50,274 nt of DNA from assembly GCA_001782475.1 (NCBI GenBank), contig MFOT01000007.1:1-50274 (forward strand), in the 5' to 3' direction. The number at the start of each line of letters is the position of its first letter. Position 1 is the stretch's first letter. The position numbers and the translations under genes are program-made. Origin of the DNA: Candidatus Levybacteria bacterium RIFCSPLOWO2_01_FULL_38_21 (GTDB lineage Bacteria > Patescibacteriota > Microgenomatia > Levybacterales > UBA12049). Below, piece after piece: positions 1 to 50,274 of this stretch. The notes beneath the pieces are model-generated. The model saw only the letters and a list, made by a program, of their open reading frames with translations, was not told where the DNA came from and did not search any database.

Positions 1-1
1 G

Positions 2-226
2 GTTCTTTTTTCAGGAGATTTAGGATTTTCCAATACACTACATTTTACACTTGGCACACATTTTGGCATCTGTATTTTGCGGTTTCCAAATGAAATGTCG
101 GTTTCCGAAATAAATAAAATGTCAAAAGAGCTATTATTGAAAGTTGATCCCCAAGATTATCGTGGAAATTTGATTATTCTTTCTCCTGGAAAGTTGAGAC
201 TGCGAAGATACAAACAAACACATTAA
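2..226 (+). CDS. DUF5615-like PIN-fold protein, 5' truncated by window edge
   Basis: An open frame runs from the left edge to a TAA at 224-226 and gives 74 residues. It begins LFSGDLGFSNT, followed by GICILRFPNEMS and ending NLIILSPGKLRLRR. The order 'acidic DxxF-like turn, hydrophobic strand ending in LR, helix, then VVxxGxxRxR strand' is the C-terminal half of DUF5615 PIN-like proteins, which are usually toxin-like partners of small DUF433 or antitoxin genes. The N-terminal half and any partner lie outside the window. The ORF track omits it because the start is missing. The family call rests on remembered pattern only; nuclease activity is inference. Confidence 0.55.
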   Translation, partial: VLFSGDLGFSNTLHFTLGTHFGICILRFPNEMSVSEINKMSKELLLKVDPQDYRGNLIILSPGKLRLRRYKQTH

Positions 227-419
227 AATCAACCAGGATTGGGAGAAACTAGGATTTTAATTATTATAATCACCGCATCTTGAAAAATTTGCATAATATG
301 GGACCGGATTATTTTGTAGAGCAGATTATACTATGGGTACGATCTATTTAAAAGAGGCAATTGGATTGTCGACTTCAATTACTTTCTCAACCAAGCGATC
401 GGACAACCTCTCTAAATAG

Positions 420-777
420 TTATTTATCTGTTCTTCTTAAAAGAGAGGACTTCAGTGGAGTTTTTTGTTCTTTTAACAACTTCTCCCTTCGTTCTAAAAG
501 AGAGGGCTTTTCAGGAATTACCCCTAACGATTCTTCTGGAAAAGGTCTTCTAGGAAATCTACCTCGTTCCGATTCTGATGGTCGTCTTTCTTCTTTTAAT
601 TCTGCCACTTCACTCACCCCCTGAATTAAATTCTTCCCAACTTCGATGACCTGTTCTATCAATCGATTTGCGTACCCCGCCACGTGTGATCGTAAATCCC
701 GCAAACGTCTTACTTGCCTCGTCAACAAGCTTAGGGAGTTTATTTCTGAGCTCAGTTGAAGGAAATGTCGTATTCAT
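420..777 (-). pseudogene. Small gene with probable frameshift (antitoxin-like N-terminus plus helical tail)
   Basis: A good promoter (TTGACA, 17 bp, CACAAT) sits 9 bases before an ATG at 777. From there the frame reads MNTTFPSTELRNKLPKLVDE and closes at 610 after 55 codons. The +1 frame stays open from about 728 to 420 and gives a coherent charged helical stretch (NRLIEQVIEVGKNLIQ, later LLERREKLLKEQ). No ATG opens that second frame, only a TTG. The simplest reading is one gene of about 118 residues broken by a frameshift near 725-730, or an assembly error there. The N-terminus recalls Phd/YefM antitoxins, but weakly. Nothing recognisable lies between 227 and 419. Confidence 0.35.
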
Positions 778-786
778 AACAAAACA

Positions 787-815
787 ATTGTGCAGAATTC
801 TGACGTGGTTGTCAA
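787..815 (-). promoter_or_regulatory. Promoter of the 777 start
   Basis: On the minus strand TTGACA (810-815) and CACAAT (787-792) are separated by 17 bases, and the ATG at 777 follows 9 bases after the -10. This implies a leaderless or near-leaderless transcript and supports the start at 777 over the TTG in the ORF track. Confidence 0.6.
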
Positions 816-828
816 GGAAGAAAAGATT

Positions 829-3012
829 TTATGGGGCAGGGGATGGGGAGGGAGTGGGGTGGGTGCAGGTTATGCAATATGTATCTCCTGTTGCGTCTTT
901 TAGTACAGTTTGATTTTTAAGTTCTGTATTCGGATCTCCTTCTTTTGCCTGTTCTTGGGTGTCTTTATTAACAAAGACATCTTGATTTTGAATTAGAGCA
1001 TTAGCTTTTAATCCAGACTCTGTGCCTCTTATGAAATACTCAAAGCGAGTTTTGCAAGCGTTATCTTTTCCGGGAACAGAACCAGTGTCTGAGCATACAG
1101 CTTTTTGAATTATACTCAAAGGTCTCTGAAACGGCTGGGCAGGCTTTCCCTTTAAAAGATTTTCCATGATATCATGCCAGATTGGAGCAGCTCCGGTAAT
1201 TCCAGAAACTAAACCGCTCATTGGAGTATTGTCATTATTACCAACCCAAACAACTACAACATAGGAGGGTGCATATCCAATCGTCCAGTTATCCCTAAAG
1301 TCATTTGTTGTTCCTGTTTTGACAGCAACAGGTAAATTGCCGATTCTAAGAGGAGAGTTAGTTCCGAATTCCATAGCCCTTGCCTGATTGTCCGAAAGAA
1401 TATCCGAGATGATAAAGGCGACTCCCTCGGGCAAGATTTTTTTGCCGAATATTGGGGAAGGGGGAGGTTTATATTCTTCTAAAACTTTTCCCTTGCTATC
1501 TGTTACTTTTAAGATTGGATGAAGGGGTATTTTATATCCTCCATTTGCAAAAACTCCAAAAGCAGTTGCCATATCAACCATAGTTACCTCTCCTCCTCCA
1601 AGAGTTAATGAAAGTCCATATCTACTCGGATCATTAAATGTTGTTATGCCCATTGCTGAAGCGGTTGCAATCATTTTAGGTACCCCATTAAGCTTAAGCA
1701 TTTTAACAGCAGGAATATTTATAGAGTTTGCCAAAGCTTGTCTTACTTGTAAAACTCCATGAAATTTGCCATCGTAATTAACCGGGCAGTAGGGTGGGTG
1801 TCCAGGGTTTGGGAAACAAACCCTCCGATCTATAAAAGGTGTTGCAGCAGTATAGCCATTCAAAAGACCCACGGCATAGTTTATTGGTTTTATGGAAGAA
1901 CCCGGCTGTCTTAGAGCAATTGTTACGTTTACGTTCCCGTCATTTGCCATGTCAAAATAATCATGGCTTCCAACCATTGCTAAGATTTCTCCTGTCGCGG
2001 GATTAGTAACCAGAGCAGCTCCATTTGTTACTCTAGAATACTTAAGATTTGCAATCTCGGCGGAGACCGAAGCTTGAGCCATGCCTTGAATAGATAAATC
2101 AAGACTTGTTGTTACTTTTAAGCCTCCTTGTTCTACAGCCTTTTCCCCATATTTTTTAATAAGAAGATCCTTTACGTACAAGACAAAATGAGGAGCTTTA
2201 ATTGCATTAGATAAATTTCTATAATGAAGTTGTTCTTCTAAAGTTTTATCTAACCCCTTTTTTGTTATGTATTTTTCCTGATACATTTTCCGAAGTACCT
2301 CTTCCTGTCTTTTTTTTGCAAGTTCAGGGTGAGACCCAAAAGGCGAGTAGGTTGTAGGAGCTTCTGGGAGTGCTGCCAGAAGTGCACTTTCAGAAAGCGT
2401 TAAATCTTTTGCATGTTTTCCAAAATAAGTCTGGGAAGCTGCTTCAACTCCCCAAGCAGTGCCGCCGTATGGTGTTTGATTAAGATACATTTCTAAAATC
2501 TGGCTTTTTGAATAAAGGGACTCGGTTGCAAATGCCAGAAGAATTTCCTTAACTTTTCTCAAGATTGTTCTTTCCGGAGTCAAAAGACTGTTTTTTACCA
2601 GCTGTTGGGTAATGGTTGATCCTCCTTGAATTTGGTGACGGAGAGTAATTGAAATTACAGAACGGGCGATACCTCTTACATCTATGGGACCGTGCTGGTA
2701 AAAATCCTTATCCTCAATTGCAATAGTTGCCTCCTGCATGTATTTTGGGATTGATGAAAGCGGAATAAAAGTTTGATTTTTTTGCGCGTATATTGTGAAC
2801 AAGAGATTGCCGTTTCTATCAAATATTTGAGTCGATTGAGGAACGTTTGTACTTGCAAGTCTTGTTGGAGAAGGAAGGTCACGCAAAATATAGATATAAA
2901 AAATAATAAATAAGATTAAAAGAGGAATTAGTAAAATTGCGTATCTTTTTCTAAGTATTTTTTTACTAAGCTTTTTAGAAAATATTTTAACCCTAGAGGT
3001 CGTATTTTGCAT
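829..3012 (-). CDS. Class A penicillin-binding protein (PBP1A family)
   Basis: Bifunctional peptidoglycan synthase of 727 residues, anchored in the cytoplasmic membrane. A basic cytoplasmic tail precedes one membrane segment (about 25-43). The GT51 glycosyltransferase domain follows, with AIEDKDFYQH (catalytic Glu near 100) and QGGSTITQQLVKN (about 129-141). The transpeptidase domain has the SxxK nucleophile motif SSIK (372-375), then SINIP as the SxN motif and KTGTT. Length and motif order are normal for the family, so both activities should be intact. The Thr/Pro-rich C-terminus ends PTPSPSPAP. The gene is divergent from the CvpA-CAP gene with 48 bp between starts. It has its own promoter and a near-leaderless ATG. 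Confidence 0.95.
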   Translation of the reverse strand: MQNTTSRVKIFSKKLSKKILRKRYAILLIPLLILFIIFYIYILRDLPSPTRLASTNVPQSTQIFDRNGNLLFTIYAQKNQTFIPLSSIPKYMQEATIAIEDKDFYQHGPIDVRGIARSVISITLRHQIQGGSTITQQLVKNSLLTPERTILRKVKEILLAFATESLYSKSQILEMYLNQTPYGGTAWGVEAASQTYFGKHAKDLTLSESALLAALPEAPTTYSPFGSHPELAKKRQEEVLRKMYQEKYITKKGLDKTLEEQLHYRNLSNAIKAPHFVLYVKDLLIKKYGEKAVEQGGLKVTTSLDLSIQGMAQASVSAEIANLKYSRVTNGAALVTNPATGEILAMVGSHDYFDMANDGNVNVTIALRQPGSSIKPINYAVGLLNGYTAATPFIDRRVCFPNPGHPPYCPVNYDGKFHGVLQVRQALANSINIPAVKMLKLNGVPKMIATASAMGITTFNDPSRYGLSLTLGGGEVTMVDMATAFGVFANGGYKIPLHPILKVTDSKGKVLEEYKPPPSPIFGKKILPEGVAFIISDILSDNQARAMEFGTNSPLRIGNLPVAVKTGTTNDFRDNWTIGYAPSYVVVVWVGNNDNTPMSGLVSGITGAAPIWHDIMENLLKGKPAQPFQRPLSIIQKAVCSDTGSVPGKDNACKTRFEYFIRGTESGLKANALIQNQDVFVNKDTQEQAKEGDPNTELKNQTVLKDATGDTYCITCTHPTPSPSPAP

Positions 3013-3019
3013 AGCATAT

Positions 3020-3049
3020 ATGATACCATTTAACTGAAGGTTAAGACAA
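3020..3049 (-). promoter_or_regulatory. Promoter of the PBP gene
   Basis: TTGTCT (3044-3049) and TATCAT (3020-3025) on the minus strand are 18 bp apart, and the ATG at 3012 starts 7 bases after the -10. No Shine-Dalgarno sequence can fit, so the mRNA is probably leaderless. Confidence 0.6.
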
Positions 3050-3060
3050 TCTAGAAAAAT

Positions 3061-4086
3061 ATGATGAGTTTTTTTGAAATTTTAAACAAAGTATCTTTTC
3101 CAGGATTGGGTCTTAATTGGCTCGATTTAATTATTATTATCGTACTGGCATTTTATGCGCTGGAAGGCTATTCTTTGGGTTTTATTGCGGCTCTTCTTGA
3201 TCTTATCGGATTTATCTTATCATTTACAATTGGACTAAAAACATACTCTTTTTTAGCAGAGCTTCTTGGGAAGATTTTTTCTATTCCTTCCGGATTTTCC
3301 AATGCTTTGGGATTTTTAATTGCTGCTTTTGCTGCTGAGATAATCATTGGACTAATCTTAAGAAAAATTGTTTATTCAAAATATTTCAGTAGGTTCACAA
3401 TTAAAGATAGTCTTTTAAAAAACATAGATCACCTAGCGGGCTTATTATTTGGTATTTTTTCAGGACTTATATTATTTTCCTTTCTTCTAACAATTATAAT
3501 TGCTCTTCCTGTTTCTGTTTTTCTAAAACACTCGGTTTCTTCTTCTAGGATTGGAAGTTTTCTTGTCTCAAAAACTGCCGGCTTTGAGAAAGATTTAAAC
3601 AATGTTTTTGGGGGAGCACTTAATGAAACCCTGAACTTTTTAACAGTTGAGCCAGAAGCAAATGAAGTTGTAGATCTTAATTTTAAAACTAGAAATTTTT
3701 CCCTTGATTCATCTTCGGAGCAAACAATGTTTGCCATAGTTAATAATGAAAGGATATCAAGAGGATTTAAGTCCTTGGCAGTAGATAATAAGTTAAGAGA
3801 GGTTGCAAGAAATCACTGCAAGGATATGTTTATCCGCGGTTATTTTTCTCATTACACGCCCGAAGGACTATCCCCATTTGATAGAATGGCACAGACTGAT
3901 ATTGGTTTTACTTATGCGGGAGAAAATTTGGCACTTGCGCCCAATGTGCTTTTGGCAATGCAGGGGTTTATGCAAAGTGAGGGACACAGAGCAAATATTC
4001 TATCTTCTAATTTTGGTAAAATTGGGGTTGGTGTAATCGATGGAGGAATTTACGGAGAAATGTACTGTCAGGAATTTACAGACTAA
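3061..4086 (+). CDS. CvpA-like membrane domain fused to a CAP (SCP/PR1) domain
   Basis: The 341-residue protein has an N-terminal CvpA/colicin-V-production-like region with four hydrophobic segments (roughly 20-155), containing NWLDLIIIIVLAFYALEGYSLG. A linker follows, then a C-terminal CAP domain (about 215-341). CAP signatures are visible: N-HCKDMFIRGYFSH, GENLA and SEGHRANIL. The two His and the Glu that line the CAP cavity are present. The topology places the CAP domain outside the membrane, suggesting a tethered cell-surface function. CvpA homologues affect envelope integrity; the role of this fusion is unknown. Two ATGs (3061, 3064) are possible starts. Confidence 0.85.
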   Translation: MMSFFEILNKVSFPGLGLNWLDLIIIIVLAFYALEGYSLGFIAALLDLIGFILSFTIGLKTYSFLAELLGKIFSIPSGFSNALGFLIAAFAAEIIIGLILRKIVYSKYFSRFTIKDSLLKNIDHLAGLLFGIFSGLILFSFLLTIIIALPVSVFLKHSVSSSRIGSFLVSKTAGFEKDLNNVFGGALNETLNFLTVEPEANEVVDLNFKTRNFSLDSSSEQTMFAIVNNERISRGFKSLAVDNKLREVARNHCKDMFIRGYFSHYTPEGLSPFDRMAQTDIGFTYAGENLALAPNVLLAMQGFMQSEGHRANILSSNFGKIGVGVIDGGIYGEMYCQEFTD

Positions 4087-4125
4087 AGTAATTGCTATAT
4101 TGTTTCATTGTTAAATTGTTAGCAA

Positions 4126-5217
4126 ATGTATAAATTACCGGATTTGAAAACTGCTCAAGTAAAAGGTAAAAAAGTTTTCTTAAGAACAGATATAGACGTG
4201 CCCCTATCGGAGAATGGGCAGATTGCAGATGATACAAGATTAGGAGAAGGACTTGAAACTTTGAACTTTCTTCTTAAAAACGGCGCAACGGTTTTTATCG
4301 GTGGACATCTTGGTCGTCCGGATGGTCTCAAAAGAGATCTAAGTGTTAAGCCAGTGACGAAATGGTACGCGAAAAAATTCAGAATTCAGAATTCAGAATT
4401 CAGAGTTCAGAGCATTGGAGGGTTCGAAGGCTTTCAAATCTCAGATAAACTATTTCTTCTTGAGAATTTGAGGTTTGATCCGGGAGAAGAATCTAGTCCA
4501 ACGACCCGCTCAGGACAAGTTTTTGCTCAAAAGCTTGCAAGCCTCGCAGATATATATGTAAATGATGCTTTTGCCTCATCACATCGTGCGCATGCATCAA
4601 TCGTAGGAGTTGCGAAACTTTTACCCCATTTTGCCGGTTTTATGCTTAAAAAAGAGGTAGAAACTCTGTCGGCCCTTCTTAATAATCCAAAAAGACCGCT
4701 TGCTGTTATCATTGGTGGCGCAAAGATAGAAACCAAACTTCCCTTGGTTGAAAAGATGCATCAGATTGCAGATTATGTTTTAGTGGGAGGACTAATTGCA
4801 GAAGAGACAAAAGTGCTTTTAAAAGTCCAGCATGAAAAAGTAAATCCGCCAGCTGGCGGAAGAAAGTCAGCACTTCTTGTCGCAGATTTAAACAGCGAAG
4901 AAACAGATATAACCCCAAAAGATGCGGAAAATTTTTTACAGATAATAAATCTTGCAAAAACAATTGTTTGGAATGGGCCGGTTGGAAAAACCGAGGGAAA
5001 CGAAGAAAATTTGGAAATTGGCACTGCAAAACTTGCCCGCGGAATTATTGACGCCGGAGTTTATTCGGTTGTTGGAGGAGGGGATACAATTGCGTATCTT
5101 AAAAAAATAGGACTTTTAGATAAATTTTCCTTTGTATCATCAGGAGGAGGCGCAATGCTCGAATTCCTTTCAGGCGAAAAATTACCAGGGATAGAGGCCT
5201 TGACAAGTTGTACGTAA
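4126..5217 (+). CDS. pgk: Phosphoglycerate kinase
   Basis: Lower-glycolysis enzyme converting 1,3-bisphosphoglycerate and ADP to 3-phosphoglycerate and ATP. Visible family motifs are FLRTDIDVP, GGHLGRPDG, LLENLRF, VNDAFASSHRAHAS, IIGGAKIETK, WNGPVG and the C-terminal GGGDT and SSGGGAMLEFLSG. At 363 residues it is slightly short. It nevertheless carries three insert-like segments absent from typical homologues: a tandem-repeat peptide FRIQNSEFRVQS (about 85-96), SPTTRSGQ (about 124-131) and PPAGGRK around a perfect 16-bp palindrome (4845-4860). All are in frame. The promoter of the downstream toxin-antitoxin pair lies inside its last codons. Confidence 0.95.
   Translation: MYKLPDLKTAQVKGKKVFLRTDIDVPLSENGQIADDTRLGEGLETLNFLLKNGATVFIGGHLGRPDGLKRDLSVKPVTKWYAKKFRIQNSEFRVQSIGGFEGFQISDKLFLLENLRFDPGEESSPTTRSGQVFAQKLASLADIYVNDAFASSHRAHASIVGVAKLLPHFAGFMLKKEVETLSALLNNPKRPLAVIIGGAKIETKLPLVEKMHQIADYVLVGGLIAEETKVLLKVQHEKVNPPAGGRKSALLVADLNSEETDITPKDAENFLQIINLAKTIVWNGPVGKTEGNEENLEIGTAKLARGIIDAGVYSVVGGGDTIAYLKKIGLLDKFSFVSSGGGAMLEFLSGEKLPGIEALTSCT
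4845..4860. repeat. 16-bp perfect palindrome inside pgk
   Basis: TCCGCCAGCTGGCGGA is a perfect palindrome lying in frame in pgk and encodes NPPAGGR. It belongs to the same class of intragenic GC-rich palindromes seen in the FAD-oxidase, ftsH and ligase genes. Confidence 0.7.
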
Positions 5218-5228
5218 TGTTGTACATT
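5200..5228 (+). promoter_or_regulatory. Promoter and possible operator of the antitoxin-toxin pair
   Basis: TTGACA (5200-5205), 17 bp, TACATT (5223-5228), with the antitoxin ATG 6 bases downstream at 5235. The promoter overlaps the pgk stop codon. The spacer and -10 carry two direct copies of GTTGTAC (5208-5214 and 5220-5226), which is plausible operator material for autoregulation by the antitoxin complex. The operator role is inference. Confidence 0.6.
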
Positions 5229-5234
5229 TTAAAT

Positions 5235-5489
5235 ATGACAGATTTAATTTCTATATCAGATGCGCGGGCAAATTTGCCAGATATTGTGGCAAAAGTAAAT
5301 AAGAATATGAACAGAGTCACAATTACCGTGAACGGAAAGCCTAAAGCAACCCTCATAAGCGCTGAGGAGCTTGAGTCTCTAGAAGAGACTGCCGAAATTT
5401 TAGCAACACCTGGAGCAAAAGAAAGTATTTTAGAAGGTCTTAAAGAGGCAAAAAAAGGACAAGGTATTCCGCTTTCAGGGCTTAAATAA
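5235..5489 (+). CDS. Phd/YefM-type antitoxin
   Basis: An 84-residue protein starting MTDLISISDARANLPDIV, followed by VTITVNGKPKATLIS and EELESLEETAEIL. This is the Phd/YefM fold: an N-terminal beta-alpha DNA-binding dimer domain with a variable C-terminal tail that neutralises the toxin. The ORF-track TTG start at 5208 lies inside the promoter and overlaps pgk; the ATG at 5235, 6 bases after the -10, is preferred. The toxin gene follows 3 bases after the stop, as expected for a co-transcribed pair. Confidence 0.85.
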   Translation: MTDLISISDARANLPDIVAKVNKNMNRVTITVNGKPKATLISAEELESLEETAEILATPGAKESILEGLKEAKKGQGIPLSGLK

Positions 5490-5492
5490 AGC

Positions 5493-5741
5493 ATGCAGAT
5501 TATTGTTACTCCAAAAGCCGCGAAGGATTATAAACTTCTTCCGAAAACAGAACAAACAAAAATTAAGAGAAAATTAGAAATACTTGAGGAAAATCCGTAT
5601 ATAGGCAAAAAACTTTCCGCTGAGTTTTCAGAGTTAAGAGTTCTTAGGGCATGGCCATATAGAATTATTTATTATATAGACAATAAAAGAGGAAAAATAT
5701 TTATAGTAAATATTCATCATAGGCAAGGAGCTTATAAATAA
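5493..5741 (+). CDS. RelE/ParE-family toxin
   Basis: An 82-residue basic protein with the RelE/ParE fold pattern: IIVTPKAAKDYKLLP at the N-terminus, LEENPYIGKKL in the middle, then ELRVLRAWPYRIIYYID and a final IFIVNIHHRQGAYK. The conserved R-x-W-P-Y-R-I-x-Y core strand and the terminal HHRQ-Y match the RelE/YoeB-like branch that cleaves ribosome-bound mRNA. The exact target is not provable from sequence. It is co-transcribed behind its antitoxin, and the pair faces the convergent FAD-oxidase gene. Confidence 0.85.
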   Translation: MQIIVTPKAAKDYKLLPKTEQTKIKRKLEILEENPYIGKKLSAEFSELRVLRAWPYRIIYYIDNKRGKIFIVNIHHRQGAYK

Positions 5742-5794
5742 CGAGAGTTTAAGCAGAGAAAAACTCCCCGGCCTCCAAGCCCTCCTTAAATAAA

Positions 5795-7462
5795 TTACCA
5801 ACTCGTCCGAATATGTTTCATTGCGTAATCTAAATCTCCTGCGACTTTTTTACGGGGGTTGAAGATATTTTGAGGGTCGAAGATTTTTTTGGTTTCTTCA
5901 AAAAGTTCCACTATTTTTTCTCCGTACATTTGTTTAAGATACGGAGTTCTTATAAGTCCGTCATTATGCTCTCCGGTTATTGAGCCGTGATATTTAGCGA
6001 TAATCTCATAAACCTGGTCTGAAATTTGGGGAATTGCAGTTCTGACACTTGGGTTATTTATATCAACGAGCGGAATAATATGAAAATTCCCGTCACCCAC
6101 GTGTCCTGCAACTGTAAAAATAAACTCCGGATGCTTTTTAAGAATATCTGTTACTTTTGGTACTACTTCTGCAATATATTCAGGCTTTATAACAAAATCG
6201 TCAATAAAAGGAGCCGTATGTTTGTCACGGATTTTTTTGCGAAGCAGGTTAAAACTTTCGCGTCTTACAAGCCAGTATCTTTTTTCCTGATTTTCCAAAG
6301 CAGTTTGTGTTTGGGGATGAAGAGGTTTGAGTTTCTCTCGGAGTGTAGCCACTTTCTTCTTAACAATTTCTAAATCATCACTTGTGAAATCAACTTGGAG
6401 TACTAGCTTAGGCAAACTTCTGCCAGTAAACAGATCAAAGAATGCCGGAAGAAACGCAATTCCTGCCTCAATTGATCCCAAAAACCCAAGTTGTTTGGCA
6501 AATTCCGGAAAATATCTTAGGGCAAGTTTTAGGGTGTTATCATCATAAGATTCAAAACTTTCTGGCTCAAGCGGCAAAACCTCCTTGATAATTTCTCCAA
6601 GATGGGATATGTCATGAAGAAAAATAATTAACATATCGCGGTGCTGATGAATGGGTACGAGTTCCAGATCACCTTCGAGAAAGATTCCAAGAGTTCCTTG
6701 AGCGCCAACAAAAAGTTTTGTTAGGTCAAAAACCTGCCTGCCGGCAGGCAGGTTTTTTTCCCAAACATTCCAGAGAAAATATCCTGCGGAATTTTTGCTA
6801 ACTTTAGGCTTTGCCTTCTGTAGTAAATCGTAGTTATGGGTTATGAGTTCGTAGATTTTGCGGTAAATTTCCCCTTCGAAATCGATCTGCGCCATTTTTT
6901 GTTTAAGTTCTTTCTCTGAAAGCGGTTTTAATTCATATATATTTCCGTCTGAAAGAACTACTTTCATTCGTCTTACATAGTTTTCGGTTTTACCATATTG
7001 AAGAGATTTCTCTCCCCCCGTATTATTATTAAATATTCCTCCCATTGCGCAGAGCTCTCGAGATGCAGGGTAGGAGGGGAAAATTAAATTAGTTTTAAGA
7101 GTTTCTTTTTCAAAATCACGATAAAAAACACCCGGTTGGGTTGTAGCGATATTCCCGTTTACAACCGGCGTGTGATTAAAATATTTTCCAAATGCAACGA
7201 TAATAGACTCATTGATTGAGCCACCTCCCATGTCGGTTCCCGCCGCGCGGGCAGTAAGGGATAGGGTAGGTTTGTTCTTTTTATTATCATTAACAAATTT
7301 GACCAGCGCTTTTACATCTTCATCATCTTTTGGAAAGACAACAACTTGCGGTTTTACTTCAAAAAGAGAGGCATCATGGCTGTAGTCGGAAAGAGTCTTG
7401 TCGTCGTATAAAATATCGCCCTTTATCAAATGTCTGAGTTCTTCGATTAGTTTATCATCCAT
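5795..7462 (-). CDS. FAD-linked oxidase, GlcD/D-2-hydroxyacid dehydrogenase family
   Basis: Flavoprotein of 555 residues that probably oxidises a D-2-hydroxyacid such as glycolate or D-lactate. The FAD_binding_4 domain shows AAGTDMGGGSIN and YPASRELCAMGGIFNNNTGG. The C-terminal FAD-oxidase domain shows VAGHVGDGNFHIIP, GEHNDGLIR and FDPQNIFNPRKK. No iron-sulfur motif is present, so it is not the fused GlcD-GlcF type. An in-frame insert NLPAGRQVFD arises from a 30-bp perfect palindrome. Downstream of the transketolase pair on the same strand, with only a 64-bp repeat-rich gap (TTAAGAATTAAG type) between, it may share their transcript. Substrate is unproven. Confidence 0.85.
   Translation of the reverse strand: MDDKLIEELRHLIKGDILYDDKTLSDYSHDASLFEVKPQVVVFPKDDEDVKALVKFVNDNKKNKPTLSLTARAAGTDMGGGSINESIIVAFGKYFNHTPVVNGNIATTQPGVFYRDFEKETLKTNLIFPSYPASRELCAMGGIFNNNTGGEKSLQYGKTENYVRRMKVVLSDGNIYELKPLSEKELKQKMAQIDFEGEIYRKIYELITHNYDLLQKAKPKVSKNSAGYFLWNVWEKNLPAGRQVFDLTKLFVGAQGTLGIFLEGDLELVPIHQHRDMLIIFLHDISHLGEIIKEVLPLEPESFESYDDNTLKLALRYFPEFAKQLGFLGSIEAGIAFLPAFFDLFTGRSLPKLVLQVDFTSDDLEIVKKKVATLREKLKPLHPQTQTALENQEKRYWLVRRESFNLLRKKIRDKHTAPFIDDFVIKPEYIAEVVPKVTDILKKHPEFIFTVAGHVGDGNFHIIPLVDINNPSVRTAIPQISDQVYEIIAKYHGSITGEHNDGLIRTPYLKQMYGEKIVELFEETKKIFDPQNIFNPRKKVAGDLDYAMKHIRTSW
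6728..6757. repeat. 30-bp perfect palindrome inside the FAD-oxidase gene
   Basis: Five A, then CCTGCCTGCC, then its exact reverse complement GGCAGGCAGG and five T. It translates in frame as part of KNLPAGRQVF in the minus-strand gene. A near copy with one mismatch (36420-36439) sits near the N-terminus of ftsH and encodes SLPAGRQG. Followed by seven T on the plus strand, it has the form of an intrinsic terminator for antisense transcription. Confidence 0.85.
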
Positions 7463-7526
7463 TAGAATTAAGATTTAAGAAGTAAGAATTAAGAATATTC
7501 ATAAATCATAATTCGTAATTCCTAAT

Positions 7527-8531
7527 TCATTTTCGTGCTATTACTTTTCTCACAGCTTCTACTATTGCCGGAGCGTCCATCTTGTATTTTTCCATAAGCT
7601 CCTTGGGAGTTCCTGATTCTGCAAAAGTATTTTGAAGACCGATAAATTCCATGGGAGTTGGTTTATTTTTTGCCAAAACTTCTGCAATTGCACCTCCTAA
7701 GCCTCCCATGACCTGATGATCTTCAGCAGTCACGACTGCGCCGGTTTTTTCGGCAAGTTCAACAACGGTTTTTTCATCAAGCGGTTTTATGGTCGCAACA
7801 TTTGCGACTAACACTTCGATTCCCTCAGTGTCAAGCTCTTTGGCTGCCAAAAGCGCATTATAAAGAATATATCCTGTTGCAAAAATTACTGCCTGATATC
7901 CTGAGCCAGTCGAGGGATCAGATTCCCAGAAAGTTTGAATTTTTCCAACATCAAACGGAGTTTCGCTTGTTGTAATAACAGGAGTTTTGTCTCTCGTGAA
8001 TCTTAGATAAACTGGTCCATCAATTTCTGCCGCTTTTATAGTTGCTTTTTTTGCTTCAATAGCATCACAAGCCACAAAAATTGTAATTCCCGGCCAAGCT
8101 CTGACTGAAGCGATATCTTCTGTTGCTTGATGAGTCGCACCGTCTGGGCCTGTCACGATTCCCGAGTGATGGCCTGCGATTTTTACATTAGACTGGTTAT
8201 ATACAATAGTAGTTCTTATTGTCTCCCAGTTTTTTCCTGGAGAAAAAGTTGCGTAGGATGAAATGAACGGAATTTTCCCGCTTATTCCAAGACCCGCTGC
8301 AATTGCGGCCATATTTTGCTCGGCAACTCCGCATTCAAAAAAACGCTCTGGAAATTTTTTCTCAAATGCTTCTGTTTGCGTTGATTCAGAAAGATCAGCT
8401 GTTAACACAACCACATTCGGATTTTTTTCTCCCAATTCAACCAAACCCTCGCCATAGCCGGTTCTTGTTGCTTTCTGCTCAACGTTATTGTCAAAAATCT
8501 TCGGATTTAATTTTAAATTCGGATTTAACAT
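7527..8531 (-). CDS. Transketolase, C-terminal subunit
   Basis: The pyrimidine-binding and C-terminal domains of a two-gene transketolase (334 residues from the chosen start). Markers are GYGEGLVELGEKNPNVVVL, ADLSESTQTEAF, FFECGVAEQNM (with the catalytic Glu that activates thiamine diphosphate), GPDGATHQATEDI and YLRFTRDKTP. It transfers two-carbon units in the pentose phosphate pathway together with the N-terminal subunit encoded upstream. The ORF-track start at 8582 is unlikely; MLNPNLKLNPKIF at 8531 is closer to the family start. An in-frame repeat insert DPSTGSGYQ lies near residue 205. The gap to the partner gene is 237 bp and rich in hairpins. Confidence 0.9.
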   Translation of the reverse strand: MLNPNLKLNPKIFDNNVEQKATRTGYGEGLVELGEKNPNVVVLTADLSESTQTEAFEKKFPERFFECGVAEQNMAAIAAGLGISGKIPFISSYATFSPGKNWETIRTTIVYNQSNVKIAGHHSGIVTGPDGATHQATEDIASVRAWPGITIFVACDAIEAKKATIKAAEIDGPVYLRFTRDKTPVITTSETPFDVGKIQTFWESDPSTGSGYQAVIFATGYILYNALLAAKELDTEGIEVLVANVATIKPLDEKTVVELAEKTGAVVTAEDHQVMGGLGGAIAEVLAKNKPTPMEFIGLQNTFAESGTPKELMEKYKMDAPAIVEAVRKVIARK

Positions 8532-8604
8532 ACTTTTTTTCTGTACTTTTCTGCCGAGAAAAGTACCAAAAGCTCTCGCCAAGTGGTGCTCGTGCTTTCC
8601 AATT

Positions 8605-8662
8605 TCACCCGCTTGTCGGGTGATTTCACCCCTTCCTCAACCGCGTCTGACGCGGTGAGGAA
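8605..8662. repeat. Two GC-rich hairpins between the transketolase genes
   Basis: TCACCCG-cttgt-CGGGTGA (8605-8623) is followed by a larger element (8633-8662) with TTCCTCA, a bulged A, CCGCGTC, one T, GACGCGG and TGAGGAA. The whole 8583-8720 stretch is much more GC-rich than its surroundings and resembles the inserted palindromic repeats found elsewhere here. There is no long T-run, so a terminator role is not evident; transcript processing or differential stability is possible. Confidence 0.7.
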
Positions 8663-8768
8663 TCCCCCTGATCGCGCTCGTTCAATTGTCAGGCACTGCG
8701 CTCCAATTGGCGATTCTTAAATTTCGATTTATATATTTTATCTTTTATATTTAATTTTTTTATTTAAG

Positions 8769-9632
8769 CTACTGGTGTTCGCTTCGGATTTTTCCTTGTA
8801 ATGTTCTTAGTTCTGCGAGTGCTTTTTTGGCCTGTTCTTTATTTGGCGGCATGCCGTGCCAGTGAAAATCTTTTTCCATAAAATCAACGCCCTTTCCGGG
8901 AATCGTATGAGCAATAATTACTGTTGGTTTTTCAAAAACTGCCCGAGCTTCTTTTACGGAATCTATAAAAGCTCTGATATTATTTCCATCAACCTCCAAA
9001 ACCTCCCAATTAAAAGCTTCATACTTTGCTTTTAACGACTCAAGCGGCATGACATCTTCTGTAAAACCGTCGATCTGAATATTATTTCTATCTATAATTT
9101 GAGTTAAGTTATTTAATTTGTTTTTCCCTGCAAACATCGCCGCTTCCCAAGTATTTCCTTCGTCGTGTTCTCCGTCTGATGTGATGCAATAAGTATGAAA
9201 TTTTTTCTTATCTAGTTTTGCCGCCAACGCAATTCCAATTGTCTGAGATAATCCTTCTCCTAAAGGCCCTGATGTTGTTTCAACTCCGGGGAGTGCGATT
9301 CTATGCGGATGTCCCTGGAGTCTTGAATTTAATTTTCGAAGGGTTTTTAGCTCTTCAACAGGAAAATAGCCGGAAAGTGCCATACTGACATATTGGACCG
9401 GACAAATATGTCCGTTTGATAAAATCAATCTGTCTCTATCCTCCCAATTAGGATTTTTTGGATCGTGGTTTAGGATATGAAAATAAAAGGCGGTAAAAAT
9501 ATCTGCCATTCCCAATGGTCCTGCAGAGTGTCCTGAACCTGCCTCAAGAAGTGTCTCAATAATTAACTCTCGAGTTTTAACAGCAATTTCTTCAAGTTTT
9601 ATTAATTTTTCTTCGTGAAGTTCTTCTGTCAT
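8769..9632 (-). CDS. Transketolase, N-terminal subunit
   Basis: The thiamine-diphosphate-binding domain of a split transketolase (287 residues). Motifs include AGSGHSAGPLGMADI, LSNGHICPVQY, QGHPHR, TTSGPLGEGLSQTIGIALA and the ThDP/Mg site SDGEHDEGNTWEA...DRNNIQIDG. IIAHTIPGKGVDFME and HWHGMPP complete the domain. Two-gene transketolases are common in archaea and in many streamlined bacteria. The ATG at 9632 is 8 bases after a TAATAT -10 element (TTGCAA, 18 bp). The C-terminal subunit follows on the same strand. Confidence 0.9.
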   Translation of the reverse strand: MTEELHEEKLIKLEEIAVKTRELIIETLLEAGSGHSAGPLGMADIFTAFYFHILNHDPKNPNWEDRDRLILSNGHICPVQYVSMALSGYFPVEELKTLRKLNSRLQGHPHRIALPGVETTSGPLGEGLSQTIGIALAAKLDKKKFHTYCITSDGEHDEGNTWEAAMFAGKNKLNNLTQIIDRNNIQIDGFTEDVMPLESLKAKYEAFNWEVLEVDGNNIRAFIDSVKEARAVFEKPTVIIAHTIPGKGVDFMEKDFHWHGMPPNKEQAKKALAELRTLQGKIRSEHQ

Positions 9633-9640
9633 CTTATTCT

Positions 9641-9670
9641 ATATTACAATCCTTATAAATCTTTTTGCAA
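9641..9670 (-). promoter_or_regulatory. Promoter of the transketolase operon
   Basis: TTGCAA (9665-9670), 18 bp, TAATAT (9641-9646) on the minus strand, with the ATG at 9632. Probably leaderless. Confidence 0.45.
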
Positions 9671-9678
9671 GAAAATTA

Positions 9679-10947
9679 CTACCCCTTAAAGACAATCATC
9701 AAGTCCGAAACATTTGAGGGGAGTTTTTCTGTATCAATTCCATCACCGACTTTTTCAAAAAACTCCAAACTATTATTCGAGTTTAAAAATTCCGCAGGTT
9801 CTAGATTCATCCCCCTTGCTTTGTTGATGGTATTTATATCGCCAATCGCGCCGGCAAAACGGGAATTATCCCAGCCATCTGAGTCAAAAGAACATATAAT
9901 CGTTTTTCCATCAATAAAAGATAGTGCGCCCAAAACAACCTCCTGATTTCGTCCGCCTTCTCCTTTTCCTTTGACTTTTACAGTCGTTTCCCCGCCTGCC
10001 AAGAGTATTGTCCCTTTTTCTGCATTTTTAATAAGTATTTCCCCTGCCTTTCTTGCTTCGATCTGAAATTTATTAGAAAAAATATTTGTTTTAAATCCTA
10101 GATCTTGGGCTTTTTCCCTCATTGCCTCAAGAGCAGTCTGATTATTTAAAATAAGAATATTAAACACATTCTCGAAATATTTATCTTCCCTTGGGGTTTC
10201 TGTAAAGTCATTCCTTGTAATACCCCTCAAGCGGTATTTATCAACAATATTAAGTGCATTCTCAACAGTTGTCTCATCTCTTACGGTAGGACCCGAAGAG
10301 ATAACAGAAAGATCATTCCCGGGAACATCAGATGAGATTATGCTTATAACTCTTGCAGGATATAAATATTTCAAAAGCCCCCCGCCCTTTAAGAGAGATA
10401 AATGTTTTCTTACACTATTCATTTCGAAAATGTCAGCGCCCGATTTAAGAAGTTGCTCTTCTATTGCAATCAGTTTATCAAGGGTAGCTCTATATGGATT
10501 TTCAAAAAGCGCAGAGCCTCCTCCTGTTATGACAACAATAAATAAGTCTTTTTCCGAAAGATCTCTCAGCTCGTCTTTTAATAGAAATTTTGTAAAAATT
10601 AGGTTTTGTTCAGAAGGCAGGGGGTGTGTCCCTTTTGTAAATTTTACTTTTTTAAAATCTTCCGGATTTGTATCAATTACATAACCCTCTGTTAACTTTT
10701 CTCCCAGTTTTTCTTCGATAAATTTCGAATTTCTCGCAGAGCCTTTACCGAATCCGATTAAAAAAATGCGCTCAAATCCGGAAAGATCAAAAGTTTTATC
10801 TTTTATATTCAAAGTATTGTCTGAGACAGCTATGCTTTTACCGATAACATTTTCAGATTGAATAGAAGATAGCGCAGTTTCTATAAGTTCTAAAGCAATT
10901 TTTCGCTGAGGGCTTGTTGCAAGTTTATCGAAATTTTTAATAAACAT
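9679..10947 (-). CDS. Glycerate 2-kinase, DUF4147/MOFRL family
   Basis: A 422-residue member of the MOFRL-type glycerate kinase family, which phosphorylates D-glycerate to 2-phosphoglycerate. The N-terminal DUF4147 domain shows FLIGFGKGSA, THPLPSEQN, VVITGGGSALFE and MNSVRKHLSLLKGGGL, then SDVPGNDLSVISSGPT. The C-terminal MOFRL domain shows LLAGGETTVKVKGKGEGGRNQEV and SFDSDGWD. Length is typical. Together with the flanking hydroxyacid oxidase, transketolase, PGK and GAPDH genes it suggests feeding of C2/C3 acids into lower glycolysis. The ATG is preceded 5 bases upstream by TATAAC, compatible with a short or absent leader. Confidence 0.9.
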   Translation of the reverse strand: MFIKNFDKLATSPQRKIALELIETALSSIQSENVIGKSIAVSDNTLNIKDKTFDLSGFERIFLIGFGKGSARNSKFIEEKLGEKLTEGYVIDTNPEDFKKVKFTKGTHPLPSEQNLIFTKFLLKDELRDLSEKDLFIVVITGGGSALFENPYRATLDKLIAIEEQLLKSGADIFEMNSVRKHLSLLKGGGLLKYLYPARVISIISSDVPGNDLSVISSGPTVRDETTVENALNIVDKYRLRGITRNDFTETPREDKYFENVFNILILNNQTALEAMREKAQDLGFKTNIFSNKFQIEARKAGEILIKNAEKGTILLAGGETTVKVKGKGEGGRNQEVVLGALSFIDGKTIICSFDSDGWDNSRFAGAIGDINTINKARGMNLEPAEFLNSNNSLEFFEKVGDGIDTEKLPSNVSDLMIVFKG

Positions 10948-11059
10948 AATAAGTTATAATTTTATTATGGTTCTAGGATAAGTTTAGTCTATTTACCAAG
11001 TTTTGACAAATATTTGTTTGCCTCTTGCTGCAACTTTTTTTCTCATCTATACTAATTTT

Positions 11060-11113
11060 ATGACAAGAGTTGCGATAAACGGATACGGGAGAATAGGACG
11101 AGGGAACGGGTGA
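11060..11113 (+). pseudogene. 5' fragment of a second gapA
   Basis: ATG followed by codons for TRVAINGYGRIGR, then divergence into GNG and a stop at 11111. The same Rossmann motif (VRIAINGYGRIGR) opens the intact GAPDH gene 1.5 kb downstream, but several positions differ at third bases, so this is a diverged paralogue or xenologue rather than a recent copy. Sequence after codon 14 is unrelated to GAPDH and consists of short repeats. Confidence 0.65.
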
Positions 11114-11132
11114 ACGGGGACTGAACGTGAAC

Positions 11133-11294
11133 GGGGACGGTCCTACGACAGATTGATAGAGCAATCCAAATTAGGCATGTTTTTTTAGTTTTTTTTGTTG
11201 AGAAGATCTTTCGGCAACGAGGCTATCTCTCCAAGCAAAAAGAAAACTACATTAAAATTAGCTTGTCACAATAAGATTTCTCAGGACCGTCCCC
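11133..11294. repeat. 12-bp inverted repeat pair
   Basis: GGGGACGGTCCT at 11133-11144 and its exact reverse complement AGGACCGTCCCC at 11283-11294 bracket 138 bp of non-coding DNA directly after the gapA fragment. No transposase frame lies between them. They could be the ends of a small non-autonomous element, but I cannot show target duplication. Confidence 0.6.
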
Positions 11295-11507
11295 AAGGTA
11301 CCCAAGGTACCAAGGTACACAAGGTACAAAGTATTACGCTTGCTCGTAATAGCATAGTTTAAGAACAGTAGATCTCTAACACAGTAACACAGGGTCGGAC
11401 CCTCAGTTACCCTCAGTTAGGATCAAAAGAGTTACGACGAGGTCGGACCTCGTAATAGAAACTGAGTTGAGTGATTCCTAGGGTGTGGAGCAGAAGGATT
11501 GGGAGAT

Positions 11508-12422
11508 TTATTTAACAAGTGTTTGTAGGCTTTTGTCTAGAAGTCCTAAGGTATTAATGCATTCTTGAACTTCCTCGGGAGTGGTTATTCTGACCCACGA
11601 CGGTTTATAGCGTCTTGTTATATCAAAGCTATTAAATAACAATTCGCCTTCACTTCCAGCTGAATTGCTTCTCAAAACTTCGCACGACGAAGTCCAATCA
11701 CCATTCCAAAAACGCTGTACACCATCCAAGCGAAGCCAAAATTTTCTTCCTTCTTGTTCTACTTCAACCCAATCGGTTGTTGCTATAACTATCCTTGCAT
11801 CACGATCCTCGAATCTAGATTGGGCAACCCTAACCTCTTTGGTTTTTTGACCTACCCTACGAAGAGCCTCAAAAAAAACAGCCCCCCTTTTTTCATATTG
11901 CAAATCTTGGTTTTTTCTAACCTCCTCTACTAAACCCTTTAAGACCTCTGGGATCTCCACAATTGGGTGAGAACTTGTCCCTTCGGCCTGCCCTAATCTA
12001 TCTCTTATAAAAAGAGCTACTCCTATTGCTTGGTTCAAACCTTCTATGGTATCAATCGACTCCCTCTCTATTCCTGTAATTTTTCCTTGGGGATTTTCAT
12101 TTAACACGATGATATGAATTGGAGGATCATAACCAAAAGGTATATAGTCTGGGACTTCTTTTATCTCAGAATAACTATCAGAAACTAGCTCTATTAGGAG
12201 CGTGCGATTAAAACTATCTGGACTTCTTTGAATTTGTTCAAAACTAAGTCCAAAAACTTCATCCCCATCAGTAAAATAGATTGTAGGGGTATATTTTCTT
12301 GATAAATTAGAATGAATAACTTCACTTAAATCAGCAAGAGAAGCAAGTATGTTGGATAGCCCTTTTTTCTTTGCTTGGAATTCTACTTCTTGGAGCAAGG
12401 ATCCTTTCTTCTCGGGAGCCAT
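11508..12422 (-). CDS. Hypothetical protein, 304 aa
   Basis: I do not recognise this family. The soluble protein has no signal peptide or membrane segment. The N-terminal half contains a predicted helix (LLQEVEFQAKKKGLSNILASLADL) and a YFTDGDEVFGLSFEQI stretch. The C-terminal third has a compact tryptophan-rich segment (WVEVEQEGRKFWLRLDGVQ, then RFWNGDW). Codon use resembles the neighbours and the frame is open for its whole length. A strong promoter (TTGACA, 16 bp, TATAAT) lies 6 bases before the ATG, which supports a real gene with a leaderless mRNA. It faces away from gapA. Confidence 0.75.
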   Translation of the reverse strand: MAPEKKGSLLQEVEFQAKKKGLSNILASLADLSEVIHSNLSRKYTPTIYFTDGDEVFGLSFEQIQRSPDSFNRTLLIELVSDSYSEIKEVPDYIPFGYDPPIHIIVLNENPQGKITGIERESIDTIEGLNQAIGVALFIRDRLGQAEGTSSHPIVEIPEVLKGLVEEVRKNQDLQYEKRGAVFFEALRRVGQKTKEVRVAQSRFEDRDARIVIATTDWVEVEQEGRKFWLRLDGVQRFWNGDWTSSCEVLRSNSAGSEGELLFNSFDITRRYKPSWVRITTPEEVQECINTLGLLDKSLQTLVK

Positions 12423-12428
12423 GATGAA

Positions 12429-12456
12429 ATTATAAAATAATTTTTTTGATTGTCAA
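12429..12456 (-). promoter_or_regulatory. Promoter of the 304-aa gene
   Basis: Consensus TTGACA (12451-12456) and TATAAT (12429-12434) on the minus strand with a 16-bp spacer. Only 6 bases separate the -10 from the ATG at 12422. Confidence 0.75.
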
Positions 12457-12523
12457 GTATTTTTGTGCTGGTCTCCTAGATAGTCGTAATCAAGTCTTTA
12501 AGACAATATTCCAAACAAACTTA

Positions 12524-12552
12524 TTGAATTGTTAAGTAAAAACTTGTATTCT
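12524..12552 (+). promoter_or_regulatory. Promoter of gapA
   Basis: TTGAAT (12524-12529), 17 bp, TATTCT (12547-12552), then 6 bases to the ATG at 12559. It overlaps the 5' part of the ORF-track frame, which therefore begins too early. Confidence 0.65.
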
Positions 12553-12558
12553 TTAAAT

Positions 12559-13653
12559 ATGGTTAGAATTGCAATAAACGGATACGGAAGAATAGGAAGA
12601 GTGGCACATAGGGTAATTTTGGAAAAGCACTCACAAGAAATTGATGTTGTCGCAATAAACGCAGGTTCCTCAACAGATATTAGAGGATGGATGTACCTCT
12701 TAAAGTACGATACTGCGTATCATACTTTAAATTCAAAATTCAAAATTCAAAATTCAAAATTAAACGAGGAGGAGAAAGTAGGAATATTAAAAGATGGGAT
12801 AGGCTACCTCATCATAAATGATAAAAAGATTCCTGTTTTTTCGCAGAAAGATCCGAGTCTTTTACCATGGAGAGATTTAAATATAGATGTAGTAATTGAG
12901 TCAACAGGACATTTTACCAAAGAGGAAAAATTAAAACTTCATCTTGATGCCGGCGCAAAGTTTGTTGTTTTATCTGCACCCATTAGAAAAGGAGACCCTT
13001 CGGCAAGCTCAGGGCAAGGGGTTCCGACATATATTTTATCTGTCAACGCAAAAGATTACAAAGGAGAAAAATTAATTAATAACGCATCCTGTACCACAAA
13101 CTGTATTACGCCGGTTGCAAAAGTAATTGTAGATAATTTTGGAGTAGAAAAGGCAATGATGACAACAATACACGGATATACATCAGATCAGCGACTTCAG
13201 GACGGAGGACACAAGGACTTAAGAAGAGCAAGGGCAGCAGCGGAAAATATAATTCCAACATCAACAGGTGCAACAATTGCAGCTTCGCAGGCATTGCCGG
13301 AACTAGCAGGTATCTTTGCCGGACTTGCAATAAGAGTACCGGTTGCAGTTGGGTCTCTTTCGGATTTTACATTTCTTCTTAAGAGAGAAACTACCAAAGA
13401 GGAAGTAAATGAGATATTCAAAAGAGAAGCGCAGAAAGAGGAATATCAAGGAATACTTGAGGTAACAGAAGATCCAATTGTGTCAAGTGATATAATAGGC
13501 AATCCCCATTCTGCAATTGTTGATCTCTCGCTTACTCAGGTTGTTTTAGGAAATATGCTTAAAGTTATTGCCTGGTATGACAATGAATACGGATATTGCA
13601 ACAGGTTAGTTGAAGAAGTTTTAATGGTAGGGAATAAAATTCCTAATTTCTAA
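12559..13653 (+). CDS. gapA: Glyceraldehyde-3-phosphate dehydrogenase
   Basis: Phosphorylating GAPDH of glycolysis (364 residues from the corrected start). It shows AINGYGRIGR, ASCTTNC with the catalytic Cys near 178, MTTIHGYTSDQRLQDGGHKDLRRARAA and WYDNEYGYCNR. The Cys is displaced by about 30 residues from the usual position because two in-frame inserts precede it: the tandem-repeat peptide LNSKFKIQNSKLN (about 57-69) and DPSASSGQG (about 146-154). After beta-2 it reads VAINAGSS where NAD-specific enzymes carry VAIND, so relaxed or NADP preference is possible. The TTG start in the track lies within the promoter; ATG 12559 restores the family N-terminus. Confidence 0.95.
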   Translation: MVRIAINGYGRIGRVAHRVILEKHSQEIDVVAINAGSSTDIRGWMYLLKYDTAYHTLNSKFKIQNSKLNEEEKVGILKDGIGYLIINDKKIPVFSQKDPSLLPWRDLNIDVVIESTGHFTKEEKLKLHLDAGAKFVVLSAPIRKGDPSASSGQGVPTYILSVNAKDYKGEKLINNASCTTNCITPVAKVIVDNFGVEKAMMTTIHGYTSDQRLQDGGHKDLRRARAAAENIIPTSTGATIAASQALPELAGIFAGLAIRVPVAVGSLSDFTFLLKRETTKEEVNEIFKREAQKEEYQGILEVTEDPIVSSDIIGNPHSAIVDLSLTQVVLGNMLKVIAWYDNEYGYCNRLVEEVLMVGNKIPNF

Positions 13654-13728
13654 TTTTTAATTTCTAAACAAATCCCAATAATTAAATTTCAAACGCTCAA
13701 AACATTTTAATTTGATTTTTTATACTCT

Positions 13729-14313
13729 ATGAAAAAACCGATTGAACTTTCAGGTATCAATAATATCACAATTTCAGGAAGAATAGGAAGCGGTGCAACA
13801 ACTTTGGCAATAAAGCTTTCCCAATCTTTAGGATGGAAAATGGTTGAGGGCGGAGCGATAATGAGAAAAATAAATAACCAAGCCGGAGCAAATATAATCG
13901 AGACCAATAAAAGACCAGATCATTTTGATTTGGAATACGAAGAGATGGTTAAAAAAATTCTAAGGGAGAAAAAAAATCAAATAATTCAAAGCCATCTTGC
14001 GGGATTTGATGCACGGGGGATAGAGGGTGTTTTTAAAATTTTAGTAGTTTGCGAAGATGAGGAAGAAAATGATAAGAAGGATATTAGGATAGATAGACTA
14101 ATCAACAGAGACAAGATTACTGTTGCTCAGGCAAAGTATGAAGTAACCGAAAGGGAAAAAAGAAATCTTGAGAAATGGAGAAGGCTTTATGCAGATAATG
14201 ATGAGACCTGGGTTTATTGGGAGAAAAAATATTATGATTTAGTGATCAACACTTATTCTCACAATCAAGAAGAAACCCTCAAAATCGCCCTCAAAGCGAT
14301 TGGGCTTTCTTAG
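13729..14313 (+). CDS. Cytidylate-kinase-like P-loop kinase
   Basis: A 194-residue nucleoside-monophosphate kinase-like protein with the P-loop GRIGSGATT near residue 17, typical of the archaeal-type CMP kinase/AAA_18 group. EGGAIMRKI and a lid-like DRLINRDKITVAQAKYEVTEREKRN follow, then the closing YYDLVINTYSHN. It probably makes (d)CDP from (d)CMP using ATP, but a related NMP specificity cannot be excluded. The gene follows gapA by 75 bp of AT-rich repeats (TAATTTCTAATTTTTAATTTC) and overlaps the convergent IMPase-like gene by 4 bp. Confidence 0.8.
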   Translation: MKKPIELSGINNITISGRIGSGATTLAIKLSQSLGWKMVEGGAIMRKINNQAGANIIETNKRPDHFDLEYEEMVKKILREKKNQIIQSHLAGFDARGIEGVFKILVVCEDEEENDKKDIRIDRLINRDKITVAQAKYEVTEREKRNLEKWRRLYADNDETWVYWEKKYYDLVINTYSHNQEETLKIALKAIGLS

Positions 14314-15281
14314 TCTTTTCTTCCTCTCAAATAATATCCTATTATCTCGTCTCGAAGTTCAAGACTCCTTGCTGCTATGAAAAGGGGAACTGTTCCATCG
14401 TTGTATCGTTCTGGATCTATAATAAATTCCGGATCAAATTTGTATTCTTGGGCTTCTCCGTTTTCCAGATCTACGCTTGATGTCACACATCCTGCTGCGA
14501 GAGCAAGAGGAAGCCCCGGTAAAATTTCAGAATGAGGCTCATCAAACATTACGTAAGCATCTACTGCTCCTGTTGCCAAGTATGCATATACAAAAGCTCC
14601 ACCGTTCCCATAATGTCTGCTTTTTTCTGACCAATCATCTTCCATCAAACCAAAAGCAGAGTAATACTTCCGAGAATACTCTCTTTCGCCGACATAAGAA
14701 GCAATTACGATCCCATCCTTATCTTTTACAGAATTCTTTTTTGGTCGTACTACTTCGAGTTCCTGATGACGCATCTCTATTGTCGATAGATCTATGACGC
14801 GATTTACTTTTCTGATCGATACAAACGCTTTTTGTCCTTTTATGTCAACGACGACTGCACCAATTGGCGAACCGTCCGGATTATATGCTCCTAAAACTGA
14901 GTAAGGAGGGGTGTCCAACCCTCTCGCAAACTCTCCGGAATTGTCAAAAGGGTCTATTGTGAATACTACTTTAGGATTGCCGTCAGAATAGTCATGATAA
15001 TTGTGTTCTCCGAAAACAAATGCGGGGAGATGGACATCTCTTATGAGATTTGCCAATATAGGTTCTCCCATTGCGTCAATTTGAAGCTGTTCGTCATGTT
15101 CTCTTCCTGGTACCGATCCTAATGAAGATCTTCCTTGACCGGCTTCCACCATTGGATGTAGGGCTTGATTGGCCACCGAAGCATAATTTAAGAAAATATT
15201 GCGAGTTAGATTCCTAACCTCTCTTGGCGATAATTGTTCTCCTGGTGATCTTTCTAACTCATTGCCACTTACCATATACAA
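14310..15281 (-). CDS. Inositol-monophosphatase-like (FIG superfamily) phosphatase
   Basis: The 323-residue protein contains the metal-site pattern of Li-sensitive Mg-dependent phosphatases. FGEHNYHDY supplies the first acidic residue, and DPFDNSGEFARGLDTPPYSV takes the place of DPIDGTxNFxxG. Near the C-terminus YAYLATGAVDAYVMFDEPHSEILPGLPLALAAGC corresponds to the final GxxDxxxxxxxxxWDxAAGxxI block, with the WD replaced by a SEILPG-like segment. The fold call is fairly sure; the exact substrate (fructose-1,6-bisphosphate, inositol phosphate or PAP) is not. A TTGACA-17-TATAAG promoter lies upstream. Two ATGs (15281, 15275) compete as starts. Confidence 0.7.
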   Translation of the reverse strand: MYMVSGNELERSPGEQLSPREVRNLTRNIFLNYASVANQALHPMVEAGQGRSSLGSVPGREHDEQLQIDAMGEPILANLIRDVHLPAFVFGEHNYHDYSDGNPKVVFTIDPFDNSGEFARGLDTPPYSVLGAYNPDGSPIGAVVVDIKGQKAFVSIRKVNRVIDLSTIEMRHQELEVVRPKKNSVKDKDGIVIASYVGEREYSRKYYSAFGLMEDDWSEKSRHYGNGGAFVYAYLATGAVDAYVMFDEPHSEILPGLPLALAAGCVTSSVDLENGEAQEYKFDPEFIIDPERYNDGTVPLFIAARSLELRDEIIGYYLRGRKD

Positions 15282-15310
15282 AAATTGGGAGTTTGTCCCA
15301 GAGTTTTAGG

Positions 15311-15339
15311 CTTATATCATACCTATTGATATTTGTCAA
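15311..15339 (-). promoter_or_regulatory. Promoter of the IMPase-like gene
   Basis: TTGACA (15334-15339), 17 bp, TATAAG (15311-15316) on the minus strand. Predicted transcription starts near 15304, leaving a short leader of about 23 nt without an obvious Shine-Dalgarno sequence. Confidence 0.65.
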
Positions 15340-15364
15340 GTTAAATGGTAAAGTAAATGCGATT

Positions 15365-15958
15365 ATGCAAAGCAAAAAACAAGGCTATTTAGATTTCTTT
15401 AAAACCGTAGGAAAATCTAAGAGACTGCTCCGAACAGGATGGGTTAGAGAAAAAGTAAAAAATCCAGAGAGTATCGCGGAGCACTCATTTAGGGTAGGAG
15501 TTTTAGCAATGGTGCTAGCAGACAGACTCGGAGTCAATAAAGAAAAACTAATAAAAATGTCTTTAATTCATGATCTCGGAGAAACATTTACCGGAGATAT
15601 TGTTTGGACAAGAGGAGAATTAGTTGATATCAAAATAAGAGAAAATAAAGAGAAAGAAGAATTGAAAGGATTGGTTCGTTTATTCAGCGATATCGAAGAC
15701 GGAGAGGAATTTGTAGATATATTTGAAGAAATGATACAGTCTTCCACTAAAGATGCAAAGATCTTTTGGCAGATCGATAAGTTAGAAACAGTTCTACAAG
15801 CTTTTGAATATGAAGAAGAGCAGGGGATAATAATTGAGGAGTTTTTTCTAAATGCTGATTTATTTATCAAAGATAAAATTTTAAGAGAAATTTTTGAGGA
15901 GATATTAAAAGAAAGAGAGATTAGGCAAAGGAGTTTTTATAATCATGAAAGTAGCTGA
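15365..15958 (+). CDS. HD-domain 5'-deoxynucleotidase-like protein (YfbR/HDDC2 type)
   Basis: A 197-residue HD-superfamily phosphohydrolase. The metal-binding pattern is clear: RTGWVREKVKNPESIAEHSFRV supplies the first His, SLIHDLGETFTGDI the HD pair, and a distal Asp lies in WQIDKLETVLQAFEYE. This arrangement is typical of COG1896 nucleotidases that hydrolyse deoxynucleoside 5'-monophosphates. The ORF-track start (15224) would add a stretch overlapping the divergent gene's promoter; the ATG at 15365 gives the expected N-terminus MQSKKQGYLDFF. The next gene overlaps by 14 bp, so they are co-translated. Confidence 0.85.
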   Translation: MQSKKQGYLDFFKTVGKSKRLLRTGWVREKVKNPESIAEHSFRVGVLAMVLADRLGVNKEKLIKMSLIHDLGETFTGDIVWTRGELVDIKIRENKEKEELKGLVRLFSDIEDGEEFVDIFEEMIQSSTKDAKIFWQIDKLETVLQAFEYEEEQGIIIEEFFLNADLFIKDKILREIFEEILKEREIRQRSFYNHESS

Positions 15959-17210
15959 TGCAATGTCGCGTCATGTCGACCATATTTTGCCGGATACCAA
16001 AGTAAAAGATGTGTGCCTTCTTATTTTTGGAAGAGGCATAAACGGAGTTCCTGTGTGCAAAAACAAAAAAGTCATTGGCTTTATTACCGAAAGAGACATC
16101 CTAAGCCAGTTTTATCCATCTCTAGATGAATATGCACAAGACCCCTTTAGAGAAGGCGACTTTGAAGGGATGGAAAAAAAAGTTCACGATATTTTCGAAA
16201 TGACCTCAGATAAAATTATGAGCATAAATGTCACTAGAGTTACTCCCCAAACCCCGCTTTTAAGAGCCCAGTCTTTAATGTTTATAGAAAAAGTTGGAAG
16301 ACTTCCCGTTGTTGATAAAAATGGAAATCTTATTGGGATAATTTCAAAAGGAGATATCTTCAGAGCACTTGTAGGTGACAGGTTATTGTTTACAGAAAAT
16401 GAGGATTATAACGACTGGCTTTCTAAAACCTATTATCAAGCGGTTGATACAGAGGACAGACTTTCCCATGAGATTCCGGATCTTCTTAAGGTATTTACCC
16501 AGCATAAGGTAAAAACAATACTTGATATAGGATGCGGAACAGGAGATCATTCAATAGATTTAGCAAGAAGAGGCTTTAGTGTTGTTGGGATAGATCGAAG
16601 TCAGGGTATGATTAGAGAATCAAATAAGAGAAAACAGGTTCTTTCAAAAGAGGCATTGGGGAGGCTTAAATTTTATCGGGGAAGTTTTGAAGATATAGAA
16701 TCAAGGTTCACGGAATCTTTTGACGCGGCACTTATTTTAGGAAATACCTTGTCTCATAATCCCCATAAGTGTCAAGAGCTTATAAAACAAACAGTAAAGC
16801 ATCTTTCAGAGCATGGAGTATTAATTCTTCAAATAACTAATTTTGATAAAGTAATTAAAGTAAAAAATAGGCTTTTAAGTTTTAATTTTGCCAGACTTTT
16901 GGAAGAGCCGACTAAAGAATACGTATTTTTGGAATTCTATGACCTGCCGATAGAAAGACAAAGAACTATTCTTAAAACTTTTGCAATTCTTGTATCGGAT
17001 GGAGGGAAAATATGGAAAACAAGGGGTGTAAGAAACAGTCTCATGGCGTATAATAATAAAGAAAGTGTTGGAAAAGTTTTAAGGGGAAATGGATTTTCCA
17101 AGATATCTTTTTATGGCGGAGCATTTGACGGAAGACACTGGGATTTTCTATTTAGAAAACCATTCAGGGTTTTAGAAAGCGATTGGCTTAATGTAATTGC
17201 AGTAAGATAA
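15945..17210 (+). CDS. CBS-domain pair fused to a class I SAM methyltransferase
   Basis: A 421-residue fusion. Residues about 1-150 are two CBS motifs (VADAMSRHVDHILPDTKVKD with GVPVCKNKKVIGFITERDIL, then INVTRVTPQTPLL with RLPVVDKNGNLIGIISKGDI), a module that usually binds adenosine nucleotides or SAM. Residues about 160-421 are a Rossmann methyltransferase with motif I ILDIGCGTGDHSIDLARRG, motif II VVGIDRS and GSFEDIE as motif III. The methyl acceptor is unknown. The arrangement suggests methylation gated by nucleotide status. A Shine-Dalgarno AAAGGAG (15927-15933) precedes the ATG by 11 nt inside the HD gene. Confidence 0.85.
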   Translation: MKVADAMSRHVDHILPDTKVKDVCLLIFGRGINGVPVCKNKKVIGFITERDILSQFYPSLDEYAQDPFREGDFEGMEKKVHDIFEMTSDKIMSINVTRVTPQTPLLRAQSLMFIEKVGRLPVVDKNGNLIGIISKGDIFRALVGDRLLFTENEDYNDWLSKTYYQAVDTEDRLSHEIPDLLKVFTQHKVKTILDIGCGTGDHSIDLARRGFSVVGIDRSQGMIRESNKRKQVLSKEALGRLKFYRGSFEDIESRFTESFDAALILGNTLSHNPHKCQELIKQTVKHLSEHGVLILQITNFDKVIKVKNRLLSFNFARLLEEPTKEYVFLEFYDLPIERQRTILKTFAILVSDGGKIWKTRGVRNSLMAYNNKESVGKVLRGNGFSKISFYGGAFDGRHWDFLFRKPFRVLESDWLNVIAVR

Positions 17211-17211
17211 A

Positions 17212-17778
17212 ATGAAAAAAACTCTTGCATTAATTATCATTTTTATTTTTTTCTCTTATGCCGTAACTTCTTTTGCGAAAGATTCCTCAAAAGAAGACAC
17301 TTCAGTTTCTACTCCCTCCTCTAGTAAAACTATCGATTATACCCTTCCATACCCAGGACTTTTGCCAGATAGCCCTCTTTATATTTTGAAAGTACTTAGG
17401 GATAGAATTGTAAGTATCTTAATCTCCGGTCCAGTAAAAAAAGCAAATTTTGATTTACTTCAGGCGGATAAGCGTTTAAACGAGGGAGTCTTTCTTTTCA
17501 ATAAAGGTGAAAAGAAATATTCGTTGGCAGAATCAACAATATCAAAAGGAGAAAATTATTTTGAAAAAGGAATCTCGGAAATAGAAATGGCAAAAAAACA
17601 AGGGTTTACTGTCAAAGACATTTTTCAAAGATTTCATTTAGCATCTTTAAAACATAAAGAAACAATAAAGGGTTTAATAGATAAAACCAGAGGAGATGTT
17701 AAACAAAGGCTTATTTTAGACGAGAGAAGGGTAGAAAATTTTGAAAAAAGAACAAATTCATTAATGTTGCAAAAATAG
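17212..17778 (+). CDS. DUF5667 family secreted protein
   Basis: A 188-residue protein with a signal peptide (MKKTLALIIIFIFFSYAVTSFA). The mature part carries the hallmark YTLPYPGLLPDSPLYILKVLRDRI, followed by helical, Lys/Glu-rich segments (KANFDLLQADKRLNEG and onward). DUF5667 proteins are common in candidate-phyla genomes and have no established function; the helical domain resembles extracytoplasmic sensor or coat modules. It starts one base after the CBS-methyltransferase stop and so belongs to the same operon. About 155 bp of unremarkable AT-rich DNA follows before the nrdR promoter. Confidence 0.8.
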   Translation: MKKTLALIIIFIFFSYAVTSFAKDSSKEDTSVSTPSSSKTIDYTLPYPGLLPDSPLYILKVLRDRIVSILISGPVKKANFDLLQADKRLNEGVFLFNKGEKKYSLAESTISKGENYFEKGISEIEMAKKQGFTVKDIFQRFHLASLKHKETIKGLIDKTRGDVKQRLILDERRVENFEKRTNSLMLQK

Positions 17779-17934
17779 CCTAAATCCTCATAAACGAACA
17801 GATTTTAATCCAAAGAATTTTTCAGACTCTAGGGATATTCTAATTTCTTTACTCTATTTTTTTGGTGTTTTAGCAAAATGTCTAAGATTGAAGCTAAAAA
17901 AAAGGATGATTGCTTTTGATACAAAAATTTCTAG

Positions 17935-17963
17935 TTGACACGCCAGATCTAGTGTAATACTAT
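17935..17963 (+). promoter_or_regulatory. Promoter of the nrdR-nrdJ operon
   Basis: TTGACA (17935-17940), 17 bp, TACTAT (17958-17963). The predicted start is near 17970, giving a leader of about 80 nt. Both NrdR boxes overlap or abut this promoter. Confidence 0.75.
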
Positions 17964-17987
17964 CCTTCTTGGCACTATAAGTAGTGT
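17940..17987 (+). promoter_or_regulatory. Tandem NrdR boxes
   Basis: Two 16-mers match the NrdR consensus ACACWATATATWGTGT: ACGCCAGATCTAGTGT at 17940-17955 (12/16) and GCACTATAAGTAGTGT at 17972-17987 (13/16). Their starts are 32 bp apart, about three helical turns, which is the known spacing for paired NrdR boxes. The first covers the promoter spacer and the second the transcription start, so NrdR should repress its own operon when dATP is abundant. Confidence 0.8.
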
Positions 17988-18049
17988 TGCGATCGTTGAT
18001 AATTTATTTAATTCGGCGATCCGTTTTAAGAAGCTTAAATTAAATTTTT

Positions 18050-18499
18050 ATGAAATGTCCTTATTGCGGATTATCCGAAATAGAAGTTGTAGAAACCAGA
18101 GATAGCGAAGATTTAGAAACTATTAGAAGAAGAAGAGAATGTCTAAAATGCGGGAAAAGGTTTACTACATACGAAAGAGTTGAAAACATAAATCTGGTGG
18201 TTATAAAAAAGGACAGTAGAAGAGAACAGTTTGACAGAGATAAGTTAAAAAGAGGAATAATAAGATCTTGTGAGAAAACAAAAGTCTCGATGGAGGATAT
18301 CGAAAGAATAGTAACGGAAGTTGAAAGAGAATTAAGAGGTGCGGATTCAGTTGAAGTTGATAGCAAAAAAATAGGGCAAATGGTTGCGGCAAGACTTAAA
18401 AAAATAGATAAGGTAGCATATATCAGATTTTCAAGTGTTTTTAAAAGATTCGTAGATGTTGAGGATTTTGAGAAGGAAGTAAAAAGACTAATAAAATGA
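18050..18499 (+). CDS. nrdR: Transcriptional repressor NrdR
   Basis: A 149-residue repressor of ribonucleotide reductase genes. The N-terminal zinc ribbon is MKCPYCG...RRRECLKCGKRFTTYER (four Cys), followed by an ATP-cone domain (about 50-135, starting LVVIKKDSRREQFDRDKL) that senses ATP/dATP. The C-terminus VAYIRFSSVFKRFVDVEDF is diagnostic. Length and motifs are fully canonical. It is the first gene of an operon leading to nrdJ, behind two NrdR boxes, so autoregulation is expected. Confidence 0.97.
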   Translation: MKCPYCGLSEIEVVETRDSEDLETIRRRRECLKCGKRFTTYERVENINLVVIKKDSRREQFDRDKLKRGIIRSCEKTKVSMEDIERIVTEVERELRGADSVEVDSKKIGQMVAARLKKIDKVAYIRFSSVFKRFVDVEDFEKEVKRLIK

Positions 18500-18912
18500 A
18501 ACAATTAAAAACAGAAATTATTGCACTCTGCGATTATGCAAATGTGTCACGAGAAGGCAAGTTAAGTATCAATGGAATTTTTGACGAACTTAGAGTTCAG
18601 CAATTTCCAGGCGGAATAGCTCGCGCATTTTTTATAGCAACTGTTAGTGGAACTCCATCCACCAGTTATAAATTGACTCTGAAAATTGAACCATCTAAGG
18701 GACTCGTAAATCAACCGAATGAGTTCACTTTAGGTGCCTTTACAGCGCCTAATGGGAAAAATAATCTAATTGTAGAACTTATTAATCTAGGATTTAAGGA
18801 AAAAGGCGATTACAGATTTATCCTGTATGAAGGAAAACAAGAAATTGGCTCAACTTTATTAAAAGTTATGCGTCAACAACAAGAGCATAACGATATAAAA
18901 TTACCAAATTAA
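18496..18912 (+). CDS. DUF6941-like small protein
   Basis: A 138-residue protein resembling the DUF6941 family in its opening pattern (IIALCDYANVSREGKLSINGIFDELRVQQFPG), followed by beta-rich sequence (YKLTLKIEPSKG, LGAFTAPNGKNNLIVELINLGF, GDYRFILYEGKQEIGSTLLKV). It overlaps nrdR by the ATGA quadruplet and ends 2 bases before nrdJ, so it is translationally coupled to both. The family has no established function; an immunoglobulin-like beta sandwich is my guess from strand spacing. A link to the reductase is suggested only by position. Confidence 0.65.
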   Translation: MKQLKTEIIALCDYANVSREGKLSINGIFDELRVQQFPGGIARAFFIATVSGTPSTSYKLTLKIEPSKGLVNQPNEFTLGAFTAPNGKNNLIVELINLGFKEKGDYRFILYEGKQEIGSTLLKVMRQQQEHNDIKLPN

Positions 18913-18914
18913 TT

Positions 18915-21377
18915 ATGAAACTTGATGGAATAAGGAATAAAGTATTTTTGGATAGATATGCTTTAAAGGGAGTTAAGGGAGAGTTGCTTGAGAAATCTCC
19001 TGAGGAAATGTGGAAAAGAGTAGCAAGGGGTATTGCCGAAAATGAAAAGAAAATTAAAAGAGCTTATTGGAAACAAAAATTTTATAGTGTAATGAAAGAC
19101 TTCAAGTTTGTTCCCGGCGGAAGAATCCTCTCCGGTGCGGGAACAGATTATGAGGTGACCTATTTCAACTGCTTTGTTATTCCATCTCCAAAAGATTCAA
19201 GAGAGGGAATTTTAGAATCCTTAAAACAGCTGGTAGAGATTCAATCAAGATCAGGGGGAGTTGGTCTTAATCTTTCATCTCTAAGACCAAGGGGTGCCCG
19301 TGTTAAAAAAGTAAATGGAACATCCTCCGGTCCTGTAACTTGGGCAGGATTATTTTCATACGCAACCCATGATGTTGTCCAGCAAGGGGGAACAAGACGA
19401 GGAGCAACTATGCTTATGCTTTGGGACTGGCATCCGGATATTGAAGAATTTATAACTGTAAAACAGGACCTCTCCAAAATAAACGGAGCAAATCTTTCCG
19501 TTTGTATCTCCGATAGTTTTATGGAAGCGGTTAAAAAAGACAGCGATTGGGATTTGGTTTATCCGGACTTAGATGATCCTAAATACGATGCAAAATGGAA
19601 CGGAGAAATAGATGAGTGGAAAAAACTAGGCGGAAAAATAAAAGTTTATAAAATTGTAAAAGCCCGATATCTTTGGAATCTAATCTGCGAAGCTGCCTGG
19701 AGAAGTGCTGAGCCTGGGCTTCATTTTCTTCAAAGGTCAAATAAAAGAAGCAACACCTGGTATTTTGAAAAACTAATCGCCACAAATCCCTGCGGAGAAC
19801 AACCCCTTGGTGCTTGGGCTGTTTGTAATCTCGGTGCAATGAATTTGGCGGCCTATGTTAAAAATGAAAAATTCGATTATGAGAGCTTTTCGGAAGATGT
19901 AAAAGTTGCAATAAGATTCTTAGACAACGTTATAGATAAAACTTATCACTTCTTTAAACAGAACGAAAAAGTAGCCAAAGACATCAGAAGAACCGGACTT
20001 GGCATTATGGGCTTGGGAGATGCGCTTATTAAAATGAAAGTACGCTACGGATCAGATGAATCTCTTAAGATTATAGATAAAATTTTTGAGACTTTAAGAA
20101 ATAGCGCCTATGATGCATCTTCTGATATTGCAAAAGAAAAAGGAGCATTCCCAAAGTTCAATAAAGCAAAGTATTTGGAAGGTTACCATATTAAAGAGTT
20201 GACACCAGAAATTCAAAAAAAGATTGCAAAGCAGGGCATAAGAAATGCTGTTCTTTTAACTATTGCACCAACTGGAACAACTTCGCTTCTTTCGGGAGTG
20301 ACATCGGGGATTGAGCCGGTTTATGAATTCACCTTTATAAGGCGGGATAGAACCGGAGAGCACATTATGTATCATCCGTTTTTTGAAGAGTGGAAAAAAG
20401 AGAACCCTTCGGCAGGCTCAGGGCAAGTCCCGGATAGGCCTGATTATTTTGTCTGCGCAAATGATCTGACTCCACCTGAGCATGCGCAAGTTCAGGCAGT
20501 TGCGCAAAAATATGTAGATGCATCTATTTCAAAAACAGTGAATGCTCCAAACTCTCACACAGTCGAGGATGTAAAAACACTTTATATGGCAGCTTATGAC
20601 TTAGGACTTAAAGGGGTAACTTATATGAGAGATGGAAGTCGAGAGGGAGTTCTTTCAAGGGTTGAAGATAAAAAAGATCCTTCGGCAAGCTCAGGACAAG
20701 AGAAAATTACCAAACCGGTTATTCCACGCCCCATGCAGCTTGAAGGAGTGACTTATCAAATTCAAACACCTGTTGGAAAAACATACATTACTATTAATCA
20801 TAACGAGAACAAAGAGCCGTTTGAGGTTTTTATTACTATTGGAAAGTCAGGCTCTGATGTTGCGGCAATGGCAGATGCATTAGGCAGAATTATTTCCGTA
20901 AACCTTCGTCTCTTAGGAGGACTTTCTCCAAGAGAAAAAATAAGGGAGATTGTAGCCCAGCTTGCAGGAATTGGCGGAGCAAGAAGTGTCGGGTTTGGAA
21001 AAGATAAGGTGAGATCTTTACCAGACGGTGTTGCAAAAATACTTGCAATGCATTTTGGTTTCGCCGTAAATGGACAGGTTGAGGATAAAAATACTCAGGC
21101 CAATGGACAAGTCCAGCCCCAAGTATTAGCAAATGGGAACGGACCCTTTAATGGAAAAGCAGAAATTAAAACAGAAAACGAAAAAACCCCTGGGGTTGTT
21201 GAGATGCAACAGCTGGCACTGGTTGGAAAAGGAAGCGGACTTATGGCAGAAGACAGTAGTCCGTATGAGATAGCTGGAACAAGCCTTTATGATCTTTGTC
21301 CTGAATGCGGGGCGGGGAGTCTGGCATATGAGGAAGGATGCAGAAAATGCTACAGTTGTGGTTATTCAGAGTGCTAA
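18915..21377 (+). CDS. nrdJ: Adenosylcobalamin-dependent (class II) ribonucleotide reductase
   Basis: An 820-residue enzyme reducing ribonucleotides to deoxyribonucleotides with a B12-derived radical. Markers are FVPGGRILSGAGT, YFNCFVIPSPKDS, SGGVGLNLSSLRPRGA, NPCGEQPLG near residue 291 (active-site Cys and Glu), LTIAPTGTTSLLSGVTSGIEP and a C-terminal Cys-rich tail CPECGAG...GCRKCYSCGYSEC, which can deliver electrons. No N-terminal ATP-cone is present, so dATP overall-activity control would rest on NrdR. Two in-frame repeat inserts occur: NPSAGSGQV near 495 and DPSASSGQE near 588, both in regions likely to be surface loops. Confidence 0.96.
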   Translation: MKLDGIRNKVFLDRYALKGVKGELLEKSPEEMWKRVARGIAENEKKIKRAYWKQKFYSVMKDFKFVPGGRILSGAGTDYEVTYFNCFVIPSPKDSREGILESLKQLVEIQSRSGGVGLNLSSLRPRGARVKKVNGTSSGPVTWAGLFSYATHDVVQQGGTRRGATMLMLWDWHPDIEEFITVKQDLSKINGANLSVCISDSFMEAVKKDSDWDLVYPDLDDPKYDAKWNGEIDEWKKLGGKIKVYKIVKARYLWNLICEAAWRSAEPGLHFLQRSNKRSNTWYFEKLIATNPCGEQPLGAWAVCNLGAMNLAAYVKNEKFDYESFSEDVKVAIRFLDNVIDKTYHFFKQNEKVAKDIRRTGLGIMGLGDALIKMKVRYGSDESLKIIDKIFETLRNSAYDASSDIAKEKGAFPKFNKAKYLEGYHIKELTPEIQKKIAKQGIRNAVLLTIAPTGTTSLLSGVTSGIEPVYEFTFIRRDRTGEHIMYHPFFEEWKKENPSAGSGQVPDRPDYFVCANDLTPPEHAQVQAVAQKYVDASISKTVNAPNSHTVEDVKTLYMAAYDLGLKGVTYMRDGSREGVLSRVEDKKDPSASSGQEKITKPVIPRPMQLEGVTYQIQTPVGKTYITINHNENKEPFEVFITIGKSGSDVAAMADALGRIISVNLRLLGGLSPREKIREIVAQLAGIGGARSVGFGKDKVRSLPDGVAKILAMHFGFAVNGQVEDKNTQANGQVQPQVLANGNGPFNGKAEIKTENEKTPGVVEMQQLALVGKGSGLMAEDSSPYEIAGTSLYDLCPECGAGSLAYEEGCRKCYSCGYSEC

Positions 21378-21425
21378 CCAGCAACTAGCAACTAGTTTCT
21401 AGTGACTAGTTTTTGACAATTAAAT

Positions 21426-21515
21426 TTGGAGTTCCGAAGTCTTTGAAAATAAGACACTGTGCCGCAACCGTTAGAGTCGGGTCGAAGGCTCCAAGCTCAA
21501 ATTCCTCCTTCGAGC
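21426..21515 (+). ncRNA. Candidate cobalamin (AdoCbl-type) riboswitch
   Basis: The leader folds into a closing stem TTGGAG (21426-21431) with CTCCAA (21489-21494). A GTCTT-TGAAAAT-AAGAC hairpin lies inside (21439-21455), followed by GCCGCAACCG and GTCGAAGGCTCC. The loop TGAAAAT and the GAA-G-C-C segment before the closing stem recall the L4 loop and J6/3 strand of compact class II cobalamin riboswitches. A second hairpin GCTC/GAGC (21495-21515) could be the regulatory stem. The target gene, a cobalamin adenosyltransferase, fits. The match is from memory and by eye; a covariance-model search would decide. Confidence 0.55.
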
Positions 21516-21537
21516 AAAGGAAAAAGAAACAACTTTT

Positions 21538-21564
21538 AACCTTCTTGATCGAGAAGGTTTTTTT
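21538..21564 (+). terminator. Intrinsic terminator in the adenosyltransferase leader
   Basis: AACCTTCT-TGATCG-AGAAGGTT followed by five more T (stem 21538-21545 with 21552-21559). It lies between the candidate riboswitch and the adenosyltransferase gene, where it could act as the off-switch expression platform, or simply end the nrdJ transcript. Confidence 0.75.
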
Positions 21565-21615
21565 ATGCTTCGACAAGCTCAGCATAGCCCGAAGCATAGT
21601 GAGCAAGGAGTCGAA
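21565..21615 (+). repeat. Palindromic CTTCGACAAGCTCAG-type repeat
   Basis: ATGCTTC (21565-21571) pairs with GAAGCAT (21591-21597), and the element continues with TGAGCAAGGAGTCGAA. It belongs to the repeat family that is also inserted in frame in genes here. Its AAGGAG (21604-21609) lies 8 bases before the next ATG and doubles as the Shine-Dalgarno sequence. Confidence 0.7.
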
Positions 21616-21617
21616 CT

Positions 21618-22148
21618 ATGCCAATTTATACAAAAGCAGGGGATAAAGGACAAACAGGACTTTTTTCTGGAAAAAGAGTTTCAAAAGCAAACCCTCGGAT
21701 AGAGGCAATCGGTGCAGTGGATGAATTAAACAGCACGATAGGGTTCGCCCTATCGCAAATCCGAAATCCGAAATCCGAAATCCGAAAAGAATTAATAAAG
21801 ATTCAAAATGATCTATTTGAAATCGGCGCTGCGTTGGCAAATCCCAAACAGAAGATTAATCTTTCAAATAGAACAAAGGAATTCGAGAATATGATTGATA
21901 AAATGACTAAAGAATTGCCTCCGCTTTTTAACTTTGTTCTTCCTGGAGGAGGAATGGTAGGTTCATCTTTGCATATCGCAAGAACAGTTTGCCGTCGAAC
22001 GGAAAGAAGAATTGTTGAGTTATCTAAAAAAGAAAAAGTTCAAGGCGACCTCATTATTTATATAAATAGACTTTCCGATCTTTTTTTAACTATGTCAAGA
22101 TATATAAATTATAAAGAAAAACGGAAAGAGATTATTTGGAAAACCTAG
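21618..22148 (+). CDS. Cob(I)alamin adenosyltransferase, PduO type
   Basis: A 176-residue ATP:corrinoid adenosyltransferase that makes adenosylcobalamin, the cofactor of NrdJ upstream. It has the N-terminal TKAGDKGQTGLFSGKRVSK ATP-binding motif, RIEAIGAVDELNS, LPGGG, and HIARTVCRRTERRIV with the conserved Arg and Glu. The peptide SQIRNPKSEIRKE is an in-frame short-repeat insert (AATCCGA units at 21759-21787). No other cobalamin genes are visible, so salvage of external corrinoid is likely (inference). Confidence 0.93.
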   Translation: MPIYTKAGDKGQTGLFSGKRVSKANPRIEAIGAVDELNSTIGFALSQIRNPKSEIRKELIKIQNDLFEIGAALANPKQKINLSNRTKEFENMIDKMTKELPPLFNFVLPGGGMVGSSLHIARTVCRRTERRIVELSKKEKVQGDLIIYINRLSDLFLTMSRYINYKEKRKEIIWKT

Positions 22149-22160
22149 AGAGGAATTTTT

Positions 22161-23282
22161 ATGAGAACAGAAGCATATACAGTAGGTTTTGATACAAAAA
22201 ATTATCATGCGCCAATGCCTGATAATTATTCGCAAGATGAGATTTATCGAAGAAGAGAAAGCAATATTGGTAATAATATAATAAGATATTTAGGCGAATA
22301 TAGACTGGGAGTAAAGTATGATGAGTTTCATTATAATCTTGAGCAAGATGCTGAAAGTGGCGACTTTTTTCTTTCATCTCCCCACGCAGATCCAGGACCC
22401 ATATTAAATATCTATAGAAAGGCAATTAGTTACAAAGAAGAAAGAGGACTTCCGGTAGATAGAGAAGTAGCAGAATGTTTAGGATTCCAAAAACTGCAAG
22501 GAGGACTTGCAGATGCTCAAGAAGGAACATTAATTTTATGGGTTAGTCCTCCTGGACCAAAGGCTGATGGATATGGGGATCACAGTTTTACATTTATTGG
22601 GCAAGTAGTAAAAGACTCAGATGGAGGAAAAAGATTAAGAGTGATTCCTTACAGAAATGTTTTATCTTTGGAGGAGCATAAAAACTATTTGAAATATTTC
22701 AATGAAGATGCCCAACACTATGATAAAGATACAGACTTCCTAGCAAATCCAGTTGTCATTGAGCAATCAGAATCTATTCAAACACCAGACGACATAATAA
22801 GTTTTATCGGAGAGACTGAAAGGTTCAATATTGAATGGCGTAATAAGCTTACCCCCTTAATAATGCCTTTGGTAGGGGGATTTATACAGCTTGTTAGGGA
22901 AAAGGCATCGGATAAAGATTTGCTAAAAGCAAGACATGCAATTGAAAACTTTGTATTAGAGAAAAAAGATTACATCTTAGACAGGGACAGGAGTCCTCAG
23001 TTAGTTTTTGAAAACCAACCTCGGGAAGTTTTCGAAAGGTATGGAAACACTACTCCGCCAATTGTTGGCGGAAGCTGTGGGTTTAGCGCGAGCGGAGAGG
23101 ACAGTTCTATTTTGAGCATTAATCTTAAAGATAAATATGGACCAAGAATTTTTAGTTGTCCGGAGTGTGGAAAGACCAATATAAGACCCGAAAACGAACT
23201 CCTTTCCAATTGTCAGCATTGCGGCAGCGATAAAGTTTCCTGCTGTGATGTTGATAAATCTTCTTTTGTTCTTGCTGCATAA
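22161..23282 (+). CDS. Conserved-type hypothetical protein with C-terminal zinc ribbon
   Basis: A 373-residue soluble protein that I do not recognise by family. The N-terminal 220 residues are mixed alpha/beta with GTLILWVSPPGPKADGYGDHSFTFIGQV as the most motif-like stretch. A helical middle (LTPLIMPLVGGFIQLVREKASDKDLLKARHAI) follows, then a disordered linker. The end holds a zinc ribbon, CPECGKTN...CQHCGSD. The gene follows the adenosyltransferase by 12 bp with a GAGAGGA ribosome-binding site, so it may share its transcript. Possible regulator or scaffold; no function is claimed. Confidence 0.7.
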   Translation: MRTEAYTVGFDTKNYHAPMPDNYSQDEIYRRRESNIGNNIIRYLGEYRLGVKYDEFHYNLEQDAESGDFFLSSPHADPGPILNIYRKAISYKEERGLPVDREVAECLGFQKLQGGLADAQEGTLILWVSPPGPKADGYGDHSFTFIGQVVKDSDGGKRLRVIPYRNVLSLEEHKNYLKYFNEDAQHYDKDTDFLANPVVIEQSESIQTPDDIISFIGETERFNIEWRNKLTPLIMPLVGGFIQLVREKASDKDLLKARHAIENFVLEKKDYILDRDRSPQLVFENQPREVFERYGNTTPPIVGGSCGFSASGEDSSILSINLKDKYGPRIFSCPECGKTNIRPENELLSNCQHCGSDKVSCCDVDKSSFVLAA

Positions 23283-23303
23283 AGAACTTGTTAGGCAAAT
23301 ATA

Positions 23304-23332
23304 ATGACACGTTTCCTAATTCGTGCTATCAT
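23304..23332 (+). promoter_or_regulatory. Promoter before the 144-aa gene
   Basis: ATGACA (23304-23309), 17 bp, TATCAT (23327-23332), with the ATG at 23342 nine bases later. It supports a start later than the track's 23288. Confidence 0.5.
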
Positions 23333-23341
23333 GAATTAGAT

Positions 23342-23776
23342 ATGGATCCGACTAAAGATCAAACAGATCAACCGACAGTTGTCCCTCCTAATCAGGATGT
23401 AGTTTCACCCATTGCTCCATCTGTTGGCGGCCCTTCTAAAGAAGTAGAACCGCCATCGCATGACTTGATAAGCTCATCCGAAAAAAGACCGGAAATTTCT
23501 GCCGAATTAGCAGAAATAGGAGTAAAAGAAGTTTCGGAAACTCCACAGTTGACTCAAGAACATACGGAAGCTGGGATAAGAGTTTCCCAAAGGCCGGTAG
23601 AGCCAGTAACAACTTCCGTGCCAGTAAGTTTTAAATCACCACTCACCCAAGCGGAAATGGCCATAGCTAAAAAAAGTAGGATCTCGGATGCGATTCACTG
23701 GCTTGCAGCAACAATATTAAGGCAAGTTAAAAGATCAAGATTTGATCAGAAGCAATCTTTGCCGAAACCGATATGA
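23342..23776 (+). CDS. Proline/serine-rich hypothetical protein, 144 aa
   Basis: Starts MDPTKDQTDQPTVVPPNQD and is low-complexity for about 110 residues (Pro, Ser, Glu, Thr). It ends in a short basic amphipathic helix (AIAKKSRISDAIHWLAATILRQVKRSRF). No transmembrane segment. The ATGA overlap (23773-23776) with the downstream ATPase shows translational coupling, so it may be a small partner or tether of that membrane ATPase. No known family was recognised. Confidence 0.65.
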   Translation: MDPTKDQTDQPTVVPPNQDVVSPIAPSVGGPSKEVEPPSHDLISSSEKRPEISAELAEIGVKEVSETPQLTQEHTEAGIRVSQRPVEPVTTSVPVSFKSPLTQAEMAIAKKSRISDAIHWLAATILRQVKRSRFDQKQSLPKPI

Positions 23777-26151
23777 CGTTAGAGACATTTTCACCTGCAA
23801 ATATAATAAATTTCTTTGTCCTATTCTTTCTGGGCATTTTTTCCGCAATTTTAATATTACTTTTGATTTTTCTTTTGGGGTACGGACTTATTCTTTGGTT
23901 TAGAAACAGAAATAGGGAAAAAGAATCTTTAGACTCAACTCTTCTTGAAGTTTCAATGCCGCGGGATAACGAAATTAAAATTGATGCCGCAGAACAAATG
24001 TTTGCAAGCTTTGCGTCACTTCGAAAAGGAAACAGATTGTCTTTTTTAAATTCTCAGCCGCATATTTCTTTTGAGATCGTTGGAATGCCTGAGGATATCC
24101 GTTTTTACGTGAATACCCCAAATAAAATTAAAGATTTTGTAGAAAAACAAATTAACGGCGCATATCCTGAGGCAGACATAAAAGAGGTAGAACAATCTCT
24201 TTTTACAAAAGAGGGCTATTCTATTGGAAATGAGTATAATATTTTTCCAAGAGAAGGTAAGGTCGCATTTACCAGTTTAAGACTTAAATTCTCAAATTAT
24301 ATGCCTATTAAGGTATTTAAAGACTTACCAACAGATCCTCTTTCCTCGCTTACCTCTGTTTTGGCAAAAATGGCTCACGGCGAAGGCGCCGCTATTCAAA
24401 TAATGCTTAGTCCTTCGGATTCCAGATGGAAAAAACAGGGCAGAACTTACATTTCAAAAATAAAAAAGGCTGAATCAAATCCCGAAACCGCAAAATACTC
24501 AGCAGACCCCAAGGAACTTGAAGGAATAGAGAATAAAATCGGAAAACCGGGGTTTAGTATTGTTATAAGAATAGTAGTTTCTTCGGTAACTTCAGAAGCT
24601 GCCCAAGCCCATTTAAATAATATTGTAAACAGCTTTAGTCAGTTTGACGGATTAAATTCATTTACGAGAAATTCACACAGATTCAAGGGCCTTTTTATGC
24701 ATGATTTTATCTACAGATATATGCCAATAAGAGGTCAAACCTCTGTTTTAACAAGCGAGGAGCTGACAACTATATTCCACTTTCCCAATAAAAGCGTTGA
24801 AACTCCTCATATACACTGGGTTACTGCAAAAAGAGCACCAGCTCCTATACAAATTTCACAATCCGGGCTTTTTCTTGGGAAAAGTAAATATAGAGGAATA
24901 GAAAAGCCTATTTATATTGATCTTGATGATCGAAGGCGCCATATGTATGTAATTGGAAAGACAGGCACTGGTAAATCCGAATTTTTAAAAGCTATGATAA
25001 TGCAGGATATAAAAAACGGAGAAGGTCTTGCGGTTATAGATCCTCACGGAGATTTAATCGATGACGTACTGCGACTTACTCCTTCTAAAAGAGCAGAGGA
25101 TGTTATATTGTTTGATCCATCAGATACCCAAAGGCCCATGGGTTTAAATATGCTTGAGGCAAGAACTGAGGAGCAAAAACATTATATTGTCTCATCAATA
25201 ATTGGCTTGATGTATAAACTTTTTGACCCGCACCAAACAGGTATTATCGGCCCTCGGTTTGAACATGCAATAAGAAACGCGATGTTAACCGTGATGTATG
25301 AAAAAGGAAGCACATTTGTCGAGGTTGTAAGAGCTCTGACCGACGCATCTTATGTTCAGGAGATTTTGCCAAAAGTTCAGGATCCGATCATTAGACGTTA
25401 TTGGACAGATCAGATTGCTCAAACATCAGACTTTCATAAATCAGAAGTCTTAGATTATATTGTTTCAAAATTTGGAAGATTTGTAACGAATAAAACAATT
25501 AGAAATATTATTGGACAATCTTATAGCTCATTCGATTTTAGAAAAGTTATGGATGAGGGAAAAATTTTGTTAATTAATTTATCAAAAGGAAAGATAGGGG
25601 AGGAAAACTCAAATTTCCTAGGCCTTGTTCTTGTGCCGAAAATCTTAGTTGCCGCAATGTCCAGGCAGGATGTGCCGATTGATCAAAGGCGGGATTTCTT
25701 CTTATATGTTGATGAATTTCAAAACTTTGCAACACCGGATTTTGCCCAAATATTATCTGAAGCACGAAAATATAGACTTAATTTAATTGTTGCAAATCAG
25801 TTTATTGGGCAGATGGAAGAGGATGTTAAAAATGCAATATTTGGAAACGTAGGGTCAATTATTTCATTTAGAGTTGGTGTTACCGATGCAAATTATCTTC
25901 AGCACGAGTATCAGCCGGTTTTTACCGAGGCAGATTTGATAAATGTTGAAAGATTTAATACTTATGTTAAAACTATTGTAAAAGGTGAACCGGTTACACC
26001 TTTTTCTATGGATTTAACGCGCGATATGAGTGAAGAGAAAAAACTTATGAATCCAAGAGTCTCGGAGCTTATCCGCGAACTTTCAAGACTTAAGTACGGA
26101 AAAGATATCATGCAAGTTGAAGCGGAGATTGCAAAAAGAGCCAAATTATAA
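23773..26151 (+). CDS. VirD4/TraM-recognition-like membrane ATPase (DUF87/HerA-FtsK superfamily)
   Basis: A 792-residue protein with one or two N-terminal membrane segments (about 10-45), a large domain containing FEIVGMPEDIRFYVNTPNK, and a C-terminal RecA-like motor. Walker A is VIGKTGTGKS near residue 395; DPHGDLIDDVL follows; Walker B is FFLYVDEFQNF near 640; a sensor-like ANQFIGQM comes next. This architecture is frequent in candidate-phyla bacteria and related to type IV coupling ATPases that pump DNA or protein. No relaxase or other type IV secretion genes are nearby, so a role in conjugation is not supported; DNA uptake or surface-protein handling are alternatives. Confidence 0.8.
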   Translation: MTLETFSPANIINFFVLFFLGIFSAILILLLIFLLGYGLILWFRNRNREKESLDSTLLEVSMPRDNEIKIDAAEQMFASFASLRKGNRLSFLNSQPHISFEIVGMPEDIRFYVNTPNKIKDFVEKQINGAYPEADIKEVEQSLFTKEGYSIGNEYNIFPREGKVAFTSLRLKFSNYMPIKVFKDLPTDPLSSLTSVLAKMAHGEGAAIQIMLSPSDSRWKKQGRTYISKIKKAESNPETAKYSADPKELEGIENKIGKPGFSIVIRIVVSSVTSEAAQAHLNNIVNSFSQFDGLNSFTRNSHRFKGLFMHDFIYRYMPIRGQTSVLTSEELTTIFHFPNKSVETPHIHWVTAKRAPAPIQISQSGLFLGKSKYRGIEKPIYIDLDDRRRHMYVIGKTGTGKSEFLKAMIMQDIKNGEGLAVIDPHGDLIDDVLRLTPSKRAEDVILFDPSDTQRPMGLNMLEARTEEQKHYIVSSIIGLMYKLFDPHQTGIIGPRFEHAIRNAMLTVMYEKGSTFVEVVRALTDASYVQEILPKVQDPIIRRYWTDQIAQTSDFHKSEVLDYIVSKFGRFVTNKTIRNIIGQSYSSFDFRKVMDEGKILLINLSKGKIGEENSNFLGLVLVPKILVAAMSRQDVPIDQRRDFFLYVDEFQNFATPDFAQILSEARKYRLNLIVANQFIGQMEEDVKNAIFGNVGSIISFRVGVTDANYLQHEYQPVFTEADLINVERFNTYVKTIVKGEPVTPFSMDLTRDMSEEKKLMNPRVSELIRELSRLKYGKDIMQVEAEIAKRAKL

Positions 26152-26158
26152 TTCTTCC

Positions 26159-26187
26159 TTGCCCTCGGAGTTCTTCTTTGCTAAAAT
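26159..26187 (+). promoter_or_regulatory. Promoter of tRNA-Ile
   Basis: TTGCCC (26159-26164), 17 bp, TAAAAT (26182-26187); the mature tRNA begins 15 bases later. Confidence 0.55.
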
Positions 26188-26201
26188 TAGCATGATTAGA
26201 A

Positions 26202-26274
26202 GGAGCTGTAGTTCACCGGTCAGAACGCGATCCTTATAAGATCGATGTAGATGGTTCGACTCCATCCAGCTCCA
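26202..26274 (+). tRNA. tRNA-Ile(UAU)
   Basis: A full 73-nt cloverleaf: acceptor GGAGCTG/CAGCTCC, D-stem GTTC/GAAC, anticodon stem CGATC/GATCG with loop CTTATAA, and T-arm GATGG-TTCGACT-CCATC. Loop positions 34-36 are TAT, so it should read AUA directly. CCA is not encoded. Most bacteria read AUA with a lysidine-modified CAU tRNA made by TilS, so a UAU isoacceptor is notable. It lies 17 bases before the deacetylase ATG and may be co-transcribed with it. Confidence 0.93.
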
Positions 26275-26290
26275 CATGGGAAAAAATGGT

Positions 26291-26992
26291 ATGAAGAGTA
26301 AGGTGGTTTTGGCAGTTGGGGCACACCCCGATGATATAGAATTTGGAGCTTCTGGAACCATAGCAAAATGGGCGCAAGAGGGAGCAGAGTGTTATTATCT
26401 AATCTGTACAGACGGAAGCAGGGGATCCACAGATCCAAAGATGACTCATAAAAGACTTGTTCAGGTTAGAAGAAAGGAGCAGGAGGGAGCAGCAAAAATT
26501 TTGGGCCTTAAAAAGGTCTATTTCTTAGACTATACAGATACTCTTTTAACTGCAGACTACGCTCTAAGACGCGACATAGCAAAAATTATAAAAATCATAA
26601 AACCGGATATAGTGGTTACCATGGACCCAACTTTTTACTACTCCGAACAGTTTAATTTTATAAATCATACGGATCATAGAGCCGCAGCCCTGGCTACTAT
26701 GGATGCATGTTACCCCTTGGCTCGGGACAGATTAACATTTCCTGAACATGAAAAAGAGGGCTTAACGCCACATCGCGTCGAGGAGATTTGGTTTATTGGT
26801 TTTGATAAAACTAATTTGCTGATAGATATTACAGACACTTTTGTTAAAAAAATTGAAGCTATTACTATGCACAAGAGTCAATTTGAAAACATGGAGCATG
26901 TTATAAAAAGAGTAGAGGAGAGAGCAAGATATTTCGGAATTACAAAGGGTTGTAAATACGCAGAAAACTTCGTTCGGGTTGAGCTTTTTTAA
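26291..26992 (+). CDS. PIG-L family deacetylase (LmbE-like)
   Basis: A 233-residue zinc-dependent N-deacetylase. It opens VVLAVGAHPDDIEFGASGTIA (metal-binding HPDD), continues with TDGSRGS, LDYTDT and NHTDHRAA (third ligand His), and ends with FGITKGCKYAENFVRVELF. Family members deacetylate GlcNAc conjugates such as GlcNAc-PI, bacillithiol precursors or cell-wall sugars; the substrate here is unknown. The ATG at 26291 gives the normal N-terminus; the track start at 26276 is two bases after the tRNA and unlikely. It converges on the recombinase gene with a 4-bp overlap. Confidence 0.88.
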   Translation: MKSKVVLAVGAHPDDIEFGASGTIAKWAQEGAECYYLICTDGSRGSTDPKMTHKRLVQVRRKEQEGAAKILGLKKVYFLDYTDTLLTADYALRRDIAKIIKIIKPDIVVTMDPTFYYSEQFNFINHTDHRAAALATMDACYPLARDRLTFPEHEKEGLTPHRVEEIWFIGFDKTNLLIDITDTFVKKIEAITMHKSQFENMEHVIKRVEERARYFGITKGCKYAENFVRVELF

Positions 26993-27849
26993 AGATCTGA
27001 AAGAGTTGATGTTTCTTTGCCTCTTTCCCCAACATAATTAAGATATCTTTCGGTTGTAGAAAGTCTTTTATGTCCTAAAATTTTAGAAAGTAAAACCAAA
27101 GAAGCACCCTGTTTTAAGTGATGGGCAACAAATGTGTGTCTTAAATCATTTACCCTTGCATCTTTTACTTCTGCCAATCGGAAATACCTTTCCATAGAAG
27201 TTCTGATATTTCTTACCAAAAATGGTCTCCCAGATTTTGTGATAAAAAGATGACTGTCCTTTGTCTTTGGTCTTATTTCCAGATATTTTTGGAGCGCCTC
27301 CTGCGCCCTTTTATTAAGCGGAATTTCTCTTTCTTCGTGTTTTTCGTATGCTGCTATGTGCAAAGAATCCTTTTTACTATCGGAAACCCTGAGGTTCGCC
27401 AGTTCTCCAATTCTTATCCCTGTTTGAAGTAAAAGTTCAATGATTGCAAACATTCTGGGGTCGTTTCTTGCTGCGTCTCGCAAGGCTCTATATTCGGTTG
27501 GCGTGAGTATTCTGGGTGGTGCAAGCTGATATCTTGGGTGGGCGACTAAAAGAGAAGGGTCATCGGTAACATATTCGTTGATTTTAAGAAATCTATAAAA
27601 AGTTCGAGTAGAATTAATCTTTCGTGAAATTGATTTTGGGGTGTAACCGTCTTTCTGCATTTTTGCCAAAAATGCCTCTATGTCCTCTTTGGTTACTTCG
27701 TGAATTTGATTTTTCGCAACCTCTTCCAAAAACGAAATAAGTTGCTCTATATCTTTGCCATATGCTACAATTGTAGAGTTCGAATGCTTTTTGTTTTTAA
27801 GAAAATTTTTAAACTCTTGGTGGGCATCCCGGAGCTTTATGGTTTTCAT
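26989..27849 (-). CDS. Tyrosine recombinase, XerC/D-like
   Basis: A 286-residue site-specific recombinase. The SAM-like N-terminal core-binding domain spans about 5-90 and the catalytic domain about 105-275. Visible catalytic elements are the first Arg in LLQTGIRIGELANL, the Arg of DLRHTF, the distal LGHKRLSTTERYLNY with the His and nucleophile Tyr, and a candidate beta-hairpin Lys around FITKSGRPF. The first His of the usual HxLRH box is Asn (VNDLRHTF). Size fits chromosomal Xer proteins or small integrases. The gene is divergent from ftsB and 115 bp away. Either XerC/D function or mobilisation of the cassettes behind ftsB is possible. Confidence 0.88.
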   Translation of the reverse strand: MKTIKLRDAHQEFKNFLKNKKHSNSTIVAYGKDIEQLISFLEEVAKNQIHEVTKEDIEAFLAKMQKDGYTPKSISRKINSTRTFYRFLKINEYVTDDPSLLVAHPRYQLAPPRILTPTEYRALRDAARNDPRMFAIIELLLQTGIRIGELANLRVSDSKKDSLHIAAYEKHEEREIPLNKRAQEALQKYLEIRPKTKDSHLFITKSGRPFLVRNIRTSMERYFRLAEVKDARVNDLRHTFVAHHLKQGASLVLLSKILGHKRLSTTERYLNYVGERGKETSTLSDL

Positions 27850-27865
27850 ACTTCGATTTCACTCA

Positions 27866-27897
27866 GTATGATCCTGAGCAGAGTCGAAGGATCATAC
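27866..27897. repeat. Palindromic repeat upstream of the recombinase
   Basis: GTATGATCC and GGATCATAC form a 9-bp perfect inverted repeat around TGAGCAGAGTCGAA. It is a member of the TTCGA...CTGAG repeat family and lies in the 5' leader of the recombinase mRNA, so it would form a stable leader hairpin. Confidence 0.7.
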
Positions 27898-27911
27898 AAA
27901 AGTGATGTCCT

Positions 27912-27940
27912 ATAATATCAATAAAATTAACTTTAGTCAA
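27912..27940 (-). promoter_or_regulatory. Promoter of the recombinase gene
   Basis: TTGACT (27935-27940), 17 bp, TATTAT (27912-27917) on the minus strand. The transcript would have a leader of about 55 nt holding the palindromic repeat. Confidence 0.65.
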
Positions 27941-27963
27941 GATGGGAATATTGAATACTTAGT

Positions 27964-28305
27964 ATGAAAAAAATCTTATTTATTGTTGCTATTGTAGCTT
28001 CAATTTTTATTATTAATAGCCTTGTTCGGTCTATCTACGATTTATGGAAAAAGCAAGATTTAATAACTCAAGCCCAAAAAGAACTAGAGAGAGAAAAACA
28101 GGAAAATTATGACCTAAAGTCTAAATTATCCAAGGCTCAAAATAATCAATTCGTAGAAGAGGAGGCTAGAAATAAATTATTGCTTGTAAAACCGGGCGAG
28201 GAATCGGTGATTATTCCTCAAGATTTACTTTCATCCCAAAGTTCGCAAAGAAAAAATATTGATACGCACCCAAACTTTAGAAAATGGTGGGATTTATTCT
28301 TCTGA
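27964..28305 (+). CDS. ftsB: FtsB/DivIC-like septum formation initiator
   Basis: A 113-residue bitopic division protein. It has a short N-terminal tail, one membrane helix (about 3-22), a coiled coil (KKQDLITQAQKELEREKQENYDLKSKLSK, about 33-62) and the family signature EEEARNKLLLVKPGEE (about 70-85). The C-terminus NFRKWWDLFF is an aromatic tail often seen on such proteins in these bacteria. FtsB/DivIC links FtsL and FtsQ in the septal peptidoglycan complex. The last codons are copied twice more downstream (28800-28823, 29520-29552), bracketing two small toxin-antitoxin-type cassettes. Confidence 0.85.
   Translation: MKKILFIVAIVASIFIINSLVRSIYDLWKKQDLITQAQKELEREKQENYDLKSKLSKAQNNQFVEEEARNKLLLVKPGEESVIIPQDLLSSQSSQRKNIDTHPNFRKWWDLFF
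28273..28305 (+). repeat. ftsB 3'-end repeat, copy 1 (in the gene)
   Basis: Codons for NFRKWWDLFF plus TGA. Its last 22 bases before the stop's final two letters, AAATGGTGGGATTTATTCTT plus CT (28282-28303), recur exactly as copy 2. Confidence 0.85.
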
Positions 28306-28347
28306 TTTAATGGTTAACTCAAAATGATTTATAATAAACGTAGATCA

Positions 28348-28527
28348 ATGAGACTTCCATATAGCGGAAACGCAGTTATTCCAAGAGAAAAGTTAACAAA
28401 ATATTTATTTTCAGAAACACATGCGACAGGAAAATTTAAAGCAAGGTTTTTCAGAAATCTCGGTTTTGACGAACCCAATGTCGATTTATTACCATATATC
28501 CTGTATAATAAGAAAGTTAGGAGATAA
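28348..28527 (+). CDS. DUF6883-like small protein, C-terminally short
   Basis: From the ATG at 28348 the 59-residue product starts MRLPYSGNAVIPREKLTKYL and continues LFSETHATGKFKARFFRNLGF. This is the N-terminal signature of DUF6883, a family paired with DUF4926 in cassette-like two-gene units suspected to be toxin-antitoxin systems. Usual members extend about 40-50 residues further with a beta-rich end, which is missing here, so it is either a short form or truncated. A TATAAT (28330-28335) lies 12 bases before this ATG; the track start at 28324 lies upstream of it. Confidence 0.65.
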   Translation: MRLPYSGNAVIPREKLTKYLFSETHATGKFKARFFRNLGFDEPNVDLLPYILYNKKVRR

Positions 28528-28531
28528 TATT

Positions 28532-28762
28532 ATGTTTGAAGAATTAGACACTGTAGTTCTTGCCCACGATATTGAAAAAGATGGTCTTAGAAGAGGCGAT
28601 GTGGGGACTATAGTTCATATTTACAAAAATGGAAAAATATTAGAAGTTGAGTTTGTGAATGCAGAGGGGAAAACAGTAGCTTTACTTACTCTTGATTCAT
28701 CCGAAGTCCGTGGCATAAGGAAAAATGATATGCTGCATGTTAGAGGGTTTGCAACTGTTTAA
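28532..28762 (+). CDS. DUF4926 family protein
   Basis: A 76-residue SH3-like protein: MFEELDTVVLAHDIEKDGLRRGD, then VGTIVHIYKNGKILEVEFVNAEGKTVALLTL and a final VRGIRKNDMLHVR. The pattern LxDxVxLxxDxxxxxLxxGxxGTIVxxY...YEVEFxxxxGxT is diagnostic for DUF4926. The track start at 28421 overlaps DUF6883 in another frame and is unlikely; the ATG at 28532 has AGGAG 8-9 bases upstream. It presumably works with the preceding gene. Role unproven. Confidence 0.8.
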   Translation: MFEELDTVVLAHDIEKDGLRRGDVGTIVHIYKNGKILEVEFVNAEGKTVALLTLDSSEVRGIRKNDMLHVRGFATV

Positions 28763-28799
28763 TCTTCTTAAAGGATCTAATACTCGATCAAATTGACAG

Positions 28800-28823
28800 A
28801 AATGGTGGGATTTATTCTTCTAG
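28800..28823 (+). repeat. ftsB 3'-end repeat, copy 2
   Basis: Identical over 22 bp to 28282-28303 and encodes KWWDLFF followed by TAG in the corresponding frame. Immediately upstream similarity decays (AATTGACAG against AACTTTAGA). It lies between the DUF6883/DUF4926 cassette and the HigBA cassette, 37 bp after the DUF4926 stop. Confidence 0.85.
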
Positions 28824-28882
28824 CCTGCAATGAGCCTTCCAAAACCACAAGTATTTGTCCCTGAAATTGATATAATATTTCC

Positions 28883-29218
28883 ATGAGCTGGGACATTATT
28901 ACTTTTGAAACACAACGAGGAGAAAAACCCGTAGACGAGTTTATTAAAAGACAACAGCCTCAAGCCAGGTCAAAAATAGTCCACAACATCAGACTTCTGC
29001 GACAATACGGAAATATGCTCGGTATGCCTCATTCAAGAATGTTAGTTGGAGGATTATACGAATTGCGAATTAGAGGCAAGGAAGAATTACGAATCTTTTA
29101 TTGTTTCAAAAAGAGAACTATTTATTTACTCCATGTATTTAAGAAACAAACACAGAAGACACGAGTAAAAGAACTAAATCTGGCAATAAATAGAATGAAG
29201 GAATTGACAACAGCATAA
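28883..29218 (+). CDS. HigB/Gp49-like toxin (RelE superfamily)
   Basis: A 111-residue member of the phage-derived Gp49-like/HigB group: MSWDIITFETQRGEKPVDEFIKR, then NIRLLRQYGNMLGMPHSRMLVGGLYELRI, and RIFYCFKKRTIYLLHVFKKQTQKT at the active-site end. Such toxins cleave mRNA at the ribosome. The toxin precedes its antitoxin, the usual order for HigBA. An extended -10 (TGATATAAT, core 28871-28876) is 6 bases before the ATG, so it is probably leaderless. Confidence 0.88.
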   Translation: MSWDIITFETQRGEKPVDEFIKRQQPQARSKIVHNIRLLRQYGNMLGMPHSRMLVGGLYELRIRGKEELRIFYCFKKRTIYLLHVFKKQTQKTRVKELNLAINRMKELTTA

Positions 29219-29233
29219 CGTTTATGTTATAAA
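29204..29233 (+). promoter_or_regulatory. Internal promoter for the antitoxin
   Basis: TTGACA (29204-29209), 18 bp, TATAAA (29228-29233), inside the end of the toxin gene; the antitoxin ATG follows 9 bases later. A private antitoxin promoter would help keep antitoxin in excess. Confidence 0.55.
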
Positions 29234-29242
29234 ATAGTTACT

Positions 29243-29515
29243 ATGAGTAAGTGGGAAGATTTAGAAAAAGAGTTGTTATCGGACCCTGAAACAAGAAAGG
29301 AGTTTAATAAGCTTGCACCTCGCTATGCGGTGATTTCAGAATTTATTAAAGCTCGTCTAAAAAAGGGGATGACTCAGAAAGACGTCGCTGATAAAATTGG
29401 CACCAAGCAATCTGCTGTTGCCAGACTTGAGGCAGGTAACAGCAACCCAACAATTGGCTTCTTGGAGAAAATTGCCTCTGTGCTTGGAACAAGGCTAACG
29501 ATTCATCTGCGGTAA
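29243..29515 (+). CDS. HigA-type XRE antitoxin
   Basis: A 90-residue helix-turn-helix protein. The N-terminal acidic region (WEDLEKELLSDPETRKEFNKLAPRYAVISEFIKARLK) should contact the toxin, and the Xre domain follows: GMTQKDVADKIGTKQSAVARLEAGNSNPTIGFLEKIASVLGTRLTIHL. Together with the preceding gene it forms a standard HigBA pair. The third copy of the ftsB tail begins only 4 bases after its stop codon. Confidence 0.9.
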   Translation: MSKWEDLEKELLSDPETRKEFNKLAPRYAVISEFIKARLKKGMTQKDVADKIGTKQSAVARLEAGNSNPTIGFLEKIASVLGTRLTIHLR

Positions 29516-29519
29516 AAGT

Positions 29520-29552
29520 AACTGGAGAAAGTGGTGGGACATATCTTTCTAG
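29520..29552 (+). repeat. ftsB 3'-end repeat, copy 3 (diverged)
   Basis: Reads AAC TGG AGA AAG TGG TGG GAC ATA TCT TTC TAG, encoding NWRKWWDISF-stop, against NFRKWWDLFF-stop in the gene. Several differences are synonymous, as expected for a homologous ftsB end from another lineage or the displaced native end rather than random similarity. Confidence 0.75.
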
Positions 29553-29562
29553 AAGAATGAAA

Positions 29563-29823
29563 TTACATGTGATTTGTCTTTATTTCTCTTATTATTTTTC
29601 TTAATCCCATCCAACTCATCGCCAATGAGGATCTTAAATCACTTACGGGATGATGAGGATGATCAGCCGTTGCTCGGACGCCATCGTTAATGTCTTCTAA
29701 TTCACCATAATATTTACTATTTTGAGCAACAGGACCTGCCATATCAGTCTGTTGCCCCCAGCTTCCAGTTTGTGCAATTTCCAAATATTTATTTAAATAA
29801 AATCTTCTTTTTTCAGGATTCAT
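29563..29823 (-). CDS. Hypothetical protein, 86 aa
   Basis: From the ATG at 29823 the product reads MNPEKRRFYLNKYLEIAQTG and then a hydrophilic middle, ending LAMSWMGLRKIIREIKTNHM. I recognise no family. The frame is open upstream to a TTG at 29931, but that extra part is GC-rich, contains a GGGGATCCCC palindrome and lies directly behind tRNA-Met on the same strand, so it may be tRNA downstream sequence rather than coding. Base use of the 86-residue part matches the surroundings. Moderate-to-low confidence that it is expressed. Confidence 0.4.
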   Translation of the reverse strand: MNPEKRRFYLNKYLEIAQTGSWGQQTDMAGPVAQNSKYYGELEDINDGVRATADHPHHPVSDLRSSLAMSWMGLRKIIREIKTNHM

Positions 29824-29938
29824 GCTATGGTTGTATCGGTACCAGGGGTGGGGATCCCCGCCTGCAACCTCCTGAAGCGACAGCTGATGGTGGGCAGGGA
29901 ACCCACGACCGCAAAGACTCTCTCCTATCAAAGCCTTG

Positions 29939-30010
29939 TGCCAACGGCAGGATTCGAACCTGCGACCCGACGCTTATGAAACGTCTGCTCTGCCCCTGAG
30001 CTACGTTGGC
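29939..30010 (-). tRNA. tRNA-Met(CAU), elongator
   Basis: A 72-nt cloverleaf on the minus strand: acceptor GCCAACG/CGTTGGC, D-stem GCTC/GAGC, anticodon stem GACGT/GCGTC with loop TTCATAA (anticodon CAT), and T-arm GCAGG-TTCGAAT-CCTGC. G1-C72 pairs, so it is not the initiator. A tRNA-Ile2 (lysidine) identity is a formal alternative, but the tRNA-Ile(UAU) in this window makes elongator Met more likely. Confidence 0.93.
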
Positions 30011-30019
30011 TCAGCTTAT

Positions 30020-30048
30020 ATTTTAACAGTTGGACAGATTGAGGTCAA
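30020..30048 (-). promoter_or_regulatory. Promoter of tRNA-Met
   Basis: TTGACC (30043-30048), 17 bp, TAAAAT (30020-30025) on the minus strand; the tRNA begins at 30010. It overlaps the opposing tRNA-fMet promoter. Confidence 0.65.
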
Positions 30049-30059
30049 ATTGGTATAAT
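30031..30059 (+). promoter_or_regulatory. Promoter of tRNA-fMet
   Basis: TGGACA (30031-30036), 17 bp, TATAAT (30054-30059); the tRNA begins at 30069. The opposing tRNA-Met -35 lies within this spacer, so the two promoters cannot be occupied freely at the same time. Confidence 0.7.
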
Positions 30060-30068
30060 AAACCTACA

Positions 30069-30137
30069 CGCGGGGTAGTGTACAGTGCACATGAGGCTCA
30101 TAATCTCATAGGCTAGGCGCAACTCCTAGCCCCGCAA
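30069..30137 (+). tRNA. Initiator tRNA-fMet(CAU) with aberrant D- and T-loops
   Basis: Acceptor CGCGGGG opposite CCCCGCA gives the C1 x A72 mismatch that defines bacterial initiators; the anticodon loop is CTCATAA. The rest is unusual. The D-arm is GTGT-ACAGT-GCAC with a five-base loop and no GG. The T-loop is CGCAACT instead of TTCRANT. The anticodon stem TGAGG/TCTCA has A-U and G-U where GGG/CCC is expected. Variable loop of four bases; total 69 nt. The acceptor and anticodon-loop identity makes the call firm despite this. Confidence 0.85.
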
Positions 30138-30140
30138 CCG

Positions 30141-30223
30141 ATTCGACGCGCCTTTCGCTTCTCTCAAGGCTTGCTCACGGCAAGCTCTTGCGCGGCGAAT
30201 TGGTGCTGAACCTGCCGAAGCAC
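30141..30223. repeat. Hairpin repeats after tRNA-fMet
   Basis: ATTCGACGCGC pairs with GCGCGGCGAAT (30141-30151 with 30190-30200, one mismatch), enclosing GCTTGC-tcacg-GCAAGC. A second hairpin GTGCT-gaacctgccga-AGCAC (30203-30223) is a member of the TGAACCTGCCGAAGCAC repeat family. No T-run, so this is not a classical terminator. Confidence 0.65.
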
Positions 30224-30270
30224 ACTTCAGGATGCCCAACGGACAACATTGTTTTTGGTGAAATGAGTTT

Positions 30271-30516
30271 ATGTGGTTTGTATATATTCTTCTCTGCGAA
30301 AATGGAAATCTTTATACAGGTAGTTCAAATAACCCTCAGAAGAGATTTATATATCATAGAGACGGAAAGGGTGGAAGATATACCCGTTCGCATAAACCAA
30401 TAAAACTACTTTACACCGAGCAACTTCAAACCAAAACAGATGCTTTGAAAAGGGAAAGTCAGATTAAAGGTTGGAGTAGGGAAAAGAAGATAAAAATTTT
30501 GAAACTAGAAATTTGA
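30271..30516 (+). CDS. GIY-YIG domain protein
   Basis: An 81-residue single-domain GIY-YIG nuclease-like protein: MWFVYILLCENGNLYTGSSNNPQKR has the VYIL...LYTGSS form of the GIY...YIG motif, followed by RFIYHRDGKGGRYTRSHKP and ALKRESQIKGWSREKK with the conserved Glu. UPF0213-type proteins of this size are found widely and resemble the UvrC nuclease domain; their substrate is largely unknown. It follows the tRNA-fMet repeats with no clear promoter. Confidence 0.85.
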   Translation: MWFVYILLCENGNLYTGSSNNPQKRFIYHRDGKGGRYTRSHKPIKLLYTEQLQTKTDALKRESQIKGWSREKKIKILKLEI

Positions 30517-30530
30517 AACTTCCAATCCCT

Positions 30531-30556
30531 GCCCTTCGACAGGCTCAGGGCAAGCA
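30531..30556. repeat. GCCCTTCGACAGGCTCAGGGC repeat
   Basis: An intergenic copy of the element that is inserted in frame in gapA, nrdJ, recF and others. GCCCT...AGGGC form its terminal stem. Confidence 0.75.
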
Positions 30557-30627
30557 ACACAGAACCTCGGATAAATTCCCTATTCATATCCGGGGTTTAA
30601 GAATTTTCATAATCCGCTTATATAGTT

Positions 30628-32547
30628 TTAGCACCTACATAATTTGAGCATCTTTAATAATTCTTCCACCTTTAAAGTCGCTACTCCTACTACTTGATCA
30701 GCACCGCCATAATACATAAAAATTTCTTCTCCGATGACTACCGCACCGCAGGGAAATACCACATTAGGTATCTGCCCTAGTTTTTCATAGGGAGTTTCTG
30801 GTTCTAAAAGTGGTTCATCAGCGCGCGCTATAATTTTTGTCGGATCTTCAAGATCAAGGAGTACCGCCCCAACTCGATAAAATCTATCTTCTTGAGATAC
30901 TCCATGATAAAGCAAAATCCAGCCATCCTCGGTTTTAATCGGGGGAGCAGCGATGCCGACTTTTTCCGAGTCCCACATTCCTTTCCGCGGAGCAATCCAG
31001 CGATATTCTTCAAGCCAAGTTCCGTTAAAATTCAGATCCTCACAGAAAGCAAAATCAATATCATCGCCGCTTCGATGAATAATCATGTATTTCTCTTTTA
31101 TTTTTTCTTGTAAAATACACGCGTCTTTATCATCTAAATCAGGAGGCGAGATAAGTACTGGTTTTGCCCAATCCCACGCCTGTTGCAAAAAATTGTCAGC
31201 CAAAATCCATGTTAGCGCAACGCGCGGCGGGTTTTTGCCATCAGAAGCAGTATATAGCATATAAATTTTATCGCCGATCTTACTCAAGCGCGGATCTTCA
31301 CAACCAGAATTGCCTCCGTTTGCTAATTTTTGTTCAAACGGTTCCCGAGGCACATAGACCGGCTTTGGTGAACGGTAATCTATGCGAAAACCATCTCGAC
31401 TTTCGGCAAATCCCAAAACCGAAGTGTTGTCAGAAGACTGTGCTCGATAAAGAAGATGAACTTTTCTTTCAAGATATATTGCCGCCGGGTTAAAAGTTGC
31501 CTTTTTCTCCCAGTCATTTTCTTTTTTGGGAGTGATGATAGGATTTTCTTTAGCTCGCAAAAACTTTACAGCGCTTTTATCAGCCCCGAGAAGTTTTTTC
31601 AAGAAAGCTGAAAGGGAGATGAAAGCAAGCGCACATGTCGTGTCGGCCGCGCCATAGTAAAGGTAAATGCGGTTATCTTCTATCATGGCACCAGAAGGGA
31701 ATATTACATTTGGCACATGTCCAATTCTTTCGTAGTATTCTTCCGGCATTAAAATCGGCGCGTTTGTTCTGGCAATAATTTTGTGCGGGTTTTCCAAATC
31801 CAAAAGTACTGCCTCAATACCAAAAAGTCTTTGGGGAGAGAAATAATTTCGGATATAGGAATAGAAAAGCAACCAACCATAATTTGTTTTTATCGGTGGA
31901 GCCCCAACTTCGATATGATCTTGGCTCTGGCGCGTAAGGGGCAGGGCATGTTTTTCAAAATCCCTGTACCAATTATGCCAATAATCATCTGAGTAGATAT
32001 CACTTTCTTTATCAAAAGAGGCAAGACAAATTTTTACCGGAGGCCTGTCAGTATGCACGGTTAAAATCGCCCATATTTTGCCTGCTATCTTTTCTGGGAA
32101 AAGAGCCATTGCCTTGGCATTAAAAGGAGTGACAAGATGTTTTTCTTTGACAGAATTTAAGTCTTCACTAATCGCCACACCCACCTTGATACCTTCGGCG
32201 CGTGGAGGGTATTCGGAAAGAGCGGTGTAAAAAATGTAATATTTATCGTCGAGTTTTGTCACCCTCGGATCTTCGCAGCCGAATCGTTCCCAGGACTTCT
32301 CGGGAATAATGAAGCGCCTGCGGTTATTAAAGGTAATGCCGTCCTGGCTTTCGGCAATACCAATGTCGGAGACCATAAGTCTTGTTTTGGCACTGTTGTG
32401 GTAATGAGGCAGCGAAACCGCTCGATACAAAAGATAAACCCCTTTGTCTTTTTTGACAGGACAGCCATTAAAAACAGCGTCAGCCTCCCAAGACTGACTT
32501 TTATTTGGCGCAAGTATCGGATTCTTATCAAAGCGTTCTACAAGCAT
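30628..32547 (-). CDS. Tandem-domain GH130 glycosidase/phosphorylase
   Basis: A 639-residue protein with two complete GH130 five-bladed propeller domains (about 1-315 and 320-635). Each repeats the family marks: NPILAP/NPIITP near the start, WERFGCEDPRVT and NSGCEDPRLS, then VGAPPIKT/IAAPPIKT, and YLYYGAADT/FMYYGGADQ at the end. GH130 enzymes are mannosyl-phosphorylases or beta-1,2-mannosidases acting on mannosides. Two different domains in one chain may have different roles, as the catalytic Asp context differs between halves. It lies 13 bp behind a third GH130 gene; no transporter is adjacent. Confidence 0.85.
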   Translation of the reverse strand: MLVERFDKNPILAPNKSQSWEADAVFNGCPVKKDKGVYLLYRAVSLPHYHNSAKTRLMVSDIGIAESQDGITFNNRRRFIIPEKSWERFGCEDPRVTKLDDKYYIFYTALSEYPPRAEGIKVGVAISEDLNSVKEKHLVTPFNAKAMALFPEKIAGKIWAILTVHTDRPPVKICLASFDKESDIYSDDYWHNWYRDFEKHALPLTRQSQDHIEVGAPPIKTNYGWLLFYSYIRNYFSPQRLFGIEAVLLDLENPHKIIARTNAPILMPEEYYERIGHVPNVIFPSGAMIEDNRIYLYYGAADTTCALAFISLSAFLKKLLGADKSAVKFLRAKENPIITPKKENDWEKKATFNPAAIYLERKVHLLYRAQSSDNTSVLGFAESRDGFRIDYRSPKPVYVPREPFEQKLANGGNSGCEDPRLSKIGDKIYMLYTASDGKNPPRVALTWILADNFLQQAWDWAKPVLISPPDLDDKDACILQEKIKEKYMIIHRSGDDIDFAFCEDLNFNGTWLEEYRWIAPRKGMWDSEKVGIAAPPIKTEDGWILLYHGVSQEDRFYRVGAVLLDLEDPTKIIARADEPLLEPETPYEKLGQIPNVVFPCGAVVIGEEIFMYYGGADQVVGVATLKVEELLKMLKLCRC

Positions 32548-32560
32548 ATTGCTATTTTTT

Positions 32561-33685
32561 CTATTTTAACAATCCCCTTCGCAATTTTGGCTTTTCTTCT
32601 TGTATTAAAACGCTTAAAAACTCGTCAAGCGGCGCATAACTAACGCTTACAAAGCTGTCGGCCGCGCCATAATATATCAACAAGAGACCTTCTTTAACGA
32701 CTACTCCTGTAATATAAACCACTCCGGCCTTGAAACCATTGTTTTCATAATCTTCGCTTGGTTCTAAGATTGGCGTTTTTAAACGGTAAAGTATTTTAGT
32801 TGGATCATTTAAATCAAGCAACATTGCCCCAGCTCTATACTTACTGAGATCCTGGGTGTTTATGGCATGGTAAAAAACAAGCCAGCCATACTGAGTTTTA
32901 ATCGGCGGCGCACCAACTCCTCTTCTTAAGCCATCCCAACAGCGCTTTCTGAGCGAAGGTTGGTAATTGCTTTTAATGTAGTAAGAATCATCAAATTCAA
33001 GGCTGTCTACATATTCTATTTTGATTTCAGGATTAATGCTGTGGAGAATAGCATACTTATTTCCAATTTTTTCCGGGAAAATAACCCAGTTTTTGTGGAC
33101 CTCCGAAGGAGGTGAGATAAATTTTGGCGCTTTGAAGCGCCATTTTCTATTCAAGAAATCGTCAACTTTTATTGAAGTCAATCCCACTCGAAGTTCGCTA
33201 TTACAAGCCGTATAAGTCATGTACAAAACATCTTCTTCATCAACTCGAGTAAGTCGCGGATCTTCTGCTCCTCCCCAGCTGCCGCCTGAGAAATAAGAAA
33301 AAACATTAAAGCCTCCTTCTTTAACTTGATGTTCATAGACAGGATAAGGCAGCCGCTCGTCAATGCGGAATCCGTCGTTTGAAACTGCATAGCCCAATCT
33401 GGAAATGCCATCCTGGCCGATTGCCCGATAAAGAAAATGAACTTTATTATTAAGAAGAATCACCCCGGGATTAAAAGTCTGCCAAGCCTCCCAGCCATTT
33501 TCCGGTTTTGGCGAAATAATCGGGTTCTCTTCGGATTTAATAAAAGACAGAACTCCAATCTTAGGTGTTGTTTTTCTCTTTTTTGGAACGCGTGTCCTCT
33601 TAAACCCTGTTATTTTTGAAATGTTTATCTTTTTTTTAATTCTTTCGACCAGAGTGACTAAGATATGATTATTTTTTAAATTCAT
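32561..33685 (-). CDS. GH130 glycosidase/phosphorylase, single domain
   Basis: A 374-residue GH130 protein with a basic 45-residue N-terminal extension (KKKINISKITGFKRTRVPKKRK). The propeller shows NPIISPKPENGWEAWQTFNPG, GGSWGGAEDPRLTRV (Ala in place of the Cys of CEDPR in its neighbour), VGAPPIKTQYGWLVFYH and LIYYGAADS. The short spacing to the tandem-domain gene implies one transcript and joint use on a mannose-containing glycan, perhaps a storage or surface polymer. The precise reaction cannot be read from sequence. Confidence 0.85.
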   Translation of the reverse strand: MNLKNNHILVTLVERIKKKINISKITGFKRTRVPKKRKTTPKIGVLSFIKSEENPIISPKPENGWEAWQTFNPGVILLNNKVHFLYRAIGQDGISRLGYAVSNDGFRIDERLPYPVYEHQVKEGGFNVFSYFSGGSWGGAEDPRLTRVDEEDVLYMTYTACNSELRVGLTSIKVDDFLNRKWRFKAPKFISPPSEVHKNWVIFPEKIGNKYAILHSINPEIKIEYVDSLEFDDSYYIKSNYQPSLRKRCWDGLRRGVGAPPIKTQYGWLVFYHAINTQDLSKYRAGAMLLDLNDPTKILYRLKTPILEPSEDYENNGFKAGVVYITGVVVKEGLLLIYYGAADSFVSVSYAPLDEFLSVLIQEEKPKLRRGLLK

Positions 33686-33893
33686 AAATCATTAGCGCTT
33701 GTATGAATTCCAAGCAATATCCCGGCGTAATATGCCGTATTATTTTTTGAGTACCACCTACCATAGTAGTACTATTTTTACAGAAAAATCAATTACCACT
33801 CAAAACTTCATAATAGGTCAATACTCCTATTCTTATTTTTCTACACTCAGCAAAGTAATTTGTGCTATAATTTTCCTCTCATGGGCTTCGATA

Positions 33894-33899
33894 TATAAT
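33894..33899 (+). promoter_or_regulatory. -10 element of murD
   Basis: TATAAT six bases before the murD ATG at 33906. The -35 region is poor (TTTTCC). A second TATAAT lies at 33866-33871. Confidence 0.5.
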
Positions 33900-33905
33900 A
33901 GTTCT

Positions 33906-35285
33906 ATGATAGACAGGTTTAAAAATAAAAAGATTGCAGTAATCGGGCTTGGGGTTGAAGGATTGTCAAGCGCACTTTTTTTAGCAAAAAGGGGAGCGAT
34001 TGTTTCGGTTTTGGATCAAAAAAAAGAAAATAAATTAGACCCTAGCTTTCTTAAGATATTAAGAGAAAAAGATATTAGGATATTTGGGAGCGAGGATTAT
34101 CTCAAAAATCTTAAGGAGTACGATTTGGTTGTAAGAAGTCCGGGAGTTAAATTAGAGCTTCTGGGAAAATATGTATCAAAAGATAAAATTACCTCTCAAA
34201 TAAAAATTTTCTTCGATCTCTGCCCTTGCCCCATCATTGGGGTAACCGGAACAAAAGGGAAAGGAACAACTTCTTCTTTAATTTATGAAATGTTAAGAAA
34301 AGAAGGTTTTGATGCATATCTTGGGGGAAATATTGGTAGCCCCCCCCTAGATTTTTTGAATAAACTTAATGCTCAATCAAAAGTCGTCTTGGAACTTTCC
34401 AGTTTTCAGTTACAAGATCTTTCAAAGAGCCCCCATATTGCAGTCATTCTTATGATAACAAGTGAGCATCTTGATTATCATAAAGATACCAATGAATATG
34501 TTAAAGCAAAAAGAAATATTTTAAAATTTCAGACCTCATCAGATGCGGCAATTGTAAATAAGGATTATCCGGCAAACAATGAGTCGGATATTCATATAGA
34601 AGGTAAGGTTTTTCAGATAAGCCGGAGCGGAAAAGTAAAAGAAGGGTGTTTTGTGGATAATGAAAAAATTTTCGTAAGCATTCCAAAGGGAAGATTTAAT
34701 ACTTTAAAAGCAGAAATTATTAAAACAAAAGATATTCTTTTGCCCGGAGAGCATAACTTGGAGAATGTTTGCGCGGCAGCTATGGCAGCTCTTCTTTGTG
34801 GAGTTTCAAAAGAAAATATCGTAGCCGTTTTAAAGACATTTAAGGGACTTGAGCATAGGCTTAAGCTTGTTTCGGAAATAGATGGAGTAAAATTTTATGA
34901 TGACTCTTTTTCTACAATTCCGGAGACGACTATTGCGGCAATTAAGGCGTTTTCGGATCCTGAGATTTTAATTCTTGGAGGATCGAGTAAAAATAGTGAT
35001 TTTAGAGAATTAGGAGAAGTTATTTCATCATCCAATAACATAAAAGCGATTATTGGGATTGGTATTGAGTGGCCGAGAATAAAAGAAAGTATTAAGTATC
35101 ATGTATCAAGTATTAAGTATATCGAGGGATTAAAAACGATGAGTAAAATAGTTCAAAAAGCCCATCAACTGGCAAAATCGGGGGATGTTGTTTTGCTTTC
35201 TCCAGCCTGCGCTTCTTTTGACATGTTCAAAAACTACAAAGACCGCGGAAACCAGTTTAAGAGAGAAGTAAAAAGTTTAATTTGA
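33906..35285 (+). CDS. murD: UDP-N-acetylmuramoylalanine-D-glutamate ligase
   Basis: A cytoplasmic peptidoglycan precursor enzyme (459 residues) adding D-Glu to UDP-MurNAc-L-Ala. The N-terminal Rossmann part is IAVIGLGVEGLSSALFLAKRG. The Mur ATP site is GVTGTKGKGTTSSLI near residue 110, followed by GGNIGSP, LELSSFQL, SEHLDYHKD and VNKDYP. The C-terminal domain has GLEHRLKLV, YDDSFSTIPETT and LSPACASFDMFKNYKDRGNQF. The track start (33699) is 69 codons too early; ATG 33906 follows a -10 by 6 bases. A short repeat (AGTATTAAGTATC units, about 35092-35122) adds IKYHVSSIKY near the C-terminus. Confidence 0.95.
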   Translation: MIDRFKNKKIAVIGLGVEGLSSALFLAKRGAIVSVLDQKKENKLDPSFLKILREKDIRIFGSEDYLKNLKEYDLVVRSPGVKLELLGKYVSKDKITSQIKIFFDLCPCPIIGVTGTKGKGTTSSLIYEMLRKEGFDAYLGGNIGSPPLDFLNKLNAQSKVVLELSSFQLQDLSKSPHIAVILMITSEHLDYHKDTNEYVKAKRNILKFQTSSDAAIVNKDYPANNESDIHIEGKVFQISRSGKVKEGCFVDNEKIFVSIPKGRFNTLKAEIIKTKDILLPGEHNLENVCAAAMAALLCGVSKENIVAVLKTFKGLEHRLKLVSEIDGVKFYDDSFSTIPETTIAAIKAFSDPEILILGGSSKNSDFRELGEVISSSNNIKAIIGIGIEWPRIKESIKYHVSSIKYIEGLKTMSKIVQKAHQLAKSGDVVLLSPACASFDMFKNYKDRGNQFKREVKSLI

Positions 35286-35297
35286 TACAATACACTT

Positions 35298-36347
35298 ATG
35301 AAGAAAGTTATTTTTTCGGGGATTCAGCCATCTGGGAATTTGCATATAGGAAATTATATTGGAGCGATTCAGCAGTGGGTTAAACTTCAAGAGGAAACAG
35401 AATCAATCTTCTGCATTGTGGATCTTCACGCAATTACTGTTCCTCAAGACCCGAAAATCTTAAGAGAAAAAGTCTTGGAAGTTGCAGCTTTGTATCTTGC
35501 ATGCGGCATTGATCCCAAAAAAACGCACATTTTCGTTCAATCCGAAAATCCAAACCACCCTTACCTCGCATGGATTTTTGACTGCATCCTATCCATGGGA
35601 CAACTTTATAGAATGACTCAATTTAAGGATAAACAGGAAAAATATTATAGAGAGATGTTAAAAAAGACAAAGGAAGAAAAACTAAATGCGTTTGAGGTGG
35701 CAAGAATGATGTTCGAAGGACCAGTTGGTATTTTTAATTACCCTGCTTTAATGGCGGCGGACATTTTGCTTTACCAAACAGATGAAGTTCCTGTTGGAGA
35801 AGATCAGAAGCAGCATATAGAGCTTACGAGAGATTTGGCAGATAAGTTTAATAGGGATTTTGGTCAAACTTTTAAACTTCCGAAGCCTTTAATTCAAAAA
35901 GAAACTGCAAAAATAATGAGCCTGCAAGACCCACGGACAAAGATGAGTAAATCCGATAAAGATCCAGACGGAACAATCGATCTTTTAGACGATGAGAAAA
36001 CAGTTATTAATAAAATTAGAGGTGCGGTTACAGATTCAGGAAAGGAGATATTAAAGAAGGAGGATAAGCCCGCAATTTCTAATTTGCTTACTGTTTATGC
36101 AGCTATTACCGGAAAACCTGTTCCTCAGATTGAAAAAGAATTTAAAGGGAAAACTTATGTGGACTTTAAAGATAGCTTAGCTTTTCAAATAAATGTAAAA
36201 CTTGGATTGATTCAACAGGATTATAATTCTATTAGATCGAAAGTAAATTATTTAAGGCAAGTTCTCGATGAGGGCAGAGATTACGCAATAGAAAAATCCT
36301 CTAAGACTCTCGGAGAAGTTAAAGAAAAAATGGGCCTTCTGTATTAG
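35298..36347 (+). CDS. trpS: Tryptophanyl-tRNA synthetase
   Basis: Class I aminoacyl-tRNA synthetase of 349 residues charging tRNA-Trp. GIQPSGNLHIGNYIGAI contains the HIGN signature, VDLHAIT and MTQFKDK follow, and KMSKSDKDPDGTIDLLDD holds KMSKS near residue 215. Length and motifs are normal for the bacterial dimeric enzyme. An extended -10 (TGATACAAT, core 35286-35291) sits 6 bases before the ATG and overlaps the end of murD's downstream region, giving a probable leaderless mRNA. Confidence 0.96.
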   Translation: MKKVIFSGIQPSGNLHIGNYIGAIQQWVKLQEETESIFCIVDLHAITVPQDPKILREKVLEVAALYLACGIDPKKTHIFVQSENPNHPYLAWIFDCILSMGQLYRMTQFKDKQEKYYREMLKKTKEEKLNAFEVARMMFEGPVGIFNYPALMAADILLYQTDEVPVGEDQKQHIELTRDLADKFNRDFGQTFKLPKPLIQKETAKIMSLQDPRTKMSKSDKDPDGTIDLLDDEKTVINKIRGAVTDSGKEILKKEDKPAISNLLTVYAAITGKPVPQIEKEFKGKTYVDFKDSLAFQINVKLGLIQQDYNSIRSKVNYLRQVLDEGRDYAIEKSSKTLGEVKEKMGLLY

Positions 36348-36360
36348 CCTCATTTTGGGA

Positions 36361-36389
36361 TTGGCAAAAATATTTTGGTGTGGTATACT
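36361..36389 (+). promoter_or_regulatory. Promoter of ftsH
   Basis: TTGGCA (36361-36366), 17 bp, TATACT (36384-36389), then 7 bases to the ATG at 36397. The track start (36355) lies upstream of this promoter and so cannot be used from it. Confidence 0.7.
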
Positions 36390-36396
36390 CCTTCTG

Positions 36397-38283
36397 ATGA
36401 CAGACGGCAAAAAAAACAGCCTGCCTGCCGGCAGACAGGGCAAGAAACAAAAAATTTTCAAAATAAAAATAAATACTTCCTGGAAAAATATTTTTCTTTA
36501 CGGATTTTTGATGCTTATTGCCGCTTTCCTTTTCTTAGGCGTAACACAGCCGATTGAACAGACAAAAACAGTTCCCCTTTCTCAGGTAATGTCTAGGGTT
36601 AGAGAAGGAAAAGTTAAAGAAATAGTAATACTCGATAACAAACTAACAGTTAAAGAGCAAGATAAAACAGTCCAGAGCTTTAAAGAACCGGGTGCAAATG
36701 TCTATCAGCTCTTCAAAGACGCAGGCGTATCTTTAGATAAAACCAAGGTTTTGGTAAAGGATGAGACAGGCCTAAACAGCTGGATAAATATTTTATCTTC
36801 GGTTCTTCCAATAATATTAATGGTTGCATTTTTCTATTTTATCTTTAGACAAGCTCGAGGAGCGCAGGAAAATATTTTTTCATTTGGTCAATCAAAAGCT
36901 AAGTTATTTTCAAAAGATACTCCAGGAATAAGATTTTCTGATGTTGCAGGAGTTGATGAAGCAAAGCAAGAACTTACGGAAATTGTCGATTTTCTTAAAA
37001 ACCCGGGAAAATACAAGGCTATGGGAGCCCGTACGCCAAAAGGCGTATTAATGGTAGGGCCGTCTGGGACGGGAAAAACTCTACTTGCTCGGGCAACTGC
37101 AGGGGAAGCAGATGTACCATTTTTCTCTATGGCAGGGTCAGAATTTATGGAAATGCTTGTAGGAGTTGGCGCATCAAGAGTCAGAGATTTGTTTAATACT
37201 GCAAAAAAGAATCAGCCGGCAATAATTTTTATAGATGAAGTAGATGCAATCGGAAGACAAAGGGGTATAGGAATAATGGGGGGACACGATGAAAGGGAGC
37301 AAACCTTAAATCAGATCTTAGTTGAAATGGATGGATTTTCTCCGACAGAACAGCTGGTTGTTATAGCCGCAACCAATAGGCCCGATGTTTTGGACCCAGC
37401 CCTGATAAGACCTGGAAGATTTGATCGAAGAGTTGTTTTGGATATGCCTGATGTTGTTGGAAGAAAGGCTATCCTTGCTATACATGCAAGGGGAAAGCCC
37501 TTTAATAAATCTGTTGATTGGGAAAAAATTGCAAAAAGAACTGTTGGATTTTCCGGCGCAGATATTGAGAATATGTTAAACGAGGCAGCAATTCTGGCAG
37601 CAAGACTTTTGAAAAAGGCAATAGACATGAAGGATTTGGAAGAAGCTGCAACTAAAGTAAAATTGGGCCCAGAGAAAAAAAGATTACAATCAGATGAAGA
37701 CAGAAAAATGACAGCGTACCATGAGGCAGGCCATGCGCTTGTATCTTGGGAAATGCCCCATATGGATCCAATTCATAGAATCTCAATAGTCAGCCGAGGA
37801 ATTTCTTTAGGACATACAATGATGGAACCAACAGAGCATGTTCATGAAACAAAAACAAGACTTTTGGAGCATATTAGTGTGATGCTTGGAGGACGGGCGG
37901 CAGAAAATTTGGTCTTTTCGGAAATGACCACTGGCGCATCCGATGATATTGCAAAAGCAACAGAAGTTGCAAGAACAATGGTGGTTGAATACGGAATGAG
38001 CGAGCTTGGACCCATTAACTTGGATGGAGAAAGAAAAAGGTATTTTGAGCAATCAACAGTGTCTGAGGAAATGGCAGCAAAGATTGACGAGCAGGTCAAA
38101 AGAATAACAGATGCTGCTTATAAGAGAGCAATTTTGGTACTTAGAAAATTAAGAACGAAGTTGGATCTTTTGGCCCACGAGCTTCTAAAAAAGGAAACAA
38201 TAGAGTCGGTAGAGTTTGAGAGATTAATGGGTCCCAAGAAGATTGTCGGGAAAGAGTTTGCATTTGTTACAGCAAAAGCCTAA
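36397..38283 (+). CDS. ftsH: ATP-dependent zinc metalloprotease FtsH
   Basis: Membrane-bound AAA+ protease (628 residues from the corrected start). Two membrane segments ([19 protein letters not shown] and [18 protein letters not shown]) flank the periplasmic domain. The AAA module has Walker A GPSGTGKT near 221 (Ser replaces the usual second Pro), Walker [12 protein letters not shown] and the SRH region [20 protein letters not shown]. The peptidase has HEAGH near 443. It degrades membrane and short-lived cytosolic proteins. The N-terminal tail contains the palindrome-derived insert SLPAGRQG (36420-36439), placed before the first membrane helix. Confidence 0.96.
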
Positions 38284-38293
38284 AGATTCTCTC

Positions 38294-38323
38294 TTGACAA
38301 GAATCTACTTCTCCTGAAATACT
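38294..38323 (+). promoter_or_regulatory. Promoter of the DUF5671-like gene
   Basis: TTGACA (38294-38299), 18 bp ending in CCTGA, AATACT (38318-38323), then 7 bases to a GTG start. The same arrangement recurs at 39695-39724. Confidence 0.6.
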
Positions 38324-38330
38324 ATAGACA

Positions 38331-38912
38331 GTGAATAACTCAGCACTGTCTAATCAAAATCCCGCTCCTGCGACTGTTTCTCAATCGCAACCACCTCCGC
38401 TACCGAATCAGTCAATGGCAAAGCCTTCATCTACTACCATGTGGGATGCATTTGAGCACATACTAATGTTTATCAGTCTTTATGTTCTAGCAACTTCCAT
38501 TGCACTAACCTTGTACTTTTTTATAGACAAATGGTTTCCGGGGGTGACTACTGAAAGTTACTATCGGAGCTCTAGCTCGAATGATCTTAATTTGAATTTA
38601 CTGCGAGGGTATCTAGCAGCATTGATTGTTTCGTTTCCTTTATTTGCTTTCTTTTTTCTCCATATTACAAAAAGAACAATGCTTAATCCAACTATAAGAA
38701 GTATTAAATCGAGAAAAATCCTAATTTATATAACACTTGTCGTAGCATTTATAATTATGCTTTATAACATAATATCTACAGTTTACAACTTGCTAAGCGG
38801 AAATATAACTTTCAACTTTGTCCTTCATCTTCTTATAACACTTTCTGTAACTGGAATAGTTTTTGTGTATTACCTTTATCAGGTAAGAGAGGATAGAAAA
38901 ATTAATGTTTAA
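38331..38912 (+). CDS. DUF5671-like membrane protein
   Basis: A 193-residue protein starting at GTG. A Pro/Gln-rich cytoplasmic N-terminus (about 1-35) precedes four membrane segments: HILMFISLYVLATSIALTLYFFI, LAALIVSFPLFAFFFL, ILIYITLVVAFIIMLYNII and LHLLITLSVTGIVFVYYLYQ. The order and the TMWDAFEHILMFISLYV opening resemble the DUF5671 family of uncultured bacteria, which has no established function. It overlaps the next gene by 8 bp, so the two are translated together. No Shine-Dalgarno sequence; the promoter implies a leaderless GTG message. Confidence 0.7.
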   Translation: MNNSALSNQNPAPATVSQSQPPPLPNQSMAKPSSTTMWDAFEHILMFISLYVLATSIALTLYFFIDKWFPGVTTESYYRSSSSNDLNLNLLRGYLAALIVSFPLFAFFFLHITKRTMLNPTIRSIKSRKILIYITLVVAFIIMLYNIISTVYNLLSGNITFNFVLHLLITLSVTGIVFVYYLYQVREDRKINV

Positions 38913-39687
38913 ATATTATATTTCTATAGTGCTATTGGGAATTTTTGTACTTGCTCTAATTATAGAAGGAATTATAATTGCGGGAAGCCCGATTTCTCAA
39001 AAAGACATTAAGCTGGATAATAATAGATTACAAGCGTTCAACAATATCAAATACCAGATTGAAAATTACTACAGAGCTAATCACAAGATGCCTAATTTGC
39101 TGAGTGATTTATCACTCAACATCAATATTCAAGATCCCGAAACAAAGACAAATTTTGATTATAAAATAATTCCACCTTATAGTTATCAGCTTTGTACAAC
39201 ATTTTCTACAGATAATTCTAAAACCGCGGCTAATTATAATAATTATGGGTCGGATTCAGCAATGTATAAGATCCACAAAAAGGGTCATGACTGTATGACA
39301 TTTAAACTTTCGGATTATGTTATAAACTCAGCTAGGACTCCTAGTCAAAAAATAAATAATACTCTGTCTGTTCTTAATGTAAATTCTTCTCCTTCAGGTA
39401 TCCCTATGGACTCCGAAGGTTTTGGAAGTTATTTTGCATATGGAAAGTTTTACGTTGGAACGACAAATTACACAAAAACAAATAACAACACAATTAACAC
39501 AAGGATTATCGCTCCGAAGTCTGCCTTAGTTGGTGGTAATAGATATACCTTTAGTTCTTGGTCGGGGGAATGTGATAATGACACCTCTGATGGTCAAAAT
39601 TTTTGCGATGTGATAGTTAACGGTAGCACGGGTACAATAAACGCAACTTACGTTATTTCTTCACCGAGCTCTTTTCAAAAACAGTAG
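38905..39687 (+). CDS. Secreted or membrane-anchored protein with C-terminal beta-repeat domain
   Basis: A 260-residue protein with an N-terminal signal anchor (YYISIVLLGIFVLALIIEGIIIA). A helical segment follows (NNRLQAFNNIKYQIENYYRANHKMP, about 40-65) that resembles the post-anchor part of pilin-like or DUF5671-associated proteins. The C-terminal about 90 residues are beta-rich, with YTFSSWSGECDND...FCDVIVNGSTGTINATY. This resembles the bacterial repeat ('FxxWSG..C...VxxxxTVTAxF') found on surface proteins. Four Cys suggest disulfides outside the membrane. The preceding membrane gene is its likely partner. Exact family not recognised. Confidence 0.65.
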   Translation: MFKYYISIVLLGIFVLALIIEGIIIAGSPISQKDIKLDNNRLQAFNNIKYQIENYYRANHKMPNLLSDLSLNINIQDPETKTNFDYKIIPPYSYQLCTTFSTDNSKTAANYNNYGSDSAMYKIHKKGHDCMTFKLSDYVINSARTPSQKINNTLSVLNVNSSPSGIPMDSEGFGSYFAYGKFYVGTTNYTKTNNNTINTRIIAPKSALVGGNRYTFSSWSGECDNDTSDGQNFCDVIVNGSTGTINATYVISSPSSFQKQ

Positions 39688-39694
39688 CTAATGA

Positions 39695-39724
39695 TTGACA
39701 ATCCTCAAGTTTTTCTGAAATACT
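39695..39724 (+). promoter_or_regulatory. Promoter of the 234-aa membrane gene
   Basis: TTGACA (39695-39700), 18 bp ending in TCTGA, AATACT (39719-39724), then 7 bases to GTG 39732. It is a close copy of the promoter at 38294. Confidence 0.6.
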
Positions 39725-39731
39725 CAAGTTA

Positions 39732-40436
39732 GTGGCGAAGAATCACAAATTTTCAAAAAGTGAAGCGATAAAGTTCGGCCTTAACTTTTTTAAAGCAAAT
39801 ATTGGCACTTTTGTAAAACTTGGACTTACTTATCTTTTAATATCTTATGTGTTAGGTGTAATCAGCGGTTTTTTCACGAGCCCAGCATTTGTATTAGGTT
39901 TAATTGCTACTTTATTCAAGCACCCAGTAATAAATATTTGGATAGTTATTGCAGGTGCATTCATCTCAATACTTTCACAAATTATCGTACTACTTGTAGA
40001 AATTGTTGTCCAGATAGGGCTCACTAAGATTACTCTTGAACTTTACGATGGCAAACCTTTAAACATTTCAAAATTTTACTCTCTCTATCCTCTTGCGCCC
40101 AGATATTTAGGCGCCACTATTATTTATATATTGATAACCATGGTTGGATTTATCCTTTTTATAATCCCTGGAATAATTTGGGCAATTAAATTCGGTTTTT
40201 ACAGCTATTTGATAGTTGATAAGAATGCAGGACTAATGGATTCGCTTAAGAAAAGTTCTTTATTAACGCAAGGAGTAAAAATGAATTTATTTATTTTTGG
40301 ACTTCTTTTGATTCTTTTTAATATTGCCGGCGTACTTGCCTTAGGCATCGGACTTTTGGTTACTATCCCTACCACATTAATGGCATCGGTTTACGTCTAT
40401 CGAAAACTCCTCTCCCAAACCCTATCCGTAGCTTAG
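39732..40436 (+). CDS. Polytopic membrane protein (glycerophosphodiester-phosphodiesterase-membrane-domain/DUF975-like)
   Basis: A 234-residue protein with five or six hydrophobic segments. They include LGLTYLLISYVLGVISGFF, IWIVIAGAFISILSQIIVLLVEIVVQIGL, LGATIIYILITMVGFILFIIPGIIWAIKFGF and FIFGLLLILFNIAGVLALGIGLLV. The motif IPGIIWAIKFGFYSYLIVDKNAGLMDSLKKSS is typical of DUF975 or GDPD-membrane-domain proteins (P-G-I-x-x-A...A-L-x-x-S). Function unknown, perhaps membrane homeostasis. It starts at GTG with no Shine-Dalgarno. Not in the same transcript as its upstream neighbours if its own promoter is used. Confidence 0.7.
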   Translation: MAKNHKFSKSEAIKFGLNFFKANIGTFVKLGLTYLLISYVLGVISGFFTSPAFVLGLIATLFKHPVINIWIVIAGAFISILSQIIVLLVEIVVQIGLTKITLELYDGKPLNISKFYSLYPLAPRYLGATIIYILITMVGFILFIIPGIIWAIKFGFYSYLIVDKNAGLMDSLKKSSLLTQGVKMNLFIFGLLLILFNIAGVLALGIGLLVTIPTTLMASVYVYRKLLSQTLSVA

Positions 40437-40458
40437 TTTGATGATATAATATCCATAA

Positions 40459-41382
40459 ATGGAAAAGTTTGTTCTAATTGATGGGAATGCGATTGTTCAT
40501 CGGGCATATCATGTAATGCCGCCATTAACGCGCTCAGATGGTACTCCAACCGGCGCTGTCCAGGGATTTTTTTCCATGATTCTTAAAATAATTCAGGAAC
40601 TTAAGCCAGCTCATATCGCCATTGCTTTTGACAGTCCAAGCCCAAATTTTAGAAAAGAACTTTTTAAAGAATACCAATCCCAGAGACCTGCAATGGAAAG
40701 CGATCTTTCGCCGCAATTCGGAATAATCCAAGGGATTTTGAAGAATGCAAGAATACCTGTTTATGCTGTTGATGGACTTGAAGCAGACGATATTATAGGT
40801 ACAATTTCGGAGAAAGCCAAAGAAACCGGGCATCTGGTTTATATTTTAACTGGAGATAGAGACATGCTTCAGCTTGTCAATCATAAAACAAAAGTTTTAG
40901 CTCCAGTTAAGGGAATTTCTGAAATGGTGCTTTTCGATGAAGGAAAAGTCAGAGAAAAATATGGCATAACCCCCGAACAATTCGTAGAGCTTAAGGCTTT
41001 GATGGGTGATAATTCTGATAATTACCCCGGTGTTTCAGGAATAGGGCCCAAGACAGCTGCAGATTTAATCAAGGAATATGGATCCGTTGACAATATTTAC
41101 AAAAATATCTCAAAAATAAAATCTAAAAACCCAAAACTGGCTGAAAAACTTGAGGAAGGAAAAAGTAACGCAAAGCTTGCCCATCAGCTGGCAACGATTT
41201 TAACAGATGCACCATTTGCCTATGATTTTTCAGACTGCGATATGAAAAATTTAGATATAGAAGGATTCAAAAAAGCCCTTGAGGCTTATGATTTTAAAAC
41301 ACTCCCAAAACGGCTTGATGGAGTTTTTAAAAAGAGCGGAAAAATAGATAAAATTTCGAAAACGCAGATGAAATTAATATGA
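40459..41382 (+). CDS. Stand-alone 5'-3' exonuclease (PolA N-terminal-like)
   Basis: A 307-residue flap/5' nuclease corresponding to the N-terminal domain of DNA polymerase I, with no polymerase domain attached. Markers are LIDGNAIVHRAYH, TGAVQGFFSMILKI, IAFDSPSPNFRKEL, YAVDGLEADDIIG, ILTGDRDMLQLV and LMGDNSDNYPGVSGIGPKTAADLI (H3TH). The acidic metal ligands are all present. It probably removes RNA primers and flaps, whose nicks the ATP-dependent ligase could seal. An extended -10 (TGATATAAT, core 40445-40450) lies 8 bases before the ATG. Confidence 0.9.
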   Translation: MEKFVLIDGNAIVHRAYHVMPPLTRSDGTPTGAVQGFFSMILKIIQELKPAHIAIAFDSPSPNFRKELFKEYQSQRPAMESDLSPQFGIIQGILKNARIPVYAVDGLEADDIIGTISEKAKETGHLVYILTGDRDMLQLVNHKTKVLAPVKGISEMVLFDEGKVREKYGITPEQFVELKALMGDNSDNYPGVSGIGPKTAADLIKEYGSVDNIYKNISKIKSKNPKLAEKLEEGKSNAKLAHQLATILTDAPFAYDFSDCDMKNLDIEGFKKALEAYDFKTLPKRLDGVFKKSGKIDKISKTQMKLI

Positions 41383-41412
41383 CCCCACACAATCTTACCG
41401 TTTGCCTTCAAG

Positions 41413-41442
41413 TTCTATTCGAACACGGCTCACGGAGCGATT
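41413..41442 (+). repeat. Leader repeat shared with 50118-50147
   Basis: TTCTATTCGAACACGGCTCA and ten further bases match 26 of 30 positions with the leader of the EndoQ-like gene. Both copies are preceded by ATCTTAC and lie directly upstream of a gene. The repeat is inside the ORF-track frame of the glycosyltransferase but upstream of its probable GTG start. Confidence 0.65.
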
Positions 41443-41464
41443 TGGCGGGGCAAGAGGTTGCAGT

Positions 41465-42631
41465 GTGAAAATAGCTATAGTACACGACTATATAAAGGAA
41501 TACGGGGGAGCGGAGAGGGTTTTGGAAGCTCTTCATGAAATTTTTCCTGATGCGCCGGTCTATACCACAGTTTTTTTACCTGAATTTCTTGGGCCTCACG
41601 AAAACAGATTTAAAAACTTTAAAATAAAGACTTCGTTTCTTCAATATTTACCATTTAAGGAAAAACTAATAAGTCCGATTCGTGTAATCGCGCCATTGGT
41701 CTTTAAATCTTTCAATTTCTCGGGCTTTGACGTTGTTATTGTTTCTGCAACAGGAGCCTATTCTCCAAATGGAAAATGGAAAATGGACAATGGAAAATTT
41801 CCAATCCATATATGTTACTGCCATACTCCTCCAAGATATCTTTATGGTTTTGCAACAGCCAGGGAGTGGAAGAATAATTTAATTTTCCGAGTTTTTGGAG
41901 AGCTTGCAAATCATTTTTTAAGGTTAGTTGATTATAAAAGCTCCCAAAATGTAGATTACTTTATTGCAAATTCAAAAAATGTTGCAGGGAGGATCAAGAA
42001 GTTTTATAGAAGAGATGCTGTTGTAATTTACCCGCCGGTTGACACTAATTCAAAATTCAAAATTCAAAATTCAAAATTGAAAGTCAAAAGTCAAAAGGAT
42101 GGATATTTTCTGGCGGGGGGAAGGATAGCACGGCCAAAAAACATTGAGCTGATAATCAAAACTTTTGAAAAACTTAAACTTCCTCTTAAAATCTTCGGGC
42201 GAAGTTTTGGAGGCCTCGATATCGAAAGCGAATCACGAATCACGAATAACGAATCACGAATCGAATATCTTGGAGAAGTAAGCGATGAAGATAAGTACGA
42301 GCTTATGAGAAATGCTACGGCATTTATTTTTGCTTCAGTTGATGAGGATTTCGGCATTACTCCGGTTGAGGCAATGAGCGTTGGAACACCGGTTATCGCG
42401 TATCGATCGGGTGGAGTAGTAGAATCGGTGGTTGACCCTTCGACACGCTCAGGGCAAGCGGTGACGGGAATATTTTTTGAAGAATTATCGCTCGAGAGCT
42501 TGAGTAAAGCAATCAAACAATTTAACAATCTAACAATCAATCCGCAGGATTGCATTTCCCAAGCCCAAAAATTCTCAAAAGAGAGGTTTAAGAGAGAAAT
42601 AAAAGAGTTTGTGGGGAAAATATATGCCTGA
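41465..42631 (+). CDS. GT4-family glycosyltransferase
   Basis: A 388-residue retaining GT-B enzyme. The N-terminal domain starts VKIAIVHDYIKEYGGAERVLEAL and includes ICYCHTPPRYLYGF. The C-terminal nucleotide-sugar domain has GRIARPKNIELIIKTF and MRNATAFIFASVDEDFGITPVEAMSVGTPVIAY with the E-x7-E motif. It probably builds a cell-surface polysaccharide. The GTG at 41465 is preferred because upstream codons belong to a repeat. The gene is unusually loaded with in-frame repeats: NGKWKMDNGK, NSKFKIQNSKLKVKSQK, ESRITNNESR and DPSTRSGQA. It overlaps mutM by 8 bp. Confidence 0.9.
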   Translation: MKIAIVHDYIKEYGGAERVLEALHEIFPDAPVYTTVFLPEFLGPHENRFKNFKIKTSFLQYLPFKEKLISPIRVIAPLVFKSFNFSGFDVVIVSATGAYSPNGKWKMDNGKFPIHICYCHTPPRYLYGFATAREWKNNLIFRVFGELANHFLRLVDYKSSQNVDYFIANSKNVAGRIKKFYRRDAVVIYPPVDTNSKFKIQNSKLKVKSQKDGYFLAGGRIARPKNIELIIKTFEKLKLPLKIFGRSFGGLDIESESRITNNESRIEYLGEVSDEDKYELMRNATAFIFASVDEDFGITPVEAMSVGTPVIAYRSGGVVESVVDPSTRSGQAVTGIFFEELSLESLSKAIKQFNNLTINPQDCISQAQKFSKERFKREIKEFVGKIYA

Positions 42632-43559
42632 GTTACCAGAGGTTGAGACAATTAAATTAGGGCTTCAAAAATATCTCATTGGACATCGGATTGAAGGGGT
42701 TGATGTTAGGCTTCCCAAAATTGTTCAGGGGAATGTCAAAGATATTGAGGGCGGTAAGGTTATCGCCGTCAGACGATTTGGAAAAGGGCTGGTCATTGAT
42801 CTTGATAACGATTACTCAATCGCAATTCACATAAAACTCACAGGACAACTCATCTATAGAGGACCAAATCTTAGACAAAAAGTAAAACTGTCCAAAAAAG
42901 TCGGGGGAAGCTTACCTAATAAGTGGACTCACGTGATATTCAAACTCAAAAGTCAACCCGTTCGACAAGCTCAGGACAAGAAGACAAAAGTTAAAAGTGC
43001 AACTCAAAACTCAAAAGCTACAGATGCTTATCTTTATTACAATGATATTCGGCAGTTTGGATGGATTAGAATAGTTGAAAGTTCAAAGTTAAAAGATTTA
43101 AGCTTCTTCAGAGACTTGGGGCCAGAGCCTCCAGTCACAATGTCGATAGGGGTTCAACCCCTTACGCTAGAATTGTTTAAAAAAATAGTCAATTCATTAA
43201 ACACGGCAATAAAACCACTTCTTATGGATCAAAAGAGAATTGGGGGAATTGGAAATATTTATGCAAACGATGCTTTATTTGATGCTGAAATAGATCCAGG
43301 AAGAAAAGCAAAAAGCTTAAGTGATGCGGAGATTAAAAAACTTTATAACTCTATTCTTAAGGTTCTCAAAATCGGCCTTAGAGAAGAGGGGGCATCTGAA
43401 CTTAGTTTTGTAAATGCATTAGGAGAAGAGGGGAGTTATCAGAATCATTTTCTTGTTTATGGAAGGGAAGGTCAGAAATGTAAAAGGTGTAACGGAATTA
43501 TAAAAAAAATAATCTTGGGTGGCCGCGGAACCTACTTCTGCCCAAACTGCCAAAAATAA
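42624..43559 (+). CDS. mutM: Formamidopyrimidine-DNA glycosylase
   Basis: Base-excision repair glycosylase/AP lyase (311 residues). The start at 42624 gives MPELPEVETIK, exposing the catalytic Pro after Met removal with the Glu following; the track start at 42609 would block this. DIRQFGWIR, LLMDQKRIGGIGNIYANDALF (H2TH) and the terminal zinc finger CKRCNGIIKKIILGGRGTYFCPNC are intact. An insert of about 25 residues near 110 (QPVRQAQDKKTKVKSATQNSKAT) combines the TTCGACAAGCTCAGGACAAG element with short repeats, and here the element is read in a different frame from the PSTGSGQ copies. Confidence 0.95.
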   Translation: MPELPEVETIKLGLQKYLIGHRIEGVDVRLPKIVQGNVKDIEGGKVIAVRRFGKGLVIDLDNDYSIAIHIKLTGQLIYRGPNLRQKVKLSKKVGGSLPNKWTHVIFKLKSQPVRQAQDKKTKVKSATQNSKATDAYLYYNDIRQFGWIRIVESSKLKDLSFFRDLGPEPPVTMSIGVQPLTLELFKKIVNSLNTAIKPLLMDQKRIGGIGNIYANDALFDAEIDPGRKAKSLSDAEIKKLYNSILKVLKIGLREEGASELSFVNALGEEGSYQNHFLVYGREGQKCKRCNGIIKKIILGGRGTYFCPNCQK

Positions 43560-43615
43560 TTTCCCGGATTTTCAAACTGCTTGTTTTTTGATACCATAGA
43601 TGTTAACATTAGTGT

Positions 43616-43649
43616 CTAGTACTGAGCGCAGCCGAAGTGCTAGTTTTTT
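43616..43649 (+). terminator. Intrinsic terminator after mutM
   Basis: CTAGTACT-gagcgcagccga-AGTGCTAG (one G-U pair) followed by six T. The loop sequence CTGAGCGCAGCCGAAG marks it as a member of the palindromic repeat family, so the repeat seems to serve as terminator. Further copies of the family fill 43650-43700. Confidence 0.65.
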
Positions 43650-43715
43650 ATGCGTTCGACAGACTCAGCACAAGTGCGTTCGGCGAGCTTACCATAAATG
43701 CATTCGATATAAATT

Positions 43716-44423
43716 ATGGGCAATAATCATAAGGAAAAGATTGTAATGTCCGTCGGAGGATCCCTCATTGTTCCAAACGGAGGGATCAACACCGATTTTC
43801 TTAAGAAGCTTAATGCTTTTATAAGAAAGCAACTGGCGAAAAATAAAAACCGCCAGTTTTTTTTGGTTGGAGGAGGAGGATCAATAGCAAGACACTACCG
43901 TGATGCCGGAGAAATAGTTGTCGGACACGAACTCACCCGCGATGATTTGGACTGGCTTGGGATTCATGCAACAAAACTGAATGCACATCTTGTAAGAACC
44001 ATCTTCCGTGACATTGCCCACCCCTATATTCTTAAACACTACGAAATTATAAGAAAAGTTACGGAGCCAGTTGTGGTTGCTGCAGGATGGAAGCCGGGCT
44101 GGTCTACAGATTATGATGCTATTCTTCTTTGCGAAGATTACAACGTGAGAACTGTAGTGAATTTAACCAATATCGAAAAAGTTTACGATAAAGATCCTAA
44201 AAAACATAATGACGCTAAGTCCTTCGATAAGATTTCTTGGTCAAACTTTAGAAAAATAGTAGGAGATGAATGGATCCCTGGAATTAATGCTCCATTTGAT
44301 CCTGTCGCTTCGAAAAAAGCGCAGGAATTAGGTGTTACAGTTATCGTTATTAAAGGAGACGATTTTGAGAATCTTGAGAATTATTTTAACGGCAAAAAAT
44401 TCGTCGGAACTGTTATTAAATAA
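43716..44423 (+). CDS. UMP kinase, archaeal-type amino-acid-kinase family
   Basis: A 235-residue amino-acid-kinase-fold protein. MSVGGSLIVPNGGINTDFLKKL supplies the phosphate-binding GGS, then FFLVGGGGSIARHYRDAG, a central AAGWKPGWSTDYDAILLCE and VVNLTNIEKVYDKDPKKHNDAK; it ends in VIKGDDFENLENYFNGK. The lack of bacterial PyrH regulatory features and the GWKPGWSTDYDA motif point to the archaeal/spirochaete UMP kinase subgroup, which makes UDP from UMP. Aspartokinase-like alternatives are less likely given the length and motifs. Confidence 0.85.
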   Translation: MGNNHKEKIVMSVGGSLIVPNGGINTDFLKKLNAFIRKQLAKNKNRQFFLVGGGGSIARHYRDAGEIVVGHELTRDDLDWLGIHATKLNAHLVRTIFRDIAHPYILKHYEIIRKVTEPVVVAAGWKPGWSTDYDAILLCEDYNVRTVVNLTNIEKVYDKDPKKHNDAKSFDKISWSNFRKIVGDEWIPGINAPFDPVASKKAQELGVTVIVIKGDDFENLENYFNGKKFVGTVIK

Positions 44424-44502
44424 AATATAAAATAGAAAATATAAAAAATACAAATCAAAAATCCTCTTTGCTTTAGAAAATTCAGAGTGTTACAATTTAG
44501 CC

Positions 44503-45579
44503 ATGTTTCTCAAGTCCCTCACTCTTGCCAATTTTAGAAACTACGAGAAAGCAGATTTTAAATTCACAAAAGACATAGCAGTGCTTATTGGTCCCAATAC
44601 TTGCGGGAAAACGAATTTTGTAGAAGGTGTTTTCTATCTTGCAATGGGAAGAAGTTTTAGGGCAGAAAAAGATTTAGATTTGATAAGTTTTGGAAAAAAT
44701 ATTGCCCGAATTAAGGCAGAACTTGCGGAAAAGAAAGAGCTTTTTGTTATTATCTCCAAAGAGGAATTAGATACTCGAGAAACCATCCGCAAAAAATATT
44801 TAGTAAATGGAGTCTTGAAAAAACGCTCGGATTTTGCAGGAAATTTGGTTTGCGTGCTTTTTTCTCCCGAGGATTTGGACATTATAATCGGTTCTCCGGT
44901 CTTACGAAGAAGATTATTGAACGATCTTTTAGAGCAAGTAGACAGAGACTATAGAAACGCGATCATAGCATATACAAAAGCACTTCGGCAAAGAAACGCA
45001 CTTTTAGACAGAGTGAAAGAGTCGGGAGTAAGAAATGAGAAACTTTTTGAATACTGGGATAATCTTCTAATACAAAACGGAGCGGTTATTACAAAAAAAA
45101 GAGGAGAATTTATTCAGTTTATCAATAACTTCCCAAAAGAAATCTTTGATTTTGTCGCTTTTTATGATAAAAGTATAATCTCAAGCGCAAGACTCATACA
45201 ATATAAAGACGCGGAAGTTGGAGCAGGGGTAACTTTGGTCGGTCCCCACAGAGATGATATATCTTTTCATATGTATCCTTCGACAGGCTCAGGACAAGCA
45301 ATAACTCATGATATAAAATCATTCGGGTCAAGAGGGCAACAGAGGCTTACAATTTTACAGCTTAAATTAATTGAGCTCTCATTTATAGAAAAACTTACGG
45401 GAGAGCGCCCAATACTTGTTCTTGACGATATCTTTTCAGAACTTGACAGCGATCATATAAGACTTGTCCTTGAGATGATCAAAGATCAACAAACTTTTAT
45501 TACAACAACTCACAAAGAATTTCTGGATAAAAAAACCATAGAAAACTCTGAAATGATAGAATTGAAAGAAAGAAGTTAA
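44503..45579 (+). CDS. recF: DNA replication and repair protein RecF
   Basis: A 358-residue SMC-like ATPase that loads RecA at gaps. FLKSLTLANFRNYEKADFKF and IGPNTCGKTNFVEGVFYLAMGRSFR contain Walker A; LVGPHRDDISFHM and FGSRGQQRLTILQLKLIEL are the signature region; ERPILVLDDIFSELDSDH is Walker B. The insert YPSTGSGQAITHD (near 260, DNA 45278-45299) breaks the normally contiguous segment between the HRDD and SRGQQR motifs. dnaA and dnaN are not adjacent, unlike in many bacteria. The next gene starts one base after the stop. Confidence 0.95.
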   Translation: MFLKSLTLANFRNYEKADFKFTKDIAVLIGPNTCGKTNFVEGVFYLAMGRSFRAEKDLDLISFGKNIARIKAELAEKKELFVIISKEELDTRETIRKKYLVNGVLKKRSDFAGNLVCVLFSPEDLDIIIGSPVLRRRLLNDLLEQVDRDYRNAIIAYTKALRQRNALLDRVKESGVRNEKLFEYWDNLLIQNGAVITKKRGEFIQFINNFPKEIFDFVAFYDKSIISSARLIQYKDAEVGAGVTLVGPHRDDISFHMYPSTGSGQAITHDIKSFGSRGQQRLTILQLKLIELSFIEKLTGERPILVLDDIFSELDSDHIRLVLEMIKDQQTFITTTHKEFLDKKTIENSEMIELKERS

Positions 45580-45580
45580 A

Positions 45581-46435
45581 ATGAATAAATTCGATCCTAA
45601 GGTTTTTAAAAAATTGTATAGACCGCCGTCTAATTCTCACAAAGGGCAAAATGGAAAACTAATGATTATCGGAGGATCAAAGCTTTTTCACGCCGCATCT
45701 CTTTGGTCTTTGAAGGTTGCATCAAGAATAGTAGATATGGTTTTTTATTCATCCATTTCCGAAAACAACCAGATAGTCCAAAAGGCAAAAGAGGAATTTA
45801 GAGACGGAATTGTGGTACCAAGAGATAGAATCGATGATTATATAAATGAGGTAGACTGCATTTTAATAGGTCCCGGACTTCCAAGAGAGGAGGGGCAGGA
45901 GAAGGGGGATGATGATACAAAAGGCCTTACAGAGAAACTGCTTAAGAAATATCCCAACAAAAAATGGGTTATAGACGGAGGTTCTCTGCAAATGATGGAT
46001 TTGGAGATTATCCCGCGCAGTTCAATCTTGACTCCCCACAAAGGAGAGTTTGAGGTGCTCAAATTAAAAATTAAAAATGAAAAATTAAAAACGACAATTC
46101 AAAATTTAAAATTAGAAGAACAAGTTAAGATTTTTGCCGAAGAGTTCAATTGTATTGTACTTCTGAAGGGAAAAGAAGATATCATTTGCTCCCCCAGTGA
46201 ATGTTTAATTGTTGAAGGGGGGAATGCTGGTATGACAAAGGGAGGAACAGGAGATGTTTTGGCAGGTCTTGTCGCGGCTTTATATTGTAAAAACCAAGCT
46301 TTTCTTTCTGCTTGCGCAGGGTCTTCCATCAACAAAAAGGCAGGAGACAGCCTCTATAAAAAAGTAGGTTATTATTTTAATGCGTCCGATCTAGTCGACG
46401 AAATCCCAAAGGCGATGAAAAAATTAATCCTCTGA
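45581..46435 (+). CDS. ADP-dependent NAD(P)H-hydrate dehydratase
   Basis: A 284-residue ribokinase-like repair enzyme that dehydrates damaged NAD(P)HX. The opening YRPPSNSHKGQNGKLMIIGGS matches the NnrD/CARKD entry, followed by IGPGLPREE, WVIDGGSLQMM, ILTPHKGEFEVL, LLKGKEDIICSPSE and GNAGMTKGGTGDVLAGLVAAL with the catalytic Asp of GTGD. Only the dehydratase half is present; the epimerase NnrE domain is absent. An in-frame AT-rich repeat (46063-46115) adds LKIKNEKLKTTIQNLKLEE. Its 3' end overlaps the convergent DUF5654 gene by 12 bp. Confidence 0.9.
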   Translation: MNKFDPKVFKKLYRPPSNSHKGQNGKLMIIGGSKLFHAASLWSLKVASRIVDMVFYSSISENNQIVQKAKEEFRDGIVVPRDRIDDYINEVDCILIGPGLPREEGQEKGDDDTKGLTEKLLKKYPNKKWVIDGGSLQMMDLEIIPRSSILTPHKGEFEVLKLKIKNEKLKTTIQNLKLEEQVKIFAEEFNCIVLLKGKEDIICSPSECLIVEGGNAGMTKGGTGDVLAGLVAALYCKNQAFLSACAGSSINKKAGDSLYKKVGYYFNASDLVDEIPKAMKKLIL

Positions 46436-46705
46436 TTGTTTTTGTAGTTTTTGGGCAAGGCGGGAGAGCTGAAGTGTTACAACAACTGCAAGAAAGGTAA
46501 TTACAATTGCATAGATAAGTAAGGAGATTATTCCTGAATTTTGAGGAAGCCATTTTTTAATGTAATTGCTTACAAGTTCCTGAATAAAATTATTCCATGC
46601 TAAAGCTGCTACTAGGCCAAAACCGCTTGTTGATAAGGTTACCATTTGTTTAACAACCTCAATATGCAGTTTTTGCGATTCCTTGCTTTGTTTTTTCTCA
46701 GACAT
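46424..46705 (-). CDS. DUF5654 family small membrane protein
   Basis: A 93-residue protein: charged N-terminus (MSEKKQSKESQKLHIEVVKQM), then VTLSTSGFGLVAALAWNNFIQELV and SLLIYAIVITFLAVVVTLQL as two membrane segments, with a charged tail. The TLxTxxFGLVAALAWNxxI motif is the mark of DUF5654, small membrane proteins of archaea and candidate-phyla bacteria without assigned function. Divergent from fic; the two ATGs are only 16 bp apart and share a palindromic -10 region. Confidence 0.8.
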   Translation of the reverse strand: MSEKKQSKESQKLHIEVVKQMVTLSTSGFGLVAALAWNNFIQELVSNYIKKWLPQNSGIISLLIYAIVITFLAVVVTLQLSRLAQKLQKQSED

Positions 46706-46709
46706 CGAA

Positions 46710-46719
46710 TATAATTATA
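46710..46719. promoter_or_regulatory. Shared palindromic -10 region for fic and DUF5654
   Basis: ATATAATTATAT contains TATAAT for the plus strand (46710-46715) and TATAAT for the minus strand (46714-46719). Start codons lie 6 bases (fic, 46722) and 8 bases (DUF5654, 46705) away on either side, so both mRNAs would be leaderless and their open complexes mutually exclusive. Confidence 0.6.
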
Positions 46720-46721
46720 TC

Positions 46722-47783
46722 ATGTACGCCCCAAAATTTACCATTACAAACAAAATTCTTAAAAATATCGGGATAATTGAGGCCTCAAGGGAAATAATAG
46801 ATAAAGCTCCGCTTCTTCCTTATTATGAAAAGCAATTTCAAGATGATGCGCTTATTAGAACAGTCCATTATGGTACTCACATCGAAGGAAACGAACTCAA
46901 TCTAACTCAGGCAGAGAATGTAATTATGGGAAAAGATGTTGTTGCAAGACAACGCGATATTCAGGAAGTTATAAACTATAGAAAAGTTATCCAATTTATA
47001 GGTGATTTGGAAGAAGAATTGAAAGAAAAGACAACAAAAGAAGTCAGTGAAAATATCATCAAAGAACTTCATAAGCTCGCTGTTAAAAAAATATTATCAA
47101 CCGAAACCATTGGAGAATATCGAAAAAAACAGGTTGTTGTGAAAAATAGTTATACCGGAAAGATTTCCTTTAAGCCTCCACTTTCTGTTGCAATTCCATT
47201 TCAGATAAAAGACCTAATTGCATTTATCAATAGCACGAAAGAATCAGATATTCATCCTGTTTTGAAGAGCGGAATTGTTCATTATGAACTTGTAAGAATT
47301 CACCCGTTTTTAGACGGAAACGGACGAGTTGCAAGAGCTCTATCAACTTTAATCTTATTCTTGGAAGGTTATGATATAAGAAAATTTTTCTCGCTTGAGG
47401 AATACTTCGATAAAGAAGCGCAAAGATATTATGAAGCACTTCAAAGTGTTGAGAAAAATGACGGCGATTTGACAAAGTGGCTTGAATATTTTACAGAAGG
47501 TCTTGCGATTGAACTTTCTAAAATAAAAGATAGAGTAGAGAAAATTTCAATCGATGCAAATCTTAGAGCAAAGCTTGGCGGAAGACCAATTATGCTTTCG
47601 AACCGCCAGCTTAAGATAGTTGAATATATGCAAAAAGCAGGATTTCTTCAAAACAAAGCATTCGAAAGCCTTTTCCCAATGGTTTCTGAGGACACAATTT
47701 TAAATGAGTTGAAAGGCTTACAAAAGGTCGGTATAATCCGAAAACAAGGAGTCACAAAAGCCGCAAAATATGTGATGAAATGA
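46722..47783 (+). CDS. Fic-domain protein (predicted AMP transferase)
   Basis: A 353-residue Fic protein. An N-terminal Fic_N-like region precedes the core motif HPFLDGNGRVARAL near residue 193, which has the catalytic His and the ATP-binding GNGR. VHYGTHIEGNELNLTQAENV (about 45-64) resembles the N-terminal inhibitory helix whose Glu blocks ATP. A C-terminal winged-helix-like part begins RPIMLSNRQLKIVEYMQ. Such class II proteins usually AMPylate themselves or a partner. ATG 46722 follows a -10 by 6 bases; the track's TTG start is upstream of it. The ATGA overlap with the DNA ligase gene couples the two. Confidence 0.9.
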   Translation: MYAPKFTITNKILKNIGIIEASREIIDKAPLLPYYEKQFQDDALIRTVHYGTHIEGNELNLTQAENVIMGKDVVARQRDIQEVINYRKVIQFIGDLEEELKEKTTKEVSENIIKELHKLAVKKILSTETIGEYRKKQVVVKNSYTGKISFKPPLSVAIPFQIKDLIAFINSTKESDIHPVLKSGIVHYELVRIHPFLDGNGRVARALSTLILFLEGYDIRKFFSLEEYFDKEAQRYYEALQSVEKNDGDLTKWLEYFTEGLAIELSKIKDRVEKISIDANLRAKLGGRPIMLSNRQLKIVEYMQKAGFLQNKAFESLFPMVSEDTILNELKGLQKVGIIRKQGVTKAAKYVMK

Positions 47784-49579
47784 AATTTAGGACTTTGGCA
47801 GAGTATTACGAGAAATTGGAGGGGACTTCAAAAAGGTTGGAGCTGATTGATATTCTTTCTGAATTATTTAAAAAAGCAAAGAGTGATGAGATAGGCAAGA
47901 TTTGCTATTTAATTCAGGGAAGGGTTGCTCCATTTTTTGAACCAATTGAGATTGGGATGGCAGAATCAATGATTGCGCAATCCGTTTCAAGAGCTTTTGA
48001 TGAAAGCAAAGAGGACGTTTTAAGGCTTTATAGAAAGTTGGGTAATTTTGGACTTGCGGCGCAATCATTGAGTAACAAGAAACAAGCAACAAGGGACAAG
48101 TTATCAGTCAAGGAAGTTTTTGATGAGCTTCTAAGAATTGCTAAATTTTCGGGAGAGGGGACTGTAGAAAAAAAAGTTTCAACTCTTTCAGATCTTTTGA
48201 AAAAGGTAGATCCTGTAAGCGCAAAACACATAGTAAATATCCCGCTTGATACGCTTCGTTTAGGCATAGGTGATCCGACAATCCTCGATGCTCTTTCTTT
48301 ATCAAAGAATGGTGATAAAACACTTCGCCCGATTCTTGAGGATGCTTATAATAAAACGAGCGACTTGGGTTTTGTTGCCGAAACATTTTTTAAGAAGGGA
48401 ATAGGCGGTATTAAAAATGTAAAACTAGTCGTTGGAAAACCTGTGAGACCTGCTCTTGCCGAAAGACTTCCCTCGGCAGATGAGGCAATCAAGCGCTTGG
48501 GGAAAAAATTTGCCGCAGAACCAAAATTTGATGGATTTAGAGTGCAAGTCCACATGGATAGAAGACACCTCCGAGGTGTGCCGCAGGCGCAACACCACCT
48601 CGGAGGTGGAGGAGAAGGGGTTATTCTGCTTTTTTCAAGAAATCTTGAAAATACAACTCATGCTTTTCCAGACATTGTCGATGGCGTCAAAAAAGAAGTA
48701 AAAGCAAAATCTGCGATTTTGGAAGGAGAGGCAATTGCGTATAATCCTGTTACATCGGAATTTTTGCCGTTTCAGGAAACTACAAAAAGAAGAAGAAAAT
48801 ATAAAATTGAGGAGATGGCAAAAAAACTCCCCCTAGTTTTATTTGCCTTTGATCTTTTGTATTTAAACGGAAAAGATATTACCCAAAAACCATACAAAGA
48901 AAGACGAGAGCTTTTGGAATTAATAGTTTCAAAAAATGGTGATATTGTTAAAATTGCCGAAGAAAAAATTCTAAAAAGCGCAAAAGAAATAGCGGAGTTT
49001 TTCAACGAAGCAATATCAGAAGGACTTGAAGGACTTATGCTTAAAAAACTGGACAGCGCTTATGTTGCAGGAGGGCGAGGTTTTCACTGGATTAAATTTA
49101 AAAGAAGTCAGGCAGGATCACTTACGGATACATTAGATTGCGTGCTTTTGGGAGTTTATTCGGGAAAGGGGAAAAGGACAGAGTTTGGCGTGGGAGGGCT
49201 TTTGGTCGGCGTTTATGATGAAAAGAAAGATGAGTTTGTATCAATTTCAAGAATTGGAACAGGACTAACGGATGAGGAATTTAGAAAAGTAAATGAAATT
49301 TCAAAGCATTTAAGGGTACAACATAAGCCAGCTCGGGTCAATTCCAACATAACCCCTTCCCATTGGGTTGAGCCAAAGGTAGTTTTGGAAATTCAGGCAG
49401 ATGAGATAACCCGCTCTCCAATTCATACAGCAGGGAGGGATAAAGAAGGTCTGGGATATGCTCTCCGTTTCCCACGCCTTGTAAAATTTAGAGAAGAAGA
49501 CAAAAGAGCAGAAGACGCAACAACAGTAAATGAAGTCATAAAACTTTACAATCAACAATTTGCCCACCACAAAAAATAG
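47780..49579 (+). CDS. lig: ATP-dependent DNA ligase, archaeal type
   Basis: A 599-residue replicative-type ligase. The N-terminal DNA-binding domain runs to about 215 (TLAEYYEKLEGTSKRLELIDIL). The adenylation domain has KFDGFRVQVH with Lys near 250 (motif I), then FSRNLENTTHAFPDI (III), ILEGEAIAYNP and EGLEGLMLKK (IV). WIKFKRSQ (V) leads into an OB fold. This is the archaeal LigB pattern, not the NAD-dependent bacterial LigA. Directly after motif I lies an insert of about 17 residues (DRRHLRGVPQAQHHLGGGGEG) made by a 43-bp inverted repeat, where homologues have a short turn. Confidence 0.94.
   Translation: MKFRTLAEYYEKLEGTSKRLELIDILSELFKKAKSDEIGKICYLIQGRVAPFFEPIEIGMAESMIAQSVSRAFDESKEDVLRLYRKLGNFGLAAQSLSNKKQATRDKLSVKEVFDELLRIAKFSGEGTVEKKVSTLSDLLKKVDPVSAKHIVNIPLDTLRLGIGDPTILDALSLSKNGDKTLRPILEDAYNKTSDLGFVAETFFKKGIGGIKNVKLVVGKPVRPALAERLPSADEAIKRLGKKFAAEPKFDGFRVQVHMDRRHLRGVPQAQHHLGGGGEGVILLFSRNLENTTHAFPDIVDGVKKEVKAKSAILEGEAIAYNPVTSEFLPFQETTKRRRKYKIEEMAKKLPLVLFAFDLLYLNGKDITQKPYKERRELLELIVSKNGDIVKIAEEKILKSAKEIAEFFNEAISEGLEGLMLKKLDSAYVAGGRGFHWIKFKRSQAGSLTDTLDCVLLGVYSGKGKRTEFGVGGLLVGVYDEKKDEFVSISRIGTGLTDEEFRKVNEISKHLRVQHKPARVNSNITPSHWVEPKVVLEIQADEITRSPIHTAGRDKEGLGYALRFPRLVKFREEDKRAEDATTVNEVIKLYNQQFAHHKK
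48566..48608. repeat. 43-bp inverted repeat inside the ligase gene
   Basis: CACCTCCGAGGTG (48566-48578) and its exact reverse complement CACCTCGGAGGTG (48596-48608) around TGCCGCAGGCGCAACAC. Each arm is itself almost palindromic. It is translated in frame and is much richer in GC than the rest of the gene. Confidence 0.85.
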
Positions 49580-49608
49580 TTGACAAAAAGAAGGCAGAGT
49601 GCTATCCT
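49580..49608 (+). promoter_or_regulatory. Promoter of the 142-aa gene
   Basis: TTGACA (49580-49585), 17 bp, TATCCT (49603-49608). The predicted start near 49615 leaves a leader with AAGGTGAG (49631-49638), a real Shine-Dalgarno sequence, 3 bases before the ATG. One of the few genes here with a clear leader plus ribosome-binding site. Confidence 0.75.
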
Positions 49609-49641
49609 CGCTAGTTATTAGTACAGAGAGAAGGTGAGATA

Positions 49642-50070
49642 ATGCAGCAAGTAGAAAGAAGAATTAGCAAAGAACTCGCAGCAATTGAACCCTCGGATCA
49701 GGAAACGTTTAGAGCATTTTTCCTTTACGCTGGACAGGTGAAAGATGAAGAAGGGATAGTTATTGGGATTTTCCCAGCCGCTCTCAAGAGAGTCATCGCT
49801 TTGGCAGCAGAGAAAGCACCTTTTCTAGGAAGACTTCTTGATGAGGATGGAGAGCTTACTCCAGAAGCAATAGAAGAGTTCGACAGGCTAAGATTCGTCA
49901 ATGCAGCAGTCAGTTCAATGAGCAGATTTAGCGTTACTAGTGACCAGGATATAAAAAATACAGAAGCATCAACGGTAAGAACGCTTTTTACACAACGTGG
50001 CATTGAAATGCTGAAAGAAGCAACTGAATATGCAGTTATTACCTGGAACGCCAATCGCGTAGTGGTATAA
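49642..50070 (+). CDS. Hypothetical protein, 142 aa
   Basis: A soluble, acidic, mostly helical protein without recognisable family. It begins MQQVERRISKELAAIEPSDQ, continues with VIGIFPAALKRVIALAAEKAPFLGRLLDEDGEL and ends ATEYAVITWNANRVVV. No signal peptide or membrane segment. A consensus promoter and a good Shine-Dalgarno support expression. The opposite-strand ORF over the same interval is a shadow. A TATAAT preceded by TGG (50066-50071) in its last codons probably serves the next gene. Confidence 0.7.
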   Translation: MQQVERRISKELAAIEPSDQETFRAFFLYAGQVKDEEGIVIGIFPAALKRVIALAAEKAPFLGRLLDEDGELTPEAIEEFDRLRFVNAAVSSMSRFSVTSDQDIKNTEASTVRTLFTQRGIEMLKEATEYAVITWNANRVVV

Positions 50071-50117
50071 TATCTCTGTGACATTCGTCCAACTCATCTT
50101 ACTTTTCACCTTCTCAA

Positions 50118-50147
50118 TTCTATCCGAATACGGCTCAAAGAGCGATT
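50118..50147 (+). repeat. Leader repeat shared with 41413-41442
   Basis: TTCTATCCGAATACGGCTCA plus ten bases, matching 26 of 30 with the copy upstream of the glycosyltransferase. It lies between a predicted -10 (50066-50071) and the PHP gene's ATG, hence within a leader of about 90 nt. Confidence 0.65.
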
Positions 50148-50166
50148 CTCGTCGGACATCAATTCT

Positions 50167-50274
50167 ATGAATTTTGTTGCAGACTTACATCTTCATTCAA
50201 AATACTCCCGTGCGGTTTCACAGCAGATGGTTTTGCCCGAGATGGCAAGGTGGGCAAGCTTAAAAGGACTTGAT
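50167..50274 (+). CDS. PHP-domain protein, EndoQ-like, truncated by window edge
   Basis: The first 36 residues are visible: MNFVADLHLHSKYSRAVSQQ followed by MVLPEMARWASLKGLD. ADLHLHSKYSRA is the first metal-binding block of PHP domains. The continuation xxMxLPxMAxWAxLKGLD is the form found in endonuclease Q and related TIGR00375 proteins, which nick DNA 5' of deaminated bases (EndoQ, described from Thermococcales). Only the N-terminus is here, so the DNA-repair role is a family inference. The ATG at 50167 lacks a Shine-Dalgarno sequence. Confidence 0.75.
   Translation, partial: MNFVADLHLHSKYSRAVSQQMVLPEMARWASLKGLD

Follow-up and report, generated by a model that had tools for sequence, protein, structure and literature searches.

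Almost certainly, the DNA between the genes for the ribonucleotide reductase NrdJ and a PduO-type adenosyltransferase carries a real vitamin B12 (cobalamin) riboswitch. We consider it highly probable that positions 21425-21564 of the forward strand act as a transcription-terminating OFF riboswitch of a divergent Microgenomates subtype, with a cobalamin, most likely adenosylcobalamin (AdoCbl), as its ligand and with a hairpin, P13, and an antiterminator as the two states of the switch. By comparison of sequences, this reading has as its basis the homology of the aptamer, covarying helices together with a kissing loop, a B12 gene context and an intrinsic terminator. The window, as we call the whole stretch of DNA analysed, is a 50 kb contig (50,274 nucleotides) from a Levybacteria genome of 0.79 Mb that is 98% complete.

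A cobalamin riboswitch between nrdJ and the adenosyltransferase gene

The element fills the gap between the two genes, and its first part (21425-21521) folds as a cobalamin-riboswitch aptamer consisting of P3 to P6 and of P13 with its loop L13. All features lie on the forward strand:

18915-21377 (+): NrdJ, adenosylcobalamin-dependent ribonucleotide reductase, the upstream B12 user (TIGR02504, 1.5e-177)
21425-21431/21489-21495 (+): P3 closing helix UUUGGAG/CUCCAAG, enclosing the junction core; stem TTGGAG 21426-21431 with CTCCAA 21489-21494, or 7 bp counting U21425-G21495; 7 of 7 pairs change on both sides and 97.5% of cells are paired (17 distinct sequences)
21432-21438 (+): J3/4, UUCCGAA; its CCGAA is the mark of type C (see later in the text), shared by every type C sequence that scores above 85 bits and absent from types A and B
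21439-21455 (+): P4 hairpin GUCUU-UGAAAAU-AAGAC with conserved loop L4; two-sided changes in each of its 5 pairs
21458-21466 (+): P5 and L5; the UGC of L5 is the aptamer half of the kissing loop and pairs with the GCA of L13
21468-21480 (+): P6, CCG/CGG, very short and without extension; middle pair CG, UA or GC, depending on the species
21481-21488 (+): J6/3, GUCGAAGG, longer than the AAAA of type A; likely the ligand-contacting strand
21506-21521 (+): P13 hairpin UCCUU-CGAGCA-AAGGA; L13 contributes its GCA to the kissing loop as the platform half; two-sided changes in 4 of 5 pairs; -4.0 kcal/mol
21517-21526/21533-21543 (+): predicted antiterminator AAGGAAAAAG/CUUUUAACCUU, excluding both P13 and the terminator; -4.0 kcal/mol
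21538-21564 (+): intrinsic terminator AACCUUCUU-GAUC-GAGAAGGUU with U-tract, from the terminator scan; hairpin 21538-21559
21565-21617 (+): 53-nt insert carrying a dispersed CTTCGACAAGCTCAG repeat and separating the hairpin-U-tract-AUG from the start codon of the adenosyltransferase gene
21618-22148 (+): PduO-type ATP:cob(I)alamin adenosyltransferase (ATR), the controlled gene (PF01923, 6e-59; TIGR00636, 2e-58)
22161-23282 (+): ORF-X, 373 aa with a C-terminal zinc ribbon, starting 12 nt after the ATR stop codon

A search for a sigma-70-like promoter just upstream of the riboswitch found none. A short direct repeat around CAACTAGCAACTAG (21375-21412) lies immediately upstream of the element, and a tandem TCCGAAA repeat (21760-21788) lies within the adenosyltransferase gene, where it is translated inside IRNPKSEIRK.

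A preliminary description of this DNA, made from the letters alone, had proposed a compact cobalamin riboswitch built of a closing stem, a hairpin with a TGAAAAT loop, the segments CGCAACCG and CGAAGGCTCC, a second hairpin and a terminator ahead of a PduO-type adenosyltransferase. All these parts were found where it had placed them, and the second hairpin can now be named more precisely as P13, whose loop makes the kissing interaction. A search with the Rfam covariance models, which it had named as a check, agrees with the proposal through matches that are significant and below the cut-offs. At the gathering thresholds, Rfam reports only two tRNAs in the window, and the riboswitch is absent from its output. 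Below them, RF01482 (AdoCbl) matches 21411-21532 with 38.8 bits (cut-off 50; E-values of 6.6e-5 for 3 kb searched and 5e-6 for 231 b searched), and RF01689 (AdoCbl-II) matches 21426-21494 with 30.2 bits (cut-off 36.5; E of 1.5e-5 for the whole genome). When the element's own genome was scanned in full, it was recovered by RF01689 and missed by RF01482. A motif written from the relatives and the window had one match in the window and none in shuffles. Since neither of the two closest families reaches its cut-off, we file the element as a variant within the cobalamin riboswitch clan (CL00101), to which it belongs by every testable structural feature, binding itself being predicted. Automatic annotation misses type C elements because their scores stay below the Rfam cut-offs, and in the open-access literature searched, cobalamin riboswitches of Patescibacteria are nowhere described.

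Covarying helices and the kissing loop

With a z of 0.30, the window aptamer has an unremarkable folding energy, and the pseudoknot-free minimum free energy (MFE) structure of the full transcript favours a different fold of the aptamer core. The MFE z-score, not being significant, was dropped as proof of structure in favour of covariation; as the energy is uninformative, the proof of the element is comparative. We used 17 distinct sequences, 16 of them clear type C and one outlier (L142, 64.9 bits). The four-way junction core of P3, P4, P5 and P6 is present, 97.6% of 369 helix cells are paired, and two-sided changes occur in all helices and in 18 of 22 pairs, a level that 0 of 500 shuffles reach. 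Sliding the partners by 1-3 columns lowers the pairing to 23.7-58.3%. The alignment was fitted to the model and is hence biased towards the structure; the two-sided changes are still plain in the raw sequences. Covariation is thus found where the preliminary description would have taken its absence as a refutation. A further example is the second pair of P5, which changes from G-C to A-U among type C sequences. A Watson-Crick helix between J3/4 and J6/3 (CGA/UCG) is possible in most sequences, without co-variation, and both strands were kept as junction.

The kissing loop between L5 and L13, which couples aptamer and platform in cobalamin riboswitches (PMC9600662), co-varies in the sequence comparison. 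Across all subtypes, UGC in L5 with GCA in L13 is by far the commonest pairing, and where L5 differs, L13 differs to match: AGC with GCU (L062, L075), GGC with GCC (L189) and UAC with GU-type loops (L165, L167, L171, L172). Because some of the carriers are close relatives, we count these as about four independent events. Mis-assigned L13 (terminator loops; L064, L096) and mis-assigned L5 (L097, L179) were not counted as evidence. Within the type C alignment alone, the L5-L13 support is weaker owing to one-base insertions.

Type C, a lineage-limited subtype

Three subtypes can be told apart by their junction strands, A (GGYAA ... AGAAAAC), B (GGGUGAA ... AGAUCCCC) and C (CCGAA ... KCKMAGR), the assignment being by pattern and leaving 33 of the 125 elements of the wider set without a fit. 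The window element is of type C. Type C differs from type A by a longer, YYCCGAA-like J3/4 and by RKCKMAGR as J6/3, where type A has the shorter GYAA/AAAA. A type C covariance model (R1), built from five type C sequences including the window, gave 14 matches of at least 85 bits in 374 genomes of the class, the next being at 65 bits; this gap indicates that type C is a discrete group. One of the elements missed by the patterns (L120, listed there as L132) is clearly type C by the model, and searches in the family added two further type C genomes. The window scores highest among the type C sequences, with 119 bits, having itself been in the training set. The type C pattern, searched over about 85,000 species, found 15 stretches, 14 of them in candidate-phylum metagenome-assembled genomes (MAGs) labelled Levybacteria, Daviesbacteria, Roizmanbacteria, Curtissbacteria, Gottesmanbacteria or only 'Patescibacteria' or 'bacterium'. 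The fifteenth, in Microbacterium (L160), was not confirmed by the covariance model and was treated as a chance match. By covariance model, type C is so far seen only in Microgenomates, where a name is given; the close named matches are Levybacteria/Levyibacteriota, which are part of the Microgenomates group of Patescibacteria. A general model, R2, also matches 41 sampled genomes of the same phylum outside the class. Type A stands at the orthologous locus in the same genus and in a near genus (L062, L063), with adenosyltransferases 80% identical, so the aptamer subtype was switched here while the gene stayed.

AdoCbl-II (RF01689) shares with type C the compact P3-P6 core, the short P6 and the gene context; P6 of the window has 3 bp and a 7-nt loop, leaving the core without a long P6 extension. 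In the GTDB family of the window, where 60 of 73 genomes have an adenosyltransferase, RF01689 has a match at E ≤ 1 in 60 of 73 and one above the cut-off in 37 of 73. These 37 owe it to elements of other subtypes, one of which occupies the corresponding site in sister species G005, whereas type C reaches 27.8-32.9 bits in five of the six type C genomes of the family, with no listed match in the sixth (G050). For the window, as for L031, L033 and L036, AdoCbl (RF01482) scores best of the Rfam families, and its matches span P3 to P13 including most of L13; however, they score 38.8-48.9 bits against the cut-off of 50, and parts of the model's P3 base, P6 extension and lower P13 stem are deleted in them. 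The classical cobalamin riboswitch of the btuB/btuF type (RF00174) has the same L5-L13 coupling of aptamer and platform, but the window lacks its P6 accessory domain and gives no sign of the outer P1-P2 arms; RF00174 is not the best clan member for the window. Thus, of the two options left by the preliminary description, a divergent or a new class, the first stands, with differing J3/4 and J6/3 and both Rfam scores below cut-off, and the second does not, the P3-P6 core and L5-L13 being kept. Judged by its sequence, the element is a divergent, lineage-limited subtype within the known cobalamin clan.

Genes behind the riboswitches and the nature of the ligand

The elements precede genes of B12 uptake, synthesis or use, namely ATR, CobQ, DUF4430/alpha-toroid and DUF6580. 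The first assigned gene behind the 125 elements of all subtypes is ORF-X in 58 cases (e.g. L062:2089-3213, L164:4068-5378), which makes ORF-X homologues the commonest target, followed by adenosyltransferase (22), DUF4430 (22), DUF6580 (4) and CobQ (1), with none assigned in 18. Type C elements stand before PduO in the window, L073 and L120, before DUF4430 and alpha-toroid proteins in L071, L125 and L166, and before cobyric acid synthase in L162; CobQ also lies behind the outlier L142. They precede members of the ORF-X family as well, and in L170 a CobA-type corrinoid adenosyltransferase lies behind ORF-X.

DUF4430 and alpha-toroid domains together recall the two halves of animal transcobalamin. 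Genes for such proteins, with one for the membrane protein DUF6580 nearby, were observed under cobalamin riboswitches at L125:4403-7031, L071:1404-4069 and L118:1455-3994, and together they are candidates for the B12 uptake machinery of Microgenomates. In the window's own genome, neither DUF6580 nor DUF4430 proteins of this uptake-like kind were found. DUF4430 is mentioned in a paper on vertebrate B12 binders (PMC4350170).

The ligand may be a corrinoid other than AdoCbl, the aptamer preferring methyl-, hydroxo- or a base-off cobamide. J3/4 and J6/3 differ from those of types A and B in related genomes, several of the genes behind type C elements resemble uptake or salvage genes, and corrinoid selectivity is known to vary among cobalamin riboswitches (PMC9600662). 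However, the gene behind the window element makes AdoCbl and follows an AdoCbl-dependent reductase, which is a natural layout for AdoCbl feedback, and we regard another preferred corrinoid as unlikely here.

A predicted switch between P13 and an antiterminator

P13 and the antiterminator share the strand AAGG, are mutually exclusive and are computed to be equally stable (-4.0 kcal/mol), so stabilisation of P13 by the ligand should cause termination. The antiterminator appears in the MFE fold of the transcript ending at 21545; for transcripts ending at 21546-21554 its probability is about 0.65-0.68 and that of P13 at most 0.06, in a calculation that cannot include the ligand-made kissing loop. 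By computation, the antiterminator dominates before the terminator is completed. In the predicted competition, the ligand would fill the P3-P6 junction, L5 (UGC) would kiss L13 (GCA), and P13 would be held shut; with its AAGG strand thus kept from the terminator's 5' arm, the terminator would form (21538-21564), and the adenosyltransferase and ORF-X would not be made. Without ligand, AAGG would leave P13 for the antiterminator, giving read-through. The riboswitch thus probably shuts off the gene of a B12-activating enzyme when the B12 coenzyme is plentiful, and with AdoCbl as ligand it would tune the supply to NrdJ.

Examination of 18 type C elements showed a terminator after P13 in 13 of them. 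The complementarity needed for the antiterminator exceeded that of composition shuffles (p < 0.05) in only three of the 13 (L167, L170, L174); with so few relatives passing, the antiterminator is a model for the window, based mainly on the window's own fold. In four of the five elements without a terminator (L071, L163, L164, L206), the 3' strand of P13, AAGG, is the Shine-Dalgarno sequence beside the start codon. These relatives would use a translational version of the same logic, both platforms reading the closure of P13 as OFF.

In the relatives, the terminator is often fused to the start of the gene. Among 96 ORFs near riboswitches, 32 have a hairpin of 6 bp or more, then T6-9 and ATG; among 392 other ORFs of the same DNA there is one such case (L176), which starts an ORF-X homologue behind an R1 match. 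The 3' arm of the fused hairpin is typically GAGGAG or AGAAGGA, so the same strand serves the terminator and carries the Shine-Dalgarno sequence, which makes for unusually compact control. Examples just before a start codon were observed in L079, L066, L085, L106 and others. In the sister species L062, the same hairpin-T7-ATG runs directly into the ATR reading frame, whereas in the window the 53-nt dispersed repeat separates the AUG at 21565 from the ATR AUG at 21618, puts the two out of frame and supplies its own AAGGAG Shine-Dalgarno. With this sequence provided by the insert, the terminator should act alone in the window. The repeat core CTTCGACAAGCTCAG has 13 near-copies in the window, compared with 1.1 expected; its sites include 21568-21582, 20407, 20680, 12998, 30534, 42438 and 45278, two being inside the NrdJ gene and translated.

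An ON switch, or a purely translational one, in place of termination and OFF control would be in keeping with the many relatives whose terminator arm also bears a Shine-Dalgarno sequence. We hold this to be improbable, as the insert places the Shine-Dalgarno of the window's ATR outside the hairpin and, in the relatives, formation of P13 sequesters AAGG. The low Rfam scores and the repeat between terminator and gene could also be those of a decayed relic in which only the terminator is active, but neither the helices, nor L4, L5 and L13, nor the terminator show any damage, and the window has the best type C score (119 bits, as one of the five sequences behind the model), which renders decay very improbable. 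The non-significant fold energy alone might suggest that two hairpins and a terminator came together by chance, with no regulatory role, but the probability of this is negligible in view of covariation far above shuffles, significant Rfam matches and the B12 genes next to such elements in named genomes from five groups of Microgenomates.

ORF-X and a possible candidate-phylum B12 regulon

ORF-X, 12 nt behind ATR, is probably on the same transcript. The window protein belongs to no Pfam or NCBIfam family, and only its C-terminal zinc ribbon is recognisable. Its structure, predicted with confidence from a 45-member alignment (pLDDT of 88.1), had no PDB or viral match at E ≤ 0.001 in a fold search. 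Two genes behind ORF-X lies a HerA/TrwB/TraG-like ATPase (23773-26151). The order of ORF-X, a small protein and a large membrane-anchored protein is also seen at L073.

As a tentative and rather doubtful extension, type C may stand apart from the other cobalamin aptamers as a subtype whose junction is built in its own way and which perhaps favours a corrinoid of its own. All three types would then mark a B12 regulon of candidate-phylum bacteria. The commonest target of this regulon, ORF-X, would be a new B12-handling or B12-sparing family, and it would often be governed by a single hairpin serving as terminator arm, Shine-Dalgarno sequence and AUG spacer.

In these tiny bacteria with a B12-dependent reductase, the riboswitches offer a direct handle on the acquisition and rationing of B12. 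Two leads come from them, the DUF4430/alpha-toroid proteins, which resemble transcobalamin, and ORF-X, for which a connection with B12 is now open to testing.
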